From: Neolewinella persica DSM 23188 | GTDB taxonomy: Bacteria; Bacteroidota; Bacteroidia; Chitinophagales; Saprospiraceae | Length of the DNA: 64,000 bases | NCBI RefSeq assembly: GCF_000373105.1 | Contig: NZ_KB890414.1 | Coordinates: 34,447 to 98,446, forward strand | Direction: 5' to 3' | Part shown: in pieces, positions 1-64,000 of the stretch | Layout of the letters: each line of letters opens with the position of its first letter | Position numbering within the stretch: the stretch's first letter is position 1 | The notes under the pieces: model-generated | The model's database searches: none | Seen by the model: the letters and a program-made list of their open reading frames with translations, nothing else | What the model was told of the DNA's origin: nothing | Position numbers and translations under genes: made by a program

Positions 1-289
1 CCTGCAACCGGAGCGAAGCGACCCTGCAACCCCTGCAACAAGAGCGAAGCGATCTTGCAACCAGAGCGCAGCGACCCTGCACCCCCTGCAACAAGAGCAA
101 AGCGATCTTGCAACCAGAGCGAAGCGACCCTGCAACCCCTGCAACAAGAGCGAAGCGATCTTGCAACCAGAGCGAAGCGACCCTGCAACCCCTGCAACAA
201 GAGCAAAGCGATCTTGCAACCGGAGCGAAGCGACCCTGCAACCCCTGCAACAAGAGCGAAGCGATCTTGCAACCAGAGCGCAGCGACTT
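1..289. repeat. 53-bp tandem array of TGCAAC / GAGCGAAGCGA modules
   Basis: About five and a half copies of a 53-bp unit. The marker CTTGCAACC recurs at 54, 107, 160, 213 and 266, always 53 bp apart. Each unit has two GAGCGAAGCGA(C/T) words separated by TGCAACCCCTGCAAC. The copies differ by only a few substitutions, such as GCGAAG to GCAAAG or GCGCAG. Open frames run through the array because 53 is not a multiple of three, but the resulting peptides are low-complexity and I do not call them genes. The array may continue left of the window. Related modules lie near 9.2, 61.7 and 62.9 kb. Confidence 0.93.
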
Positions 290-297
290 TAAACCAT

Positions 298-305
298 TAC
301 CTTCG
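298..305 (+). promoter_or_regulatory. Candidate -7 promoter element (TACCTTCG)
   Basis: TACCTTCG fits the Bacteroidota -7 element TAnnTTTG, with the common TTCG variant. It lies 17 nt before the ATG of the isomerase gene, immediately after the tandem array. No clear -33 element was identified. Confidence 0.5.
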
Positions 306-322
306 TCTCACGTTCGGCAATA

Positions 323-1408
323 ATGCCAACGACACTTCCTACCTCCATGCATCATTCTTCGCCCGAGGACCCGACCGGTGAAAGCCGCAAAGAAGACCAC
401 ATCGAGCTGGCCTTTCGCTCTCAGGTAGAGGCGATGGAAATAGATCGTCGATTCGACTATGAACCGTTGCTTGCCGCTCATCCCGATCCGGGATCTTTAC
501 CCTCCGTTTCCTTTGGGGATAAAAAGATGAAGGCGCCGCTGTGGGTTAGCAGTATGACGGGCGGAACGGAAAAAGCCTACACCATCAACCAAAACCTTGC
601 ACAGGCTTGTGCAGAATTCGGATTAGGGATGGGACTGGGTTCCTGCCGGCCATTATTATATGGTCAGGAGCGACTGAAGGATTTCGATATTCGTCCGCTC
701 ACTGGAGATGATGTACCCTTGTTTGCTAACCTGGGTGTGGCACAGGTACAAGAAATGGCCGATGCTGGACGCATGGAAGAAATTCGCCAGATGTGTGATC
801 TTCTTCGGGTAGATGGCTTAATACTGCACATCAATCCACTTCAGGAAGCGATGCAACCGGAAGGGGATAAATTTACGGTCCCACCGCTGGAGACTGTACG
901 GGAAACCCTGCGGGCTTTGCCTGGCTTAGCCGTCATTGTTAAGGAAGTTGGGCAGGGCATGGGCCCACGCAGCTTAGCGGGTTTGCTGGAGCTGCCTTTA
1001 TTGGCCATCGATACGGCAGCCAACGGCGGCACGAATTTCAGTAAGCTGGAGCTTTATCGGGCAGATGACCTGAGTCGGGCGGCTTACGGGCCCATTGTTC
1101 GGGTTGGCCATACGGCTAACGAGATGGTGACCATGATTAATGACCTGGTGGCGGGGCCGCAGGTGCAGGGAAAATTGAAAGAGCAGGGGCTCAAGGTCCG
1201 CTGCGAGCACCTCATCATCAGTGGGGGGCTACAGAACTTCCTGGACGGCTACTACCTCACCAAAAAGTCGTCGCTACCCGCAGTGTACGGACAGGCGTCG
1301 GCGTTTTTGCGCTACGCGCGGGAGGATTATCCGACGCTTCAGCGCTATGTAAACACTCAAATCAGAGGCCTGGAGCTGGCGGAAGCTTATCTTCGGCCCC
1401 GCTTATGA
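323..1408 (+). CDS. fni: Type 2 isopentenyl-diphosphate delta-isomerase
   Basis: Predicted FMN-dependent enzyme interconverting isopentenyl and dimethylallyl diphosphate, the last step before prenyl chain building. The 361-residue length is normal. Family motifs are present in order: RKEDHI (22-27), MTGG (78-81), HINPLQE (169-175), KEVG (207-210) and GGTN (235-238). The first ATG is used; M9 is a possible alternative start. It overlaps the HMG-CoA reductase gene by 4 nt (ATGA), so the two are probably translated together, fitting a mevalonate route. A candidate -7 element ends 17 nt upstream. Confidence 0.95.
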   Translation: MPTTLPTSMHHSSPEDPTGESRKEDHIELAFRSQVEAMEIDRRFDYEPLLAAHPDPGSLPSVSFGDKKMKAPLWVSSMTGGTEKAYTINQNLAQACAEFGLGMGLGSCRPLLYGQERLKDFDIRPLTGDDVPLFANLGVAQVQEMADAGRMEEIRQMCDLLRVDGLILHINPLQEAMQPEGDKFTVPPLETVRETLRALPGLAVIVKEVGQGMGPRSLAGLLELPLLAIDTAANGGTNFSKLELYRADDLSRAAYGPIVRVGHTANEMVTMINDLVAGPQVQGKLKEQGLKVRCEHLIISGGLQNFLDGYYLTKKSSLPAVYGQASAFLRYAREDYPTLQRYVNTQIRGLELAEAYLRPRL

Positions 1409-2751
1409 GGAAAAACCCGTTGCAAGTAGTGAATACAGACAAGAAAAAAATCAACGGCTTCAGTAAGAAGACCAAAGCAGAACGACGGGCATGGCTGGTC
1501 GAAAATTTCCTTCAGCCCGGCCAGGGAGGGGAGTTCCTTCGTTTTGACACTGCCGACGTAGCCCTACAGGGGGTCATCGACAACTTTAGTGAAAATACGG
1601 TGGCCAATTTCCCGCTGCCGTTCGGCGTAGCGCCAAACTTCGTCGTTAATGGCACGACTTATGCCGTACCCATGGTGATCGAAGAATCCAGTGTAGTGGC
1701 GGCGGCTTCCGCCGCTGCGAAGTACTGGATGACCCGGGGTGGTTTCCACGCCGAAGTCGTTGCCGCCGAGAAACTCGGTCAGCTGCACTTCCGCTGGAGT
1801 GGCAGACCAGAGCGCAGAGCGGCGCTTTTAACCGGTCTTTGTACCCGCGTCCGCGCCCAAACCCTGCCCCTGACCGAAAGAATGGAGAGCCGGGGCGGCG
1901 GCGTCCGTGGTATCCGCTGGAAGCACCTTCCCGAAGTCAGCCCGGATTGCTACCAGTTGCTCGTCAGCTTCGGCACTGCCGACAGCATGGGCGCTAACTT
2001 CATCAATACCGTCCTTGAAGCCTACGGTCAGGAACTCCGGCGGTGGGCCACCGACTCCCCTGAACTCAACGACGACGAGCGGGACCTGGAGGTCATCATG
2101 GCCATCCTGAGCAACCATACGCCCAACTGCGTGGCCCGTGCCTGGGTCAGCTGTCCCATCGAAAGCATGAACCTGCCCGGCAGCGGAGTAGACGCAGCGG
2201 ATTTTGCCCGCCGCTTCAAATATGCCGTGGACATTGCCCGGCAAGATCCTTACCGTGCCGTTACCCACAACAAGGGTATTATGAACGGCGTCGACGCCGT
2301 CGTGCTCGCTACGGGCAATGACTTTCGCGCCATCGAGGCGGCCTGCCACGCCTTCGCCGCCCAAAGCGGCCAGTACCGCAGCCTGAGTCAGTGTCGGATC
2401 GACAACGATACGTTCCACTTTGAGGTCAGTCTTCCACTTGCCCTGGGTACCGTTGGTGGTCTGACCAAACTCCATCCGCTGGCCAATATTGCCCTTGATA
2501 TCCTTGGCCGCCCCGGCGCTCACGAACTGATGGGCGTAATGGCTGCCGCCGGTCTTGCGCAGAACTTTGCCGCGCTGCGCAGCCTGGTTACTACCGGCAT
2601 CCAGAAAGGCCACATGAAGATGCATCTGCAAAACATCCTGTCTTCCTTCGGTGCTACGCCCGAAGAACGGACTTCAACAGAAACGCATTTTGCGGGAAAG
2701 ACGGTGAGCCACCATGGGGTTCGGGGGTATTTGGAGGACCTTAGGGGGTAG
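1405..2751 (+). CDS. Class II hydroxymethylglutaryl-CoA reductase
   Basis: Converts HMG-CoA to mevalonate, or the reverse, in the cytosol. The protein has 448 residues. Class II signatures are clear: ENTVANFPLPFGVA (63-76), the EESSVVAA segment around Glu93/94, DSMGAN (193-198), HNKG with candidate catalytic Lys290, GNDFRAIEA with Asp306, and GHMKMH with candidate catalytic His403. There is no membrane domain, as expected for class II. The start overlaps the isomerase stop. The co-location argues for biosynthetic rather than degradative use. Cofactor preference cannot be read from sequence. A copy of the 20-bp GC-rich repeat lies inside the gene and encodes part of CTRVRAQ. Confidence 0.94.
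   Translation: MRKNPLQVVNTDKKKINGFSKKTKAERRAWLVENFLQPGQGGEFLRFDTADVALQGVIDNFSENTVANFPLPFGVAPNFVVNGTTYAVPMVIEESSVVAAASAAAKYWMTRGGFHAEVVAAEKLGQLHFRWSGRPERRAALLTGLCTRVRAQTLPLTERMESRGGGVRGIRWKHLPEVSPDCYQLLVSFGTADSMGANFINTVLEAYGQELRRWATDSPELNDDERDLEVIMAILSNHTPNCVARAWVSCPIESMNLPGSGVDAADFARRFKYAVDIARQDPYRAVTHNKGIMNGVDAVVLATGNDFRAIEAACHAFAAQSGQYRSLSQCRIDNDTFHFEVSLPLALGTVGGLTKLHPLANIALDILGRPGAHELMGVMAAAGLAQNFAALRSLVTTGIQKGHMKMHLQNILSSFGATPEERTSTETHFAGKTVSHHGVRGYLEDLRG
1838..1858 (+). repeat. GC-rich 20-bp dispersed repeat, in-gene copy
   Basis: TTTGTACCCGCGTCCGCGCC is a diverged copy of TTTGCACCTGCGGCCGCGCC, within the HMG-CoA reductase frame. A second diverged copy in the reverse orientation lies at about 1150-1167 in the isomerase gene. 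Confidence 0.6.
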
Positions 2752-2819
2752 GAAATGCTTACTACCCGTCAGACGGACTTTTCCGTTTTAGCTCCTTCGT
2801 CGCAAACGGAAAAGCATCC

Positions 2820-2885
2820 GTCGGACGGGAGGCTCGGCCGTCCGACAAATTCTTTTGGCCCGGCAAAGCCGGACAAAAGTTTGTC
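2820..2885. terminator. Stacked hairpins after the HMG-CoA reductase gene
   Basis: Two stems overlap slightly. GTCGGACGG (2820-2828) pairs perfectly with CCGTCCGAC (2838-2846). A longer imperfect stem pairs 2844-2864 with 2868-2885 around an AAA loop, using CCGGC/GCCGG and CTTTTG/CAAAAG. A third inverted pair, around AAACGGAAAAG, lies just upstream at 2770-2815. There is no clean T tract, so this is either a non-canonical end of the isomerase-reductase transcript or a repeat element. Confidence 0.5.
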
Positions 2886-2933
2886 TGTCGGCTAGTGGGC
2901 CATAACTAAATGGTTTTGGTACCTATTCTACGT

Positions 2934-3440
2934 TTAGAACCTCTTCAAAAAAGCCTTCACGTCTCCCACAGAACTTAAGCGAAACACCTCCTTTCCCAAT
3001 TTCCGTTGCTCTTCCAGCACCCGCAAAATCCCTGGCCGGCGGGTAATATTGTACCGCATTACGTAGTGCAAAAAATGTGCATCAAATCGCTCAGGGCATT
3101 CTGGGGCGGAGCCCGGGCGAACTTTACCGTGATGTTGCAAGGTACGTTTGAGTACACGCCAGAGACACAGCCAGGTGGGGCGGTCAACGAAGACGACGGC
3201 ATCCGCCCTGGGCATACGGTACTTGAAAGTACCGGAGAAATTCCCATCCATGATCCACCGGTCGCGGGCGGCGAGCTCTTCCACGGTCTTGGCCCAATCA
3301 TCAGGTTTTGGTTCTTTCCAACCGGGGAAGAAGTATTCCTGATCGAGGTGGATGACGGGCAGGCCGGTCTGCACTGCCAGTTTACTGGTCAGGGTAGTTT
3401 TGCCGGAGCCGGAGCAGCCGATGATTAGGATGCGGTTCAT
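2934..3440 (-). CDS. P-loop NTPase, adenylate-kinase / FlaR-like
   Basis: A 168-residue protein with a Walker A loop GCSGSGKTT at residues 8-16. It continues as the compact kinase-like family often annotated as DNA topology modulation protein FlaR: HLDQEYFFPGW after the first helix, then WIMDGNF, and an Arg-rich LID-like stretch. The family probably phosphorylates a small substrate, but no activity can be assigned. Monocistronic and convergent with the isomerase-reductase pair. The start codon lies only 5 nt after a candidate -7 element, suggesting a leaderless or nearly leaderless mRNA. Confidence 0.82.
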   Translation of the reverse strand: MNRILIIGCSGSGKTTLTSKLAVQTGLPVIHLDQEYFFPGWKEPKPDDWAKTVEELAARDRWIMDGNFSGTFKYRMPRADAVVFVDRPTWLCLWRVLKRTLQHHGKVRPGSAPECPERFDAHFLHYVMRYNITRRPGILRVLEEQRKLGKEVFRLSSVGDVKAFLKRF

Positions 3441-3445
3441 GCTGA

Positions 3446-3453
3446 CGAAGGTA
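3446..3453 (-). promoter_or_regulatory. Candidate -7 element (TACCTTCG) for the P-loop gene
   Basis: Read on the minus strand, TACCTTCG ends 5 nt before the ATG at 3440. The start of transcription should fall at or next to the A of the start codon. Confidence 0.5.
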
Positions 3454-3516
3454 ATATGCAGTTGTACAAAACTATGTTTTATGGTTAAAGCGTTACCTTA
3501 ATATTAAATCATTCAC

Positions 3517-3847
3517 GTGGTCGCTCAAGAAAGCATCTTAGACAGAGTTTTCCATATTCTGGCAAAAGCACCTTCCCCGGAAGAGATTCTTGCTATTCAT
3601 ACGACCGAAGAGGAAAACCAGCGTCTTGAACAGTTAGCTTTGCACAGCAAAGAAGGAAAACTCTCGGTCAATGTACAATCCAAGAACAGACAAATGGGAC
3701 TCGCACTTTGGGCTGGGTCAGTCCGGCGAGTTAATTCCACTCTCAGATGAGAAGTTAAGTACAATACTTTTATTGCGCTTAAACGATGATGAGACTAAAG
3801 TTTTGAGAAAAATTTTGATTGATGGTGGCGTCAAATTAGCCCCATAA
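3517..3847 (+). pseudogene. Remnant of a small protein fused out of frame to an HNH endonuclease C-terminus
   Basis: The frame from 3517 opens like a small acidic antitoxin-like protein (PSPEEILAI, then NQRLEQLALHSKEGKLS), but after about residue 49 it becomes atypical and stops at 3750. In the +1 frame, from 3671 to the stop at 3847, 58 residues match the conserved end of HNH endonucleases of cyanobacteria and Bacteroidota: YNPRTDKWDSHF, then GELIPLSDEK, LLLRLN and a final helix. The HNH core itself is absent. My reading is that an internal deletion removed the end of the first gene and the catalytic part of the second. The region is AT-richer than its neighbours. Confidence 0.65.
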
Positions 3848-3877
3848 TTCAACAACCTGAATTTTAGCCTTTCGTCA

Positions 3878-6241
3878 ATGCAAACCCAAACCTTCGGCAT
3901 ACGCCACCACGGCCCCGGTTCCGCCCGCCGCCTCCGCGCGGCGCTCGATGAGTACCAGCCCGATCTGATCCTGATCGAGATGCCGGCGGATGCGGATAAG
4001 GTACTTAGGGAGATCGTCAGCAACGGCCTGCGGCCGCCGGTTGCGCTGGTGCTGTATGATGCCAAGGACATTGAGCGGGCCAGTTTCTATCCCTTCGCCT
4101 CCTTCAGTCCCGAGTACCAGGCGATCGACTGGGCAGTGGAACACGCCGTCGACGTATGGCCCATCGACCTGCCCGCCCGCCATTACCTCGCTGAAAGGGC
4201 CGTGAACGTCCCCCCTACCCTCTTCGCTACCGAAGCGCCGACGGAAGACGAGCCCTCCGAATTCCCAGGAAAAACGAAAAAACAACTCCGTGCCCAACTC
4301 CGGCGGGACCCCCTGGGCCTGATGGCAGAACTGGCGGGCTACGACGACAGCGAAAACTGGTGGGACGCCACCCTGGAGCGGGGCCACGAAGACTCCCTGG
4401 CCGTCTTCTCCGCCCTGCTTGAAATGGTCGGTGAGCTTCGGCAAACTTTCCCCTCCGCCTCCGACGAGGAGAACGAGCGGCGGGAAGCCTTCATGCGCGG
4501 CGAAATCCGCAAAGCCATGAAAACCGGAGCTGAGCGCATCGCCATCATCGTCGGTGCCTGGCACGGCCCCGCCGTGGCGGATGTACTTAAGCATAAAGCT
4601 GCGACCGACAAAGCCCGGCTAAAGGGCCTGCCTAAAGTTAAGATCGCAGCAGCCTGGGTTCCGTGGTCGTACCCGCGCCTGGCGCGGGCAGGCGGCTACG
4701 GTGCGGGCGTTAAAAGCCCCAGTTGGTACCAATTACTCCACGACTACCCCAAACAGGCCGTAAATCGCTGGATGGCCACCGCTGCAAAACTCCTCCGGGA
4801 GGAAGGCTTTGACGCCAGCCCGGCCATGGCCACCGAGGGCGTTGCCTTGGCCCAGATGCTGGCGACCCTGAGGAACCACGAGCTTCCCGGTATCCAGGAA
4901 TTGGAACAGGCATTGCTCGGCACGCTGGCCGCAGGCCGGCCGGAGCGGTTGGCCGTCATCCACGAAAAACTGACCATCGGCACGACCGTCGGCTTCGTTC
5001 CGCCCGACGTCACCACCGTTCCGCTGCTGGAAGACCTGAACCGGGAGCTGAAGAGCACCCGAATGGCTAAGCTCTGGGAAACTGCCGGCGAGCAATACCT
5101 GAAGGCAACCAAGACCAATCCCAGGGGCGGCATCGACCTGCGGGCACCCAATGACCTACGCAAAAGCCACCTGCTGCACCGGCTCAACATTCTGGAGATC
5201 AACTGGGGAAAGCTACAGCCAAGTGGCCCCGACAGCCTCAGCAGTTTCAAGGAGATTTGGTTGTTAGAATGGCAACCGGAATTCAGTCTTTACCTCATTG
5301 AACGAGCCAGCTATGGCAATACGGTTGGCGTCGCCGCTGGCAGGTACGCGACCGAGAAGGCGGCAGATATGCGCACCGTTCGCCCCCTCGCCCAACTTAC
5401 CCTTGATTGCTTACGAGCCGACCTTTCGGAGGTTGTCCCCGCCTTGATGGATCTGCTCCGGCACCGGGCAGCGGAGACGACCGATATTGCGTCGTTGCTG
5501 GCGGCGCTACCCACCTTGGTTTCCACCAGCCGTTACGGCGATTCCCGCAAAACCGACACTACCGCGTTGTTGCTGGTTATCGATGAACTATTGCCCCGGC
5601 TAGCCGCCGGGCTGCCGGCCGCTGCTACAAACATCGACGATGAGCAGGCCAGCGAACTATTGAAGCATGTAGCCTCCGCCAACTACGCCTTGGCGCAGTT
5701 GGAAAACGAAGAGCATACGGACATTTGGACCGGCGGTCTGCAGCGAACGGCCCTGGCCGGAGGGGTGCATCCACTGCTTCAAGGGCATGCCGTACGACTC
5801 TTGTATGACTACAATATTATCGATAACGAAGAGACGGCCCGGCGTTTTTCCCGCTCCCTGTCCGTTGCCAACGGCGCTCACCCCATTGCGCAGTGGCTAA
5901 GTGGTTTCTTACACGGCAGCGGCCAATTACTCTTTCATTACCCGCCGCTCTGGGCGCTGGTTAACGACTGGGTCGCGGAGCTGGAGTGGGCGGATTTCGA
6001 AGAGATTTTACCACTACTCCGCCGCACCTTTGCCGACTTCAGCGTATTTGACCGGCAGCGGTTACTGCGGCTGGCACGTAAGGAGGAGACGCTGGCGGAT
6101 CCAGCAGGTGCTGAGAAAAATTCTGAAGCACCATCAGGCGCGGCCGCAGGTGCAAAGAAAAGTAAAAAAGCAAAGGACGCAGTGACGGACGTTGCGCCCA
6201 CGAAGGACCTCGTAGAGGCTTTATTGGACTGGATGGGGTGA
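3878..6241 (+). CDS. DUF5682 family protein
   Basis: A 787-residue cytosolic protein opening with TFGIRHHGPGSARRLRAAL and then DLILIEMPADAD, the hallmark start of DUF5682. A GAWHGPAV segment follows near residue 230. The middle and end are helical, and the tail from about 745 is Ala/Lys-rich with DLVEALLDW at the end. In other bacteria this family often sits beside MoxR-type AAA ATPase, VWA, SWIM and DUF5691 genes. None of those is present here. The biochemical role is unknown. The repeat word at 6137-6156 encodes GAAAGAK in the low-complexity tail. The gene has high local GC and abuts the pseudogene region. Confidence 0.8.
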   Translation: MQTQTFGIRHHGPGSARRLRAALDEYQPDLILIEMPADADKVLREIVSNGLRPPVALVLYDAKDIERASFYPFASFSPEYQAIDWAVEHAVDVWPIDLPARHYLAERAVNVPPTLFATEAPTEDEPSEFPGKTKKQLRAQLRRDPLGLMAELAGYDDSENWWDATLERGHEDSLAVFSALLEMVGELRQTFPSASDEENERREAFMRGEIRKAMKTGAERIAIIVGAWHGPAVADVLKHKAATDKARLKGLPKVKIAAAWVPWSYPRLARAGGYGAGVKSPSWYQLLHDYPKQAVNRWMATAAKLLREEGFDASPAMATEGVALAQMLATLRNHELPGIQELEQALLGTLAAGRPERLAVIHEKLTIGTTVGFVPPDVTTVPLLEDLNRELKSTRMAKLWETAGEQYLKATKTNPRGGIDLRAPNDLRKSHLLHRLNILEINWGKLQPSGPDSLSSFKEIWLLEWQPEFSLYLIERASYGNTVGVAAGRYATEKAADMRTVRPLAQLTLDCLRADLSEVVPALMDLLRHRAAETTDIASLLAALPTLVSTSRYGDSRKTDTTALLLVIDELLPRLAAGLPAAATNIDDEQASELLKHVASANYALAQLENEEHTDIWTGGLQRTALAGGVHPLLQGHAVRLLYDYNIIDNEETARRFSRSLSVANGAHPIAQWLSGFLHGSGQLLFHYPPLWALVNDWVAELEWADFEEILPLLRRTFADFSVFDRQRLLRLARKEETLADPAGAEKNSEAPSGAAAGAKKSKKAKDAVTDVAPTKDLVEALLDWMG
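6137..6156 (-). repeat. GC-rich 20-bp dispersed repeat, in-gene copy
   Basis: An exact reverse-complement copy of TTTGCACCTGCGGCCGCGCC, inside the low-complexity tail of the DUF5682 gene. It pairs with the opposite-orientation copy at 6368-6387, so the ends of two convergent genes are bracketed by an inverted pair. Confidence 0.85.
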
Positions 6242-6367
6242 AAAGAGAATAATGGAATGAGAGAATGGGGGAATAGCTGCCGCTGTTGCCCACTCCGGGA
6301 GCCTGCGGCCTCGTTCGCACTCGGACTGAAAGTCCTCGACCGAGGCCTTGCTCCTTAATCCCTTTCC

Positions 6368-6387
6368 CTTACACCTGCGGCCGCGCC
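6368..6387 (+). repeat. GC-rich 20-bp dispersed repeat at the gltX stop
   Basis: CTTACACCTGCGGCCGCGCC is a near-exact copy whose last base is the last base of the gltX stop codon. Between this copy and 6156, GGCCTCG (6307-6313) and CGAGGCC (6341-6347) form a further stem that encloses a small GGACT-GAA-AGTCC hairpin. Confidence 0.85.
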
Positions 6388-7928
6388 TAAGCCCCTGCCT
6401 TAATGGCATCAAAAGCATCGTACCCACTCCGCAACCGCGCCACGGTTTCTTCGCGACCAACGGCTTCCAGCATTTCGAACGCATCCGGGCCCTGCACGGA
6501 GCCACTGAGCGCTACGCGGAGGATGGGCAAAACGGCTCCGAAACCCAGTCCGTTCGCATCCATAAAGGCGACGACGGCGGATTTGATGGCGGCGGCAGTC
6601 CAGTCTTCGTGTGTGGCCAGCAGGTCGGCTAATTGATCAAAGGTGGCGCGATTATCCGGTTTCCACTTTTTGCGAATGGTCTTTTCATCGTAGTCCGTTA
6701 CCGGTTCCACGAAGAAGCGGCCCTTCTCGAAGAAATCGGGAAGCAGCTGCACCCGCTCTTTCAGCAAGCCCGCAATTTTAGTCGCTTTAGCCGGAGATAT
6801 TTCGTGTCCCGCAGCGGCAAATTGGGCTGCGACCATTGGAGCTAGGTCCTCGTCGCTGGTGGCAATGAGGTACTGTTGATTGTACCACTTCCCCTTTTCG
6901 ATGTCAAAGCGGGCACCGCTTTTATTGATCCGTTCGAGGTCGAAAGCAGTGACCAATTCGCTCAGCGAGAAGATCTCTTGTTCGGTACCGGGGTTCCAGC
7001 CCAGGAAAGCCAGGAAGTTCACCAACGCCTGCGGCAGGTATCCGTCCTCCCGGAAGCCTGCGGCTGTTTCACCTTTCGCTTCATCGTGCCAAACCAGTGG
7101 AAAGACGGGGAACCCGAATTTGGCCCCATCCCGCTTACTCAGTTTACCCTTACCGTTGGGGTTCAACAGCAGCGGCAGGTGAGCGAATGCCGGCATGGTA
7201 TCCTCCCAACCAAAGGCGCGGTACAGGAGCACATGCAGTGCCGTGCTGGGCAGCCACTCTTCGCCACGGATAACGTGGGTGATCTCCATCAGGTGATCAT
7301 CTACAATATTGGCCAGGTGGTAGGTCGGCAAACCATCGGCCTTCATGAGCACCTGGTCTCCGAGTTCTTCGGTCTGAAAACTGACGTTCTCCCGCACGTT
7401 GTCCTTAAAAGAAACCGTATTGCCCGAATCGATGCGAAAGCGGATCACCTGTTGGGTTCCTTCGGCCAGCAGGGCTTTGGTTTCTGCCTTTGGCAAACTG
7501 AGGCTATTACGCATGCTCATTCGGGTGCTTGCGTCGTACCGGAAGTTGTGGTTTCCAGCAGCTTTTTCGGCTTCCCGTCGGTCGTTGAGTTCTGCTTCCG
7601 TATCGAAAGCGTAGTATGCGCTGCCATTGTCCAACAGCTTTTTCACGTACTCGGCATAAACTTCCCGGCGCTCACTTTGCCGGTAGGGACCGTAATTACC
7701 TCCTTTTTGTGGACTTTCATCAGGTGAGATTCCACACCACTCCAAGGCTTCCATAATATAAGCCTCTGCCCCTTCAACGTAGCGCTTTTGGTCCGTATCT
7801 TCAATGCGTAGCACAAAAACGCCACCAGTTTTGCGCGCTAAAAGGTAGTTGTAAAGGGCTGTCCTAAGACCACCAATATGGAGTGGACCGGTTGGCGAGG
7901 GGGCAAATCGTACACGAACGGGATTCAT
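6387..7928 (-). CDS. gltX: Glutamate--tRNA ligase
   Basis: Class I aminoacyl-tRNA synthetase charging tRNA-Glu. I chose the ATG at 7928 (MNPVRVRFAPSPTG) because family members begin here; the frame is open upstream to 7976. The protein has 513 residues. The HIGH-type motif is LHIGG (16-20), and KLSKRDG is the KMSKS-type loop. The second half is the helical anticodon-binding region. It is convergent with the DUF5682 gene, their ends separated by a hairpin and repeat zone. A candidate -7 element lies 107 nt upstream. Confidence 0.96.
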   Translation of the reverse strand: MNPVRVRFAPSPTGPLHIGGLRTALYNYLLARKTGGVFVLRIEDTDQKRYVEGAEAYIMEALEWCGISPDESPQKGGNYGPYRQSERREVYAEYVKKLLDNGSAYYAFDTEAELNDRREAEKAAGNHNFRYDASTRMSMRNSLSLPKAETKALLAEGTQQVIRFRIDSGNTVSFKDNVRENVSFQTEELGDQVLMKADGLPTYHLANIVDDHLMEITHVIRGEEWLPSTALHVLLYRAFGWEDTMPAFAHLPLLLNPNGKGKLSKRDGAKFGFPVFPLVWHDEAKGETAAGFREDGYLPQALVNFLAFLGWNPGTEQEIFSLSELVTAFDLERINKSGARFDIEKGKWYNQQYLIATSDEDLAPMVAAQFAAAGHEISPAKATKIAGLLKERVQLLPDFFEKGRFFVEPVTDYDEKTIRKKWKPDNRATFDQLADLLATHEDWTAAAIKSAVVAFMDANGLGFGAVLPILRVALSGSVQGPDAFEMLEAVGREETVARLRSGYDAFDAIKAGA

Positions 7929-8034
7929 GGCATTGTAATTAAGAAAAGGGCTGAATAATAAAATTATATTTGGCAAGCAGCATTATGAACAGTAAATACG
8001 TTTTTTCGTTAGACAGTTCGAACGCTAAAGCGCG

Positions 8035-8042
8035 CAAAGGTA
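8035..8042 (-). promoter_or_regulatory. Candidate -7 element (TACCTTTG) for gltX
   Basis: A minus-strand TACCTTTG matches the TAnnTTTG consensus exactly. It would give gltX a leader of roughly 100 nt. The rest of the 7929-8271 gap shows no gene. Confidence 0.5.
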
Positions 8043-8271
8043 GCTGATTCGGTTTGCAATCACTAGAATCTGCTTCCAAATGCCCTCTTCGCCTCGGCTA
8101 ACGCGCTGACTTTGCCGGAAGTTTTTTTTCATGGGCCGGTAACACGCTTTTAAACCAAGACATTCAAAATACAAAGCACCTATCGATACGCAATCTCTGG
8201 ATTGGGAGGCAACTTCTTTTTCTGCTGATAGCGTTCCAACAATGAATTAAACCCAAAAAATTGTCCCGAAC

Positions 8272-8946
8272 ATGTATTTGATTAAAACACCAAGAGTAAT
8301 TCAAAAGCTATTCCCTAGTTTTCACTGGCGCGTAGAAGCCACGGATAATCCCGTCATCTACCTGACCTTTGACGACGGTCCCATCCCCCAGTTAACTCCT
8401 TGGGTACTGGAACAGCTTGCTCACTTCAATGCTAAGGCGACTTTCTTTTGTGTTGGAAATAACGTCCGTCGTTACCCTGAACTACTGACCCAGACATTAG
8501 CTGCCGGTCATTCCGTGGGCAACCACACCATGCATCACCTCGATGGCTGGAAATCTGACAATGTTCCTTACTTCCACGACGTACGTCATTGTGCTCTACA
8601 AGTAAAAAGTTCGCTTTTCCGCCCACCCTATGGCCGGTTGAAGCCAGCTCAGGCTCAGTTCCTTACCCGTCATTACGAAGTAGTGATGTGGGACGTCCTT
8701 TCCGGTGATTTTGACCCCGAGCTGACCGCAGAAGACTGCTACCAGAACGTCGTCCGTAACGCCAGCCCAGGCAGTATTGTCGTTTTCCACGACAGCCTGA
8801 AAGCAGAAGATAAATTACGGAGTATCCTTCCCCGCCTACTACAATACTATGCAGACCTCGGCTATCGCTTTGAAGCGCTTACGCCCGAGCTGCTCGCGCA
8901 AAAAGATGGCATAACCGCTAATACGCCTCAACTACAGACGGCGTAA
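8272..8946 (+). CDS. Polysaccharide deacetylase family protein (NodB domain)
   Basis: A 224-residue carbohydrate esterase family 4 enzyme. The NodB motifs are intact: TFDDGP (32-37) with the catalytic and metal-binding Asp pair, NHTMHH (84-89) as the metal-binding His motif, RPPYGR, DVLSGDFD, and a final IVVFHDS with the catalytic His. No signal peptide is evident, as is common in Bacteroidota members. The likely substrate is an N-acetylated cell-wall or exported glycan, not specified by the sequence. It is a single gene. Confidence 0.92.
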   Translation: MYLIKTPRVIQKLFPSFHWRVEATDNPVIYLTFDDGPIPQLTPWVLEQLAHFNAKATFFCVGNNVRRYPELLTQTLAAGHSVGNHTMHHLDGWKSDNVPYFHDVRHCALQVKSSLFRPPYGRLKPAQAQFLTRHYEVVMWDVLSGDFDPELTAEDCYQNVVRNASPGSIVVFHDSLKAEDKLRSILPRLLQYYADLGYRFEALTPELLAQKDGITANTPQLQTA

Positions 8947-9028
8947 CCGACCTATACTTTTTCCTGATAACTCAATATTTTTAGTATCAGCCGTGCTTTC
9001 CACTGGGAGGCATGGCTGGTCTTTTTTT

Positions 9029-9079
9029 TGCAGGGGTTGCAGGGGTTGCAGGGGTTGCAGGGGTTGCAGGGGTTGCAGA
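9029..9079. repeat. 9-bp tandem repeat (TTGCAGGGG) x5.7
   Basis: Five perfect TTGCAGGGG units and a partial sixth. This is the reverse complement of the CCCCTGCAA piece of the 53-bp array at the window start, so the word can expand on its own. It is preceded by a T8 run. Confidence 0.9.
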
Positions 9080-9100
9080 AAAAAATTGCCTCAGGCAATT
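9079..9100 (-). terminator. Intrinsic terminator of the EnvC-like gene
   Basis: AATTGCC-TCA-GGCAATT forms a perfect 7-bp stem (9084-9100). On the minus strand it is followed by a run of T residues. It lies about 180 nt past the stop of the EnvC-like gene. Confidence 0.65.
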
Positions 9101-9169
9101 CAAGCAAATTGTTTCAGCATTTTTTTCAAAAGAATTTGTCAAAAACAAGCGGAGCAGGTTCCCTGATGC

Positions 9170-9272
9170 GGTAGCTGCAACCTGCAACACGCCGAAGGCG
9201 TTCTGCAACGGGAGCGAAGCGACCTCTGCAACAAGGAGCGGTAGCGACTGGCTGTAACGCGCACGAAGTGCT
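9170..9272. repeat. TGCAAC-punctuated C-GAA-G hairpin cluster
   Basis: A chain of short modules: ACGCC-GAA-GGCGT (9189-9201), GGGAGCGAAGCGACC, GGAGCGGTAGCGAC, and GCAC-GAA-GTGC (9261-9271), separated by TGCAAC words. It resembles the segment at 61.77-61.87 kb, including the lead-in GTAGCTGCAACCTGCAAC, but the stem bases differ while pairing is kept. Confidence 0.85.
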
Positions 9273-9276
9273 GCAC

Positions 9277-10479
9277 CTATTTCACAAGCCAACTAGCCGG
9301 ATTCAAAGGCGTTTTCCCCTTCCAGAGTTCAAAGTGTAGCGCATCCCCTTCTCTACTCGTCAGGCCAAGTTGATCGCCTGCCTGTACGCGGGCTCCCAAT
9401 TTGACTTGTACGTTATCGACGTTAGAATAAACGGTATAAAATCCGCCGTGCCGGATCATAATAACCGTGCGTAGTCCGGGTATTTCTCTTAGGCTGATTA
9501 CCTCGCCGGCAAAAATAGCTTCGATGGTTTCATTGGCACCTGCATCGATATCAATACCGCTGTTTTCAATTTTCACGGAGGGTACGTCGGGGTGAGATTG
9601 GCGACCAAACTTTCGAATCACCTTGCCCTTGACGGGCCATCCCAGCTTTCCTCGTCGGGAGGATATTCCCGCGCCCACCGTCTCCGTACGGGAGGCAACC
9701 ACGCCGGCTTTTTTATCTGCCGTTATCCGTTGTTCTTCCCGGGCGATTGACTTGCTGATCGCCGCGCGAATCTCCAGGTTCAGGCGCTCGTTCTGTTTTT
9801 GTTGCTGCCGGATGGTGACCAGGAGTTTCTTTTCGCTGGAGGACAGCTTATCAACAATGGCCGTCTGGATCGCCAGTTCTTCGCGTAGGGTAGCATCCTG
9901 GTCTTCAGCGGCGAAGAGCAAGGAGTCTTGTTCGATCCGTTGTACTTCCAGCGTAGCGATCCTCTCGTTGAGTGCTCCACGGGTTTGGCGGATGAGCCGG
10001 CCCTGCCGCCGGCGGTAGTCGCGGTACTGGCGGAGGTAAACCACCCTGCGGAAGGCATCGTTGAAGCCCCGGGCGCTTAACAAGAAGGTCAACCATCCCT
10101 GGCTGAGGCGTGCGCGGTTAGCAGCACGGAGGGCGCTGCCATATTCGTTGCCCATACGTTCCAGGTCATCGTTAAGGGAGGTAACCACGGTGGAATCGCG
10201 ATAAAGGCGGCGACCGTTTCGATCTACTTCCTCCCGTAAGGTTTCCAGTAGTTCCGTCCGCTGTTCGATTTGCTGGCGGATCAGGTCAGCCTGGCCAACG
10301 GCGGCTCCCCTGCGGGCCCGGGTAGCGGCCAGCCGTTGGTTTGTCAGTCGAAGTTCTTTTTGCAGGCGCTGGCGCTTTGCCTTAAGTATATCCGGCGACT
10401 GGGCGCACAACTCCATCCCACCAGACAAGAGCAGGCAGAACAGCAATATCCAGCTGAGAAGGGAATGTTTATTTGGCAC
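9277..10479 (-). CDS. EnvC-like murein hydrolase activator (degenerate M23/LytM)
   Basis: A 400-residue exported protein. It has an N-terminal signal peptide or anchor (LLSWILLFCLLLSGGMELCAQ) and a long coiled coil from about 30 to 260. A C-terminal LytM-type beta domain starts near GWPVKGKVIRKFG. Zinc-ligand positions of active M23 enzymes are altered: NSGIDIDAG replaces the usual His-containing motif and YSNV replaces YxHL. It is therefore probably an EnvC-type activator of a periplasmic amidase rather than a peptidase. Candidate terminator downstream at 9079-9100. Confidence 0.88.
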   Translation of the reverse strand: MPNKHSLLSWILLFCLLLSGGMELCAQSPDILKAKRQRLQKELRLTNQRLAATRARRGAAVGQADLIRQQIEQRTELLETLREEVDRNGRRLYRDSTVVTSLNDDLERMGNEYGSALRAANRARLSQGWLTFLLSARGFNDAFRRVVYLRQYRDYRRRQGRLIRQTRGALNERIATLEVQRIEQDSLLFAAEDQDATLREELAIQTAIVDKLSSSEKKLLVTIRQQQKQNERLNLEIRAAISKSIAREEQRITADKKAGVVASRTETVGAGISSRRGKLGWPVKGKVIRKFGRQSHPDVPSVKIENSGIDIDAGANETIEAIFAGEVISLREIPGLRTVIMIRHGGFYTVYSNVDNVQVKLGARVQAGDQLGLTSREGDALHFELWKGKTPLNPASWLVK

Positions 10480-10591
10480 AGTAAATAAAATACTTTGCTA
10501 AGGTAGCGGTTTTGGCAACATGTTTATTTCCTAAGGTAGATTTGGGCGGCGGTGCGCAGGTGCAAAGAAGGGATAAAGAGCATAGTTGGCA

Positions 10592-13261
10592 TTATTCGTT
10601 CCTCGTCAGTACACTGGCAGGAATTGCCCCTGCCGCCCGCAGGGTGACCAGGCTAACGGCCAGCCCGGTGATCAGCAGCACAATCAGCCCAGCCAGCAGA
10701 AAAACTTCGGGCCCGATACTGATGCGGTAGGCAAAACCCTTTAGCCACCAAGCCACGCCCCACCAGGTAAGTGGTACGGATACCATCATGGCTAAGCCGA
10801 GCAGGGGCAGGTACTCGAGGTTGAACCTCCGAAGGATGTCAAGATGACTGGCCCCGAGAATTTTCCGAATACCAATTTCCTTCCGCCTCAGGGTGGTGAG
10901 GTAGGCGGTCAGGGCAATCAGTCCGATCACGGCCATCGCGATGGCAAGGAGGCTCAAGTAATTAATTAAAGTGGCTACGCGGGTTTCCTCAACGTAGAGC
11001 TCCGTGAGGTTTTCGTCCAGAAAGGCATGCACGAAATCCTGGTCCACCCCCAACGTTTGGTAACGTTCTTCCACCCGATCCAATATTTCTGCGGGGGAGG
11101 CGTCCTGATAGCTGAGGGAGGCCCAGTAGACGTAACGGGGCTGCTTGTATACGGTCAGAAACATGGGATCTACCCGTTCACGAAGGCTGAACATATGGAC
11201 ATCCTGGAAGGTGCCGGCAATGAGGTAGGGAATGCCGACTTCGCCAGTTTCCTCGTCAACGTATTCCGGCTCTTGGGTAATGGTTTTACCGATTAAGTCG
11301 GCATCGGTAAGGTCGAAGCGGTTTTTGAGTTTGTCGGCCAATGTGCTATTGATGAGTACCAGTCGAGCTGGGGCCGTTTCAGGATCTGCGATGTACTCCG
11401 GGATGGACGTTTGTATGCCCATCTGGGCAATTGATTGGTAATCCATATAAATGTTGTGGGCGTCGTCGAACACTTCCTCCGTACCGTTAAGTCGGTAGGT
11501 TAGCTGGTTGTAGGGCGATTGTCCCATTGGGGTACCAGTTCCGACTGCGGTAACCTCCGGCAGCCGGAGCATCTCGTTGCGGAAAGTGCTGAAGCGGCTG
11601 CTGTCCGCGTTGAGATTGACGTAAAGAATACCCTCTTTTCGGTAACCCAGGTCTTTATCCTGGATATAGGCCAGCTGTTTGTTGATAAAAAGCGTGAGGC
11701 TACACAAACTGATCAAAAGGATAAACTGGAGCGTTACGACAACCTTTCGGGTAGTTACTTTACCACCAGCGTCCTGAATCAGCCTGCCTTTAAACAGTCC
11801 TTGCACCCGCGTCCGCGCCAAAAAAAGCGCCGGATAAATACTGGACAATAAGCCTACCAGAATGACGATGCCAAGGACCGGAGCCAACAGGCCCGATCCT
11901 CCCAGGAAAGCCCGGGAAATCTCTACGCCCATGAGCTGATTAAACCGGGGAATGAGCCACCAAAGGCCCAGTAGTACCACTGGCAAAGTGAGCAAACTCA
12001 GCAAAACGGCTTCCAGAACGAATTGGCCGGCTACCTGGCCATCCGCTGCTCCAAAGACCTTACGCATACCAATTTCTCTGGCCCGCCCGGCATTCATTAC
12101 GACCGATAGATTGGTATAGTTACTAATGGTGATGAGCAAAATTACCAGTGCGATGAGGCCAATGATGTAGAGGTACCCTAAGCTACCGCGCGGCTTTAAT
12201 TCGTACAGCAGATCAGAATTGAGGTGAATAGAAAGTAGCGGCTGCAGCATGACTCCGCCAAAGAGTACATCTTCCGCCAGCGAGGAATTTATCGTCCCGA
12301 AATTTTCGTTGATTGTTTGTCGGACGACGTCGGGGTCCGCCCCTTCCGTAAGCTCCACGTAGATCCGGGCACCCCAATAGTTGATCTTCGGCGTATTCAG
12401 CGCCAATGAAAAGTTGAAGTGAGCGTTGGGAGGGACGTTCGCGAGAACCCCGGCAATGGTATAATCCGTTGTGTCGATGCGCAGGGTTTGACCGACCGGT
12501 TGCCGATCCTGCCAATCATCCCCGAAGAATCGGATCGCCTCCCGCTCGGTCAGCAAGGCCGTAAGGGGCGTAGCTGCAAAAGCGCCCGGAGAGCCAGCCA
12601 ATAATTTCCAATCGAAGTACGCCAGAAAATCCAGCGGTGTATTCGTTTGCAACTGATCGGTTAAACTTATTTCACGCTCATTGATCGTTACCTTTTGGGG
12701 TTCGGGAAAGGTAGAAAACTGCACGGCCCGCTCTACGCCCGGAATACTGGTAAAGGCTTCGATCTGGCGGCGTTGCCCAACAGATTCCGTAGAGGTAAAA
12801 TCTGGAAAGCTGATCATGCTGTAGCCCTGAGAGCGCAAGTCCATCCCCACCCGGTACTTCCGATCTGCCTGTGGCACGAAAGCATCGTAGCTGGTTTCGT
12901 AGTTCAGGTATAACACAGCGAGAACAGCCGTGATGATGCCCATGGTGAGGGAGACGAAGTTGGTCAGGTTATACCAGCGACGATTACGGAGGTTACGGAC
13001 ACCGACTTTCAAATAATTGGCCAGCAGGGACCAACCAGCCCCAAGCTTTGTATTGACCGCTGTTGGGCGGGCGGGCGGCGTAGCGAGGCGGCGGGCTTCG
13101 GCAAAGGCGTCTGCAGGAGAATGGCCCTTAATGAGAAATTCATCATAGCGGTCCAGTAAACCGGCTTCCAGTTCTTCCAGGTCGCCAGTTTCGGGAGCTG
13201 CTTCCGCCACTACATAGCGGCGCCAGTCGGCCAGGGCCGCATCCAGATTAAAATCGTCCAT
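10592..13261 (-). CDS. MacB/FtsX-type ABC transporter permease with N-terminal prefix domain
   Basis: An 889-residue inner-membrane permease and last gene of a four-gene operon. Residues 1-70 form a soluble helical prefix resembling PadR-linked permease prefix domains (LEELEAGLLDRYDEFL). After it come a first membrane helix, a large periplasmic MacB-type domain, three FtsX-like helices (around GMRKVFGA), a second periplasmic domain, and three final helices (around GIRKILGA). The two xGxRKxxGA signatures show a fused two-half permease. It probably exports or mechanically releases a lipophilic or peptide substrate with the ATPase and HlyD-like partner upstream. Only 18 nt separate it from the PadR gene. 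Confidence 0.93.
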   Translation of the reverse strand: MDDFNLDAALADWRRYVVAEAAPETGDLEELEAGLLDRYDEFLIKGHSPADAFAEARRLATPPARPTAVNTKLGAGWSLLANYLKVGVRNLRNRRWYNLTNFVSLTMGIITAVLAVLYLNYETSYDAFVPQADRKYRVGMDLRSQGYSMISFPDFTSTESVGQRRQIEAFTSIPGVERAVQFSTFPEPQKVTINEREISLTDQLQTNTPLDFLAYFDWKLLAGSPGAFAATPLTALLTEREAIRFFGDDWQDRQPVGQTLRIDTTDYTIAGVLANVPPNAHFNFSLALNTPKINYWGARIYVELTEGADPDVVRQTINENFGTINSSLAEDVLFGGVMLQPLLSIHLNSDLLYELKPRGSLGYLYIIGLIALVILLITISNYTNLSVVMNAGRAREIGMRKVFGAADGQVAGQFVLEAVLLSLLTLPVVLLGLWWLIPRFNQLMGVEISRAFLGGSGLLAPVLGIVILVGLLSSIYPALFLARTRVQGLFKGRLIQDAGGKVTTRKVVVTLQFILLISLCSLTLFINKQLAYIQDKDLGYRKEGILYVNLNADSSRFSTFRNEMLRLPEVTAVGTGTPMGQSPYNQLTYRLNGTEEVFDDAHNIYMDYQSIAQMGIQTSIPEYIADPETAPARLVLINSTLADKLKNRFDLTDADLIGKTITQEPEYVDEETGEVGIPYLIAGTFQDVHMFSLRERVDPMFLTVYKQPRYVYWASLSYQDASPAEILDRVEERYQTLGVDQDFVHAFLDENLTELYVEETRVATLINYLSLLAIAMAVIGLIALTAYLTTLRRKEIGIRKILGASHLDILRRFNLEYLPLLGLAMMVSVPLTWWGVAWWLKGFAYRISIGPEVFLLAGLIVLLITGLAVSLVTLRAAGAIPASVLTRNE
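11801..11819 (+). repeat. GC-rich 20-bp dispersed repeat, in-gene copy
   Basis: TTGCACCCGCGTCCGCGCC lies inside the permease gene, in the segment joining the first FtsX helices to the second periplasmic domain. It encodes LARTRVQGL on the minus strand. Confidence 0.7.
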
Positions 13262-13279
13262 TGTAATAGCGTTGTTTCG

Positions 13280-13630
13280 TTAGTCCTTAATTAGGGAGAG
13301 GTCGGTATTGGGGGCCCAGAGTTGAGCAAAAATCCGGTTAACACTGAGCCACTCCTGGCGATCTTGTTGAAGCTGGGCTTTGCCCTCCTCAGTGATCTCG
13401 TAGTATTTCCGCTTACGGCCGTTTTCCGTTACCACCCAATGGGCAGTGATCAAGGCCTCTTTTTCCATTCGCTTGAGCACGGGATAGAGCATGGCGTCTG
13501 TCCACTGCAAGGCTCCTCCGGAAAGGGCTTCAATCTCTTTTATAATGCGGTATCCGTAGTTTTTTCCATGGGATAAAACAGAGAGCACCAGGGGTTTGGT
13601 GGAGGCAGCAACGAGTACTTTGGAAGGCAT
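13280..13630 (-). CDS. PadR family transcriptional regulator
   Basis: A 116-residue winged-helix repressor. YGYRIIKEIE, then MLYPVLKRMEKEALI, and RKRKYYEITEEGK are the PadR fold signatures. It sits between the ATPase and permease genes of an export operon. This placement is typical of PadR regulators that sense a substrate and repress their own transporter. A candidate palindromic operator lies in front of the first gene of the operon (15703-15722). Confidence 0.92.
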   Translation of the reverse strand: MPSKVLVAASTKPLVLSVLSHGKNYGYRIIKEIEALSGGALQWTDAMLYPVLKRMEKEALITAHWVVTENGRKRKYYEITEEGKAQLQQDRQEWLSVNRIFAQLWAPNTDLSLIKD

Positions 13631-13731
13631 GGCGGTGATTTTTTTATAAAATTTGATAAAGTGTTGAGCGATGCGCCATGATGACTATCCCAAAAGCGGG
13701 GCTGCAAAATGGTTTTACGCTTTACTACGGC

Positions 13732-14445
13732 CTACTGCCGGATGAACTCGTTTTCGGACAGGAGCTGTGTTCCGTCAAAAAGCTGGACGATACGGGAGGC
13801 ATACGCTGCGTCTTCTTCGGAGTGGGTAACCATGATGATGGTGGAACCCTGCTGATGGAACTGGCGTAGTTTTTCCATCACTATCCGGCTGTTCTCGGAA
13901 TCAAGGTTACCCGTAGGCTCATCCGCAAGGATGAGGGTTGGCTGGGTCACGATGGCCCGGGCGATGGCAACCCTTTGTTGTTGACCGCCGGAGAGCTGAC
14001 GGGGGTAATGGTCCATCCGGTGATTCATTTCTAATTCGGCCATCGCCTCCGCTACGCGCCGGCGACGCTCAGCCAATGGAACCTTAAGATAGATGAGAGG
14101 AAGCTCAACATTCTCTGCAGCGGACAGCTCATCGATCAGGTTAAAACTCTGGAAGATGAAGCCCATACTTTCTTTACGCAGCCGGGACCGCTCCCGCCGG
14201 GAAAGAGCACCGATCTCCTGATCATGCAAATGGTAAGTGCCCCTGGAAGGCTCGTCGATGAGCCCAAGTAAATTCAACAGGGTCGATTTGCCGCTACCGG
14301 AGGGGCCTGCGATGGCGACAAAGTCTCCAGGGTGAATCGTCAGGTCCAGGCCGTTCAGGGCAGCGGTTTGCACGTCTCTGGTAAAGTGGTACTTGTAGAT
14401 ACCACGCATTTTTACAATCGGTGGAGTATTAGAAGAAGCAATCAT
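13732..14445 (-). CDS. ABC transporter ATP-binding protein (MacB/LolD type)
   Basis: A 237-residue ATPase. It has Walker A GPSGSGKST near residue 44, the signature LSGGQQQRVAIARAI, Walker B LILADEPTGNLD, and an H-loop in MVTHSEEDA. The EPTGNLD form is typical of the MacB/LolD/FtsE group that partners FtsX-fold permeases. The start is 1 nt from the stop of the HlyD-like gene, so the two are probably translationally coupled. Confidence 0.94.
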   Translation of the reverse strand: MIASSNTPPIVKMRGIYKYHFTRDVQTAALNGLDLTIHPGDFVAIAGPSGSGKSTLLNLLGLIDEPSRGTYHLHDQEIGALSRRERSRLRKESMGFIFQSFNLIDELSAAENVELPLIYLKVPLAERRRRVAEAMAELEMNHRMDHYPRQLSGGQQQRVAIARAIVTQPTLILADEPTGNLDSENSRIVMEKLRQFHQQGSTIIMVTHSEEDAAYASRIVQLFDGTQLLSENEFIRQ

Positions 14446-14446
14446 A

Positions 14447-15691
14447 TCAGTTGAGCATTATGGTTTGATACTGATCGAAGTTGTCATAGGCTGAAACGAT
14501 GACACGGTCGCCGGGACGGAGACCTTCCAGGACTTCGTAAAAATTAGGATTGGCCCGACCTAACCGAACCGGGATTCGTTCGGCTACCTTGTCATTGAGA
14601 CGGTAAACCCATCGCCCCCCTGTGGAGCCGAAAAAGCCACCATTGGCCAGTAAAATACTGGAGTCTTCGGGGCCAAAAAGCAAGCGAAACCTTACAGATT
14701 GGCCCTTAACGAATGCGCTGGATACGGACTGGGCATCTGCCATACTTGCTTCGATCCGGAAACGGCCACCGTTAACGTTGGGGTAAATCTTGTCCACCAG
14801 AAGGAGGAGGCTATCTCCCCGAGCAGAAAGCAGGCCACGTTGGCCCACGCTAACTTTATTCAGGTAAAATTCATCGATCTCGGCTACGATCCGGGGGTTC
14901 TCCAGACTGTAGATTTCGCCCAAACGCTGGCCACTGGTGATGGCTTGACCAGTCTGCACGGTAAAATCGCTGAGTCGACCGTCCGTTGCCGCCAGCAGGT
15001 AAAACCGGTCCAGAATTTTTCGCACCTTCTCCAGGTTGTTCAGGATACGGTTTTCGGAGGCTCCCAGCTGTTTCAACTGGATCTGACGGGCCAGGCTGTC
15101 TGCCCGGAATGAGGCAGCTAGCAATCCCCGTCGGCGCTGATAGTAGCGGTAGCGGTTGGCCGTTGGCTCAAAATCACTGGTGGCAATAACACCACCGGCC
15201 AGTAACTCTTCTGCCCTTCGGAATTGCTTCTCCTGCAGGGCCAGCTGAAAGTCTATCTCTACCAATTGTTCCCGACGGTTAAAGTCGTTCTGATTAATGA
15301 GCAGTTGGGTCTGCTGCTGATTATTGAGCTGTTCGATGAGCTGACTTTCGCGCTGCATCACTTCCAGCTCCAGGTCGGCATTGGAGAGCTGCAGCAGCGT
15401 ATCCCCCTGGCGGACGTTCTCGCCGGACTCCACGAATATGCGCTCCACATTTCCGGAGATTTTGCTGTCAATAACGTAAGTCACCGCTGGCTCGATCCGA
15501 CCGTCGAGGTTGATGTATTCGTAAAACCGGTCTTCAGTAACGGTGGTGATCCGGACACGTTCGGCATCTACCCTGACGGTAGCGGCTGGTTGCCAATAAA
15601 ACCAAGCCAGCACTACCAGGAGAAGTGTAGAAGGAACAACAAAGCCTACTATTTTTGGCCAATAACCGGGCCTTTTTCGGGGACTATCCAT
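14447..15691 (-). CDS. HlyD/MacA-type periplasmic adaptor subunit
   Basis: A 414-residue adaptor and first gene of the operon. It has an N-terminal membrane anchor (PKIVGFVVPSTLLLVVLAWFY), a lipoyl-like half motif around DSKISGNVERIFVESGENV, a long alpha-hairpin (about 115-235) and a C-terminal beta-barrel region ending with DRVIVSAYDNF. It should link the permease to the outer membrane or cell surface. A 20-bp palindrome 12 nt ahead of the start codon is a possible PadR site. Confidence 0.9.
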   Translation of the reverse strand: MDSPRKRPGYWPKIVGFVVPSTLLLVVLAWFYWQPAATVRVDAERVRITTVTEDRFYEYINLDGRIEPAVTYVIDSKISGNVERIFVESGENVRQGDTLLQLSNADLELEVMQRESQLIEQLNNQQQTQLLINQNDFNRREQLVEIDFQLALQEKQFRRAEELLAGGVIATSDFEPTANRYRYYQRRRGLLAASFRADSLARQIQLKQLGASENRILNNLEKVRKILDRFYLLAATDGRLSDFTVQTGQAITSGQRLGEIYSLENPRIVAEIDEFYLNKVSVGQRGLLSARGDSLLLLVDKIYPNVNGGRFRIEASMADAQSVSSAFVKGQSVRFRLLFGPEDSSILLANGGFFGSTGGRWVYRLNDKVAERIPVRLGRANPNFYEVLEGLRPGDRVIVSAYDNFDQYQTIMLN

Positions 15692-15702
15692 TACCTGTCA
15701 CT

Positions 15703-15722
15703 GTTAGGTACAATTGCCTAAC
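15703..15722. promoter_or_regulatory. Candidate PadR operator (GTTAGG-N8-CCTAAC)
   Basis: A perfect 6-bp inverted repeat with an 8-bp centre (TACAATTG), placed just upstream of the first gene of the ABC operon. A further ATTAGGT half-site follows at 15726. The spacing resembles known PadR sites, which also use arms separated by about 8 bp. The assignment to PadR is inferred. Confidence 0.4.
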
Positions 15723-15801
15723 GACATTAGGTATAAAAAGTTTTAGGCGGGCCTCTTTTTTTAACTGGCTGCTCTCTTACCCGATTTCCTGGAAATGATG
15801 A

Positions 15802-16446
15802 TCAGGTTAAGAACGGATTACTGTTTCGTTCTTTTCCGATCGTGGTTGGCCCGCCGTGACCGGGGTAGACTTTAGTTTCGTCAGGTAGCGGCATGAGCTT
15901 GGTCAGGATAGAGCCGATCAGGGTTTGATGGTCTCCACCTGGCAGATCCGTCCGGCCGATAGAACCATCAAAAAGCACGTCTCCGGCAATGATGTAGCCC
16001 TCGGCTTTATTGTAAAAACAGATACTTCCTGGTGAATGGCCGGGACAAAATAAAACTTCCAAAGAAGTATCCGCAAGGGTGACGGTATCTCCTTCGTGGA
16101 TAAAATAGTCTGCCGGTGGCGAGGGGGTCATTGGCGGCATGCCATACATATTAACTACTACTGGTGCTGACTCCAGCAAGGGCGCTTCGAGTTCATGAAT
16201 CCCTAATTCAAGCTCATACTTTTTCTTGACGAAAGCATTTCCAAATACGTGATCGAAGTGGCAGTGCGTGTTGATCAGTTTTATTGGTTTCAACTTCAGC
16301 TCCTCGATGGCAGCTACCAATGCTTGTTCTTCTGCCGGTGAAAGACAGCCGGGATCGAAGATGATGGTTTCCCGCGAATCTTCGTCGTAGACGAGATAGG
16401 TGTTTTCGGAGACGGGGTTAAAGGTTAGGCTTAGTACGGTTGTCAT
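15802..16446 (-). CDS. MBL-fold metallo-hydrolase (glyoxalase II-like)
   Basis: A 214-residue metallo-beta-lactamase-fold enzyme. THCHFDH (HxHxDH) provides the first metal site, and GHSPGSICFY, the GDVLFDGSIGRTD segment and a final YPGHGGPTTIG supply the remaining ligands. This pattern fits the YcbL/glyoxalase II branch that hydrolyses thioesters such as lactoylglutathione-like compounds. The exact substrate is unknown. Single gene, followed upstream by a mobile-element-like repeat. Confidence 0.9.
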   Translation of the reverse strand: MTTVLSLTFNPVSENTYLVYDEDSRETIIFDPGCLSPAEEQALVAAIEELKLKPIKLINTHCHFDHVFGNAFVKKKYELELGIHELEAPLLESAPVVVNMYGMPPMTPSPPADYFIHEGDTVTLADTSLEVLFCPGHSPGSICFYNKAEGYIIAGDVLFDGSIGRTDLPGGDHQTLIGSILTKLMPLPDETKVYPGHGGPTTIGKERNSNPFLT

Positions 16447-16458
16447 ATTGGTTTATTG

Positions 16459-16754
16459 ACGCGGGTCAAGATCTAAAGTGAGTTACTCTACTTCAAAAGT
16501 AGCTTGGGATTCAGCAAATAATTGAATTGGAGAATAATTGACCGCCGCAGGCAGCAGCGCAGCTAACGAGAGAATAGGTTGCCGCAAGTACCACTCACTG
16601 CGCTACGCTTTGTTCGCCATAGTGTGAGCAAGCGTAGCGCAGTACGGTACTTGCGGCAGCTTATTCTTTCCTTCTCTCCTTTAATTATTCACCATTTGAT
16701 TACCGTCGCGACTGTTTCAACAGGTAAATACTCATTTTAGCTCTTGATTCATGT
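16459..16754. mobile_element. MITE-like element, copy with internal hairpin insert
   Basis: Homologous to the 138-bp element at 56465-56602. Shared blocks are AGCTTGGGATTCAGC, AATAATTGA and the stretch GCGACTGTTTCAACAGGTAA. The ends, ACGCGGGTCAAGATCTAAA (16459-16477) and TTTAGCTCTTGATTCATGT (16736-16754), are inverted at 14 of 19 positions. About 150 bp, holding a REP-like hairpin, interrupt the element between roughly 16545 and 16695. No transposase is present. Confidence 0.65.
16581..16657. repeat. REP-like hairpin (GCCGCAAGTAC arms)
   Basis: GCCGCAAGTAC (16581-16591) pairs perfectly with 16647-16657. Inside it, CTGCGCTACGCTT (16598-16610) pairs perfectly with 16630-16642. It is the insert within the MITE-like element. 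It shares the GCCGCAAG / CTTGCGGC theme with hairpins at 31.1, 36.5, 48.8 and 56.6 kb. Confidence 0.85.
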
Positions 16755-16809
16755 TGTTGGTCAAACTGTACGATTACCAACAGGTTTTCGATAAGTTGAA
16801 TAACTTACC

Positions 16810-16846
16810 TAAAATCCCCGGACCAACGAGCGTCGATCCGGGGATT
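16810..16846 (-). terminator. Intrinsic terminator of rho
   Basis: AATCCCCGGA (16813-16822) pairs perfectly with TCCGGGGATT (16837-16846) around a 14-nt loop. On the minus strand a short T run follows. It lies about 30 nt beyond the rho stop codon. Confidence 0.75.
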
Positions 16847-16876
16847 AAGATTATTTCGATGTTAAGGTCAATTCCG

Positions 16877-19042
16877 TTACGAGTTCATAGAAGCGATGAA
16901 CTCGTCGTTCGAAGTCGTGCTCTTCATGTGCCGCATCAGGAACAGGAAGGCTTCTTCGGGCTTCATGTCGGCCAGGTGATTGCGGAGAACGAACATGCGT
17001 TGCAGTACGTCGCGGTCGAGCAGGAGGTCGTCGCGGCGCGTGCTTGACTTGGTGAAGTCGATACTCGGATACATCCGCTTATTGGCGAGGAACCGATCGA
17101 GCTGAAGTTCCATATTACCGGTACCCTTGAATTCTTCAAAGATAACCTGGTCCATTTTGGAACCTGTATCGATCAGGGCCGTAGCCAGGATGGTCAGTGA
17201 GCCGCCGCCATCAATGTTACGGGCGGCACCGAAGAATTTCTTAGGCTTCTGAAGTGCATTAGCTTCAACACCACCGGAGAGCACCTTACCACTGCTCGGT
17301 TGAACGGTGTTGTAGGCCCGCGCCAGGCGGGTGATAGAATCCAGCAGGATACAAACATCGTGACCGGACTCAACCATACGTTTGGCTTTTTCCAGTACGA
17401 CGTTGGCTACGCGGACGTGGTTTTCGGCTGGCTCGTCAAAGGTTGAGCTGATCACTTCGGCCTTAACGCTGCGCTTCATGTCCGTTACTTCCTCGGGGCG
17501 TTCGTCTACAAGAAGCACGATGAGGTAGGTGTCAGGGTGGTTCTTGGCGATGGCATTGGCGACGTCCTTCAGCAGGAAAGTCTTACCGGATTTCGGCTGG
17601 GAGACGATGAGGCCACGCTGCCCTTTACCGATGGGGGTAAACAGATCGATCAGGCGCATGCCATAATCTTTTCCGTCGGGGCGACCACTGAGGGTGAATT
17701 TCTCGGTCGGAAATTGAGCGGTGAGGTAGTCGAAGGGAACGCGGTCGCGCATCCGTTTCGGCTCCATGCCGTTGATGAGCTCTACTTCGAGTAGTGCAAA
17801 ATACTTCTCCCCTTCCTTTGGTGGTTTAACTGGTCCTTTAACGGTATCCCCCGTTCTCAGGCCAAATTGTTTGACCTGTTGTGGGCTGACGTAGACATCG
17901 TCCGGGCTGGTGAGGTAGTTGTAATCCGGTGAACGCAGGAAGCCATATCCATCAGGCATCATCTCCAGGATACCGGAAGATGAAACGAGGCCATCGAGTT
18001 TGTACTCTGGTGTTCGTGTTTGGCGGGAGCTGCGATCGTTGTTTTGGCTCCGATCGTTTCCGCGGTTACTGCGCTCGTTGCTTTGGCTGCGCTCATTACC
18101 TTGGTTGCGGTCGGTACTTGAACTACGTTCAGTATTTGAACTGCGATCGTTGTTTTGGCTCCGATCGTCTCCACCACGAGTTTGGCTTGACTGACGATCT
18201 CCACCGCGGGTACGTCCTCCACGATCATCATCATACCGACGGCGTTCGTAGCGTTCCAGCTGCTGGTTTCCATCACCGGTACGGCCACGGCCGCGGGCAA
18301 ACTCCTGCTGTTCGTCAGAGGGCTGGTCACGGTCTTCGCGTGGCGTACGGCCACGGCCACGGCCACTTTCTTCGTTGTTGTCGGAGCGGGATTGACGACG
18401 ACCACGGCCACGGCCGCTGTTCTCTTCGTCGTTGCTAGTCTCCTGGTTGGCATTCCGACCACGGCCACGGGAGCGGCCGTTATCTTCTGCCTTGTCGTTA
18501 TCGTCGCCTTCGGTGCTGTCGGTATTACGCGAACGGCCAGGCTTTTCCTCCTTGTCCTTATCTGCACCCCGGACGGTACGACGGCCGCGTGTTGGCTTGT
18601 CGTCTCCGCCATCTTCAGCCTTCGCTGCCCGAGGGCTGCGGCGGCCACGGGTAGGCTTTTCAGTGTCTTTGTCGTCGGAGCTCTTGGAGGTACGGCTTGA
18701 GCGGCCGCCACGGGTAGGCTTTTCGTCCTGGTCCTTAGCTTTATCGGTGGCTTTACCCCGACCTCGCGAGCTGCGGCCCTTTGGCTTGTCACTGTCTTTA
18801 TTGTCATCACCGCGCTTAGCAGCAGAAGCTATAGCAGCAGCCCTGCGGTTAGGAACGCGATCAGTATCTGATGCTGCGGGTGGCTCGGCGGCAGAGGAAG
18901 TTCCCTGCACGGCCTGATGATCAAGAATCGCCAGGATAAGATCCTGTTTCTTTAATTTCTGATAGGACTTGAGTCCCATGTTTTCGGCCAGGTCCTTTAG
19001 TTCAGGGACCAGCATGGCCTTTAATTGCGCTATGCTTAACAT
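16877..19042 (-). CDS. rho: Transcription termination factor Rho with long disordered insert
   Basis: An RNA-dependent hexameric ATPase that ends transcription. At 721 residues it is about 300 longer than E. coli Rho. Domains: Rho N-terminal helical domain (1-43); a low-complexity insert (about 50-345) rich in Arg, Gly, Ser, Asp and Asn, with PTRGRRS-like, SGRGRGR and NDRS repeats; the cold-shock RNA-binding domain ([15 protein letters not shown]); then the motor domain with Walker A QPKSGKT and [12 protein letters not shown]. Bacteroidota Rho proteins are known to carry such inserts, and in B. thetaiotaomicron the insert drives phase separation. A candidate promoter lies 235 nt upstream. Confidence 0.96.
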
Positions 19043-19276
19043 TAATTATATGGTACTATGGAAGGTGAATTGGGGGGAATTGGTACGCAGAAATTCAGGT
19101 GCGCGCTGTGGGGGAATATTGCCGGTATACTTTGGAGGTTATTCAGCTTCCAGTAAAAGGAAACAGTATTGAGGTGTGTTAAGACCCCTTGTAAAATGGC
19201 AACTTTATGAAGAAGTTGATCAGCGTAGCCACAGAAAAATTGGCTGATTGATCGGCCAGCAGAACTGCCAGCGTGA

Positions 19277-19284
19277 CAAAAGTA
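19277..19284 (-). promoter_or_regulatory. Candidate -7 element (TACTTTTG) for rho
   Basis: Minus-strand TACTTTTG matches TAnnTTTG. A TTCG lies 20 nt further upstream at the expected -33 distance. It predicts a long rho leader (about 230 nt), which would leave room for autoregulation. Confidence 0.45.
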
Positions 19285-19541
19285 GGGCTTTTATTTTAAA
19301 GTAGCGAAAAAAAAGTACGGGGCACGCTATGATTATCGCAAGAAACCTCCTTGCAATCGTGCGCCGCCCTGCACGGCTGGCTCCGCCGGTCGCGGCGGCC
19401 CTACTTGAGAGGGCTCACGATGCTGTTCTGATCTTACGGTAGCACTACCCATGAAGCACTTCGGGTGATCTGCCCCCTCAAAAAACTAAAAGTAATGCTT
19501 CAACCACCTTAAATCATACATGCTCTTATTCCTTATACTGT

Positions 19542-19549
19542 TACCTTTG
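19542..19549 (+). promoter_or_regulatory. Candidate -7 element (TACCTTTG) upstream of serS
   Basis: An exact TAnnTTTG match on the plus strand, 272 nt before serS. If used, the serS leader would include the inverted-repeat block. Confidence 0.35.
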
Positions 19550-19760
19550 CGGACAACTTAGGTTAAGCGGCAACTATTCGCCACTGAACCACCGTTACTT
19601 CCGCAGAAAAACGGGGACATGGAGCAAGGTTCAGGTCTCAGTATTCAGAAGTCAGTGTTCAATATTCAGGAGTCACAAGTAATGCGTGAAAACTGAGACC
19701 TGAACGCTAAAGACTGAGCACTGATTACTAAAGACTGAATACTGCTCCCTGACCTCTCCC

Positions 19761-19780
19761 CTGCACCTGCGGTCGCGCCC
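19761..19780 (+). repeat. GC-rich 20-bp dispersed repeat, intergenic copy
   Basis: CTGCACCTGCGGTCGCGCCC is a close copy of the consensus, 42 nt before the serS start codon. Confidence 0.8.
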
Positions 19781-19821
19781 AAATTGGTCTGGGTACTGAT
19801 AAATTAAAAGTCTTAACACAT

Positions 19822-21102
19822 ATGTTACTCCTCCACACCCTCCGCACCGAAAAAGACCGTGTCCTTGCTGGTCTCGCCAAGCGCCAGGTTGCCAACGCTG
19901 AAGCAACCGTTGATCAGATAATTGCCCTCGACGACCAGCGCAAGGCTTTGCAAACCAGTACCGATAGTTTACTGGCCGAACGTAATAATCTGAGTGATAA
20001 AATCGGCGCACTGATGAAAGCCGGCAAGCGTGAGGAAGGGAACGCCATGCGGGACAAAGTCAACGCTATTAAAGACGAAGCAGCCATCGGCGAGGAGGAA
20101 TTGAAAGCCGTGAAAGCCCAATTGGAGGAAGCACTGCTCGGTCTGCCCAACGTGCCGCACCAGCTGGTACCCGCCGGTGTAACCGAGGATGACAACGAGC
20201 TATTCAAGCCCTTTGCAGGCCAACTCCCTACCCTGCCAGCCGGCGCTAAGCCCCACTGGGAACTGGCCGAAGAGTACGGTATTTTCGACCTGGAACTGGG
20301 CGTAAAGACTACCGGTGCAGGCTTTCCGGTCTTTACCGGACAAGGTGCCCGCCTGGCCCGGGGACTGGTAAATTATTTCCTCGACCGCAATACTGAAGCC
20401 GGTTACACGGAGTACCAGCCACCACTGCTGGTCAACGAAGCCTCTGCCCGCGCCACTGGTCAGCTGCCCGATAAGGAAGGTCAGATGTATCACTGCACGG
20501 AGGACGATTTTTACCTGATCCCTACGGCCGAGGTCCCTTTAACCAACCTTTACCGCGACGTTATCCTGGACGAAAGCGACTTCCCGATCAAACTAACGGG
20601 ATACACCCCCTGCTTTCGCAGGGAAGCAGGAAGCTATGGCGCCCACGTGCGTGGCCTCAACCGGGTGCACCAGTTCGACAAGGTGGAAATCGTCCAGTTT
20701 GCTCACCCCGACAACAGCTATGCGATCCTGGACGAAATGGTGGCCCACGTTGGCGACCTGCTTAATGAGCTTGGCTTGCCGTTCCGTATCCTGCGCCTTT
20801 GTGGCGGCGACCTCGGTTTCACCAGCGCGATGACCTTCGACTTCGAAGTATGGAGCGCTGCGCAGGAACGCTGGTTGGAAGTCAGCAGTGTCAGCTGCTT
20901 CGAGACCTACCAGAGTAACCGCCTCAAGTTGCGGTACCGGGCAGAAAAAGGCACTGAACTGGCGCACACGCTCAACGGTAGTGCCCTGGCCCTGCCGCGC
21001 ATCATCGCTGCGCTATTGGAAAACAACCAGACAGAGGACGGTGTTATCTTGCCGAAGGTTCTCCACCATTACCTTGGCATGAGCAAGCTTGTACGTAAAT
21101 AA
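19822..21102 (+). CDS. serS: Serine--tRNA ligase
   Basis: Class II aminoacyl-tRNA synthetase of 426 residues, normal length. The N-terminal arm (about 30-105) is a coiled coil that recognises the long variable arm of tRNA-Ser. Class II motif 2 is TPCFRREAGSYG and motif 3 is NGSALALPRIIAALLE. The serine-binding PTAEVPLTNLY segment is present. Confidence 0.97.
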   Translation: MLLLHTLRTEKDRVLAGLAKRQVANAEATVDQIIALDDQRKALQTSTDSLLAERNNLSDKIGALMKAGKREEGNAMRDKVNAIKDEAAIGEEELKAVKAQLEEALLGLPNVPHQLVPAGVTEDDNELFKPFAGQLPTLPAGAKPHWELAEEYGIFDLELGVKTTGAGFPVFTGQGARLARGLVNYFLDRNTEAGYTEYQPPLLVNEASARATGQLPDKEGQMYHCTEDDFYLIPTAEVPLTNLYRDVILDESDFPIKLTGYTPCFRREAGSYGAHVRGLNRVHQFDKVEIVQFAHPDNSYAILDEMVAHVGDLLNELGLPFRILRLCGGDLGFTSAMTFDFEVWSAAQERWLEVSSVSCFETYQSNRLKLRYRAEKGTELAHTLNGSALALPRIIAALLENNQTEDGVILPKVLHHYLGMSKLVRK

Positions 21103-21170
21103 TACACTTAGATGTGACTTGAGTACAAAACCGCACGTCCAAAAACCAACAGATTTAAAAAACCAACTAC

Positions 21171-21869
21171 ATGTTCTCTGGTCCCTACGCCATTTACATC
21201 ATCATCACCATGGTTTTTGGTGGTATCGGCATGCTGGTCAGCAATCGCCTGAAAAGTAAGTTCAAACAGTACTCAAAAGTGCCGATGACCAATAATATGA
21301 GCGGTGTTGAGGTGGCGCAGAAAATGCTGGCTTATTATCGGATCAGTGACGTGAAAATTGTGCAGGGCAAAGGATTCTTGTCAGACCACTATAACCCACA
21401 GACCAAAACGGTAAGCCTCAGCCCCGAGGTTTATCAGGGTCGCACCGTATCAGCTGCGGCAGTGGCTGCGCACGAATGCGGCCACGTGGTGCAGCATGCC
21501 GAGGCGTATACCTGGCTGGCCTTTCGAAGCAAGATGGTGCCGGTTGTCCAGTTGGCTGGCCGGGCCCAGGGTTTTCTGCTCATGTTTGCTTTTGGTGGAC
21601 TTGCCTCCGGTTTTGGCGGCATTCTGTTTCAGATCACCGTGGCGGCTTTCTTAATCACCACCCTTTTTGCCTTGGTCACCTTGCCCGTCGAGTTTGATGC
21701 AAGTAAGCGGGCACTAGCCTGGCTTGATGAAACAGGTGTAGCTACTGGCGTCCAGCACGAAGGGGCAAAAGATGCACTTTGGTGGGCTGCGATGACTTAC
21801 GTCGTTTCGGCACTTTCAGCCCTTACCGTATTAATTTGGTTGATCTTGCAGTCTCGTAACCGCAGGTAA
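21171..21869 (+). CDS. Membrane zinc metallopeptidase (YugP/PF04298 type)
   Basis: A 232-residue integral membrane protein. A first helix at the N-terminus (AIYIIITMVFGGIGMLV) precedes a cytosolic part with HECGHVVQHAE (HExxH plus a further His), the metal site. Two or three further helices follow, then the segment VEFDASKRALAWL that is typical of the family, and a last helix. Its substrate is unknown. The stop codon lies in a TAATCGA-T7-TCGATTA structure, a weak terminator candidate. Confidence 0.9.
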   Translation: MFSGPYAIYIIITMVFGGIGMLVSNRLKSKFKQYSKVPMTNNMSGVEVAQKMLAYYRISDVKIVQGKGFLSDHYNPQTKTVSLSPEVYQGRTVSAAAVAAHECGHVVQHAEAYTWLAFRSKMVPVVQLAGRAQGFLLMFAFGGLASGFGGILFQITVAAFLITTLFALVTLPVEFDASKRALAWLDETGVATGVQHEGAKDALWWAAMTYVVSALSALTVLIWLILQSRNRR

Positions 21870-21893
21870 TCGATTTTTTTTCGATTAAATCTT

Positions 21894-21901
21894 TATTTTT
21901 G
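21894..21901 (+). promoter_or_regulatory. Candidate -7 element (TATTTTTG) for frr
   Basis: Exact TAnnTTTG match 133 nt before the frr start codon, within an AT-rich stretch directly after the peptidase gene. Confidence 0.4.
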
Positions 21902-21941
21902 GCGCTCACTTGCGTTATAATCATTGCCCGCCAGTTTTTTT

Positions 21942-21962
21942 GGCGCGGTCGCAGGTGCTAAA
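21942..21962 (-). repeat. GC-rich 20-bp dispersed repeat, intergenic copy
   Basis: GGCGCGGTCGCAGGTGCTAAA, a reverse-orientation copy in the presumed leader of frr. Confidence 0.75.
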
Positions 21963-22034
21963 CCGGGTCAATAAAAGCAATGTTTCCCCGGCCTGCCACA
22001 GCTACCAATTAAACAACCAACAACACCTCTAAAG

Positions 22035-22598
22035 ATGGACGAATTACTAGGCGAACAGCTAGAAGAAGCCAAAATGATGATGGACGAAGCCATCGAGCAC
22101 CTCGAACGTGAACTGTTAAAGATCCGTACGGGAACGGCCAGTCCGGCCATGCTCAATGGTTTACTCGTCAGCTACTATGGCTCCAAAAGCCCGATCCAGC
22201 AAGTGGCCAGTATCGGTACTGCCGACGCTCGCACCCTTACGATCAAGCCTTTCGATAAATCTGCTATGGGGGACATTGAGCGCGCCATCTTTGAGGCCAA
22301 CCTCGGCGTCACCCCCATGAACGACGGCGAAATGATTCGCATCAACATCCCACCGCTGACGACCGAACGCCGGCAGCAGCTCGCCAAGCAGGTGAAAGTC
22401 GAAGGCGAGACCGCAAAAATCTCCATCCGTAATGCCCGCCAGGACGCCATGAAGGCCGTCAAGGACGAAGTAAAGAACGGCTACCCCGAAGATGCCGGCA
22501 AGCGAAAGGAAGACGAAATCCAGGGATGGGTCAATGGCTACAACAAAAAAGTAGATACCATCGTCGAGAATAAGGAGAAGGATGTGATGACGCTTTAG
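22035..22598 (+). CDS. frr: Ribosome recycling factor
   Basis: A 187-residue translation factor that splits the post-termination ribosome together with EF-G. Family landmarks are LLKIRTGTASPAMLNGL, then TLTIKPFDKSAMGDIERAI, then IRINIPPLTTERRQQLAKQVK, and the long C-terminal helix with its conserved Arg run. The length is normal. The ligA gene follows after 22 nt with its own candidate promoter. Confidence 0.97.
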   Translation: MDELLGEQLEEAKMMMDEAIEHLERELLKIRTGTASPAMLNGLLVSYYGSKSPIQQVASIGTADARTLTIKPFDKSAMGDIERAIFEANLGVTPMNDGEMIRINIPPLTTERRQQLAKQVKVEGETAKISIRNARQDAMKAVKDEVKNGYPEDAGKRKEDEIQGWVNGYNKKVDTIVENKEKDVMTL

Positions 22599-22608
22599 GT
22601 GGAAACCC

Positions 22609-22616
22609 TACCTTCG
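22609..22616 (+). promoter_or_regulatory. Candidate -7 element (TACCTTCG) predicting leaderless ligA mRNA
   Basis: TACCTTCG ends exactly 4 nt before the ligA ATG, so transcription should begin at or near the A of the start codon. The same 4-nt spacing is seen at pyrC-like (56822) and the glycosyltransferase at 58148. Confidence 0.5.
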
Positions 22617-22620
22617 CCCC

Positions 22621-24747
22621 ATGCCCACCCCCGCTGAAAACTACGCCCGCTCCAAAGCCTATCTGACCAACGAGGTAACTGCCGATCCGCAGCAACAAGC
22701 CGCAGAACTTCAGGACCTCCTGCGCTACCATGAGTGGCGCTACTACGTGCAGGACGACCCGGTACTGAGTGATTTTGAGTACGACACCCTGTACAAAAAA
22801 CTCGAAGCCCTCGAAGCCGCTGACCCTGGCCTGGTGACGCCCGACAGCCCGACGCAACGCGTCGGCTCTGACCTGACGGGCGACTCCGTAAGCGTCCCCC
22901 ACCTGGTCCCCATGCTTTCCCTCGGCAACAGCTACAACGCTGAAGACCTGGGAGAATTCGACAAGCAGGTAAAGCGGATGCTGAACATGGACGAAGAGGC
23001 ACCCCTCGCCTACGCAGTAGAACCAAAATATGATGGAGGCACCATCGTACTAGTTTATGAAAATGATCAGCTGGTACGTGCCGCAACGCGGGGCAACGGC
23101 GTGCAGGGTGAAGAAATGACCCATAATGCCCGCGTGATCCGGTCCATCCCACTCCACGCCGAATTCAGCAAGTACGGTCTGCAAAAGGTGGAGGTCCGGG
23201 GAGAGGTCATCATCCGTAAAGACCGCTTTGAAGAGATGAACGCCCAACGCGAACAAGACGGTCTGACCCTCTTCGCCAATCCCCGTAACACCGCCACTGG
23301 CGGACTGCGGATGAAAAGTCCCAAAGAAGTAGCCGACCGTAACCTCGAAGCCTTCATCTACAGCTTCGGCTATGGCGTGGATGCCGAGGGCAACGACGCG
23401 GTGCAGGCCCTGGGAACGCATACTAAGGCTATGGACGTACTTACGGAGCTGGGCTTCAAAGTTCCGGCGACCGGCTATGAACGTACCAGTACCGATGACA
23501 TCACTGGCGTGGCCAACTTCTGCGCCAAGTGGCAGGCTCAGCGGGAGGAATATGCTTACGAGATTGACGGGATGGTCGTCAAGGTCGATGATCTTGCGCT
23601 GCAGGAACGCGCCGGTTATACCAGCCACCACCCAAGGTGGGCCATTGCCTATAAATTTGCGGCGAAGCAGGCGACGACAACGTTGGAAAACGTAGAGTAT
23701 CAGGTGGGTAAAATTGGCACCATTACACCAGTGGCTAAGACAACTCCGGTATCCCTGGCCGGGGTAATGATTTCCAGTGTAAGCCTGCACAACGAGGATT
23801 TTATCCGGGACAAAGACCTGCGGCTTGGAGATAAGGTATTACTCGAACGCGCCGGCGACGTCATTCCCTACATCGTAAAACCGATGGAAGATCTTCGGGA
23901 CGGTAGCGAAGTCCCCATCGTATGGCCCGTCGTTTGCCCCATCAATACGACAGATACGCCCGTCACCCTGATCCGGGAAGATGGAGAAGCCGCCTGGCGC
24001 TGCCCAACGTGTGTGTGCGGGAAACAGGACCTGGCGCGCATCATCTTCCATGTGTCAAAAGCGGCAATGGACATTGACGGTATGGGCAAACGCTATGTCG
24101 AACTCTTCCACGCCAAAGGCTGGCTAGATACCATCGTGGATGTCTACCGGTTGCCCTACGATTGGATTTCAGTGCTTGACGGCTTTGGCCATAAATCCGC
24201 CAATAACCTGGAGGCAGCCATTGAGAAAGCAAAAAAGCAACCGCTCTGGCGCCTGTTATACGGTTTCAGCATCCACCACTTCGGCAAAAAGGCCACTCAG
24301 TTAGTGGCGCAGAACATTGAGCATGCTCTCGATCTGGCCGAGTGGACGGAAGAACAGTTTACTAACATAAAAGACATAGGCCCAACGGTGGCCAAAAATG
24401 TCACCGAATGGTTTAGCCTCCCCGAAAACGTTGCCATGATCCGGGAGCTGGAAACGCTGGGCGTCAACGTTCGGCCTACGGAAGAAGACCGGCCTGCCGC
24501 AGCCGTCACCGAAGGTCCGTTCCTGGGTAAAGCGATGCTTTTTACCGGATCACTACAACAGCTGAGCCGTAAAGAAGCGCAAGAAAAAGCCAAGGCTGCC
24601 GGTGCCCGCATCGTATCGGCCGTCAGTAGTAAGCTTGATATTTTGGTGGTAGGTGAGAAGCCAGGATCGAAGCTTAAGAAAGCACAGGCGCTGGGTACCG
24701 TGCTGGTGATGACGGAGCAGGAGTTCTTGACGGAGATGGGTAATTAG
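22621..24747 (+). CDS. ligA: NAD-dependent DNA ligase with atypical zinc finger
   Basis: Seals nicks in replication and repair. It has 708 residues. The nucleotidyltransferase domain has the adenylation motif EPKYDGG (the usual form is KxDG), followed by GEVIIRKDRF and the OB-fold. The zinc finger is unusual: after VVCP the expected second Cys is Asn, and later Cys residues cluster as RCPTCVCGK, so four Cys remain but in changed spacing. HhH repeats (DIDGMGKRYVELF, FGHKSANNLE, DIGPTVAKNV) and a C-terminal BRCT domain (about 630-708) follow. Confidence 0.96.
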   Translation: MPTPAENYARSKAYLTNEVTADPQQQAAELQDLLRYHEWRYYVQDDPVLSDFEYDTLYKKLEALEAADPGLVTPDSPTQRVGSDLTGDSVSVPHLVPMLSLGNSYNAEDLGEFDKQVKRMLNMDEEAPLAYAVEPKYDGGTIVLVYENDQLVRAATRGNGVQGEEMTHNARVIRSIPLHAEFSKYGLQKVEVRGEVIIRKDRFEEMNAQREQDGLTLFANPRNTATGGLRMKSPKEVADRNLEAFIYSFGYGVDAEGNDAVQALGTHTKAMDVLTELGFKVPATGYERTSTDDITGVANFCAKWQAQREEYAYEIDGMVVKVDDLALQERAGYTSHHPRWAIAYKFAAKQATTTLENVEYQVGKIGTITPVAKTTPVSLAGVMISSVSLHNEDFIRDKDLRLGDKVLLERAGDVIPYIVKPMEDLRDGSEVPIVWPVVCPINTTDTPVTLIREDGEAAWRCPTCVCGKQDLARIIFHVSKAAMDIDGMGKRYVELFHAKGWLDTIVDVYRLPYDWISVLDGFGHKSANNLEAAIEKAKKQPLWRLLYGFSIHHFGKKATQLVAQNIEHALDLAEWTEEQFTNIKDIGPTVAKNVTEWFSLPENVAMIRELETLGVNVRPTEEDRPAAAVTEGPFLGKAMLFTGSLQQLSRKEAQEKAKAAGARIVSAVSSKLDILVVGEKPGSKLKKAQALGTVLVMTEQEFLTEMGN

Positions 24748-24811
24748 TCTGTTGGTGCTGTTGGTCTATTGATCCATTAGTACCAATAGACCAACAGCAC
24801 CAACAGACTAA
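24744..24811. terminator. Perfect 28-bp inverted repeat carrying both stop codons of convergent genes
   Basis: The left arm 24744-24771 and right arm 24784-24811 are perfect reverse complements, with a 12-nt loop. The ligA TAG lies in the left arm and the stop of the convergent winged-helix gene lies in the right arm. It is likely a bidirectional terminator. The arm sequence, with GTTGGTGCTGTTGGTCTATTG, belongs to a family also seen near 34.06 and 34.2 kb. Confidence 0.85.
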
Positions 24812-25455
24812 ACTATAAGGTTATCATTCATCAGGATCTCCCGCATTTCCAGGTCTATTTTACTGGCCTGTACGCGGAAGCGGTCGGGATCGCTGCGGTA
24901 GGGATCCTGTAAGACGTAGAACTTACGGGTCACCATCCCGGCGGAGTCCATCCGTTGTAAGCGCTGCACAATTTTTTCGCTTTCAAAGTATTTCATCTCC
25001 CGCTTAAGGATATCCATGGGCAGGCCAGTCGCCATGAGGAGTTCTTGAGGAGTGACCCGGTAATCATAATGCTCGAAGATCTCCAGTAAATCCTCCACCG
25101 TCAAAAAAGGATCAGCGGACAGCGCAAGCTTGGGAATGTCCTGCAAGGGATCTTTCAAACTGAAAAAATGCCGGCCAGTCCGGTTGGAACTGCGGATAAA
25201 TACGCCGAACGTATAGAGGCTGTTCAGTCGCGTTCGGGCTTCGTTGAGCGAGAGACCTGTCTTATCCCGTAGCTGATGTGGAGATAATAACTGGTCTGGT
25301 TCATTGGCAACCATTTGTAGTAAATCCCGGTCCGAGAGGGTTCGCTGGGTTTCCCGGTTGGTCTTGAGTTGCCGGATGTACGCTATGACTCCGAAGGAAA
25401 TCAGAAAAATCACCAATGCCACCAATACTGCGATGGCAATTTCGTCTTTAGACAT
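24808..25455 (-). CDS. Membrane-anchored winged-helix-like protein, copy 1
   Basis: A 215-residue protein I cannot name. One membrane helix (residues 6-27) is followed by TNRETQRTLSDRDLL and two winged-helix-like segments. The first carries LLSPHQLRDKTGLSLNEARTRLN. The second carries FLTVEDLLEIFEHYDYRVTPQELLMATGLP. It ends with LEMREILMNDNLIV. It is a clear paralogue of the next upstream gene, 45 bp away, with the same length and architecture. The role could be membrane-tethered sensing or regulation; no function is established. Confidence 0.8.
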   Translation of the reverse strand: MSKDEIAIAVLVALVIFLISFGVIAYIRQLKTNRETQRTLSDRDLLQMVANEPDQLLSPHQLRDKTGLSLNEARTRLNSLYTFGVFIRSSNRTGRHFFSLKDPLQDIPKLALSADPFLTVEDLLEIFEHYDYRVTPQELLMATGLPMDILKREMKYFESEKIVQRLQRMDSAGMVTRKFYVLQDPYRSDPDRFRVQASKIDLEMREILMNDNLIV

Positions 25456-25500
25456 AGTTATTAATATTCAACTTATCAAATGAACCCTTAGCCCGAGGGA

Positions 25501-26148
25501 CTAAACAATTAAGTTCTCATTTAGCAGAATTTCCTTGAGCTCCAGGTCTAATTGGCCAGCCCTCGCACGAAATCGCTCCGGGTTACTCCGGTAAGGCTCC
25601 TGCAGGGTGAAGAAGCGATTACTGACGGCCCCTTGCGGTACCATACCCCGCATACTCTGTACAATTCCTCGTTTTTGAAAATGTTTCATTTCCCGCTTGA
25701 GTACATTCAACGGTAAACCCGTTGTCAGTATCAGGTCCTGGGCAGAAACACGATAGTTATGCACTTCAAAAATTGTAAGTAAGTCTTCGACCGTAAGGAA
25801 GGGGTCCGGGGAAAGGGACAAGTTTTTCTCTTCCGGCAACGACTCCTTCAGGCTGTAATAATAGCGGGACCCACCGACACTACGGTTCAATATACCGTAC
25901 ATCATTAAGTTACTGAGTCGGGACCTTGCCTCGTGGATGGTCAACTCCGTTTGGTCGCGCAACAGGTGTGGAGAAATGAGCTGGTCCGGTTGATTATTAA
26001 TCAGGCGGAGCAAATCGGGATCGCTGATCACCCGTTGAGAGTCTCGATTCGCCTTTTTATTACGCAGGTAGATGACCAACACAATCAGTAAGGGCAATAC
26101 AGTAAAAGCAAAGGCCATGGTTAATCCAACAATTGCTTTGGGTTCCAT
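25501..26148 (-). CDS. Membrane-anchored winged-helix-like protein, copy 2
   Basis: The start ATG at 26148 (MEPKAIVGLTMAF) gives 215 residues, the exact length of its neighbour. The frame is open upstream to 26217, but that part consists of a fragment of the GC-rich repeat. Architecture matches copy 1: one membrane helix, ANRDSQRVISDPDLL, then QLISPHLLRDQTELTIHEARS, FLTVEDLLTIFEVHNYRVSAQDL, and the ending ELKEILLNENLIV. Tandem duplication with divergence is evident. Function is unknown. Confidence 0.8.
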   Translation of the reverse strand: MEPKAIVGLTMAFAFTVLPLLIVLVIYLRNKKANRDSQRVISDPDLLRLINNQPDQLISPHLLRDQTELTIHEARSRLSNLMMYGILNRSVGGSRYYYSLKESLPEEKNLSLSPDPFLTVEDLLTIFEVHNYRVSAQDLILTTGLPLNVLKREMKHFQKRGIVQSMRGMVPQGAVSNRFFTLQEPYRSNPERFRARAGQLDLELKEILLNENLIV

Positions 26149-26264
26149 TTGCTTGTTTTTTGGTAAGATAGTCAGGTCCGGGCGCGGATGCAAAAACGCC
26201 CCCTGTACGACGCTCAAAAAGGAATAAACTGCAGCGCTTGATTCACTAATTACAAGCTTTTAAG

Positions 26265-27662
26265 CTACTGAGGCTCAGGAAACTGCCAATGACTTTTCTG
26301 CCAGTCACTTATTTCGCTTTGGGTTAACCCCGTAAAGTGATCATATGCCTGAGTGAAAGTTATTTTCTCGCCGGGGTTAAACTGGTCAGCAGTGTAGAAT
26401 CCGGGCCTTCCTAAATTGGCCGCAACGTAAAGATGAGTAGCCCCTTCCAGGTTTAGTATACGACGATAAAATTCTAACCCAGCGGTCAATTGCTGGTTCA
26501 GCAGGGTGCCATAGCTCCAGAAATCCTCGGTTCCTCCCGAGGTTTGAGAGCCACTTGCAAAGGTTCTACGCCCAAGTTGCATGCGCATACTCTCTAAGGT
26601 GGCTTGCATCAATTTGGGGACCTGTATCAGACCGAGGTCAGATGCTCCGATTGCTGCATCTTCCGGAACACCGGCGACTTTCCCACTAAGCAGGTATTTG
26701 TTTCGCTCACACACTTGCCAGGCTAGTAAAAGTAAGTTTTCGATGATTTGGCCAGTTGCCAGGCTTAGGTCCGTTGCGACAAAGCTTCCCTGCGAGATAG
26801 CAAAATCAAACCCTGGCACAATCAATGGATTGTCCGAATAGCGGTGTAATTCCATTTCCAGGGCTCCGTACCAGTGTTCGAGGCCACGATAAAAAGCCGT
26901 TAGATTTTGGGGCATACAGCGCAGACTTACGGGGTCTTGTACGGGACGTCGACCTTCCTGTTTAAAGGCTGTCGCTACGGCTAAAATCGGGTCATTAGCG
27001 TCTTTACTGAATGGAGACAGGTAGTTAGTGTCATTGGCCTGGCACAAGCTCGCGTTCGACACGGCCGACGCCATACTTAAAAGCCAATGCGATTTGAGCT
27101 CAGGGACCAGGGCAAGTGCGCTACCAAGGTGGACAAAATTACCGTTGAGGAGAGAGATGCCATCTTTAGGCCGGAGCCGGAAGTCAAGTTTTTCACGTTC
27201 GGCAAAGTTCAATAATTCTTTAGCAAGGTAAGCCCCTGGAATTACGTCTCCACTGGAGTAACTCGCATCTTTGGGAATTGCCGGCTGAAAATCAGGCGCA
27301 GCAATAGCGCCCAACAGCACATCGTACAATTCTTCGCTTATTCCTGTGTAGCCAAGGGCTACTTGATGAGTTTTCAGGTAGGCGATACACCTTCCGGTGA
27401 ACCCGTCAAAAAAGGAGACTGACGGGAGATGGTGGTTATTGATCAGGATCTCCTGAAAATCTTCCATTTCCTCAGGGCTGAGAACTACATCGTCTTTGTG
27501 TCCCGTAAGTGAGTTAACCGCGTAAATTCGTTCTCCTTGCTCAATAAGCTGACCTAAGTGGCTGCGTTCCGCTCTGATCCGGCTTCTGGCTTCATAAAAA
27601 TATTCCGGAGCCGTGCCTGCCAGGACATGATTAATCAGCTGTACATAAAGTGGTTGCTCCAT
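26265..27662 (-). CDS. HAL/PAL/TAL-type aromatic amino acid ammonia-lyase, variant MIO triad
   Basis: A 465-residue protein. The ATG at 27662 (MEQPLYVQ) overlaps the preceding stop as TGATG; an upstream extension is possible but unlikely. The N-terminal Tyr loop is present as YAVNSLTG (Tyr47). The MIO-forming triad is normally Ala-Ser-Gly; here it is Ser136-Ser137-Gly138 (SYSSGDVIP). SDNPLIV and the TEDFWSYG segment supply later active-site features. The usual GFG after the Tyr loop is changed to TGH. It probably deaminates or isomerises an amino acid, but the substrate cannot be read. Coupled to the membrane protein gene upstream. Confidence 0.82.
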   Translation of the reverse strand: MEQPLYVQLINHVLAGTAPEYFYEARSRIRAERSHLGQLIEQGERIYAVNSLTGHKDDVVLSPEEMEDFQEILINNHHLPSVSFFDGFTGRCIAYLKTHQVALGYTGISEELYDVLLGAIAAPDFQPAIPKDASYSSGDVIPGAYLAKELLNFAEREKLDFRLRPKDGISLLNGNFVHLGSALALVPELKSHWLLSMASAVSNASLCQANDTNYLSPFSKDANDPILAVATAFKQEGRRPVQDPVSLRCMPQNLTAFYRGLEHWYGALEMELHRYSDNPLIVPGFDFAISQGSFVATDLSLATGQIIENLLLLAWQVCERNKYLLSGKVAGVPEDAAIGASDLGLIQVPKLMQATLESMRMQLGRRTFASGSQTSGGTEDFWSYGTLLNQQLTAGLEFYRRILNLEGATHLYVAANLGRPGFYTADQFNPGEKITFTQAYDHFTGLTQSEISDWQKSHWQFPEPQ

Positions 27663-29113
27663 CAGGCACGATTTTTCAAAGATCTCAGGTAAATTATTGA
27701 CAGCAACAGCAGCACGCCAATTCCGATCCATTGCATCAAATTTGGGTCGTATTGGCCAAGATCCAACACCCCTCTGAAGGGATCATGAGCGGCTGGTTTG
27801 CGCGCCCAGGTAAATTCCGCCAACCCCTTTAAGTACTCCAAAATTGCAACCCCACTGATCAATAACAACAACGTTTCTGCAATCTTTTGGCTACGGTTTA
27901 CACTCTTTTGATAACTCCGGTTAATAATGCTGGCACAAACCGTTGATTTATTTTCAATATTCTCCAGTAACTCCTGCGTTCCCCACTTCTCCATAACATC
28001 CCCCAGAAAGTAAGAGCGAGTGGCCTGAAGGTTGAAAAACAGATCATTATACTCTGTCTTGGTAATGTTAAAGGTCATCACCAGTTCGTCCAACGTTTTA
28101 CGCATGTAGCGGGTCCTCGTTAGTTTCTTGAGGTTACGGGACAAAGAAATTGAATAGGTTAGGTTGTTGCTAAGGACATCAAACAACGCATAATAATATT
28201 GGGCGTAGGTCATTGCATCCATCGCGAAATTAAAATCCGACGATCCGAAATCATCAACTACGAGGTTGTGCCCCCAGCCCAGATAAATATTCTCTTTTTT
28301 CGAAGCCTTTTCACGACTGGAAAAAAGTAAAGAATTGTCTCGCTGATCGTCTTTGCGTGTCACGATCCAGGCGTCCGCGAATTTTTCACTCCAGGAAGTT
28401 GTTTTTTCAATGACCACCGTTCGGCTTGTCCACAAAGGAATACCGCAAGTTATACAGCGGCCATACGCCTTCCGGTTATTATTCGGATCCTGAATATCCG
28501 GAAATCCCAGGTGATGAAAAACCGGAGAGATAAGGGGCACCTTACGGTTTTGCTCCCGCTGAATGATCTTTAAGGTGGGGAAAATAATTGTCTGGTAAAC
28601 CTCAGCTAAAACCACTTGGGCAATTCTGTTGGTAAACGGCTGTAGAAAAGCCGCTAGTTTGTCCACATCCGGGTCCTTCGGCAACTGAAGAGATACGCCG
28701 AACATGAACTGTCCTATCGTATCGTCAAACAACAGAATATTAGTTGTCCCCTCAATTATCCTGGCGTTCTCGATAGAAAAGTTGCACTCTACACAAGCGG
28801 CACGAATACCCTCCTTAAGGGCCTGCTGAATGACGGGAGCATTTTTGTCAAGCCGTAATTTAAACAGCTCCGATTTTATTCTTTTTGAGTCCTCTGCGAG
28901 GTATTCAAAAACTACGGACTTGTGCTTTTTATCTTCTTCGTTCAGCCGTTTGAATTCGAGATTAGAATGACCATCCGTTTTTATTTTCTCAATATGTTTC
29001 TCTGCTTTGATGAACAGTTCTTCCAGCTTTTTCGCGGTTAAACGTTGATTGTGCTCAACTAAAGAGAGATTAGTTCGAAAAGGAGTATGGGTGTAAATCT
29101 TTATCTCGTTCAT
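27662..29113 (-). CDS. Unrecognised protein with two C-terminal membrane helices
   Basis: A 483-residue protein from the ATG at 29113 (MNEIKIYTH). I do not recognise it. A soluble N-terminal region contains a charged helical section (about 25-90). A Cys pair occurs in RCITCGIPLW near 225. Long helices follow (NLTYSISLSRNLKKLTR, then TLDELVMTFNITKTEY). Two membrane helices sit at the end: TLLLLISGVAILEYLKG and WIGIGVLLLLSIIYL. The two-helix tail after a long helix recalls CorA-type topology, but no GMN motif is present and the connecting loop is long. It is lower in GC than its neighbours. Its TGA overlaps the lyase ATG. Confidence 0.78.
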   Translation of the reverse strand: MNEIKIYTHTPFRTNLSLVEHNQRLTAKKLEELFIKAEKHIEKIKTDGHSNLEFKRLNEEDKKHKSVVFEYLAEDSKRIKSELFKLRLDKNAPVIQQALKEGIRAACVECNFSIENARIIEGTTNILLFDDTIGQFMFGVSLQLPKDPDVDKLAAFLQPFTNRIAQVVLAEVYQTIIFPTLKIIQREQNRKVPLISPVFHHLGFPDIQDPNNNRKAYGRCITCGIPLWTSRTVVIEKTTSWSEKFADAWIVTRKDDQRDNSLLFSSREKASKKENIYLGWGHNLVVDDFGSSDFNFAMDAMTYAQYYYALFDVLSNNLTYSISLSRNLKKLTRTRYMRKTLDELVMTFNITKTEYNDLFFNLQATRSYFLGDVMEKWGTQELLENIENKSTVCASIINRSYQKSVNRSQKIAETLLLLISGVAILEYLKGLAEFTWARKPAAHDPFRGVLDLGQYDPNLMQWIGIGVLLLLSIIYLRSLKNRA

Positions 29114-29138
29114 AAAGCTGCAATTTAACAATTCTTAC

Positions 29139-30020
29139 CTAATGCTCCTCTCCCCACCAACGCAACTTCAGCAGGTCCAGGACATAAAGGAAAAGCGTTG
29201 GACTAGAGATCAGCAATTTCTTCCCCCAACGCTCCGGGATCATCCTGGCCACAATTAACGCAAAGGGGTATTTTTTAACCATATCGATCAGGCGCGTACG
29301 CAGGTGCGGAAATTGTTGGTGGAGCAGGGCAAGGTTCCGGATGGCTTCGCGTTGCTTGCGGAGGAATACGTCGTTGGTTTCCAGGCCAAGGTGAATGACC
29401 GGATTGTCAACATGCAAAAGCAATACATCCCGGTCTTTTAATTCTTGCCCCCACAACGTGTCTTCGTGTCCGTAGCCCGCGACATCTTCCGGGAATGGAA
29501 ACTGCAGTAACACCTCTTTATCCGCCACAAAATTATTGGACTGAAACCCCAGGTATGGTTGCTCGCGTCGTTGCTCAGCGGGGCTGGATTCACGGCTACG
29601 ACCATAGTGCCAGTGTAACCGCCGGTCTGGTCCGGGAGATGTTTCCTCATAAATTCGCCCACCTACCCAAACGATGGAGAATGATTCTTTCTCCTTCAGT
29701 TGCCGAAGCAAATTGAAGTAGGTCAAAAGGAAATCAGGAGAGGGCCAGCCATCGGCATCAAGTAAGAGCAAGTAGGGTTGGGTGGCTTCTCTGGCCATCC
29801 GGTTACGAATGGCCGCCCGGCCAAGATTTTTTTCCAGTTCGACGTAGCGGATACCTTTCAGTTGTCGCAATTCTTCCCGTCCCCAATCCCCATCGTCGGG
29901 GCTGGCATCGTCATATACCAGTATTTCGACAACCTCTTTCAGTTCAGCCGACTGTCGCAGCAACTCGTGTATCAGCGGGCGGACATCGTACCGGTATGTA
30001 GGAATGCAGATGGAGAGCAT
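29139..30020 (-). CDS. Family 2 glycosyltransferase
   Basis: A 293-residue GT-A fold enzyme beginning LSICIPTYRYDVRPLI. The nucleotide-binding DDASPDDGDW comes next, then LGRAAIRNRMA and the metal-binding LLLDADG. A later GHEDTLWGQEL fits the base/acceptor region. The C-terminus is basic and may touch the membrane. The acceptor is unknown. The start codon is 4 nt from a near-consensus -7 element. Confidence 0.9.
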   Translation of the reverse strand: MLSICIPTYRYDVRPLIHELLRQSAELKEVVEILVYDDASPDDGDWGREELRQLKGIRYVELEKNLGRAAIRNRMAREATQPYLLLLDADGWPSPDFLLTYFNLLRQLKEKESFSIVWVGGRIYEETSPGPDRRLHWHYGRSRESSPAEQRREQPYLGFQSNNFVADKEVLLQFPFPEDVAGYGHEDTLWGQELKDRDVLLLHVDNPVIHLGLETNDVFLRKQREAIRNLALLHQQFPHLRTRLIDMVKKYPFALIVARMIPERWGKKLLISSPTLFLYVLDLLKLRWWGEEH

Positions 30021-30024
30021 TAGG

Positions 30025-30032
30025 TAAAGGTA
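30025..30032 (-). promoter_or_regulatory. Near-consensus -7 element (TACCTTTA)
   Basis: On the minus strand this ends 4 nt before the glycosyltransferase ATG. The last base departs from consensus. Confidence 0.3.
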
Positions 30033-30069
30033 CAGCAGTCATTCCTTTACCTTGTTCCCGAAACTTTTC

Positions 30070-30089
30070 TTTGCACCTGCGGCCGCGCC
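30070..30089 (+). repeat. GC-rich 20-bp dispersed repeat, perfect intergenic copy
   Basis: Exact TTTGCACCTGCGGCCGCGCC, 50 nt upstream of the glycosyltransferase gene. Confidence 0.9.
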
Positions 30090-30152
30090 TTATTAGGAAC
30101 TAGGAGCTGGGAACCAGAAGTCTGGGTAAGGTTTTAACAAAAGTGGTAATTA

Positions 30153-30455
30153 ATGATAAAACGAACACAGATGAAAGCCCGCAAAGCAACAGGCTATTTC
30201 AAAGGGCTAAAGGTTGAATCCCCGGAAATTAGTAGCCGTTTCACCCCAGCTAGTCTAAGTAAACTGACCTTGGTCAACACCCCGGGCCATACCATCTGCA
30301 ACGACATAGACCTCCGCATCACGCAGCAAATTTACCGTAATGGGCCTGAACCAGCAGAAAATCCTTAGTTGGTTCAATACGATCAAAGTTGAAGGCAAGC
30401 GACTCCGAATAGCGCCAAAGGGCGATGACTACCTGATTAGACTAGAGTAATTCCT
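30153..30455 (+). pseudogene. Possible gene remnant, two offset frames
   Basis: One frame from 30153 to 30368 gives 71 residues of no known family. In an overlapping frame an ATG near 30340 starts MGLNQQKILSWFNTIKVEG, continuing KRLRIAPKGDDYLIRLE and ending close to 30452, inside the 3' end of the opposite-strand gene. The second peptide looks protein-like. I cannot identify it, and a chance open frame is equally possible. Confidence 0.25.
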
Positions 30456-31103
30456 ACTGCGTATTAACTCCAAGTACGGATAATACACTGGTAGCACCTC
30501 AGCCCCACGCCCCCGCACCCACTGCGCCTGGTAGCCGTTGGCCAACCGGAAAGCATCTTCAATAATGTCGGCCTGCTGCTCGTAGTTGAAGTCTTCGAGT
30601 TCCGAGTGTTGCTGTAAAGGCTCCAACCCTCCGTAGTTGTAGCCCTCCGGCGTGGTTTGGGCATACAGGGCCCTCGGGATGTATGCCGCACCCCGATGGG
30701 TATACTGCCAGATATGGACTACCTCGTGGATCAGGGTCGGCGGCAGCATCGGGCCCCAACTATTGATGGTGTAAAAACTGACGTAGAAAAACCCCGCCCA
30801 GGAAGGCCCGATCAGTGCCCGCTCATCGATGCGGATCAGGTGGTAGGGCACACTATCGCCAAAAATGGGAAACAGCAGGTTATATTCCGCAGGAGAGAGT
30901 GGCCGGGTTTTGGGAAAAAGGCCGCTGGTGAGCAGTTCGTACAGGTCAAAAAAACCGAGCAGATCCGCCAGGGCAAACAAAATATCGACCAGGCCACGGC
31001 CGGAAAATGGTTTATTCACCAACGCGCACAATCGGCGAAAACGAAGACCCGCCAACCGGAAAGGCAGGAGGCTTCGATGCTTGAAATAGGTTAAGCGAGA
31101 CAT
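30429..31103 (-). CDS. Putative HExxH zinc peptidase-like protein
   Basis: A 224-residue protein. LIHEVVHIWQY provides a classical HExxH zinc site at about residues 132-142, and NYEQQADIIEDAF may give the third Glu ligand. The region PYHLIRIDERALIGP before it resembles small metallopeptidase-like domains found near secretion or toxin genes (an inference). No signal peptide or membrane helix is seen. It stands alone between a glycosyltransferase and hemH. Confidence 0.7.
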   Translation of the reverse strand: MSRLTYFKHRSLLPFRLAGLRFRRLCALVNKPFSGRGLVDILFALADLLGFFDLYELLTSGLFPKTRPLSPAEYNLLFPIFGDSVPYHLIRIDERALIGPSWAGFFYVSFYTINSWGPMLPPTLIHEVVHIWQYTHRGAAYIPRALYAQTTPEGYNYGGLEPLQQHSELEDFNYEQQADIIEDAFRLANGYQAQWVRGRGAEVLPVYYPYLELIRSRNYSSLIR

Positions 31104-31123
31104 AGTGGGAAGGTTGATAGTGC

Positions 31124-31247
31124 GTAGGCTACCGCGTAGGAGACGCTCGCTGCGCTCCTACGTCACAGGCACAAAAGGATAACACACGAGCGAAACGAGC
31201 TGCCGCGTGCGGTAGCCTACCTGCTACTTACTGCAAGGGCGAAGCCC
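31124..31247. repeat. REP-like hairpin (GTAGGCTACCGC arms) with GAA-loop module
   Basis: GTAGGCTACCGC (31124-31135) pairs perfectly with 31209-31220. Within it CGTAGGAG and CTCCTACG form an inner stem. It is followed by GGGC-GAA-GCCC (31237-31247), the C-GAA-G type of mini-hairpin. Confidence 0.85.
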
Positions 31248-31281
31248 GTCTGCCAAGAAACCGAACGCAGTGAAGTTTCGT

Positions 31282-32421
31282 CTACAAAGGCTGTGCAGCG
31301 GCCGGCTCCCCCACTTCCGTCCGCAGCATTTCCACAACAGCATTGATCCACCGCGGATCATCGTTGAGGGAAGGTACCAATTGGATGTGTTCCCCGCCCC
31401 ATTCGATGAATTCCTCCTGGTACTCCACGCTGATTTCGATGGTGGTTTCCAGGCAGTCAGAGACAAAAGCGGGACTAAAACAGAGCATTCGCTTCACGCC
31501 TTTATTCTTTGCCAGGTCTTCCAGTGTTTCAATGGTATAGGGCTTGGCCCATTCGTCAAAGCCGAGCCGGCTCTGGAAAGACGTAGAGTAGGTACCTTCT
31601 TTGAGGCCTAATTCGGCCACTAGGGCTCGAGTAGTGGCATGACACTGCGCGCTGTAGCAGAATTGATTGACCTTTTGGATACTGCTGCAGCAGCTGTTCG
31701 TTCCATCGGCGTAGCAATGACAGCCGCTGCGGTCTCCTTTCTTGAGGTGGCGCTGGGGTAGACCGTGGTAGCTGAAGAGGACGTGGTCCCACTGATCCAG
31801 GTCCCCGAGGTCTCGGGCATTGTCAGCGAAGACTTTGATCAGGTCCGGGTGGTCGTAGAAGCTGTTGATGAGGTTCAAATTCGGAATCACCTGTTCTTTG
31901 CTGAGCAGGCGCATTACTTCCTCGTGTACACTGCCAGTGGAGGCACTTGCATAATGCGGAAAGAGGGGAAACACGGTGATAGAACTTACCTCCTCGGCCA
32001 ACAATTCTTTAATGGCTTCCTCAATACTGGGGTTTTGATAACGCATGGCCAGGCGGACGATGTAGTCGTCTCCCATTTTTTCGGCTACTGCTTCGGTCAA
32101 AATCTCGCCATAGTACTTAAGAGGGCTGCCATTTTCGGTCCAAAGTTCCTGATAGAGTTTAGTGGACCCACCGGGCTTGAACGGGTTGACGATGCCAGAA
32201 CGGATAGGGGCAATAATACCGCGAACGAGCACCTGTTGGCTGATGCCGGGAAGGTTGTCGATCACCCGTGGATCAGTAAGGAACTGACTCAGGTACCGGT
32301 TGACGGCCCGGGGAGTGGGCGCATCGGGTGTACCGAGATTGACGAGGAGGATACCTTGTTTACCGAAGTGTTTCTGAACGTGCATGGGGAAGTAACGGTC
32401 TGCGCGCTCATTGGTTTTCAT
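31282..32421 (-). CDS. hemH: Ferrochelatase
   Basis: Inserts ferrous iron into protoporphyrin to make haem. It has 379 residues. LLVNLGTPDAP opens the fold. SYHGLPQRH contains the catalytic His and SPAFVSDCLETTIEI the metal-channel Glu. A Cys-rich internal stretch (GCHC, then SCCSS, then FCYSAQC) recalls ferrochelatases with an internal iron-sulphur cluster, although binding is not proved. It runs as a single gene between REP-like repeats. Confidence 0.95.
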   Translation of the reverse strand: MKTNERADRYFPMHVQKHFGKQGILLVNLGTPDAPTPRAVNRYLSQFLTDPRVIDNLPGISQQVLVRGIIAPIRSGIVNPFKPGGSTKLYQELWTENGSPLKYYGEILTEAVAEKMGDDYIVRLAMRYQNPSIEEAIKELLAEEVSSITVFPLFPHYASASTGSVHEEVMRLLSKEQVIPNLNLINSFYDHPDLIKVFADNARDLGDLDQWDHVLFSYHGLPQRHLKKGDRSGCHCYADGTNSCCSSIQKVNQFCYSAQCHATTRALVAELGLKEGTYSTSFQSRLGFDEWAKPYTIETLEDLAKNKGVKRMLCFSPAFVSDCLETTIEISVEYQEEFIEWGGEHIQLVPSLNDDPRWINAVVEMLRTEVGEPAAAQPL

Positions 32422-32456
32422 GTGGGTTAGGAAACCTTGCTTTTTTTACCGTTTTC

Positions 32457-32475
32457 TTGCACCCGCGGCCTCGCC
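32457..32475 (+). repeat. GC-rich 20-bp dispersed repeat, intergenic copy
   Basis: TTGCACCCGCGGCCTCGCC, 35 nt upstream of the hemH start. Confidence 0.8.
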
Positions 32476-32599
32476 TTATTCGTCTTGTAGTCGGTAGTCT
32501 AGTAGTGCTGCCGCAAAGAGATGCCCGCTTCGCTCGTTTTGATAAGGGATAAGGGACCTTGGCTGCCGCGCTATATGGCTCTCTTCCGTTCGTACGCAT

Positions 32600-34048
32600 T
32601 TACTGCTGACCAGGGGCCAGTTCGAGTAGCTTCCGGAAATCGATTAATTTTAACACTGCGGTTAGGGCTAAGCCAAAGAAACCAAGGAGTAGGCAGGCTG
32701 GCAACCATGACAACACGGACAACTCGACAAGTTGATTCAGGGCGAGGCCGCAGGATGCAAGCAGGGCAGTAAAGAGCAAAAGCCGGCCCCAGGCAATGGT
32801 CTTAGCCGGAAGGCTGAGCCACCGGTGGGCCAGCGCCGCTTGAGTCACCGCCACGAACCCTTGCGTCAGCAGGGTGACAGCCGCAGCTCCGGGCGCACCG
32901 TAATATGGAAGTACTAGCAGGTTTCCGCCGAGGTTCAGGGCAATTCCTACGGCATAAATTTTATTCATCCGGCCAATGAAGCCCGTTGCGCTCAGCAGCG
33001 CACCGTAGGCATAGTTGAGGCACTGCGCTACGAAACTGAAGGCCAGAAAAAAGAGGATCTGGCCGGTGCGGGGCTCGGCAAAGTCGTAGAGCAGCTCAAC
33101 TATTTCCTGGCAGTAAAGCGCCAGCGGGATCGCTGCGCAAACGGAGCCTGCCAACAAAAGCTGCACGCTGAATTTCAGCAAGGGCAGTAAGCTTTCTTTT
33201 TGCGCATAAAGCCGGGCGTACATCGGGATCAGCAAGCCGGCCAGCAGCCAGCCGATCATGTTGAGGGCATCGAGCAAGCGATAGCTGGCGGCGTAGTGGT
33301 CGGCCGCCGCTGGCCCGTCGGCCAGCAACCGTTCGATCATGATGGCATCGGTGCGGGTATAGGCCGTGGCCAGGAACACGGCGAGCGCGTAGGGCGCACC
33401 GCCTTTGAGCAGCGCCATAAAAGTGGCCCGGGAAAACTTAGGGAGTTTACGCGGTAGCCGATCACGAACGACCAACACCAGCAATGCCGCAGTTACGGCC
33501 CAACTCATGAGTTGCAGGCCCGCAAAGCGGAGGATCGTCAGCTCTTCTGGTACGTATAACAATATACCACCAACGGTGAGGATCATGAGGCTCTTGTCCA
33601 GAATACTGAACCAACCATCCAGCGCATATTTCCCCAGGCCGGAGAGGTTGGACCGCAGGTACAACACCAGGCTGTTGAAAAACTGAACCGCTCCGGCGAT
33701 GAGTAGCAGCTGCACTTCTGCAGCACGATAACCAAGCAAATAGCCTATTGGCAAAAGGAGTAAAAAAAAGGCGGTCCCCAGCATCAGCTTGAGGCCAATG
33801 AAGTAGGGAAAATACTTTGCTAACAGCTGGCGGTGCCCCGCCAGTACCCGGCTGTTGTACAACTGCAAACCGAAGTCGGCGACCACCTGCAGGAGCATCC
33901 CCAACCCCAGCAAGGCGAAATACAGGCCATAATCTCCCTCCGGCAGGATGTTCTGCACTACCCGCTCTACCGCAAACAGATATACGCCCTTCACCAGTAG
34001 GTTCAGGGAGACTTGAAGGAGAGCGTTGCGAAAAAACTGGCCAACCAT
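32600..34048 (-). CDS. Polysaccharide flippase (Wzx/MATE-like)
   Basis: A 482-residue protein with about 12-14 hydrophobic segments and the N-terminus VGQFFRNALLQVSLNLLVKGVYLF. It belongs to the oligosaccharide flippase (MVF) group that moves lipid-linked glycans across the inner membrane. It is probably linked to cell-surface glycan synthesis, although no polymerase or ligase gene is adjacent. A candidate promoter lies 92 nt upstream on the minus strand. Confidence 0.88.
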   Translation of the reverse strand: MVGQFFRNALLQVSLNLLVKGVYLFAVERVVQNILPEGDYGLYFALLGLGMLLQVVADFGLQLYNSRVLAGHRQLLAKYFPYFIGLKLMLGTAFFLLLLPIGYLLGYRAAEVQLLLIAGAVQFFNSLVLYLRSNLSGLGKYALDGWFSILDKSLMILTVGGILLYVPEELTILRFAGLQLMSWAVTAALLVLVVRDRLPRKLPKFSRATFMALLKGGAPYALAVFLATAYTRTDAIMIERLLADGPAAADHYAASYRLLDALNMIGWLLAGLLIPMYARLYAQKESLLPLLKFSVQLLLAGSVCAAIPLALYCQEIVELLYDFAEPRTGQILFFLAFSFVAQCLNYAYGALLSATGFIGRMNKIYAVGIALNLGGNLLVLPYYGAPGAAAVTLLTQGFVAVTQAALAHRWLSLPAKTIAWGRLLLFTALLASCGLALNQLVELSVLSWLPACLLLGFFGLALTAVLKLIDFRKLLELAPGQQ

Positions 34049-34057
34049 GGTTTGGAG

Positions 34058-34233
34058 CTATTGGTCTGTTGGTGGTATTGGTCTATTAGGCTACCGAGGC
34101 CAAGTGATGGAGAATTACCATTATCTTCACCCTGCGGTTACGAAGGTAGTTCACTTCCTCGTTTCCAATGAAAGCGACATTTAAACGCCAACGGCCCAAC
34201 AGCACCAACAGACCAATAACACCAATAGACTAA
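34058..34233. repeat. TTGGTCTGTTGG-family inverted repeats
   Basis: The left part (about 34058-34090) reads TATTGGTCTGTTGGTGG followed by TATTGGTCTATTAG. The right part (about 34190-34233) carries the complementary words CCAACAGACCAATA and CCAATAGACTAA. Together they flank the divergent promoter zone of the flippase and aroQ. The words match the 28-bp terminator stem at 24.75 kb. Confidence 0.75.
34141..34148 (-). promoter_or_regulatory. Candidate -7 element (TACCTTCG) for the flippase
   Basis: Minus-strand TACCTTCG between the two inverted-repeat blocks. Confidence 0.45.
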
Positions 34234-34235
34234 CC

Positions 34236-34658
34236 ATGCTCCGCATCATCATTATCAACGGTCCCAACCTCAATCTCCTGGGCCGGCGCGAGCCGGAAAT
34301 CTACGGCGAAGATACCTTCGACGATTTCATGATTCACCTCAAGGGTAAATTCGTGGACGACGATGTCACGCTGGAGTACTACCAGAGCAACCACGAGGGG
34401 CACCTCCTCGATAAACTCCATGACGTCGGTTTCGACTACGACGGCATCATTCTCAACGCCGGCGCGCTAACCCACACCAGTATTGCCATCGCCGACGCTA
34501 TTGCCGGTATTAAAACGCCAGTAGTGGAGGTGCACATCAGCAACGTCCATAAGCGGGAGGCCTTCCGCCACCACAGCTACGTTTCGCCGGTGGCGGAGGG
34601 AGTTATCGTTGGGTTTGGTTTGCGGGGGTATGAACTGGCGGTGCAGTATTTTTTGTAG
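34236..34658 (+). CDS. aroQ: Type II 3-dehydroquinate dehydratase
   Basis: Third step of the shikimate pathway, removing water from 3-dehydroquinate. It has 140 residues, a normal length. IIINGPNLNLLGRREPEIYG (4-23) carries the lid with the catalytic Arg and Tyr. IILNAGALTHTSIAI and VEVHISNVHKREAFRHHS hold the Asn and His of the active site. Only 2 nt separate the ATG from the inverted-repeat block. No clear promoter is seen, so transcription may start within the repeat. Confidence 0.96.
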   Translation: MLRIIIINGPNLNLLGRREPEIYGEDTFDDFMIHLKGKFVDDDVTLEYYQSNHEGHLLDKLHDVGFDYDGIILNAGALTHTSIAIADAIAGIKTPVVEVHISNVHKREAFRHHSYVSPVAEGVIVGFGLRGYELAVQYFL

Positions 34659-34747
34659 GCGAGTAACAGCATTCTTTTTTTAGACGACCGAATCAACCAC
34701 TTGCACCCGTCAAACATTTACTAGGGTACAATTCAATCCTACTTAAC

Positions 34748-35521
34748 ATGGCATTTTCAGATCGTTTTTCTAAATCCAGTAACCCTTTCCTCAAAGAGGA
34801 AGCCCTTGAAAAGGCTACCCGGACCGAAGTCCTTGATGATACTGGCATTCAAAGGGCGGAAACCGCCCCGATGACCGTCAGCGGTGCCGTCAACAAGTCC
34901 TTTATTATGGGCGCCTTGTTGTTAATCACGGCCCTGTACTCCTACACCAGCCCCAGCCCGATGTTTATGTGGGGTGGTGCCATCGGAGGCTTGATCCTGG
35001 TCGTGATAATGAGTTTCAAAAAACACCTCTCCCCTACCCTTGCGCCGATATATGCGCTGCTCGAAGGGCTTTTTGTAGGCTCAATAACCGCCATGTACGC
35101 CGCTGGTTTCGGTGGCGGCATCGTTTTTCAAGCCGTGTTGCTGACCATTTCGCTCCTGTTCATGATGCTCTTTGTCTACAGAGCAGGCCTCATTAAGGTG
35201 ACGCAGAAATTCCGGACCGGCATCATGATGGCCACCGGTGGCATCTTTCTGGTCTATATGATCAACATCGGCTTGAGTTTCTTCGGCATCAACATGCCCT
35301 TTCTCCACGAAGGCGGCATGCTCGGCATCGGCATCAGCCTGTTCATCATCGGTATCGCCACCCTGAACCTTCTGCTCGACTTCGACTCTTTCGAACGCGC
35401 AGCCGCTATGCGCGCACCAAAATATTTCGAATGGTACTGTGCCACCGGCCTCATCATTACCCTGGTATGGCTATACATTGAAGTGCTGCGCTTACTGGCC
35501 ATACTCTCCAGCAGTGACTAA
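34748..35521 (+). CDS. Bax inhibitor-1/YccA family membrane protein
   Basis: A 257-residue protein with about seven membrane helices after a soluble N-terminus of some 50 residues (FSKSSNPFLKEEAL). Family features include PIYALLEGLFVGSI and the late LNLLLDFDSFERA with acidic residues near the pore. The family acts as pH-sensitive calcium leak channels in characterised members. Its role here is not known. Confidence 0.93.
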   Translation: MAFSDRFSKSSNPFLKEEALEKATRTEVLDDTGIQRAETAPMTVSGAVNKSFIMGALLLITALYSYTSPSPMFMWGGAIGGLILVVIMSFKKHLSPTLAPIYALLEGLFVGSITAMYAAGFGGGIVFQAVLLTISLLFMMLFVYRAGLIKVTQKFRTGIMMATGGIFLVYMINIGLSFFGINMPFLHEGGMLGIGISLFIIGIATLNLLLDFDSFERAAAMRAPKYFEWYCATGLIITLVWLYIEVLRLLAILSSSD

Positions 35522-35649
35522 ATGATTCTTGATTGGCAACTCTTAATTGCTGATTCGGTCAAGTACTCGCGAGTGAAGCGAACGGGCCCTTGCGGTAGCA
35601 CTACCCGCTACCGACTACCCATTACTGAGTGGCTTCGCCGCCTAATCTT

Positions 35650-35657
35650 TATCTTCG
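35650..35657 (+). promoter_or_regulatory. Candidate -7 element (TATCTTCG) for fabG
   Basis: TATCTTCG ends 19 nt before the fabG ATG. The preceding 35560-35640 holds GCGGTAG / CTACCCGC repeat words. Confidence 0.45.
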
Positions 35658-35676
35658 CCCGAAATAACTACCACCC

Positions 35677-36414
35677 ATGGGATTACTAGACGGAAAAATT
35701 GCCCTAATCACCGGCGGCTCTCGCGGCATCGGTGCTTCTCTTGTACGGATGTTTGTAGCCGAAGGCGCTAAAGTAGCCTTCACTTACGCCCGGTCTACCG
35801 GACCAGCGGAAGCCCTGGTCGCCGAACTTGGCGAAGACAATGCCAAAGCGTACCAGTCTGACGCCAGCAGCTTCGAAGCCGCAGGCGAACTGATCAAGGC
35901 CGTAACGGCTGACTTCGGCAATATCAGCATCCTCATTAACAATGCCGGCATCACCCGCGACACCCTGCTGCTGCGCATGAGCGAAGAGCAGTGGGACAGT
36001 GTAATGGACAACAACCTGAAGTCCATCTTCAACCTCACCAAGCATGCCCTGCGGCCGTTGATGAAATCCGGTAACGGCTCGGTCATCAACATGTCCAGCA
36101 TTGTCGGGGTAACCGGCCAGGCTGGTCAGGCAAATTACGCCGCGTCCAAAGCTGGTATCATCGGCTTCAGCAAGTCGCTGGCCAAAGAAATGGGTTCTCG
36201 CAATCTGCGGTGCAACGTCATTGCTCCCGGCTTCATCCAAACCGACATGACCGATGAACTCCCGGAGGAACTGAAAGCTTCCTACCTCTCCAATATCCCG
36301 CTGAAGCGCCTGGGTGATCCCGAGGAGATCGCCAAGGTGTGTGTATTCCTGGGCTCTGACCTTAGTTCTTACGTTAATGGACAGGTTATTGGGGTTGACG
36401 GAGGGTTGACTTAG
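35677..36414 (+). CDS. fabG: 3-oxoacyl-[acyl-carrier-protein] reductase
   Basis: An NADPH-dependent short-chain dehydrogenase of 245 residues, used in fatty acid elongation. TGGSRGIGAS (12-21) is the cofactor loop and NNAGITRD the structural motif. Catalytic Ser-Tyr-Lys are in MSSIVGVTG and NYAASKAG. The ending YVNGQVIGVDGGLT is typical. No other fab gene is beside it. Confidence 0.94.
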   Translation: MGLLDGKIALITGGSRGIGASLVRMFVAEGAKVAFTYARSTGPAEALVAELGEDNAKAYQSDASSFEAAGELIKAVTADFGNISILINNAGITRDTLLLRMSEEQWDSVMDNNLKSIFNLTKHALRPLMKSGNGSVINMSSIVGVTGQAGQANYAASKAGIIGFSKSLAKEMGSRNLRCNVIAPGFIQTDMTDELPEELKASYLSNIPLKRLGDPEEIAKVCVFLGSDLSSYVNGQVIGVDGGLT

Positions 36415-36443
36415 CGCGGAGCGCTAAGTAGTCTGACAGTTCA

Positions 36444-36621
36444 GTAGTCAAATAGTAGCCGCCACATGGCTCTGCTCGCTTCGCTCGTAAGGTTCTCGAT
36501 CATCAGAGCGTAACGAGCAGAGCCATGCGGCAGCACTACTTACTACCCACTACCAAGGCCGAAGACCGTCTATCCAAGAGCGAAGGGAGCACGTACTTGC
36601 CGTAGCTACTATTTGACTACT
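36444..36621. repeat. Nested inverted repeat (REP-like) after fabG
   Basis: Outer arms AGTAGTCAAATAGTAGC (36444-36460) and the complement (36605-36621) enclose inner arms around GCCATGTGGC / CATGGCTCTGCTCG (36458-36478) and 36514-36531. A GAA-loop module, GGCCGAAGACC, lies near 36557. The outer word TAGTCAAATAGTAGC also leads into the hairpin at 56.6 kb. Confidence 0.85.
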
Positions 36622-36678
36622 TGACTATCTGACTACCATACTAGTCTTCTCCCGACACCCCATCCCCCCCACCCGTCG

Positions 36679-36686
36679 TATCTTTG
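36679..36686 (+). promoter_or_regulatory. Candidate -7 element (TATCTTTG) for the GT2 pair
   Basis: Exact TAnnTTTG match, 25 nt ahead of the TTG start of the glycosyltransferase. Confidence 0.5.
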
Positions 36687-36711
36687 TGGCCCTAACCAAC
36701 TGTTAATTTTT

Positions 36712-37416
36712 TTGCCCCAATCGACTCCCGTCATTGATGTTATTATTCCTGCTTACAACGAGGAGGAAAGTATTGCTCTTGTGGTGAAGGAAATTCCACG
36801 CTCCTGGGTGAGGGATATCATTGTCTGCAACAACAACAGTAAGGACAATACGGCGCAGGTGGCGCGGGACGCAGGTGCAGTGGTGGTGGACCAGCCCCGG
36901 CCCGGTTATGGCTCTGCCTGCCTGAAGGGCATGGAATACATTGCCGCTCGCCCCCTGGCAGAATACCCCGATATCGTGGTTTTCGTAGACGGTGACCACA
37001 GCGACTATCCCGAGCAATTACCCGACCTGATAAACCCTATCCTCAACGATGGCGCAGACATGGTAATCGGCTCCCGTGCCCTGGGCGACCTCGAACCCGG
37101 CAGCATGCAACCCCAACAAATATTTGGCAACTGGCTGGCTACTACGCTGATCAAACTGATCTACCGCACTGAATTTACTGATCTGGGGCCTTTTCGGGCC
37201 ATCCGGTACGATCAACTGCTAGCCCTGGAGATGAATGATCCAGACTTTGGCTGGACGGTAGAAATGCAGGTCAAAGCCGCCAAGGCCGGAATCCGGTGCG
37301 TGGAAGTCCCCGTACGTTACCGCAACCGCATTGGCGTATCCAAAGTGTCCGGTACCCTGCGCGGTACCATTTTGGCGGGACACAAGATTTTGTGGACCAT
37401 CTTTAAACTGATCTGA
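36712..37416 (+). CDS. DPM/DPG-synthase-like family 2 glycosyltransferase (TTG start)
   Basis: A 234-residue GT-A enzyme. The first possible start is TTG at 36712, giving MPQSTPVIDVIIPAYNEEES. No in-frame ATG precedes the conserved core and an upstream stop blocks extension. Motifs: IIPAYNEEES, then VCNNNSKDNT, GYGSACLKGM, and the metal-binding VFVDGDHSDYPE. It ends in a helix (GTILAGHKILWTIFKLI). This resembles polyprenyl-phosphate sugar transferases. Just 4 nt separate it from the next GT gene, so a paired role is likely. Confidence 0.88.
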   Translation: MPQSTPVIDVIIPAYNEEESIALVVKEIPRSWVRDIIVCNNNSKDNTAQVARDAGAVVVDQPRPGYGSACLKGMEYIAARPLAEYPDIVVFVDGDHSDYPEQLPDLINPILNDGADMVIGSRALGDLEPGSMQPQQIFGNWLATTLIKLIYRTEFTDLGPFRAIRYDQLLALEMNDPDFGWTVEMQVKAAKAGIRCVEVPVRYRNRIGVSKVSGTLRGTILAGHKILWTIFKLI

Positions 37417-37420
37417 CGTT

Positions 37421-39031
37421 ATGACCGGACTAGCCCTTTTCGTACTGGCTGTTTACACGATCTCGTTGCTCTACATTACGGTGTATTGCCTGCTCCAGTT
37501 CAACTTGCTGTACCATTACAAGCAAAGCAACAACCCAACCGATCATCCGGTATCTTTTGCTAACCTGGCCCCAGGAGTTGTTGAAGTCAAAGAGCCTGCT
37601 CTGGCTGGCGTTGGCAGCGATGCCAAACTATCCGGCACTGCTTTTAACAACGAATCCATTGCACCTGCGGCCGCGCCCGGACAAGCCTACTATCCCTTCG
37701 TAACGGTACAATTACCGATTTTCAACGAGTTCTACGTCATTGCCCGCCTCATCGATGCGGTAGCTGAGTTCGACTACCCAAAGGACCGTTTCGAGATCCA
37801 CATACTCGACGACAGTAACGACGAAACCGTCGCACTGGTGGCCGAGAAAGTAGAAGAATACCGCGCTAAAGGCTTCAACATCTCCCAGATCATTCGAGAC
37901 AAGCGACAAGGCTTCAAGGCCGGTGCACTACGCGACGCCATGCCGGTAGCCAAAGGAGAATTTATCGCCATTTTCGACGCAGACTTCGTTCCTGATCCCG
38001 CCTTTTTGCAGCGAACCATCCCCCATTTTGCCGACCCGGAAGTCGGCGTCGTCCAAACTCGCTGGGAACACATCAATCAGAACTACAGCATCATCACCCG
38101 CCTGCAAGCCCTGCAACTGAACGTGCACTTCACCGTAGAGCAGGTTGGGCGAATGAACGGTGGCCACCTCCTGCAGTTTAACGGCACCGCCGGTGTCTGG
38201 CGCGCAGCGACCATTGAAGCCGGTGGCGGTTGGCAGCCCGATACCCTGACCGAAGACCTGGACCTGAGTATCCGCAGCCAATTGGCCGGTTACAAGATTC
38301 ACTTCCTTGAAGAAGTCGGTAGTCCCGCCGAGCTGCCCATAGAAATGAACAGTTTCAAAAGCCAGCAACACCGGTGGATGAAAGGTGGTGCCGAAACTGC
38401 CAAAAAGATGCTCCCCGACGTCTGGAAAAGCGACCTGGCCTTTGGCCACAAAGTCCACGCTACCGCTCACCTGCTGGGCAGTACCATCTTCCTTTTCGTA
38501 TTCCTGTGTGGCGTCTTCTCGGTCCCCTTACTCTTCCTCTTCGGGGAACTGGCCGCCTTAGGTTTCAGCAAGAATTTCTTCGCGGTCTTCCTCGCCGGCC
38601 TGCTCTCCGTCATCGGTATCTACTACACGGCCAACGTGCAGAGTGTGGCAAATAAAGAGGAGAGTTTCCTGAAGTCCGTCCTGAAATTCATCCTGCTTTT
38701 TCCGCTCTTCCTTGCCCTCAGTATGGGGCTATCGCTGCACAATACCGTTGCGGTATTACAAGGTTACCGGGGTAAGAAAAGCCCCTTCGTTCGCACGCCG
38801 AAATTCAACATCAACACCATTAAGGACAAGCTTACTTCCAAGAAATACCTCAGTGGCAAACTCAACCTGATCACGGTGGGAGAAGGACTGCTCTCCCTTT
38901 ATTTCCTTTTTGCCGTAGCGGGAGGATTTTACCTGCAGAACACCACTTTTATCGTGTTCCACGGCTTACTGGCTTTGGGGTATGGGGCGATTTTTTACTA
39001 TAGCGTGAAGCATCTTTCGCTGGCGAACTAG
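37421..39031 (+). CDS. Membrane processive-type GT2 (cellulose-synthase-like)
   Basis: A 536-residue membrane glycosyltransferase. One helix at the N-terminus, then a linker, then the GT2 core with LDDSNDET, FDADFVPDP (DxD), TEDLDLSIR and QQHRWMKGG (the QxxRW motif), followed by four or five helices. These motifs match processive polysaccharide synthases and ceramide-glucosyltransferase-like proteins. The linker holds an in-frame perfect copy of the GC-rich repeat, encoding SIAPAAAPGQA. Operon partner of the preceding transferase. Confidence 0.92.
   Translation: MTGLALFVLAVYTISLLYITVYCLLQFNLLYHYKQSNNPTDHPVSFANLAPGVVEVKEPALAGVGSDAKLSGTAFNNESIAPAAAPGQAYYPFVTVQLPIFNEFYVIARLIDAVAEFDYPKDRFEIHILDDSNDETVALVAEKVEEYRAKGFNISQIIRDKRQGFKAGALRDAMPVAKGEFIAIFDADFVPDPAFLQRTIPHFADPEVGVVQTRWEHINQNYSIITRLQALQLNVHFTVEQVGRMNGGHLLQFNGTAGVWRAATIEAGGGWQPDTLTEDLDLSIRSQLAGYKIHFLEEVGSPAELPIEMNSFKSQQHRWMKGGAETAKKMLPDVWKSDLAFGHKVHATAHLLGSTIFLFVFLCGVFSVPLLFLFGELAALGFSKNFFAVFLAGLLSVIGIYYTANVQSVANKEESFLKSVLKFILLFPLFLALSMGLSLHNTVAVLQGYRGKKSPFVRTPKFNINTIKDKLTSKKYLSGKLNLITVGEGLLSLYFLFAVAGGFYLQNTTFIVFHGLLALGYGAIFYYSVKHLSLAN
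37658..37678 (+). repeat. GC-rich 20-bp dispersed repeat, in-gene copy
   Basis: ATTGCACCTGCGGCCGCGCC lies in the linker between the N-terminal helix and the catalytic core of the GT2 gene. It differs from consensus by one base and encodes IAPAAAP. Confidence 0.85.
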
Positions 39032-39065
39032 CCTTATGGGGAAGAAAACCATTAAGGCACTAAGA

Positions 39066-39107
39066 AATTAAGGGGCCACTAAGATTTCTCTTAGTGGCCC
39101 CTTAATT
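39066..39107. terminator. Bidirectional terminator between GT2 and thiolase genes
   Basis: A perfect 18-bp stem (39066-39083 with 39090-39107) closes a 6-nt loop and contains GGGGCCACTAAG. It lies between convergent genes. The flanking words CCATTAAGGCACTAAG resemble the array after tadA at 59.5-60.1 kb. Confidence 0.85.
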
Positions 39108-39130
39108 GTCAGTATCAATGTGTTGGGTGA

Positions 39131-40321
39131 TTAGACAGCCTCTACAACGATTGCAGAAGCACCGCCACCGCCGTTGCACAACGTAGCCAACCCATACTTA
39201 CCACCCTTGGAGTGCAGTACGTTGATGAGGGTGGCGATGATCCGCGCACCGGAGGTGCCCAGCGGATGACCGAGGGAAACACCACCACCATTGACGTTCA
39301 TGTTCCCACCATCGAGCTTCAGCTCCTTGGCAAAGGCCATAGGTACGACAGCAAAAGCTTCGTTGACTTCCATGAAGTCAATATCCTTCATTTCCAGACC
39401 AGCACGTTTAACTGCAAGTGGAGCGGCCAGCGTAGGTGCCGTAGTGAACCACTGTGGTTCGTGGGCTGCGTCGGCGAAGCCGACGATGCGGGCAATCGGC
39501 TTCAGGCCCAGTTCTTTCATTTTGGCTTCACTGACCAGGACCAGGGCCGCGGCACCGTCATTGATCGTGCTCGCGTTAGCGGCAGTAACCGTTCCGTCCT
39601 TACTGAAGGCAGGGCGTAAGCTCGGGATCTTCTCAAACTTCACCTTCTTGTACTCTTCGTCTTCCGTGATCACCAGGTCATCTCCCCGGCGTTGGGGAAC
39701 GGATACGGGAACGATCTCCCGCGCAAAGGTGCCATCTTCCGTAGCGGCGGCAGCCCGCTGGTAGCTGTTGATGGCATAAGCGTCCTGCTCGGCACGGCTA
39801 AAGTCATACTTCACAGCTGTCGCATCGGCACAAACACCCATAGCGTTTTGGTCGTAGGCATCAGTGAGGCCATCTTTGGTCAGGCCGTCGACGAGCTTCC
39901 GGTCGCCAAATTTGGCTCCCCAGCGCGCATCTGGTACGTAGAAAGGGATGTTACTCATGCTCTCCATACCTCCGGCAACAACGATGTCGTTGTGGCCCAA
40001 CATGATGCTTTGAGCGCCAAACATGACCGACTTCATTCCGCTGCTACATACTTTATTTACCTGTGTACAGGGAACAGTGTTAGGAATTCCCGCACCTAAG
40101 GCAGCCTGGCGGGCAGGAGCCTGGCCGAGATTTGCAGAAACTACATTACCCATAATTACTTCGCCGACCTGATCCGGCGCAACGCCAGCCTTTTCCAGCG
40201 CACCTTTAATGGCTGCGGACCCGAGTTGGGGAGCAGATAAAGAAGAAAATACGCCTCCAAAGGAGCCGATCGGGGTACGCACGGCGGCGCAGATGTATAC
40301 GGTATTTGTGGTGGTGGACAT
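39131..40321 (-). CDS. Acetyl-CoA C-acyltransferase (thiolase)
   Basis: A 396-residue thiolase. The nucleophile Cys is in NKVCSSGMKSV (about 90), GGGVSLGHPLGTSGAR holds the catalytic His, and LCNGGGGASA the second Cys. It either condenses two acetyl-CoA units or cleaves 3-ketoacyl-CoA. With HMG-CoA reductase and IPP isomerase elsewhere in the window, acetoacetyl-CoA supply for mevalonate is plausible but not shown. Candidate promoter 30 nt upstream. Confidence 0.93.
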   Translation of the reverse strand: MSTTTNTVYICAAVRTPIGSFGGVFSSLSAPQLGSAAIKGALEKAGVAPDQVGEVIMGNVVSANLGQAPARQAALGAGIPNTVPCTQVNKVCSSGMKSVMFGAQSIMLGHNDIVVAGGMESMSNIPFYVPDARWGAKFGDRKLVDGLTKDGLTDAYDQNAMGVCADATAVKYDFSRAEQDAYAINSYQRAAAATEDGTFAREIVPVSVPQRRGDDLVITEDEEYKKVKFEKIPSLRPAFSKDGTVTAANASTINDGAAALVLVSEAKMKELGLKPIARIVGFADAAHEPQWFTTAPTLAAPLAVKRAGLEMKDIDFMEVNEAFAVVPMAFAKELKLDGGNMNVNGGGVSLGHPLGTSGARIIATLINVLHSKGGKYGLATLCNGGGGASAIVVEAV

Positions 40322-40351
40322 TATCCTGGTTTCATTTAGTTGTTAGAGCAA

Positions 40352-40359
40352 CAAAGTTA
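40352..40359 (-). promoter_or_regulatory. Candidate -7 element (TAACTTTG) for thiolase
   Basis: Exact TAnnTTTG match on the minus strand, 30 nt ahead of the thiolase ATG. Confidence 0.5.
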
Positions 40360-40507
40360 ATTAAATAGTAGCGTATGGAGTAGCAGATCAGCCTGGTACA
40401 GCCCTTATTGCCTCGAAAAATCAACGAGCGTTGCGTAAGGGAAAGGCAAGGCTTCCGGCAGGTTGCCGAGCTTACCTAGGTGTTCTAAGTTTTCTTTTCG
40501 GTTAAAG

Positions 40508-43500
40508 CTACACCCTGCGTAAATCCAGCGTTTTTCCAAATTCCCGCGTTTCCGTCAACCGCTTAACTTCAATGGCTGGTGGTGGCGTGTAGCCTGAATT
40601 CAGGTATCGGCTGGTGGTGGTGCCCACTGCTACGGGGTCCACGATCTGTTCGGTTTGACGGGCGGAGTGATTGTATTCCCAGAAACGGTTCACTCGTCGA
40701 CTCTCCGCCTCCAGGGAATTGACCGGAAAAGTATCGTAACTGCGTCCCCCGGGATGGGTAACGTGGTAAGTACAACCGCCGATGCTGCGCTCGTTCCATT
40801 TATCGTATAAGTCAAACGTCAGCGGCACGTCCGGTTTGATGGTCGGGTGCAGGGCGGAAGGCGGATTCCAGGCTTTATAGCGGATGCCGGCTACGTATTC
40901 TCCCGTTTTCCCGGTAGCGTCAAGTGGGACCTCAACTTTATTACAGAGCAGTGCGTAGCGGTCAGGATTAAGTCCGCGCAGACGAACCTGGATCCGTTCC
41001 ACGGAGGAATCCACGTAGCGCGCCGTACCACCACTACCGAGCTCTTCGCCCAGCACGTGCCAGGGTTCGATGGCCGAACGAATCTTCAGTTCGGTCTGTT
41101 CCAGACGAATTTCTCCCAGTGCAGGAAAACGGAATTCGAGGAAGGGTTCCAACCATTCCATCTTAAAATCAAAGCCTGCTTCCTTTAAGTATAAAACTAC
41201 TTCGGCCAGGTCCTGGCGAACGTAGTGGTGCAGCAGAAAGCGGTCGTGCAGGTCAGTCCCCCAACGCACCAACGGGCGGCGGTAGGGCTTGGCCCAGAAG
41301 GCGGCGGTCAGGGCACGGATCAACAGAAGCTGGGCCAGGCACATATCCCGGTGCGGTGGCATATCAAAGCCGCGCATTTCGAGGATTCCGAGGCGGCCAG
41401 TCGGGCTGTCGGGGCTGTACAATTTATCGATACAAAACTCGGCACGGTGAGTATTTCCCGTAACGTCGATGAGGAGGTTGCGGAAAACACGGTCTACCAG
41501 CCATGCCGGCGGATTGGGGTGACGGTCCAGCTGACCGAAGGCGATTTCTAACTCATAAAGCTGATCCTGACGACCTTCATCCACGCGGGGTGCCTGACTC
41601 GTAGGACCAATAAAGGGTGAGGAAAACAGGTAGGAAAGGCCCGGATGGTTCTGCCAGAAATTCACGAAGCTGCGCAGCAGGTCGGGCCGACGGAGCAAGG
41701 GGCTTTCAGCTGGCGTAGTACCGCCAAGAGTAATGTGGTTACCACCTCCAGTGCCGGTATGCCGGCCGTCGAGCATGAATTTATTGGTTCCGAGTTTGCT
41801 TTCTTTGGCCCGTTCGAAAAGGGTGGAATAGGTACTTACGATGTCTCGCCAATTGGTGGCAGGATGCACGTTTATTTCCACTACTCCGGGGTCAGGCGTG
41901 ACCACCAGTTTAGTTAGCCGGGCGTCGTGCTTGGGTTGGTACCCCTCAATAATAACCGGTGTGTCCATGGCAGCGGCGGTCCGTTCGACGGCGGCCAGCA
42001 GGTGCACAAAGCTTTCGTTATCGTGCGGCGGCGGCAGAAAAACGTAGAGGTTGCCATCGCGTGGTTCGAGGCAAAGGGCAGTGCGAACCAGCGAGGGTTT
42101 TTCCTCCTTATTTTTCAGGGCGCGGACGCGGGTGCCGGAGGAGGTTACAGGAGCAAGTTCGGTCACATCCGGCAGCTCCGGCAAATCTTCCATAGGGCTG
42201 CTTTCAACCACGACTTTCTCCTCTTTAGGGTCCGCCTTCGGCAGCCGGTCCAGCGGTAGACGAAGACCGAGGCCGGAGTTGCCCGGCAGGAGGAAGAGGT
42301 GTTCCCGCTTAAAGTCCCAATGACTGCTGGCCCAACGGCTTTCGTCGTGGTCAAACTCCAGCGGGAGGACGTATCCTTTGGGTGTATCGAGCCCAACCTC
42401 TAGCAGCTTAGCCAGCGTTTGTCGTTCCAGTTTATCGGCGGGATCTAAGGTACGGGGGTCAACGTTGGTGGGCAGGTTACCCGTTTCCCAGAGGAAATAG
42501 AAGGTGTCTTCGTAGGCGGGCATCAGGTTTCCGGGGGGAACGACCAGTTCCTGAGCGAGCCGGCGTCCAAAGGTTTCTGCGGTTGCGGCATCCACTCCGT
42601 TATCAATGTTCGGGTCAGCAAGCAGTGCCTGGTTCAGCCACAGGGGTTTACCGTCGGTTCGCCAGTAAATGGCGTATTGCCATCGGGGGATCGGTTCGCC
42701 GGGGTACCATTTTCCCTGGCCCTGATGAATGAACCCGGCGGGTGCCAAATCACCCATTAGTTTGACGGCAAGGTCGTAGGCCAACTTGCGTTTTTCGGGC
42801 CCGTCGGCGGCTTCGTTCCACTGCTCAGACTCCATATCTTCCTCGGAGACGAAGGTTGGTTCACCCCCCATGGTAAGGCGAACGTCACCAGCCTGAAGCG
42901 CCGTTTCCACCTCATCGCCCAGGACGAGAATTTCCTCAAACTGGTTGTCGGTGTAAGGTTTAGTGACGCGGGGCGTTTCCAGGATGCGTTCAACGACGTT
43001 GCCGAAGCCGAAGGTTACTTCCGCCGGCTCGGAGAAGCCGGAAAGAGGGGCCGCACTGGCGGGTTCCGGCGTAGCGGCCAGGGGGATATGGCCTTCCCCG
43101 GCAAACAGTCCGCTGGTGGCATCAAGACCCACCCAGCCAGCACCGGGCAGGTACACTTCGGCCCATGCGTGGAGGTCGGTAAAGTCTTCGTCTGGTCCGT
43201 TGGGGCCATCAATGACTTTTTCGTCGGGCGTCAGCTGCACCAGGTAGCCGGACACAAAGCGTGCCGCCAGGCCGAGATGGCGTAGGATTTGCACGAGTAA
43301 CCAGGCGGTATCACGGCAGGATCCGTTCCTGCGTTCCAACGTAGTTTCGCAAAGTTGGACCCCTGGCTCCATCCGGATGTTGTAGTGGATATCCTGAGAT
43401 AGTGCAGTAATGAGTCCTACCAGGAAGTCGACGGTGCGTTGATTCAACAAACTTTGCACCCGCGGCCCCGCCACAAAATTCTTCAACAAGCCCCCTTCCT

Positions 43501-43864
43501 CGGTAATCTTTAGATAGGGTGCCAATTCCGCCCGTAACTGATCCTCGTATTTGAAGGGGAAGTTTTCGGCATAATCTTCCAGGAAAAAGTCAAACGGGTT
43601 GACCGTCACCATATCCGTGATCACCTCAACATCGATGCTAAGTTCACGCGTCTTTTCCGGAAAGACAACTCTGGCCTGGTAGTTACCGAAAGGGTCCTGT
43701 TGCCAGTTGATGAAATGTTCCGCCGGGCTGATCTTCAGGCTGTAACCGTGAATCGGGTTGCGCGCGTGGGGTGCAGGCCGTAAGCGAATCACCTGCGGTG
43801 ATAATTTCACTTCCCGATCGTAAGAATAACTCGTATGGTGACGTATGGCAACGCGGATAGGCAT
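40508..43864 (-). CDS. Transglutaminase-DUF2126 fusion protein
   Basis: A 1118-residue protein from the ATG at 43864 (MPIRVAIRHHTSYSYDR), the normal family start. An N-terminal beta domain (1-90) leads to a transglutaminase-like core with Cys183 (NGSCRDTAW), His232 (LHAWAEVYL) and Asp248 (LDATSG) as catalytic triad. From about 310 onwards it is DUF2126 (LTMGGEPTFVSEEDMES, then GKWYPGEPIPRW, and GTGGGNHITLGG). Published comparative genomics relates DUF2126 to glutamine-synthetase-like amidoligases. It is divergent from the ATP-grasp/alpha-E/Anbu genes. A cytosolic peptide-linking role is likely, but the substrate is unknown. Confidence 0.93.
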   Translation of the reverse strand: MPIRVAIRHHTSYSYDREVKLSPQVIRLRPAPHARNPIHGYSLKISPAEHFINWQQDPFGNYQARVVFPEKTRELSIDVEVITDMVTVNPFDFFLEDYAENFPFKYEDQLRAELAPYLKITEEGGLLKNFVAGPRVQSLLNQRTVDFLVGLITALSQDIHYNIRMEPGVQLCETTLERRNGSCRDTAWLLVQILRHLGLAARFVSGYLVQLTPDEKVIDGPNGPDEDFTDLHAWAEVYLPGAGWVGLDATSGLFAGEGHIPLAATPEPASAAPLSGFSEPAEVTFGFGNVVERILETPRVTKPYTDNQFEEILVLGDEVETALQAGDVRLTMGGEPTFVSEEDMESEQWNEAADGPEKRKLAYDLAVKLMGDLAPAGFIHQGQGKWYPGEPIPRWQYAIYWRTDGKPLWLNQALLADPNIDNGVDAATAETFGRRLAQELVVPPGNLMPAYEDTFYFLWETGNLPTNVDPRTLDPADKLERQTLAKLLEVGLDTPKGYVLPLEFDHDESRWASSHWDFKREHLFLLPGNSGLGLRLPLDRLPKADPKEEKVVVESSPMEDLPELPDVTELAPVTSSGTRVRALKNKEEKPSLVRTALCLEPRDGNLYVFLPPPHDNESFVHLLAAVERTAAAMDTPVIIEGYQPKHDARLTKLVVTPDPGVVEINVHPATNWRDIVSTYSTLFERAKESKLGTNKFMLDGRHTGTGGGNHITLGGTTPAESPLLRRPDLLRSFVNFWQNHPGLSYLFSSPFIGPTSQAPRVDEGRQDQLYELEIAFGQLDRHPNPPAWLVDRVFRNLLIDVTGNTHRAEFCIDKLYSPDSPTGRLGILEMRGFDMPPHRDMCLAQLLLIRALTAAFWAKPYRRPLVRWGTDLHDRFLLHHYVRQDLAEVVLYLKEAGFDFKMEWLEPFLEFRFPALGEIRLEQTELKIRSAIEPWHVLGEELGSGGTARYVDSSVERIQVRLRGLNPDRYALLCNKVEVPLDATGKTGEYVAGIRYKAWNPPSALHPTIKPDVPLTFDLYDKWNERSIGGCTYHVTHPGGRSYDTFPVNSLEAESRRVNRFWEYNHSARQTEQIVDPVAVGTTTSRYLNSGYTPPPAIEVKRLTETREFGKTLDLRRV
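43453..43472 (+). repeat. GC-rich 20-bp dispersed repeat, in-gene copy
   Basis: TTTGCACCCGCGGCCCCGCC, inside the transglutaminase part (encoding VAGPRVQS on the minus strand). A further diverged copy is at about 42118-42136 in the same gene, encoding GTRVRAL. Confidence 0.8.
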
Positions 43865-44158
43865 ATAAAAGTCTTCTTGGATCAAGGTTAGCAACAATGT
43901 GGCTGCTATCATATTGAACCTATCTTGGTCACACAAGTTTAGTCCGCTGCCGGTAAGTCGAACATTCTTCCAGGATTATCCTTTTACCGTGGTAGAGGTT
44001 TCTCGAAATATTTTCCTAAATAGTACACTCCCCGGAGTTTCAGGAAGCCTTTTTACGGAAGACTTTCACTATTCGAGCCGGATGTCAACTACTTTTCCTA
44101 AATTCCCACTGTATTACGGTCGATTAGCAGCTTACTCATTCTTTCACTTATTCATATC

Positions 44159-45724
44159 ATGGAGCAATCTGCAGGGCTATTTGCCAACTACGTCGTACCG
44201 GAAGGTATTCTGGACGAGTCATTTTCGGACTTCCCTTCTTCTTACGAGGGCTACGAATATGTCCGCACCGCCTTCGGTGGTCTCAGCCCGAAGGATTTCA
44301 AGCGATTGAGCGAAAGTGCTAAACTTTCCTTTCTTAATCAGGGGATTACCTACGCTGTCTATTCAGAGGAGGGTGGTGGTACCGAAAAGGTATTCCCTTT
44401 CGATCTTTTTCCCAGGGTGATCAGTAATCGGGAGTGGACCGGGCTGGAGGAAGGCCTTTTGCAGCGTAACCGAGCGCTCAATTTATTCCTTCAGGACGTT
44501 TATTCCGACCAGAAAATCCTTAAGGATAAGGTTGTCCCGGCCGACATAGTGAACAGCTCCGCTCATTACGTTAAGGCAATGGAAGGATTCAAGCCGGTGG
44601 GGAAAATATACACCCACATTTCCGGGACTGACCTGGTGCGTCATACCGACGGTAACTTTTACGTTTTAGAAGACAACCTCCGCAACCCTTCTGGCGTCAG
44701 CTACGTCCTCTCTAACCGACAGGCTATGCGGCGGACGCTCTACGAGATGTTCAACCACACCAAGGTGGAGGACGTTAGCGACTACCCGAATATGCTTCGG
44801 CGGACGTTGGCCTCCGTTTCTCCCCAAAAGGGGGAGCCGCGTTGCGTACTCCTTACCCCCGGGCAATACAACTCTGCCTATTACGAGCATAGCCTGCTGG
44901 CCCAGCGGATGGGAATTGACCTGGTGCAGGGTACCGATCTCTATGTTGACAACGATACGGTTTTCATGAAAACCATGTACGGTCCGCTAAGGGTTGACGT
45001 GATTTACCGACGTATTGACGATGCCTATCTTGATAGCGAAATGTTCCGCCCCGACAGCATGCTCGGGGTTCCCGGCGTGATGCGTGCCTACCTCAAAGGG
45101 AAGGTCAGCATCGTGAATGCACCGGGAACCGGCATTGCTGACGATAAGGCAATTTGTGCCTTTGTGCCGGATATGATCCGTTATTACCTCAAGCAGGAAC
45201 CGATCATTGAGAACGTGCAGACTTTCATCTGCAGCCGCCCCAAGGAGCTTAAATACGTACTTGAGCACCTGGCAGAACTGGTCGTCAAGCCGGTAGATAT
45301 GTCGGGAGGCTACGGCGTCATGATCTGTGACCGCCTGAGCAAGAAAGAGCTGGTGGAGCTGGCCGACCAAATCAAAGCCGACCCCCGAAACTTTATTGCA
45401 CAGCCCAAAATAATGTTGAGTACACACGGTACTTTCATCGAAGAAGAAAACGGATTCGTTCCGAGGCATATCGATCTGAGAACATTTACCCTGCTGGGTA
45501 AGGGGACCGAACAAGTCCTCAAGGGAGGGCTGACGAGGGTGGCGCTGAAAAAAGGTAGCCTTATCGTCAATTCCAGCCAGGGAGGTGGTTCCAAAGACAC
45601 TTGGGTCATCGCTTCTGATCAACCAGTAGATCAGGAACAACGTCAGGAACAAACCGGCCTCAATTCCCAGGGGCAGCGCAACTTTCAGGGTGAAACCCAC
45701 GTGACCACTCAGCAGCAGGCATGA
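44159..45724 (+). CDS. Circularly permuted ATP-grasp ligase
   Basis: A 521-residue protein of the DUF404/DUF407 type, predicted to join a carboxyl to an amine using ATP. Landmarks: FPFDLFPRVIS, then LNLFLQDVYSDQKIL, RHTDGNFYVLEDNLRNPSG, DVIYRRIDD, and VVKPVDMSGGYGVMI. The last 30 residues are Gln-rich (DQEQRQEQ, then TTQQQA), which is not part of the catalytic fold. It heads the plus-strand half of the Anbu cluster, 105 nt before the alpha-E gene. Divergent spacer of about 290 nt from the transglutaminase gene. Confidence 0.93.
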   Translation: MEQSAGLFANYVVPEGILDESFSDFPSSYEGYEYVRTAFGGLSPKDFKRLSESAKLSFLNQGITYAVYSEEGGGTEKVFPFDLFPRVISNREWTGLEEGLLQRNRALNLFLQDVYSDQKILKDKVVPADIVNSSAHYVKAMEGFKPVGKIYTHISGTDLVRHTDGNFYVLEDNLRNPSGVSYVLSNRQAMRRTLYEMFNHTKVEDVSDYPNMLRRTLASVSPQKGEPRCVLLTPGQYNSAYYEHSLLAQRMGIDLVQGTDLYVDNDTVFMKTMYGPLRVDVIYRRIDDAYLDSEMFRPDSMLGVPGVMRAYLKGKVSIVNAPGTGIADDKAICAFVPDMIRYYLKQEPIIENVQTFICSRPKELKYVLEHLAELVVKPVDMSGGYGVMICDRLSKKELVELADQIKADPRNFIAQPKIMLSTHGTFIEEENGFVPRHIDLRTFTLLGKGTEQVLKGGLTRVALKKGSLIVNSSQGGGSKDTWVIASDQPVDQEQRQEQTGLNSQGQRNFQGETHVTTQQQA

Positions 45725-45829
45725 CCTTCGTCAATCGTAGGGAAGTACTTCCGTAACGCTGTGGTCAGTCCCATTTTTTCGCCGGTGCGCTATCGGCAAC
45801 ACCTTCAAGAGAACAAATAAATTACTTCC

Positions 45830-46768
45830 ATGCTAGCCAGAATCGCCAGCTCATTATATTGGACAGGACGGTACCTAGAACGTTCCGAACATCTTGCCCG
45901 CTACCTCCGGGTACAGTACTTTTCTATGCAGGACGCTCCGATGAGCCAAAGCCGGGAATTCACGCTGAGAAGTATCCTTAACATGTACGGGGTCAAATGG
46001 ACGGAAGAGGATCCGATTGTGGAGGCTGGTGTCCTTCAGCAGGTGGCAATGGACTATGGTACGCCGCTCTCCGTTCGTTCTACCATTCGATCGGCGCGCG
46101 AAAACGCCGTTGCCCTTCGCCACGTTATTTCAACGGAGTTGTGGGAATCCATCAACGCTTACTATTTGTACAGCAATGGATTTGACACCGAGTATTTCAT
46201 TGTCCACGGCTTACATGACTATACGACCAAAGCCGGGCGTCACTGTGCCATTATCCGTTCCCGTATCGACGACACTTTATTGCAGGACGACACCTGGGTG
46301 TTGATCAAGCTGGGCATCCACCTTGAACGGGTGGTACAGGTTATTCGCATCCTGATCAGTAAACTTCGGGACATCGATGTGATGACCGATCGTGGAGCCA
46401 ACGGTCCGCTACGGCAGTACCAGGGTACCGTAATCCTTAAAATCCTGGAAGGCTTTGACATGCACCGCAAGGCCTACCACCAGCTTTTGACCGCAAAAAC
46501 AACGATTGACTTTGTGGTTGGCCACCCGCAGTTTTCCCGTTCAGTGACCTATAACATGAATGCCGTAAAGATGCTGTTGGAACGGCTGGACCATAACTCT
46601 CCCGAGAAAAACCCCGTCTTATTCAAGGCTGGAAAACTACACAGCTATTTCCGTTACCTGGAGTACGACGAGATTTCAGACGACGTTGGCGGTGCGCTCA
46701 GCGCTGCCCTTGACCGGGTTTATGCGTTGCACAGCGCGATTGAAGCCAAGTACTTCGGCGAAGTTTAA
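45830..46768 (+). CDS. Alpha-E domain protein (DUF403)
   Basis: A 312-residue all-helical protein starting MLARIASSLYWTGRYLERSEH, the hallmark of the alpha-E family. Conserved features follow (SARENAVALRHVISTELWESIN and HLERVVQVIRIL). The family nearly always occurs beside a permuted ATP-grasp protein, sometimes fused to it, and is thought to be its partner. The exact role is unknown. Confidence 0.94.
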   Translation: MLARIASSLYWTGRYLERSEHLARYLRVQYFSMQDAPMSQSREFTLRSILNMYGVKWTEEDPIVEAGVLQQVAMDYGTPLSVRSTIRSARENAVALRHVISTELWESINAYYLYSNGFDTEYFIVHGLHDYTTKAGRHCAIIRSRIDDTLLQDDTWVLIKLGIHLERVVQVIRILISKLRDIDVMTDRGANGPLRQYQGTVILKILEGFDMHRKAYHQLLTAKTTIDFVVGHPQFSRSVTYNMNAVKMLLERLDHNSPEKNPVLFKAGKLHSYFRYLEYDEISDDVGGALSAALDRVYALHSAIEAKYFGEV

Positions 46769-46852
46769 GCTGGGCATTATCAAGCTCTATTCGTTTTTTT
46801 TGCCTTTTGTTTCTGAGTGCGCCATAACTTGCCCCCTCATTAAATTTATATC

Positions 46853-47632
46853 ATGACTTATTGTCTCGGCATCAAAGTTAAAAAAGGGCTTGTTGCCATT
46901 GCAGATACCCGCATCACTTCAGGTTCAGAAACGACCTCAGCCAAGAAAATTTCCATCCATAAACAGGGAGACAACAACATCTTTCTGATGACCAGCGGAC
47001 TTCGGTCTGTACGGGACAAGGCGGTCACCTATTTTGAGGAAGTACTGGAGGAACAAGGTCAGCACTTTGACAAGATGTACAAAGCGGTCAATGCTTTCGG
47101 AGAGCAGTTAAGACGAGTGGCCAAGGAAGACAAAGAATCTCTCGCAGAATCCGGCATACCGTTCAACCTCTTTACCATCGTTGGCGGTAAATTGGAGAAA
47201 GACAGGGATCACATGCTTTTCCTCCTTTACCCTGAAGGGAACTGGATCGAAATCGGAGAGGCCACACCCTTTACCATAATCGGTAACTCCGGCTACGGAA
47301 AGCCCATCCTGAACCGGGCATTAAACTACGAATCCTCCCTCAACTTTGCCATCAAAACCGGATTCCTGTCCTTCGACAGCACCCGCGTAAGTGCCAATGA
47401 CGTAGGCTACCCCATCGATATGGTGATCTACCATAAAGACACCGGATTTATGCACGAAGCCCGGTTTGAGGAAAGTGACACGGGATACTTCGCCCAGCTC
47501 TGGGGTGAAAAACTTAAGGAATCCATTAAGGCGATTCCTGACGACTGGATCAACGACCTGGTCAGCACGGTCGAAGAGAAAGGTAAGAGTTCCCAGAAGC
47601 GGAAAGTTCAGGAGGAGCAACAGCAGCAATAG
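46853..47632 (+). CDS. Anbu, proteasome-like (HslV-related) protease subunit
   Basis: A 259-residue Ntn-hydrolase subunit of the Anbu type, beginning MTYCLGIKVKKGLVAIADTR. After Met removal the N-terminal Thr1 is the predicted nucleophile, Asp17 (ADTR) is in the canonical place, and Lys30/31 are candidates for the catalytic Lys. Characterised Anbu proteins assemble into open helical or ring-like oligomers without a known ATPase partner. The C-terminal tail is hydrophilic and ends VQEEQQQQ. Its place beside transglutaminase, ATP-grasp and alpha-E genes is the conserved Anbu gene context. Confidence 0.93.
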   Translation: MTYCLGIKVKKGLVAIADTRITSGSETTSAKKISIHKQGDNNIFLMTSGLRSVRDKAVTYFEEVLEEQGQHFDKMYKAVNAFGEQLRRVAKEDKESLAESGIPFNLFTIVGGKLEKDRDHMLFLLYPEGNWIEIGEATPFTIIGNSGYGKPILNRALNYESSLNFAIKTGFLSFDSTRVSANDVGYPIDMVIYHKDTGFMHEARFEESDTGYFAQLWGEKLKESIKAIPDDWINDLVSTVEEKGKSSQKRKVQEEQQQQ

Positions 47633-47699
47633 TCGAGTCAAGGGTCAGGTAATCAGAGAGCGGCAAGGAGAACAAACTGGGTATTTTGACGATCCCCCG

Positions 47700-47707
47700 T
47701 ACCTTCG
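47700..47707 (+). promoter_or_regulatory. Candidate -7 element (TACCTTCG) for the DUF4293 gene
   Basis: TACCTTCG ends 15 nt before the start codon of the DUF4293 gene. Confidence 0.45.
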
Positions 47708-47722
47708 CCCAAAATCAATACC

Positions 47723-48163
47723 ATGATCCAACGACTACAGTCCATTTTCCTCCTGCTGGCTTCCGGTTCCTGCTTCGGCTTGTTTGGTACCGACGTGGCG
47801 GACAGTGAGGTAAAACTTACGGACAGCGACCTTTTCTCTGATGGCAGTTTCAATGTCTTTGACCACCCGGTAATTATTGCTGCCTTTGCAGTAGCCGGGG
47901 TTTTGTTTCTGGCCAATATTTTTCTGTTCCGTAACCGGCCGTTGCAAATGAAGTTGGCTACCGCCGGAATTTTTGCTACCGGGATCGGGATCGGTTGGGG
48001 TGTATTTGAATACTTTACGGATACTGCCGCCAGCATCCCCGACGCCATTTCTCCGGATTTCGGCCTGGCCTTCCCCGTCCTGATTATTGTTTTTGGTGCC
48101 CTTGCCAATAAGTATATCAAAAAAGACGAGAAGCTGGTCCGTAGTGCTGATCGCCTCCGATAG
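47723..48163 (+). CDS. DUF4293 family membrane protein
   Basis: A 146-residue protein with four predicted membrane helices. The opening MIQRLQSIFLLLASGSC and the ending KYIKKDEKLVRSADRLR are the family signatures. The family is known mainly from Bacteroidota, frequently near rho, and its function is unknown. Here rho lies about 29 kb away, so that pairing is broken. Confidence 0.88.
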   Translation: MIQRLQSIFLLLASGSCFGLFGTDVADSEVKLTDSDLFSDGSFNVFDHPVIIAAFAVAGVLFLANIFLFRNRPLQMKLATAGIFATGIGIGWGVFEYFTDTAASIPDAISPDFGLAFPVLIIVFGALANKYIKKDEKLVRSADRLR

Positions 48164-48299
48164 GCATTTCGTGGCATACATTCTCCTACTCCCCACCATT
48201 TTACCCTTTTATGGTTATACATATACATAATGTACTACCTTAAGGCACACATTATCACCTGTGAAGGCTGTTTCTGGCCCTCACTCAACCTACTTTAAG

Positions 48300-48710
48300 A
48301 TGATTCAGGAGTTTAAGGATTTTATTATGAAGGGCAACGTGCTCGAACTAGCCGTGGCGGTGATCATTGCCGGGGCGTTCGGTGCGGTTGTTACATCTTT
48401 CACCAACGACATCATCCTCCCCCCTATCGGGCAGGCTATGGGAGGGGTAGACTTTTCTGACCTTAAATACATGCTCTCTGATGATGTTATCGCGGCAGAC
48501 GGGACAGTAACCGCAGGTGCTGCCGTTCGCTATGGCAACTTCATCCAGATGGTCATCAACTTCCTCATCATTGCTTTCATCCTCTTCCTTATCGTTAAGG
48601 CGTACAATAAAGCAAGTGAGGAACCAGCCGTAGAGGAAGCTCCAGCGCCCGATCCCGGCCCTTCTGAGATTGACCTGCTGAAGGAAATTCGCGATGCGCT
48701 GAAAAAATAA
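48300..48710 (+). CDS. mscL: Large-conductance mechanosensitive channel
   Basis: A pressure-release channel. The ATG at 48300 (MIQEFKDFIMKGNVLELAVAV) matches the family start; an upstream GTG at 48261 would add 13 residues and is less likely. It has 136 residues with two membrane helices. LAVAVIIAGAFGAVVTSF is the pore helix, and the C-terminal helical bundle ends IDLLKEIRDALKK. Followed by a strong intrinsic terminator. Confidence 0.96.
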   Translation: MIQEFKDFIMKGNVLELAVAVIIAGAFGAVVTSFTNDIILPPIGQAMGGVDFSDLKYMLSDDVIAADGTVTAGAAVRYGNFIQMVINFLIIAFILFLIVKAYNKASEEPAVEEAPAPDPGPSEIDLLKEIRDALKK

Positions 48711-48735
48711 GCGCATCCTGCCTGCCTAAAGGTTG

Positions 48736-48773
48736 ACGCCCCGCGATCGGTTGATCGCGGGGCGTTTGCTTTT
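48736..48773 (+). terminator. Intrinsic terminator of mscL
   Basis: ACGCCCCGCGATC (48736-48748) pairs perfectly with 48753-48765 around GGTT, followed by TTGCTTTT. Confidence 0.9.
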
Positions 48774-48816
48774 GGGGCAGCTGAAGTGAATTATAGATTG
48801 AGTGAATGGGTGAGTA

Positions 48817-48899
48817 GCTACCGCTGCTGCCACTCGCGGCGCTACGATTGCTTGCAGGATGAGAGCACCCGAAGGGCAACGAACGGTGCTTGCGGTAGC
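48817..48899. repeat. REP-like hairpin (GCTACCGC arms)
   Basis: GCTACCGC (48817-48824) pairs with GCGGTAGC (48892-48899), with imperfect inner pairing including GAGCACCCGAAGGGC. It lies between the mscL terminator and the rng terminator. Confidence 0.75.
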
Positions 48900-48935
48900 C
48901 CATTAACCCCTTCATCCCTTCTCCCATTCACTAAA

Positions 48936-48968
48936 AACGCTCCGCCCAAAACAATGGGACGGAGCGTT
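48936..48968 (-). terminator. Intrinsic terminator of rng
   Basis: AACGCTCCGCCC (48936-48947) pairs with 48956-48968 with one bulge. On the minus strand a run of five T residues follows. It sits 26 nt past the rng stop. Confidence 0.85.
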
Positions 48969-48994
48969 CAGCAATTCATCAACGATTGCTTTTT

Positions 48995-50542
48995 CTATAG
49001 CTTGATTTCTTCATCGGACCCGTCAAAGAATTTGTAGGTCGTAATGGGGAAGTCATTGTCAGAAAGTATCTGTAACCAGCGGTAGTGCTTCAGGTACCAT
49101 TTCATCTGCGTGCTCGGCATGCCCCGCTTGAGGTAAGCGGCGATGAAGGGGTGTACCTTAAGTTTCAGTTTCGCTTTCGGCCGGGCTTCCATGATAAAAT
49201 TCAGGTCGCGTTCGATGTCGTCAGTCAGCAGAATGGTAGCGTTCACCTTCCCGGTACCATTACAGGTTGGGCACTTTTCAGCCGTGGTGATCTTCACCTC
49301 AGGGCGAACCCGCTGGCGGGTGATCTGCATCAGGCCAAACTTGGAGAGAGGCAACACCGTATGCTGTGCACGGTCATTCTTCATGGCCTTGCGCATGGCA
49401 GTCACCAACTTCTTACGGTGCTCAGCATCGCGCATATCGATAAAATCGATCACAATGATGCCGCCAATGTCCCGAAGACGCATTTGCCGGGCGACCTCTT
49501 CAGCACTTTCCAGGTTAATCTTGAGGACTGCTTCCTGCTGGTTTTGGCTCGGCATTTTATTGCCGCTGTTCACATCGATCGTGTGCATCGCTTCGGTATG
49601 TTCGATGACGATGTAAGCACCACTGGGCATGGTTGCCGTTTTGCCGAAGCTGCTCTTGATCTGTTTTGTGATACCGTGGGCATCAAAGATCGGGCGATTG
49701 GCCTTGTGCAGCTGCACGATGTTGGCTTTACCCGGGGCGATACCTGCCACGTAGTTACGGACGGTGTCATAAAGCTCCTTGTCATCGACAACGATCTTAC
49801 TGAAGTCAGGTGTAAAGAGGTCACGAAGCAGGCCGGTGGTCTTGTCTGCCTCACTCAACAGCTTAGCCGGAGCCTTAGCTGTTTTGGCTGCTTCGTAGAT
49901 CGTTTTCCACTTAGCAATCAGGAGTTCAATCTCTTCGAGCAGTTCACCAACATTCTTGCCCTCAGCGGCCGTACGGACAATGACGCCAAAGTTCTCAGGT
50001 CGAATGCTTTCCACCAACAGCTGCAAGCGCTTACGCTCCTCGCTGGTGCTGATTTTCTTCGAAACCGCTACAGTTTCACTGAAGGGAGTAATAACCAGGT
50101 AACGGCCAGGGATGGTGATCTCACAACTCAGGCGGGGGCCTTTGGTGCTGATCGGCTCTTTCAGCACCTGCGTAAGCACTACCTGTTTCTTTTTGAAGAC
50201 CTCATCGATCTTGCCAGTTTTCACGATTTCCTTCTCCATCCGGAATTTGCCGAGCTGGTCCGTTGGGTTCTTCCCGCTGGCGGTAGTCGTGTAAAACTTC
50301 TGTAATGACCGGACTTTCGGTCCAAGGTCGGTGTAATGTAGAAACGCATCCTTTTTATGGCCGATATCGACGAAGGCTGCGTTGAGGGGAGCGGTTACCC
50401 GCTTTACGGTTCCCAGAAAAACATCACCCACGGTAAATTGGTCCGTGGAGCGCTGGCGGTGGATTTCCACCAGCTTATTGTCTTCCAGAAGCGCCACTTC
50501 CACGGTTTTACCCGTAGAAGAGACGATCATTTCTTTTTGCAT
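48995..50542 (-). CDS. rng: Ribonuclease E/G family protein
   Basis: An endoribonuclease of RNase G type acting in rRNA maturation and mRNA decay. I prefer the ATG at 50542 (MQKEMIVSSTGKTVEVALLE), giving 515 residues; an upstream start at 50569 is possible. An S1 domain (about 40-130) is split by an insert, DIGGIIVIDFIDMRD provides catalytic Asp residues, and CPTCNGTG supplies the zinc-link Cys pair. There is no long RNase E-type scaffold tail. A 540-nt leader separates it from the small ribosomal gene. Confidence 0.95.
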   Translation of the reverse strand: MQKEMIVSSTGKTVEVALLEDNKLVEIHRQRSTDQFTVGDVFLGTVKRVTAPLNAAFVDIGHKKDAFLHYTDLGPKVRSLQKFYTTTASGKNPTDQLGKFRMEKEIVKTGKIDEVFKKKQVVLTQVLKEPISTKGPRLSCEITIPGRYLVITPFSETVAVSKKISTSEERKRLQLLVESIRPENFGVIVRTAAEGKNVGELLEEIELLIAKWKTIYEAAKTAKAPAKLLSEADKTTGLLRDLFTPDFSKIVVDDKELYDTVRNYVAGIAPGKANIVQLHKANRPIFDAHGITKQIKSSFGKTATMPSGAYIVIEHTEAMHTIDVNSGNKMPSQNQQEAVLKINLESAEEVARQMRLRDIGGIIVIDFIDMRDAEHRKKLVTAMRKAMKNDRAQHTVLPLSKFGLMQITRQRVRPEVKITTAEKCPTCNGTGKVNATILLTDDIERDLNFIMEARPKAKLKLKVHPFIAAYLKRGMPSTQMKWYLKHYRWLQILSDNDFPITTYKFFDGSDEEIKL

Positions 50543-51085
50543 TTTTTTGCTGGATGTTGTAGAATACAACGAAACCCGCCGCCGGGATTAAATCCGGGGA
50601 GGGAGGGATAAGCGTGTATTCAATACCATTAAGGCATACCAATACCAGTATTCAACCGCCAGCATTGCCGGTCAGGGACACCCAAAAAGGAACAACTACC
50701 AGGTATTCAGTAAAGCACGATGCGCCCTTAAAGGGGCAAAGAGGTAAAATGTGTACAGACTGAAAAAAGAAATACGGTTGGGAATTTTACCGCCGCACGT
50801 CTATTTCAACGGCAGGTGGCGGCTAGCTCTTGGATCGCGGCAAAACAGAACGCCGACGAGGTGTATAATGAAAGTCTGTAAACAGTGGTGAGAAAATTCC
50901 GGAATTGGTCAGAATGACCTGAAATGGTCCGAAAACAAGTATTCTCAAAGGGTAGTAGGCACTTCGAATCGGTAGCAAAACTCTTTTGGAGTATAAACGA
51001 GCAGGCTTGCAGCTACCACCGGTTTCCGGACGCCGCGCTTTCAGGCGCAGCGTCCGAAGATGGTATGTTGCAGTTCTGTAAAGAA
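50543..51085. other. Long structured gap between rng and the small ribosomal gene
   Basis: No gene is seen. A CCGGGATT / AATCCGG inverted repeat lies near 50582. CGGACGCCGCGC (51027-51038) pairs with 51045-51056 with one mismatch, just downstream of the small gene. The segment may be the rng 5' leader; RNase E/G genes are often self-regulated through such leaders, which is an inference here. Confidence 0.5.
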
Positions 51086-51181
51086 CTAGCGGTTCTTTTT
51101 CTTGTGGCGGTTCTTGCGCAGACGCTTCTTCCGCTTGTGGGTAGCAATCTTATGACGCTTCCGCTTTTTTCCACACGGCAT
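51086..51181 (-). CDS. AURKAIP1/COX24-domain small ribosomal protein (bS22/mS38-like)
   Basis: A 31-residue protein in which about two thirds of residues are Lys, Arg or His: MPCGKKRKRHKIATHKRKKR, then LRKNRHKKKNR. This is the Bacteroidota form of the AURKAIP1/COX24 family, which includes mitochondrial mS38 and mycobacterial bS22, small basic proteins in the small ribosomal subunit. It is easily missed because of its size. A consensus -7 element lies 48 nt upstream, supporting expression as its own unit. Placement on the ribosome is inferred from the family. Confidence 0.88.
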   Translation of the reverse strand: MPCGKKRKRHKIATHKRKKRLRKNRHKKKNR

Positions 51182-51229
51182 AGTAGTCAATTTTGGTTAG
51201 TAAATGAGGTTACGAGTATTTTGGACCCG

Positions 51230-51237
51230 CAAAGATA
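51230..51237 (-). promoter_or_regulatory. Candidate -7 element (TATCTTTG) for the 31-residue protein
   Basis: Exact TAnnTTTG match on the minus strand, 48 nt upstream of the small gene. Confidence 0.5.
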
Positions 51238-51284
51238 GTACAATTCGCGGGGTATTTAGTTGGATGCTGCCAAGGCAGCAACCT

Positions 51285-52070
51285 TTATTTAACGAGTTCT
51301 TGACATCGAGCCCCTAAAATGGCCGCCTCATCTTGCTTTCCGAGGCTTTCATAAACTCTTGCAAGCGGGCAAATAGCTTCCGGGTTATCCGGATCCAGCC
51401 TTCTGGCAGTCTCCAGCCTTTCGACCGCTTTCTCCAGTTGGTTCGTTTTAATGGCCAACTGGCCCAAAGTGATGTAGACCCTGGGATTCTCCGGATATTT
51501 TTTCTCCAGGTCACGTAACAACAGAATACCTTTCATGGGATTGTCCCGGGGAGGGTAGTCCGTGTAGCTCAGCGCCAGGTTAATCCGGTTGTCCGCATCT
51601 TCCGGGTCAAGGCTGATGGCGGCCTGGTAAGCCTGCTCGGCCTGGCTGGCGCAAAACTGGCGGGTCTTCTCGTCCGTACCTTCCTTCTTCAGGCAGATAT
51701 TGAACGTGGTCGCAGTTATACTCCAGGCCTCCTCGGTATTTTGTTCTTCAGCAATTTTCTTAGCGTAAATCCCAGAAATAGCGGGCTGGCCGGCGCGGTA
51801 CCACTCTCCGGCAAGCTGCTCCAGAATGGGAACCCGTTCCGAAGCAGTAGGTTCCTTCTCCAGGCGGCTTTCCAGATCAGCGAGGGTAGCGATGGAGGCA
51901 GGACTTAAATTAGCCCGTGCGGCACGAATCAGGGACTCCAGCCCCGTAGTCTCCAACGGGCCACGAGCAAAGCCTTCCTCCATTTCCGGAGGTCGTACCG
52001 GGCAACCCCAGTAGGTAAGTAGTAAAAGTACGGCGACTCCGGCTACGGCGATCCACTGGGAGCGCCCCAT
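51285..52070 (-). CDS. TPR-repeat protein, membrane-anchored
   Basis: A 261-residue protein. An N-terminal hydrophobic segment (QWIAVAGVAVLLLLTYWGC) acts as anchor; Cys is present but the lipobox is poor. The rest is tetratricopeptide-like helices, best seen in the last 80 residues (NPRVYITLGQLAIKTNQLEKA, and DNPEAICPLARVYESLGKQDEA). Its ATG overlaps the HU gene stop as TAATG, so translation is probably coupled. The role is likely protein-protein scaffolding, with no partner known. Confidence 0.85.
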   Translation of the reverse strand: MGRSQWIAVAGVAVLLLLTYWGCPVRPPEMEEGFARGPLETTGLESLIRAARANLSPASIATLADLESRLEKEPTASERVPILEQLAGEWYRAGQPAISGIYAKKIAEEQNTEEAWSITATTFNICLKKEGTDEKTRQFCASQAEQAYQAAISLDPEDADNRINLALSYTDYPPRDNPMKGILLLRDLEKKYPENPRVYITLGQLAIKTNQLEKAVERLETARRLDPDNPEAICPLARVYESLGKQDEAAILGARCQELVK

Positions 52071-52381
52071 TAGTCGGCGCTTTCTTCGTTGGGCAGTGCC
52101 TTAACCTTATCCTTCACTTGCTCAACAAAAACCTTTGCTGGCTTGAAGGCCGGAATGAAGTGTTCCGGAATTTCAATGGCCTTGTTCTCTTTGATGTGAC
52201 GTCCAATCTTCTTGGCGCGTTTCTTGACGACAAAAGAGCCAAATCCACGGATGTAAACGTTCTCCCCCTCAGCAAGGCTACCCTTAACTTCTTTAAAGAA
52301 ACTTTCCAGTGATACTAGAACATCGACCTTAGCGATGCCCGTTTTTTCGGAGATGCTTGTAACTAAATCAGCTTTCCTCAT
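52070..52381 (-). CDS. HU/IHF family DNA-binding protein
   Basis: A 103-residue nucleoid protein. MRKADLVTSISEKTGIAK opens the dimerisation helices; VYIRGFGSFVVKKRAKKIGRH is the DNA-arm region. The extra C-terminal tail (KDKVKALPNEESAD) is acidic. It is cotranscribed with the TPR protein. An HU gene upstream of rng is a recurrent Bacteroidota arrangement (an inference from memory). Confidence 0.94.
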   Translation of the reverse strand: MRKADLVTSISEKTGIAKVDVLVSLESFFKEVKGSLAEGENVYIRGFGSFVVKKRAKKIGRHIKENKAIEIPEHFIPAFKPAKVFVEQVKDKVKALPNEESAD

Positions 52382-52877
52382 TTCGGTTTTTTATTGTTCG
52401 TGACGGGGGATTTTCAAAAGCGACGCAAATATCGCATTTTTAGGCGGTTACGAGTTAATAAACTGAACTATTTCTTTTTAAATCAATCATTTAGCGGTCA
52501 TTTTCATTGCGCTGAAAGCGGACTAAAGTCCCGGTTTTCGAAGCTAACGAGCCACTAAACCAGTCGAATATGCTCTTTTAGCCTCTGCTTGCTGTTGCCG
52601 TTGCCCTTCGTCAGAATATGGGCGGGGTCGCAGGTGCAGCGGAAGTTTAGAAGCAAGGGGTGATGGCTACCTCCCTTTGCCATTAACCCCACTTTGCACC
52701 TGCGGCCGCGCCTCCTGTGCCCCCTACTCGCCAAACCTGACAGCGCTGGCCAAAAGGTCACGAAACCTGTCGCTCGTTCCACTTGATCATCCTGTTGAGA
52801 TCACCGCTCAGACTACTTATCTGACAACTTGCCCTGCATAACCTATCTTTGCCAGCTCCCCAAAACCTCGCAGCACT
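52382..52877. repeat. HU-yicC gap with an inverted pair of GC-rich repeats
   Basis: No gene is seen. A reverse copy GGCGGGGTCGCAGGTGCAG (52621-52639) and a perfect forward copy TTTGCACCTGCGGCCGCGCC (52693-52712) form inverted arms. An inner GGGGTGATGGC / GCCATTAACCCC pairing sits between them, giving a hairpin of about 90 nt. Confidence 0.8.
52844..52851 (+). promoter_or_regulatory. Candidate -7 element (TATCTTTG) for yicC-gmk
   Basis: Exact TAnnTTTG match, 26 nt ahead of the yicC-like start codon. Confidence 0.5.
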
Positions 52878-53756
52878 ATGCTCCTTTCAATGACTGGCTA
52901 TGGCCGGGCGACACAGACTATTTCTGGCAAAACCTATACCGTGGAAATACGGTCCCTGAACAGCAAGCAAAATGATCTGCGGATGCGCTCTTCTCAGCAG
53001 CTGCACAAGTACGAGATGCAACTCCGTCGTTTGATTCTCGACACGACCAAACGCGGCAAGCTCGAAGTGTCGGTAGACATTGCCGACGAGACCGGCGGAA
53101 ACGCGCTAAAAGTCAACACTACGCTCCTTAATAAGGTATACAGTCAGGTCAGCCTCGGCATGGATGCCCCTGCCTCCGCCCATTCCAACGGTTTGTATGC
53201 CGCCCTCCTTCGTATCCCCGGCATTGTCGAGACCGGAAGCAACCGCCTGACAGACGAAGATTGGCCTCACCTGGAAGCAACCGCCGAAGCCTGCCTGAAG
53301 CACCTCGACGAATATCGCCTGCAAGAAGGGGATGTGCTGGCTAACGACCTGAGTGAAAGCTGCAAGGGCATTGCCGACCTCCTGGAAGAAGTAAGCCAGT
53401 ACGAAGAGGAGCGGGTGCAATCGGTCCGAGACCGGATGGAAAAACAACTAAAGGACTACCTTGGCCGTGGCAATGTGGATAAGAACCGCTACGAACAGGA
53501 AGTTCTTTTTTACCTCGAGAAGATGGACATCAACGAAGAGAAGGTCCGTTTGAAGCAAAACTGTGAATATTTTCTGGAGATCCTTAATAACGAGGATGGC
53601 ATTAAAGGCCGCAAGCTCAACTTCATCAGTCAGGAAATTGGCCGGGAGGTTAACACCCTTGGTGCCAAGGCCTATTCGGCAGACATCCAGAAGCTGGTGG
53701 TCAACATGAAAGAACACCTGGAAATGATCAAAGAACAACTTGCCAATGTTGCCTGA
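52878..53756 (+). CDS. YicC/YloC family endoribonuclease
   Basis: A 292-residue protein of the YicC family, recently shown to be endoribonucleases. MTGYGRA near the N-terminus, EIRSLNSKQNDLRMR, and the C-terminal EKVRLKQNCEYFLEIL with FISQEIGREVNTLGAKAYSAD are family landmarks. It overlaps gmk by 11 nt, the usual yicC-gmk pairing. Confidence 0.94.
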   Translation: MLLSMTGYGRATQTISGKTYTVEIRSLNSKQNDLRMRSSQQLHKYEMQLRRLILDTTKRGKLEVSVDIADETGGNALKVNTTLLNKVYSQVSLGMDAPASAHSNGLYAALLRIPGIVETGSNRLTDEDWPHLEATAEACLKHLDEYRLQEGDVLANDLSESCKGIADLLEEVSQYEEERVQSVRDRMEKQLKDYLGRGNVDKNRYEQEVLFYLEKMDINEEKVRLKQNCEYFLEILNNEDGIKGRKLNFISQEIGREVNTLGAKAYSADIQKLVVNMKEHLEMIKEQLANVA

Positions 53757-54333
53757 TACGCCTACCGGTAAACTCCTCATTTTCACGGCCCCCTCCGGGG
53801 CAGGAAAAACAACCATTGTCCGGCATTTGCTGAAGCATTTCGGCAAACTGGCTTTTTCCGTCTCTGCCACCAACCGGCCAATGCGAGAAGGAGAGGAAGA
53901 TGGTGTAGCCTACTATTTCCTTACGGATGAGGAGTTCCGTTCCAGAATCGAAGCCGGCGACTTCGTAGAATACGAAGAGGTTTACCCCGGCCGTTTTTAC
54001 GGCACTCTGCACTCGGAGTTGCACCGGCTTTGGAGCCAGAACATGGTGATCGTTTTCGACATCGAGGTAAAAGGGGCCACCAACCTGAAGAAATTTTATC
54101 CGGAGCAGAGTACTGCGGTCTTCGTCAACCCACCCAGCCCCGAAATCCTGTACCAGCGGTTGCGGGATAGGAATACGGAGTCTGAAGCAGACCTTGAAGT
54201 CCGCATCGCCCGGGCGGAAGAAGAACTCGCCTACGTCAACACCTTCGACCGGGTCTTGGTGAACGACGACTTAAAGACGGCACTTGCAGAAGCGGACGAG
54301 ATTGCCCGGGAAGTTCTGGAGATAGGAAAATAA
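53746..54333 (+). CDS. gmk: Guanylate kinase
   Basis: Phosphorylates GMP to GDP. The ATG at 53746 (MLPDTPTGKLLIFTAPSGAG) lies inside the end of yicC; a TTG 6 nt earlier is less likely. It has 195 residues. APSGAGKTT is the P-loop, SATNRPMREGEEDG the GMP-binding segment, and FVEYEEVYPGRFYGT the GMP-contacting region. Confidence 0.96.
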   Translation: MLPDTPTGKLLIFTAPSGAGKTTIVRHLLKHFGKLAFSVSATNRPMREGEEDGVAYYFLTDEEFRSRIEAGDFVEYEEVYPGRFYGTLHSELHRLWSQNMVIVFDIEVKGATNLKKFYPEQSTAVFVNPPSPEILYQRLRDRNTESEADLEVRIARAEEELAYVNTFDRVLVNDDLKTALAEADEIAREVLEIGK

Positions 54334-54939
54334 CCTAAGACCGTTCCGTTCTGTGAACTCAGCCCGAACCTCGGGTTACTTATGGTTAAATACCACGTGC
54401 TGAATACGGGGTTAATGCCAGCAAAGGTTTTGGCCTAACTATGCCCATGAAGAAGCTTCTTACTGAGTACCACACCTTACTCCCCTGCTTTGAATGGCCT
54501 TCCTTTGCACCAGCGCCCGCGCCCAGATAATACTTCGAGACGCCGTACTGGCAAGTCGCTAAGTCCGTTGCGACGCTACGCAAGATGAATCAAGGTGCTG
54601 CTCCCATTCTTTTTCACACCTCCCAATTCGGCAGCCATCCGGGCACGCCGTTTGGCCCGGGGTACGGTCGGTTACTTGAACGCCTGGCCTTTATTGTGGC
54701 AGCGACAAAACCTGACGCGGAGTAGGATAATGCTAAGCAATGAAATTTAATATTAGCGAAATTTCGCTAATATTCCGACTTTGACTACATTAGCGGCATA
54801 AACCACTGATTATTCAGGTATAAGTACGCAATTATTCCGAATTTAAAGCAGGAGGCGATCGGGCCTGCCTAATTTTATTTCATCTCTACATCTGCGTTCT
54901 CATCCAATATCCACACACTCCCAAACCATTCTCCTTATT
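54334..54939. other. 600-bp gap upstream of the subtilase
   Basis: No gene is seen on either strand. Contents: a copy of the GC-rich repeat at 54504-54524 (TTTGCACCAGCGCCCGCGCC), a perfect 26-bp palindrome at 54749-54774, and an AT-rich stretch up to the start of the S8 gene. A long regulated leader or upstream control region is possible. Confidence 0.6.
54749..54774. promoter_or_regulatory. Perfect 26-bp palindrome (AATATTAGCGAAA and complement)
   Basis: Two 13-bp arms meet without a loop, centred at 54761/54762, 165 bp upstream of the subtilase gene. The absence of a loop fits a dimeric repressor site better than a terminator. The binding protein is unknown. Confidence 0.45.
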
Positions 54940-56457
54940 ATGCATCGTATTCTCCTTTGCTGCGCGCTGGCGTTAACTATCTTCTCTTGTCAGCAAGAGT
55001 CGCTTACCACCGCCACTACAACAGACCAACAAACGCCTCTAACCAAGGCTGAGCTGAACAAACTAGTCGAAGAACAGCTGTTTGCCACCAATGAGGTGTT
55101 CGACTGGAACGACGCCAGCAGCCACGTTGTGTGGAGTGCGCTAGACCTTAGTCAGCACCATGCTTCCCTTGGCTACCAGCCCGCTGGCTACGAGAACCTG
55201 AATGGTACTATTCATGAAATTAACGTTACCGCCGGTGCCTGGAAGGCTACCCGGGACGAATTGGTGAACGATTTACTGGAAGCCACCAAACGCCTCACCG
55301 GTGAATCGATCAGCGAAGAGGACCTCTTCGTTTTCGAGGAAGATGGCGTACTGCCTATTCTCGACGTTAAGGTGCTGCACCCCGGCGTAGTCGAAGAGTT
55401 CCGGGCACGGCCCGACGTCCGCTACCTGGAACCGAGCAATTACAGTGGCGGCGAGATCGATCTGCGCTCCGGCAGCGGTTGTTCCGAAGCTCCTTCCAGC
55501 AGTCTGAACGGTTCGGATTACACCACCATTAGTCCGGGAGCAAAAATGCCCTGGAACTACGCGTACATGAACATCCCGCAGGCCTGGAACACCAGCCAGG
55601 GGGACAATATCGGCATCGCCATCATCGACACCGGTGTTTACCCAGAGCAGAATAAGCTTGGTGGTGAGTTCAGTAGCGACTGGAGTACCGGCCGGACCAT
55701 CAGCAAGTACGGTTTCTACGAGCCCAGCTGGTGGAGAAGCAGCCGCGACGGGCCAAACGACCGGTGCGGGCACGGCACTCAAATGGCCGGGCTTGCAGGT
55801 GCACCACGTACCAACAATGGCAGCACCGTAGGTGTGGCTTATAAAGCGAATCTCTACACTTACCGGGGCACCTCTGACGTGATCATCAACGGAAGTAAGG
55901 AGAAAAAAGGCGTAAAGAATTCCCTGGTAGATGCAGGTAATCGTTCCGGCGTAAAAATCATCAGCATGAGTATTGGTGATGTGTTCAGCAGTGGTACGGT
56001 AAAGGACGGTATCCGCTACGCCAATAACCGGGGAAAACTGATCCTATGTGCCGCTGGCACCTCCCTTAGTTGGACAAGCTGGTATGGAGTCATCTTCCCA
56101 GCCAGCATGAGTGAAACGACTGCCGTTACCGGTATCCGGGACAGTAACCCGATGCAGCGCTGTAACACCTGCCACGACGGCAACGCGGTTGATTTTGTTG
56201 CCGTGATGCAACGCAACAGCAATACCGACCGGACCAGCCTGACCTTGAGCCGTTATAACGACAACGCCGGCTACGTAGGTGGATCCAGCGCAGCAACGGC
56301 CACCACCGCCGGCATCGCTGCCCTGGTTTGGGCTACGAACCCAGGTCAGAGTCGCAGCCAGGTGCTGAACCGTATGAAGCAGGCGGCTTCTATCTATCCA
56401 GGACGGAGCGGTAGCTTCGGCTGGGGCATCATTGATGCTAACGCTGCGGTGCAATAG
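54940..56457 (+). CDS. Lipoprotein subtilisin-like serine protease (S8)
   Basis: A 505-residue exported protease. The signal peptide ends in a lipobox with Cys17 (LTIFSC). Residues 30-175 are a propeptide-like region. The subtilase domain contains Asp230 (IAIIDTG), His278 (CGHGTQMAG) and Ser450 (VGGSSAATATTAG). The Ser motif is GSSAAT where GTSMAT is usual. Several Cys residues suggest disulphides. No sorting domain follows, so it is probably anchored in the outer membrane or periplasm by lipid. A MITE-like element begins 8 nt after the stop. Confidence 0.93.
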   Translation: MHRILLCCALALTIFSCQQESLTTATTTDQQTPLTKAELNKLVEEQLFATNEVFDWNDASSHVVWSALDLSQHHASLGYQPAGYENLNGTIHEINVTAGAWKATRDELVNDLLEATKRLTGESISEEDLFVFEEDGVLPILDVKVLHPGVVEEFRARPDVRYLEPSNYSGGEIDLRSGSGCSEAPSSSLNGSDYTTISPGAKMPWNYAYMNIPQAWNTSQGDNIGIAIIDTGVYPEQNKLGGEFSSDWSTGRTISKYGFYEPSWWRSSRDGPNDRCGHGTQMAGLAGAPRTNNGSTVGVAYKANLYTYRGTSDVIINGSKEKKGVKNSLVDAGNRSGVKIISMSIGDVFSSGTVKDGIRYANNRGKLILCAAGTSLSWTSWYGVIFPASMSETTAVTGIRDSNPMQRCNTCHDGNAVDFVAVMQRNSNTDRTSLTLSRYNDNAGYVGGSSAATATTAGIAALVWATNPGQSRSQVLNRMKQAASIYPGRSGSFGWGIIDANAAVQ

Positions 56458-56464
56458 TCAAGTA

Positions 56465-56602
56465 ACGCGAATCAAGAGCTAAAGTGGGTCTTTTTACTTT
56501 ACAACTAGCTTGGGATTCAGCTAATAATTGAGTGAGAGAATAATTGATTGCTGACGCGACTGTTTCAACAGGTAAGTACTTATTTTAGCGCTTGATTCGC
56601 GT
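56465..56602. mobile_element. MITE-like element with 5-bp target duplication
   Basis: A 138-bp element. Ends ACGCGAATCAAGAGCTAAA (56465-56483) and TTTAGCGCTTGATTCGCGT (56584-56602) are inverted with 18 of 19 matches. AAGTA flanks it on both sides (56460-56464 and 56603-56607), as expected of a target-site duplication. It has no coding capacity. A second, interrupted copy is at 16459-16754. Confidence 0.75.
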
Positions 56603-56626
56603 AAGTAGTCAAATAGTAGCTACCGC

Positions 56627-56672
56627 AAGTAAATGCTCGCTTCGCTCGTATGAGTGGAGCGAGCATTTACTT
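56627..56672. repeat. REP-like hairpin (perfect 15-bp stem)
   Basis: AAGTAAATGCTCGCT (56627-56641) pairs perfectly with AGCGAGCATTTACTT (56658-56672). It is preceded by TAGTCAAATAGTAGCTACCGC, the same lead-in word as at 36.44 kb. Further TGACTA-rich words (CTGACTATTTGACTACC) run to the promoter at 56810. Confidence 0.85.
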
Positions 56673-56809
56673 ATTGCAGCTCATCAAGCCATCCAACTTA
56701 CTATCCCGCACGAGCGATAGTGAGCACTCCTTTGCACTATCTGACTGCTTGACTTTTCAACTCCTTGACTTTCTGACTATTTAACTACCTGACTATTTGA
56801 CTACCTGAC

Positions 56810-56817
56810 TACATTTG
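56810..56817 (+). promoter_or_regulatory. Candidate -7 element (TACATTTG) predicting leaderless mRNA
   Basis: Exact TAnnTTTG match ending 4 nt before the ATG of the dihydroorotase-like gene. Confidence 0.5.
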
Positions 56818-56821
56818 CGTC

Positions 56822-58087
56822 ATGCTACTCCGCTCCCTTAAAATAACCGATGTCGGCAATGCCCTGAACGGTCAAACCCTGGACATCAGGGTTAAAGATG
56901 ATCTGATTGCCGAAATGGCACCAATGCTGGAGGCAGAGGACGGTGAAGAAGTGATCAGTCTTGAAGGTGCGCATTGTTCACCTGGCTTCGTTGACATAGG
57001 TGCTTACCTGGGCGACCCTGGCCACGAAGAACGGGAAGACATCGCCAGCTTACGGGCTGCAGCGCTGGCTGGGGGCTACGTTCAGGTGGCCACCTTGCCG
57101 AATACGGATCCCGTCCGGCAATCAGTAGCTGACATCGCCTACCTGTTGCGTCAAAACGGTACACACCCGGTGGACCTGTATCCAATGGCTGCCCTGAGCA
57201 AAGACCTGAAGGGCAAAGACATGGTCGCGATGCTGGAACTCTGCGATGCTGGCTCCATCGTTTTCACCGATGGGCCCAAGCGAAGTGTAAGCAGCAGCCT
57301 ATTAAAGCGTTCGCTGGAGTACTCATTGGTACGTGACCTCGTGGTGATGGTATCTCCGTACGACGAGAAGTTAGTCCCTGACGGACAGATTCACGAAGGG
57401 CCGGTTAGTACACGGATGGGCTTAAGGGGTATTCCGACCATGAGTGAAACCATCCCACTTAAACAGGCGATGGAAATACTGAATTACACCGACGGGCTGA
57501 TGGTGGTCCACCTGTTGAGTACCGCAGGAGGGGTGGCGGAGGTTCGCCGGGCGAAAGACCTGGGGATGAACGTAACGGCTACAGTAAGCGCCCACCACCT
57601 GCAGTTTACGGTAGATGAGCTGGAAGGTTTTGATGCTAACTTTAAGATGCTTCCTCCGTTGCGGGAAGCGACGGATCGCCAGGCATTGATTGAGGGCCTT
57701 AAAGATGGCACGATTGACTGTATCGTGAGTAACCACGTGGCCCGGCATGGCGAAGAGAAGGAACTGGAATTTCCTTATGCTGACTTTGGCGCATTGGGAC
57801 TACAGACGGCCTTCCGCCAGGCACTGGCGGCACTCCAAGATGAAATGGGTGTTGATAAAATAGTAAGAAAATTCACTCACTCCCCCTCCCTGCTTCTGGG
57901 GTCCCCTGCCTTGCACCTGCGCCCCGGCGCCCCCGCCCGCATGACCCTATTCACCACCACAGGCAGTAGCGAGTTCACCGCCAGCGATTTAAAAGGCAAG
58001 ACGGTTAACAGTCCGCTAGTTGGCAAAACCCTACCTGGAAGTATTGTGGGTGTGGTAAACTATGGCAAGTTCTTCCCTGCCGATTAA
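56822..58087 (+). CDS. Dihydroorotase-like protein, catalytically degenerate
   Basis: A 421-residue amidohydrolase-fold protein of the dihydroorotase family. The metal-binding HxH that should follow VD is replaced: VDIGAYLGDPGHEERED (57-73) has Gly-Ala-Tyr. Late in the protein, where DHAPH is expected, it reads NHVARHGEEKE, so the catalytic Asp is Asn. Such inactive homologues are known to pair with aspartate transcarbamoylase in some bacteria. An active dihydroorotase should exist elsewhere in the genome. Other pyrimidine genes are not adjacent. A copy of the GC-rich repeat lies near the 3' end. Confidence 0.85.
   Translation: MLLRSLKITDVGNALNGQTLDIRVKDDLIAEMAPMLEAEDGEEVISLEGAHCSPGFVDIGAYLGDPGHEEREDIASLRAAALAGGYVQVATLPNTDPVRQSVADIAYLLRQNGTHPVDLYPMAALSKDLKGKDMVAMLELCDAGSIVFTDGPKRSVSSSLLKRSLEYSLVRDLVVMVSPYDEKLVPDGQIHEGPVSTRMGLRGIPTMSETIPLKQAMEILNYTDGLMVVHLLSTAGGVAEVRRAKDLGMNVTATVSAHHLQFTVDELEGFDANFKMLPPLREATDRQALIEGLKDGTIDCIVSNHVARHGEEKELEFPYADFGALGLQTAFRQALAALQDEMGVDKIVRKFTHSPSLLLGSPALHLRPGAPARMTLFTTTGSSEFTASDLKGKTVNSPLVGKTLPGSIVGVVNYGKFFPAD
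57911..57931 (+). repeat. GC-rich 20-bp dispersed repeat, in-gene copy
   Basis: TTGCACCTGCGCCCCGGCGCC inside the dihydroorotase-like gene, encoding LHLRPGAP. Confidence 0.65.
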
Positions 58088-58135
58088 ACGCTGTTTGGGA
58101 ATTTTGCTTCCGCCCAACAAACGGCCGTCTTTACG

Positions 58136-58143
58136 TAACTTTG
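58136..58143 (+). promoter_or_regulatory. Candidate -7 element (TAACTTTG) predicting leaderless mRNA
   Basis: Exact TAnnTTTG match, 4 nt before the ATG of the glycosyltransferase at 58148. Confidence 0.5.
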
Positions 58144-58147
58144 CCCA

Positions 58148-59104
58148 ATGGACATCAGTGTTGTCGTACCCCTGTTTAACGAAGAAGAAAGTCTGCCCGA
58201 GCTCACCGCCTGGATTGACCGGGTGATGAAAGAGCATAACTTCAGCTATGAAGTATGGCTGATCGATGATGGCAGCACTGATGGCAGCTGGGCCGTGGTT
58301 GAGGAACTACGAGCTAAAAACCCAAACCTGAAAGGCATTAAATTTCAGCGAAACTATGGCAAAAGCCCCGCACTCTTTGTTGGTTTCAAGCACGTTTCCG
58401 GCGACGTAATCATCACGATGGACGCTGATTTACAGGACAGCCCCGATGAGATTCCGGAGCTTTACCGCATGATCAAAGAAGACGGTTTCGACCTCGTCTC
58501 TGGCTGGAAGCAAAAGCGGCACGATCCCATCGGAAAGACGTTGCCTTCTAAGTTCTTCAACGCCGTTACGCGCAAAGTGAGCGGTATTCATCTGCACGAT
58601 TTCAACTGTGGACTTAAGTCCTATCGTCTCAACGTCGTAAAATCTATTGAGGTCTACGGAGACATGCACCGCCACATGCCCCTGCTGGCCAAATGGGCTG
58701 GCTTCAAAAATATTGGTGAAAAAGTGGTAGAACACCGGGCGCGTAAATACGGCTACTCCAAGTTCGGCGTATCACGATTGGTAACCGGGTTTCTGGACCT
58801 TATGTCATTGATGTTCGTGGGCAAATTCGGCAAACGCCCCATGCACCTGTTTGGCACCCTTGGCACTTTAATGTTTCTATTGGGTCTCGGCAGCGTACTC
58901 TACATCGGAGGAGCCAAACTTTACGCAGTCGCCAACGATATGCCTAAGCAATTAGTGACGGAAAATCCGTGGTTTTACATCGCGCTGACCTGCATGGTGC
59001 TGGGCACCATTCTGTTCAATACCGGATTTTTAGCGGAGCTGGTTTCTCGTTCCAGCTCAGATCGTAATAATTACCTGGTGGAAAAAGTCCTCAACGATGC
59101 TTAA
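58148..59104 (+). CDS. Polyprenyl-phosphate glycosyltransferase (DPM1/ArnC/GtrB-like)
   Basis: A 318-residue GT2 with two C-terminal membrane helices. SVVVPLFNEEESLPELT opens the domain; then come LIDDGSTDGS, FQRNYGKSPALFVGF, the metal-binding MDADLQDSPDEI and DFNCGLKSYR. The helices are LFGTLGTLMFLLGLGSVLYI and WFYIALTCMVLGTILFNTGFL. It likely loads a sugar onto undecaprenyl phosphate. It overlaps tadA by 8 nt. Confidence 0.94.
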   Translation: MDISVVVPLFNEEESLPELTAWIDRVMKEHNFSYEVWLIDDGSTDGSWAVVEELRAKNPNLKGIKFQRNYGKSPALFVGFKHVSGDVIITMDADLQDSPDEIPELYRMIKEDGFDLVSGWKQKRHDPIGKTLPSKFFNAVTRKVSGIHLHDFNCGLKSYRLNVVKSIEVYGDMHRHMPLLAKWAGFKNIGEKVVEHRARKYGYSKFGVSRLVTGFLDLMSLMFVGKFGKRPMHLFGTLGTLMFLLGLGSVLYIGGAKLYAVANDMPKQLVTENPWFYIALTCMVLGTILFNTGFLAELVSRSSSDRNNYLVEKVLNDA

Positions 59105-59546
59105 AGTATACGATGACGACTACTTCATGCGGCAAGCCATTGAGCAAGCGAAGCTGGCAGCCGCAGCGGGAGAAATTCCCGTAGGCGCCGTCGTGGTCGC
59201 CAATGAGCGCATCATTGCCCGGGGCCACAACCAAACGGAACTCCTCAGCGATGTAACTGCCCATGCCGAGATCATTGCCCTGACTGCGGCAGCCAATCAC
59301 CTGGGAGATAAATACCTCCATGACTGTACGCTTTACGTAACCCTCGAGCCCTGCCCGATGTGTGCCGGCGCATTAGCCTGGAGCCAGGTCTCCCGAATTG
59401 TGTACGGTGCCAGTGATGACAAACGAGGGTTTATGCGTTTCGGGCGCGAGCTGTTGCACCCCAAGACAACGCTGGAGTTTGGAATCATGCACGAGGCTTG
59501 CGGGGAGTTGATGACGTCTTTTTTTCGGGGGAAGAGGAACCACTAA
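59097..59546 (+). CDS. tadA: tRNA adenosine(34) deaminase-like nucleoside deaminase
   Basis: A 149-residue zinc deaminase converting A34 to inosine in tRNA-Arg. TAHAEIIAL holds the zinc His and catalytic Glu; LEPCPMCAGAL holds the two zinc Cys. The ATG lies inside the end of the glycosyltransferase gene. The stop codon falls within the first unit of the downstream TAAG-rich array, so the repeat supplies the 3' end of the gene. Confidence 0.92.
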   Translation: MLKVYDDDYFMRQAIEQAKLAAAAGEIPVGAVVVANERIIARGHNQTELLSDVTAHAEIIALTAAANHLGDKYLHDCTLYVTLEPCPMCAGALAWSQVSRIVYGASDDKRGFMRFGRELLHPKTTLEFGIMHEACGELMTSFFRGKRNH

Positions 59547-60140
59547 GACACTTAGGGCACTAAGAAGCTACACTAAGGGAAGGGGGAACCATTAAGGGCA
59601 TTCAGGCATTAAGCGAGGTAGAGTAACGGGAACTACTAAGGTACTCAGGTAAGGAGCTATACTAAGGGAAGGTGGAACCATTAAGGGCATTCAGGCATTA
59701 AGCGAAGTAGAGTAACAGGAACCATTAAGACACTTAGGGCACTAAGAAGCTGCACTAAGGGAAGGGGGAACCATTAAGGGCATTCAGGCATTAAGCGAGG
59801 TAGAGTAACGGGAACCACTAAGACACTTAGGGCACTAAGAAGCTACACTAAGGAAAGGGGGAACCATTAAGGGCATTCTGGCATTAAGCGAGGTAGAGTA
59901 ACGGGAACTACTAAGGTACTCAGGTAAGGAGCTATACTAAGGGAAGGTGGAACCATTAAGGGCATTCAGGCATTAAGCGAAGTAGAGTAACAGGAACCAC
60001 TAAGACACTTAGGGCACTAAGAAGCTACACTAAGGAAAGGGGGAACCATTAAGGGCATTCAGGCATTAAGCGAGGTAGAGTAACGGGAACTACTAAGGTA
60101 CTCCTCAGGTAAGGAGCTACACTAAGGGAAGGGGGACAGG
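59536..60140. repeat. Higher-order tandem array of 89/93-bp TAAG-rich units
   Basis: The word GTAAC recurs at 59623, 59712, 59805, 59898, 59987 and 60080, giving spacings of 89, 93, 93, 89 and 93 bp. Two unit types occur. Type A (93 bp) has CCACTAAGACACTTAGGGC; type B (89 bp) has CTACTAAGGTACTCAGG. The order is A-B-A-A-B-A and a partial B. Both share CCATTAAGGGCATTCAGGC and ATTAAGCG. Stops occur in every frame. The 60141-60372 segment after it has only TACTGAA-type words. Confidence 0.92.
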
Positions 60141-60372
60141 GGATTCAGGAATAGAGGGCTAACCTGAAGGTATTCTGCCGTAACGGTTTGGGTGGTTTTA
60201 TCTGGGTTAAAACTCAGACTTGTGCTACAAAGCTCTATGAGCTGGCCTCCCTAAAACTGCACTGCGTGTAAGCTGACAGACTGTAGAGACTACAGTTAAG
60301 GTGCTCAGCCTGTATGGTGAATCCTGAAAACTGCCTACTAAATACTGAACCCTGGATACTGATGCCTGAACC

Positions 60373-61557
60373 CTAAGCTCTCGGCAGCGTGATCGTAAAC
60401 GTAGTCCCCTTCCCAACTTCAGAATGACTGACCACAATTTTCCCCTTGTGGTATTCTTCCACGATCCGCTTCACGAGGCTTAGCCCGAGGCCCCAACCGC
60501 GCTTTTTGGTGGTGAATCCTGGATTAAATACTTTGCGGACATTCTTGGGGGCGATGCCTTTTCCGGTGTCGGTGATGTCTATGTAAACCTTGTCTTCCAG
60601 CTCCCGGATGGAGCCGGATATAACGCCTTTTCCGTCCATAGCATCGAGTGCGTTGCGGAGCAGGTTTTCGAAGACCCAGTCGAAAAGAAGGGGGTTAATG
60701 GCCGCCTTAATGTCTCCACTATTTGGGGCGGGGAAATTAAAGGAGACTTTGCGTGGTGCCCGCTTTTCCATATACTCCCGACACTTATTGAGTTCTTCGA
60801 AGATATTGACGGGTTCCAATTCGGGCGTTGCGCCGATCTTGCTGAAGCGGTTAGCAACCATCGATAGTCGTTCAACGTCACGACCAAGTTCATCGGATAC
60901 TTCCATGAGATCCTCATCATCGGCGTACATCAGCTTCAGGTGTTCCACCCATCCCATGATGGCGCTGATCGGCGTGCCCAGCTGGTGGGCAGTTTCTTTG
61001 GCCATGCCCACCCAAACGCGGTTCTGCTCAGCTTTTCTGGTTTGGTTGATGCCCAGGTAGCCGAGAAAAACGAAGGTACCGATTAAGATGGCCTGAATGA
61101 GGGGGAAGTATCGGAGTTGGCGGAGGAGGCGGCTCTCACCAAAATATTGGAGTTGAGCGTAAAGCTTAGCTGGTTCCTGGCCTTCTTCAATCCATTCTTC
61201 CACAACTCTTTGGATGTACATTGAATCTTCGTAGCGATTTCCTCTTTCACTATTATCTCGGCTACCGAAGCCAGCCCAATCCACTACTTTACCGTCAAAA
61301 TTGGTAATGATACGTGGAACAGATTCCATTTGCTGGATGATTTCTCCTTGAAAAGTTACATCCCTGTCAAGTTCTTCTTCCGAAGTAATCTCACCTAAGT
61401 CTTTTACGGACTGCTTGTAGAGATCAACAAAATGTTGCTCCACTTTAGCCAGTTTACTCGCTAAGTTGTTGGTGTACCACACGGATGCAACAACAATCAC
61501 CAGTCCGGTAATTGCCAGGTATAAGGGCCAACGAGAGGATGTAGGGAGTATACTCAT
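60373..61557 (-). CDS. Sensor histidine kinase, orphan
   Basis: The ATG at 61557 (MSILPTSSRWPLYLAIT) is chosen because a -7 element lies at 61574-61581, inside the longer open frame. It has 394 residues. Two membrane helices (about 12-30 and 175-195) flank a periplasmic helical sensor region. The phospho-acceptor box is AKETAHQLGTPISAI, followed by N-box ENLLRNALDAM, G1 DTGKGIAPKNV and G2 WGLGLSLVKRI. No HAMP domain or response regulator is adjacent. The Gln in AHQLGTP, in place of Glu, is common in Bacteroidota kinases. Confidence 0.92.
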   Translation of the reverse strand: MSILPTSSRWPLYLAITGLVIVVASVWYTNNLASKLAKVEQHFVDLYKQSVKDLGEITSEEELDRDVTFQGEIIQQMESVPRIITNFDGKVVDWAGFGSRDNSERGNRYEDSMYIQRVVEEWIEEGQEPAKLYAQLQYFGESRLLRQLRYFPLIQAILIGTFVFLGYLGINQTRKAEQNRVWVGMAKETAHQLGTPISAIMGWVEHLKLMYADDEDLMEVSDELGRDVERLSMVANRFSKIGATPELEPVNIFEELNKCREYMEKRAPRKVSFNFPAPNSGDIKAAINPLLFDWVFENLLRNALDAMDGKGVISGSIRELEDKVYIDITDTGKGIAPKNVRKVFNPGFTTKKRGWGLGLSLVKRIVEEYHKGKIVVSHSEVGKGTTFTITLPRA

Positions 61558-61573
61558 GTATCGACTAGGGGTA

Positions 61574-61581
61574 CAAAGGTA
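61574..61581 (-). promoter_or_regulatory. Candidate -7 element (TACCTTTG) for the histidine kinase
   Basis: Exact TAnnTTTG match on the minus strand, ending 16 nt before the chosen ATG. It supports the shorter protein. Confidence 0.5.
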
Positions 61582-61619
61582 ACGACTAGGATTTGGGTAA
61601 GTGTATGCTGTTATCAAGG

Positions 61620-61871
61620 AATTTTGGGCAGCGGTTGCAGAAGTCGCTTAGCTCCTGTTGCAGGGGTTGCGGGGTCGCTTTGCTCCTGTTGCATGGTTGC
61701 AGGGGAGCGGTAGCCAGTCCCATATCAAATGTCGCATATCTAACGAGTGAACCGAGCCGCCTCTTGTGGTAGCTGCAACCTGCAACGCACCGAAGGTGCA
61801 CTGCAACGGGAGCGTAAGCGACCTCTGCACCAAGGAGCGAAGCGACTAGCCTGCAACAGGGGCGAAGTCCC
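61620..61871. repeat. TGCAAC / C-GAA-G hairpin cluster
   Basis: The first half has reverse-orientation words (GTTGCAGGGGTTGC, GGTCGCTTTGCTCC). From 61771 it runs forward: TGCAAC, GCACC-GAA-GGTGC (61787-61799), GGGAGCGTAAGCGACC, GGAGCGAAGCGAC, then GGGGC-GAA-GTCCCC, which ends one base before the AI-2E transporter stop. It closely parallels 9170-9272. Confidence 0.88.
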
Positions 61872-62903
61872 CTACCCTATTTTCCCATTCTTACTAAGCA
61901 GGATGGCCACCGCACGGGTGGTAGGAAATTGCGCACAAATGATGATGATCGCCACCGTAATGGGTACGCTGAGCAGCATACCTACAACTCCCCAGAGCAT
62001 CGACCACAGAATTAGGGAAAGTACGACTACAAGCGGGCTGATGTTCAGGGTATCTCCCATGAGCCGGGGCTCCAGAATATTACCCACCAGGAGTTGAATG
62101 CCGGACACACCCAAAATAATCACCAGGAAGGGCGTCAGCGTATCGAATTGTACCAGGGCGAGCAGCCCGGGCAACGCCGTTGCCGTGATGGAGCCGATGC
62201 TCGGCACGTAATTGAACAGGAAGATCAGAAAAGCCCAGAATAGGGCAAAATCAATATCGATGAAATAGAAAACTACCCAGCTCAGAATAGCCGTCAGGAT
62301 ACTGGTAAAGGTTTTGACCCCCAGATAAGTGCGCATGGCATCATTGACTTCCCGGAGTACTCGTGAAAGGCGATTGGATTCCTTGAGGTCAAGACCCAGG
62401 GCGGTCATTTTCTTACCAAAAGCCCCTTGCTCGATCAGAAAAAACAGTACGTAAAGCAGCACCAAAAACAAGCCTTTAGCAAAGTTGGTAAAGCCGTTCA
62501 ACAGTTCGGTAGAGTAAGCCCACAACTGGTCCGTAAGCTGGATACTCTCCAGCGTTGGTGGATTTTCCAAGTGCAACATTGTGTAGAATCGGACGATTTG
62601 AGCATCGACCTTCGGTGCGTACTTGGCGCTGTCAACAACAAAGCCCTGAACGGTAGCGACTATGGTATCTCCAACACCGTATAACGTAAGCCCGATAAAT
62701 ACCAAAGACATGCCCAGGGTAACCCCGCCGGGCAGGTGCCGGCCAATCCAGGGAAGCTTCCGAAACTGTTTGTCCAGGGCATTCACCAGGTACCAGATCA
62801 CCAGAGCCATGAAGATGGGCTCCAGGTAGGCTTTGCCCACAACAATCAAGACGAGTATGAGGGCGATAGTAACAAGCCAGGCGGCTACGCGGGTAATGGT
62901 CAT
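61872..62903 (-). CDS. AI-2E family transporter
   Basis: A 343-residue integral membrane protein with about eight helices. FNYVPSIGSITATALPGLLAL, then GNILEPRLMGDTLNISPLVVVLSLILW (read as two adjacent segments) are diagnostic. Members export autoinducer-2-like molecules or exchange sodium for protons; the substrate here is not known. It is bracketed by TGCAAC-type repeat clusters on both sides. Confidence 0.92.
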   Translation of the reverse strand: MTITRVAAWLVTIALILVLIVVGKAYLEPIFMALVIWYLVNALDKQFRKLPWIGRHLPGGVTLGMSLVFIGLTLYGVGDTIVATVQGFVVDSAKYAPKVDAQIVRFYTMLHLENPPTLESIQLTDQLWAYSTELLNGFTNFAKGLFLVLLYVLFFLIEQGAFGKKMTALGLDLKESNRLSRVLREVNDAMRTYLGVKTFTSILTAILSWVVFYFIDIDFALFWAFLIFLFNYVPSIGSITATALPGLLALVQFDTLTPFLVIILGVSGIQLLVGNILEPRLMGDTLNISPLVVVLSLILWSMLWGVVGMLLSVPITVAIIIICAQFPTTRAVAILLSKNGKIG

Positions 62904-63033
62904 AAGCAGTGGTTGCAGTTGTTACAGGGTCGCTTCGCTCCTGTTACAAGAGGTTGCAGACAACTCGAGCTGCATCGTCTGCAACAACTGCAACCCTTGC
63001 AACAGGAGCGTAGCGACGCTTGCAAGGCGAAGC
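62904..63033. repeat. Large imperfect palindrome of TGCAAC modules
   Basis: Outer arms GTCGCTTCGCTCCTGTT (62929-62945) and AACAGGAGCGTAGCGAC (63001-63017) match at 16 of 17. Inner arms GTTGCAGAC (62953-62961) and GTCTGCAAC (62977-62985) match perfectly. The structure spans 89 nt between two genes. Confidence 0.88.
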
Positions 63034-63822
63034 CTATCCTTCATAAATAACGACCCCTTTGCTAAAGTCTTTCACAAAACCCAAACAGTTTTTTCTCGGC
63101 TTGCAAATGAGGTAGCCCCGGCAGTCGTAAAGGTATTGTCCGTTAGGTGACTCCAGGAGGTAAATATATCTGCCACCATCCCATGGAAAACGGGTAATAT
63201 AGGTGGCACTGTAGCTTTTGGCCAGGTCATGTAACCACTGGCTTGGCTTGTCATAAGCCTCACAGACCACGGGACGAGGTAACCCTGAGCTCACGCGAAG
63301 GAGCCGCTTACAGGTAATTCGAATAACCACATCGGCATTAGCACAATTAGCACCTTGATAATTTTTCATGTGCTCGTAGCCAATACTGATGCGGGTTCCG
63401 GGTTCAAGCGGCTCTCCCCTGGGTGGCACGCCCACCAGAAGCAGGTTGCCGTCGTCGGTTTCCAATAATATTCCACAGCCGTCTTCTCCGTCATAATTCC
63501 GAACTTCCACTGCCAGATGACATTCGTTGGAAGGAACAGGTAATTTTGGAGCGGGCGTCGAGGCACGGCGCAAATAAGGAGCATATACCGTTGGTGGAAT
63601 CTCTGGTGGCAAGAACGGGCCATTCATTTCATCACCTATAGGTTTAGGGTCCAGATCCTCAATCGGTAAGCTAGTTGGAGAGGCACCTGTTGGCACAACA
63701 GTTACATCGGGTGATGATGCCGGCGGACGGGCTGGCGGATAATCCTTAGGTGTTGGTCGCGGGGTGCCGCAGGCAGCCGACAAAACAACAAAAAGGCAGG
63801 CAAAAATCAAGTATTTGTTCAA
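63034..63822 (-). CDS. Predicted lipoprotein, unknown function (TTG start)
   Basis: I place the start at the TTG at 63822, giving MNKYLIFACLFVVLSAACG, a clean lipoprotein signal with lipobox SAAC. The frame is open further to 63918, but that start would bury the signal. A Pro-rich linker (PRPTPKDYPPARPPASSP) comes next. The mature part has about eight Cys residues and a central segment, DGCGILLETDDGNLLLVG, that looks like a small beta domain. A second Tyr-rich part (ITRFPWDGGRYIYLLESPNG) ends the protein. I do not recognise the family. Confidence 0.75.
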   Translation of the reverse strand: MNKYLIFACLFVVLSAACGTPRPTPKDYPPARPPASSPDVTVVPTGASPTSLPIEDLDPKPIGDEMNGPFLPPEIPPTVYAPYLRRASTPAPKLPVPSNECHLAVEVRNYDGEDGCGILLETDDGNLLLVGVPPRGEPLEPGTRISIGYEHMKNYQGANCANADVVIRITCKRLLRVSSGLPRPVVCEAYDKPSQWLHDLAKSYSATYITRFPWDGGRYIYLLESPNGQYLYDCRGYLICKPRKNCLGFVKDFSKGVVIYEG

Positions 63823-63894
63823 AGCGAATCCATTTACCCGGCAAACTACTATTCCCTTCGGACAGTTAACCTTTTCGGGCGGGTAAAATTTTCT

Positions 63895-63902
63895 TATTTT
63901 TG
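63895..63902 (+). promoter_or_regulatory. Candidate -7 element (TATTTTTG) for the right-edge gene
   Basis: Exact TAnnTTTG match, 53 nt ahead of the ATG at 63956. A TTTTCG word 17 nt further upstream is a possible -33 element. Confidence 0.45.
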
Positions 63903-63955
63903 CCCGCCCAGCGCGCAAGGTTGCGCACCTAACTGACTAAAACAGAAACCTCCCC

Positions 63956-64000
63956 ATGAGCGGAACTAAAATCACCCTTGCCAACGGCAAGCTAAATGTA
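63956..64000 (+). CDS. Start of a probable NADP-dependent isocitrate dehydrogenase (truncated by window end)
   Basis: Only 15 residues are visible: MSGTKITLANGKLNV. This opening resembles NADP-type isocitrate dehydrogenases, whose N-termini read KIT..NG.LNVP before PIIPFIEGDG. The rest lies outside the window, so the call is tentative. Confidence 0.5.
   Translation, partial: MSGTKITLANGKLNV

What the first reader, a model, noticed from the sequence alone, without database searches (positions are those of the whole stretch)
40508..47632. Complete Anbu gene neighbourhood: transglutaminase-DUF2126, permuted ATP-grasp, alpha-E, proteasome-like protease
Four genes of biochemically uncharacterised but strongly co-conserved families are divergently arranged. 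Two are predicted amide-bond-forming enzymes (DUF2126 and ATP-grasp), one has an intact transglutaminase triad (Cys183, His232, Asp248), and one is an N-terminal-Thr protease with Thr1 and Asp17 in place. Established knowledge: comparative genomics links these families, and Anbu structures lack a known unfoldase. Inference: the cluster makes and degrades a peptide modification or a peptide product. The substrate remains unknown, making this the best candidate system in the window.
Basis: partly seen in the sequence, partly recalled or inferred. Interest (0 to 1): 0.75.

Follow-up and report, generated by a model that had tools for sequence, protein, structure and literature searches.

The report
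Bacterial protease-ligase cluster with glutamine tails
A four-gene cluster of unknown function is really there, and its proteins, like those of its relatives, often end in runs of glutamine, the residue that transglutaminases act on, which suggests what this long-unexplained system works on.

Summary
The four genes are real and intact: TG-DUF2126 (divergent), then ATP-grasp, Alpha-E and Anbu. The organism is a Neolewinella-like member of Saprospirales.

Two things are new here. (1) This is not the canonical Anbu operon. In other Bacteroidota a stand-alone transglutaminase commonly follows Anbu. In this clade that place is empty, and a transglutaminase fused to a putative GS-like amidoligase (DUF2126) sits divergently instead. 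Of 13 sampled genomes of the family, 5 have the four searched members and 8 have none.

(2) Proteins of these clusters carry glutamine-rich C-terminal tails, very rare on neighbouring ORFs. In the phylum and order samples, 45 of 50 split-type clusters without Anbu have one, on the transglutaminase or Alpha-E. Here they sit on Anbu (…QEEQQQQ) and the ATP-grasp protein. The carrier changes by lineage. Outside Bacteroidota 3 of 15 plasmid clusters pass.

I propose that the tail is a built-in substrate or carrier for the transglutaminase; this chemistry is untested. Against: only 2 of 13 Anbu-containing clusters pass, fused-type clusters show no tail, and the threshold was set after the first tails were seen.

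The parts
40508..43864 (-). [quoted passage not shown]
   Evidence: triad C183/H232/D248
43865..44158 (.). 294-bp divergent intergenic region; no sigma-54 or Bacteroidota-type promoter motif found; one sigma-70-like match in 43600-44400, as many as expected by chance
44159..45724 (+). Circularly permuted ATP-grasp protein, 521 aa
   Evidence: solved homologue 3n6x E=6.5e-145
45614..45721 (+). Glutamine-rich C-terminal tail of the ATP-grasp protein (residues 486-521, 11 Gln), past the conserved end KDTWVI
   Evidence: ATP-grasp tails of this kind are rare among relatives (1 of 63, the window itself; also L072 and L092)
45830..46768 (+). Alpha-E protein, 312 aa, predicted all-helical; no significant match to a solved fold
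46853..47632 (+). Anbu, proteasome-like Ntn-hydrolase, 259 aa; the only PF00227 match in the genome
47588..47629 (+). Glutamine-rich C-terminal tail of Anbu (...QKRKVQEEQQQQ)

Best explanation
The four genes form one cytoplasmic system that builds and breaks amide bonds at glutamine side chains. The window carries a hybrid of two layouts: the ATP-grasp/Alpha-E/Anbu core, with a transglutaminase-amidoligase fusion (TG-DUF2126) in place of the usual stand-alone transglutaminase. I propose that the glutamine-rich, probably disordered C-terminal tails on the cluster's own subunits (here Anbu and the ATP-grasp protein) are the Gln donors or carriers for the transglutaminase domain. That domain would deamidate or transamidate tail glutamines, the ATP-dependent ligases (ATP-grasp, DUF2126) would couple an amine or amino acid to the tail, and Anbu would hydrolyse the adduct. 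SHOWN: gene content, catalytic residues, all-or-none inheritance in the family sample, substitution of the transglutaminase, recurrent tails on four different proteins. INFERRED: that the tails are substrates, the order of reactions, and Anbu's role.
For: All-or-none inheritance in 13 family genomes. In all 6 Anbu+DUF2126 genomes of the 119-genome order sample the fusion is the only PF08379 protein; the one Anbu genome without DUF2126 has a stand-alone TG next to Anbu; the two DUF2126 genomes without Anbu have three PF08379 proteins each. In 80 Anbu loci, 20 carry DUF2126 and 33 carry a stand-alone TG downstream of Anbu, with no locus in both groups. Tails: 47 of 66 loci have 6 or more Gln in the last 30 residues of a component, against 2 of 684 and 1 of 280 flanking ORFs, the last being a cluster Alpha-E that was not masked. 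The rule was fixed in that script before 20 of the 66 loci (fetched) had been looked at; 13 of those 20 pass. Split-type clusters without Anbu: 45 of 50 loci, 17 of 19 genera. The carrier differs by lineage; an ATP-grasp tree needs 16 changes of label, 8 among tail-bearing rows. Codons are mixed CAA/CAG in 27 of 29 tails listed. Where one residue fills 7 or more of the last 20, it is Gln in 12 of 14 cluster proteins and in 0 of 10 flanking ORFs. Seven plasmid transglutaminases with no ATP-grasp or Alpha-E in the fetched stretch: 0 of 7 pass. Poly-Gln is a classic transglutaminase substrate (recalled, no call).
Against: No chemistry was tested. Anbu-containing clusters of the sample pass in only 2 of 13. 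In the 20 DUF2126+Anbu loci, 12 Anbus end in Gln and 2 more have an internal run, but several of these are a single Q or QQ, and L080, L085, L087, L095, L096 and L106 have no clear tail. Fused-type clusters (L060-L064) and the second G099 locus (L049) show no poly-Gln tail and were not part of the 66. 43 of the 96 tree rows carry no tail. Outside Bacteroidota 3 of 15 loci pass. The threshold was chosen after the first tails were seen, and 28 of the 50 loci come from one family with two genera. L085 and L106 have TG-DUF2126 and also a stand-alone TG, upstream of Anbu, so replacement is not absolute. Published Anbu showed no peptidase activity and pulled down no partner specifically (PMC6376114, passages). 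Tails are missing in many lineages, so they cannot be strictly required everywhere.
Confidence: 0.4

Rival explanations
1. The cluster makes a soluble peptide or amide metabolite, or modifies unrelated target proteins, and Anbu degrades it (the 2009 hypothesis repeated in the Anbu papers). The tails are incidental.
For: Families fit. Cluster genes are NtrC/sigma-54 dependent in Burkholderia (PMC5491218, passages), and these domains correlate with urea metabolism in marine metagenomes (PMC3597751, passages), so a nitrogen-related small product is plausible.
Against: It does not explain why Gln-rich tails recur on cluster proteins and hardly ever on flanking ORFs.
Confidence: 0.3
2. The Gln tails are assembly or interaction modules (for example poly-Gln contacts that hold the enzymes together), not substrates.
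For: Tails sit on any one of four partners and switch, as expected of a docking element. Anbu's C-terminal helix is known to mediate assembly (PMC8665760 and PMC6376114, passages).
Against: It does not explain the choice of glutamine in a cluster with a transglutaminase. No specific complex was detected for the Yersinia proteins (PMC6376114, passages), although Anbu and the transglutaminase bore C-terminal tags there.
Confidence: 0.2
3. Pup-like tagging: Anbu degrades proteins that the cluster has tagged.
For: A proteasome homologue sits beside a putative GS-like ligase. Pup itself, where encoded with a C-terminal Gln, is deamidated before ligation, by enzymes related to glutamine synthetase (PMC8599861, passages).
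Against: No separate small modifier was seen: the 12 best-conserved small-ORF families across 20 Saprospirales loci lie inside or antisense to the cluster genes. No unfoldase gene is in the cluster. In the 148-genome sample 52 genomes have Alpha-E and only 9 have Anbu.
Confidence: 0.1
4. Nucleotide-level cause: CAA/CAG slippage or a translation-enhancing effect of CAA-rich mRNA.
For: Long Gln runs exist in a few tails (longest identical-codon run 6, L085); 2 of 29 tails use one Gln codon only.
Against: Codons are mixed in 27 of 29, many tails are QSQSQ rather than runs, tails occur on the last gene of the operon, and flanking ORFs rarely have them.
Confidence: 0.05

Closest known systems
Canonical Anbu operon (ATP-grasp, Alpha-E, transglutaminase, Anbu)
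   Same: Same core families. Core order ATP-grasp > Alpha-E > Anbu is the same as in 6 genomes of the phylum sample.
   Different: The stand-alone transglutaminase is absent and a divergently transcribed TG-DUF2126 fusion is present.
Anbu-less DUF2126 cluster (ATP-grasp and Alpha-E, split or fused, + TG-DUF2126 + TG), e.g. Enterobacter roggenkampii plasmid
   Same: TG-DUF2126 56% identical over the whole length. That locus also has split ATP-grasp and Alpha-E.
   Different: No Anbu in the stretch, an extra ATP-grasp/Alpha-E fusion, and a second transglutaminase.
Pup, Dop and PafA
   Same: GS-like enzymes act on a C-terminal Gln/Glu, in a proteasome pathway (PMC8599861, passages).
   Different: The tail here is part of the cluster's own proteins, no separate modifier was seen, and the ligase family differs.
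LysW/LysX-ArgX amino-group carrier
   Same: A RimK-like enzyme couples an amino group to the side-chain carboxyl of a protein's terminal Glu (PMC4490483, one passage).
   Different: A small carrier protein ending in Glu; that passage names no transglutaminase or Anbu.
rloABC operon of Pseudomonas aeruginosa
   Same: ATP-grasp, transglutaminase fold and protease genetically linked (PMC12239564, passages).
   Different: Inactive membrane transglutaminase, secreted aspartic protease, RimK-like ATP-grasp.

Membership tests
Anbu (proteasome-like) | Sequence relation to solved Anbu, with Thr1, Asp17 and Lys | tested here: met
Anbu (proteasome-like) | Open-ring oligomer with C-terminal helix | not testable with these tools
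   no complex prediction
Canonical four-gene Anbu operon | ATP-grasp, Alpha-E and Anbu adjacent | tested here: met
Canonical four-gene Anbu operon | Stand-alone transglutaminase in the operon | tested here: not met
   the only PF08379 match in the genome is the DUF2126 fusion; the two other Transglut_core matches are weak (about 2e-5) and lie on another contig
Transglutaminase-like superfamily | Cys-His-Asp triad | tested here: met
Transglutaminase (enzyme activity) | Gln transamidation or deamidation | not testable with these tools
   needs assay
GS-like COOH-NH2 ligase (DUF2126) | Glutamine-synthetase fold | tested here: inconclusive
   model pLDDT 62; Foldseek GmaS and GS at ranks 4 and 5, prob 0.84 and 0.95, E 0.046 and 0.066; profile search of the PDB finds two transglutaminases and two likely chance hits
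Circularly permuted ATP-grasp | CP_ATPgrasp_2 over its full length, with conserved residues | tested here: met
   (98 positions invariant in 40 sequences)
Pup-proteasome system | Separate small modifier | tested here: inconclusive
   none among the 12 best-conserved families of ORFs of 25-119 aa in 20 Saprospirales loci; elsewhere in the genome not searched
Pup-proteasome system | PafA/Dop homologues in the genome | not tested
Anti-phage defence | PADLOC model match | tested here: not met
   0 families for all four proteins at E 0.01

The most novel reading that the evidence does not exclude
Clusters of ATP-grasp, Alpha-E, transglutaminase and, in some, Anbu are self-tethered amide-chemistry systems. 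One subunit carries a glutamine-rich C-terminal tail as a substrate or carrier arm for the transglutaminase and ligases, and the arm hops between subunits in evolution. In the window's clade the arm is on Anbu, so the proteasome-like subunit is both the carrier and the releasing hydrolase.
Probability: 0.3. Interest if true: 0.87.

Novelty: new variant of a known kind. Interest (0 to 1): 0.66.

Why it matters
In the papers seen here Anbu and its operon partners have no known substrate, and recombinant Anbu showed no peptidase activity or specific partners. If the tails are the substrate, the question becomes one mass-spectrometry experiment: look at the C-terminal peptides of the operon's own proteins. 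It would also be a reason to avoid the C-terminal tags used on Anbu and the transglutaminase so far, and would add a carrier-arm logic like LysW or Pup built into the enzymes themselves. If the tails are not substrates, a strong and specific sequence pattern across Bacteroidota still needs a cause.

Tried and rejected
Sigma-54 control of this copy: no -24/-12 motif in the window's divergent region, and only loose matches in 4 of 20 regions. Not supported here, although COG3484 (Anbu) is listed among sigma-54-enriched genes of Proteobacteria (PMC12316311, passages).

Conserved small ORF as a separate peptide substrate: the 12 families shown lie inside or antisense to cluster genes. Not supported for Saprospirales.

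Alpha-E function by fold: confident model (pLDDT 92.7) but the best PDB match has E 0.24.

DUF2126 fold: the model is too poor for a firm claim. Profile search of the PDB finds transglutaminases and likely chance hits.

'Terminal Gln is required': rejected. Spirosomaceae Alpha-E tails are Gln-rich but mostly end in other residues.

'Tail is special to the hybrid clade': rejected. It is commoner in clusters without Anbu.

Simple insertion site: the same-genus genome G210 lacks the cluster but keeps TPR, RNase G, MscL and DUF4293 in the window's order. The thiolase side was not found there, so no clean empty site was shown.

Defence system: no PADLOC match.

What the 66 loci leave out: the fused ATP-grasp/Alpha-E and DUF2126 loci of G091, G126 and G137 (L060-L064), L049 of G099, G257 (cluster split over contigs) and G106 (a 48-residue ATP-grasp fragment); none of L049 and L060-L064 shows a poly-Gln tail. 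Flanking ORFs are mechanical, not curated genes, and the 280 still hold unmasked cluster proteins of L049 and L060-L065.
Full report
WHAT IS THERE. The window holds four intact genes at the stated coordinates: a transglutaminase-DUF2126 fusion on the minus strand (40508-43864) and, divergently, a circularly permuted ATP-grasp protein, Alpha-E and Anbu (44159-47632). Gaps are 294, 105 and 84 bp. The nearest Anbu relatives are Neolewinella and Lewinella (82-87%), so the organism is a Saprospirales bacterium near Neolewinella. Its genome (7.08 Mb, rated 100% complete) has no second proteasome-family gene: Anbu is the only PF00227 match.

IT IS A VARIANT OF THE KNOWN OPERON. Papers describe the Anbu operon as ATP-grasp, Alpha-E, transglutaminase and Anbu (PMC6376114 and PMC5666114, passages). 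Six genomes of the phylum sample show ATP-grasp > Alpha-E > Anbu > stand-alone transglutaminase in one direction. In this genome the only Bact_transglu_N protein is the DUF2126 fusion. Of 80 Anbu loci from genome contigs (the best 80 of 585 confirmed candidates), 20 have DUF2126 nearby, 18 of them with the divergent layout of the window, and 33 have a stand-alone transglutaminase downstream of Anbu. No locus is in both groups; 27 are in neither, some because the contig ends. Two of the 20, L085 and L106, also have a stand-alone transglutaminase upstream of Anbu. In 119 genomes of the order, six have both Anbu and DUF2126, and each has exactly one PF08379 protein, the fusion. G202 has Anbu without DUF2126 and a stand-alone transglutaminase beside it. 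G091 and G126 have DUF2126 without Anbu and three PF08379 proteins each.

IT IS INHERITED AS A UNIT. Of 13 sampled genomes of the window's family, 5 have DUF2126, Anbu, PF08379 and ATP-grasp (one match each) and 8 have none of the four, including two of the same genus. Alpha-E was not searched in the order sample. In the 148-genome phylum sample Alpha-E is present in 52 genomes, ATP-grasp in 54 over the cut-off (one a short fragment), Anbu in 9 and DUF2126 in 5. All 9 Anbu genomes have Alpha-E. By genus the figures are 21 for Alpha-E and 7 for Anbu, of 83, so Anbu looks like an optional module.

THE UNEXPECTED FEATURE: GLUTAMINE TAILS. The window's ATP-grasp protein runs 36 residues past its conserved end with 11 glutamines, and Anbu ends QEEQQQQ. 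Among 80 Anbu loci, Anbu ends in Gln in 12 of 20 with DUF2126 and 8 of 60 without. In other lineages the tail is on another subunit: Alpha-E in Spirosomaceae (QSQSQ repeats), and the transglutaminase in L085, L124 and L130 (runs of 7-9 Q). Of 55 loci with three or more components, 27 have one with at least 5 Gln in its last 20 residues; the flanking rate (1 of 684) predicts 0.3. These figures do not correct for relatedness.

GENOME SAMPLES. I then looked at the split-type cluster loci of the phylum and order samples: 66 loci. With 6 or more Gln in the last 30 residues as the rule, 47 of 66 have a tail: Alpha-E 30 of 64, transglutaminase 17 of 58, ATP-grasp 1 of 63, Anbu 1 of 13, DUF2126 0 of 6. 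Background: 2 of 684 and 1 of 280 flanking ORFs, the last being a cluster Alpha-E that had not been masked. Twenty of the 66 loci had not been looked at before the rule was written; 13 of these 20 pass, and two of the other seven hold a single component only. Loci without Anbu: 45 of 50 strict, 49 of 50 if two or more terminal Gln count, 17 of 19 genera. One of these 50, G099, has an Anbu on another contig, and 28 are one family with two genera. Loci with Anbu: 2 of 13 strict. Left out of the 66, and without poly-Gln tails: the fused ATP-grasp/Alpha-E and DUF2126 loci L060-L064 and L049.

THE CARRIER CHANGES. On a FastTree of 96 ATP-grasp proteins (tails removed; 43 rows without a tail) the carrier label needs 16 changes, 8 among tail-bearing rows; well-supported branches force at least 6 for the transglutaminase, 4 for Alpha-E, 3 for Anbu and 2 for ATP-grasp. 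Gains and losses cannot be told apart. Codons are mixed CAA/CAG in 27 of 29 tails, and many tails are not homopolymers, which argues against simple slippage. Outside Bacteroidota, 3 of 15 plasmid loci with ATP-grasp and Alpha-E pass (Azospirillum, Caballeronia, Sphingomonas), with tails just below the rule (5 Gln) in Sinorhizobium and Kozakia; flanking ORFs 0 of 90. Seven transglutaminases with no ATP-grasp or Alpha-E in the fetched stretch: 0 of 7 pass.

MECHANISM. Poly-Gln is a classic transglutaminase substrate (recalled). Pup shows that a C-terminal Gln can be deamidated and then ligated by GS-like enzymes in a proteasome pathway (PMC8599861, passages), and LysW shows a RimK-like enzyme loading the terminal Glu of a carrier (PMC4490483, one passage). 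I therefore propose that the tail is the cluster's built-in Gln donor or carrier arm. The regulation known elsewhere (NtrC/sigma-54 in Burkholderia, PMC5491218; correlation with urea genes in marine metagenomes, PMC3597751; passages) fits amide-nitrogen chemistry, but no sigma-54 motif was found here.

STRUCTURE. Alpha-E is predicted with high confidence as an all-helical protein (pLDDT 92.7) without a significant solved relative (best E 0.24). The TG-DUF2126 model is poor (62). Its transglutaminase part matches Cytophaga hutchinsonii 3isr (7e-7); GmaS and glutamine synthetase follow at prob 0.84 and 0.95 but E 0.046 and 0.066, which is weak agreement with the GS-like assignment recalled from Iyer 2009.

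LITERATURE. Iyer 2009 is not held, so whether it mentions the tails is unknown to me. The two Anbu structure papers do not mention Gln tails in the passages shown for the terms I searched. The listings show no paper whose title or displayed abstract start describes them; I read none of those papers in full.

VERDICT. The gene association is known; this copy is a new variant. The glutamine tails are the part worth following up.

Noticed in passing
L099-L102, L107-L110, L128, L143, L146, L147: Many Spirosomaceae Anbu loci have Alpha-E > Anbu (> transglutaminase) with no ATP-grasp found within about 9 kb upstream; Spirosoma and Larkinella loci show Anbu > transglutaminase only; several Cytophagales loci show Anbu alone.
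   Followed up: partly
Two transglutaminase subtypes by active-site motif: mostly G[ST]CRD downstream of Anbu or fused to DUF2126, and GVCQD in clusters without Anbu, with some loci carrying both.
   Followed up: partly
L169, L200, L203: A 'putative zinc-binding metallopeptidase' gene is annotated beside ATP-grasp/Alpha-E in Caballeronia, Kozakia and Hymenobacter plasmids.
   Followed up: no
window whole genome and G064: No HslV-type PF00227 match in either genome; Anbu is the only proteasome-fold gene found.
   Followed up: no
L083, L086, L088-L090, L092, L046, L158: A short Anbu C-terminus (ISYDQ, ISFDQ, ISLQQ, INLQQ, TNLQQ) recurs after a variable linker in several Saprospirales; L091 has GHEQ.
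   Followed up: partly
window 40508-43864, residues 475-602 of TG-DUF2126: Three yeast-type acetolactate synthase chains match this stretch at about 5e-4; not seen again with the 16-sequence profile, so probably chance.
   Followed up: partly
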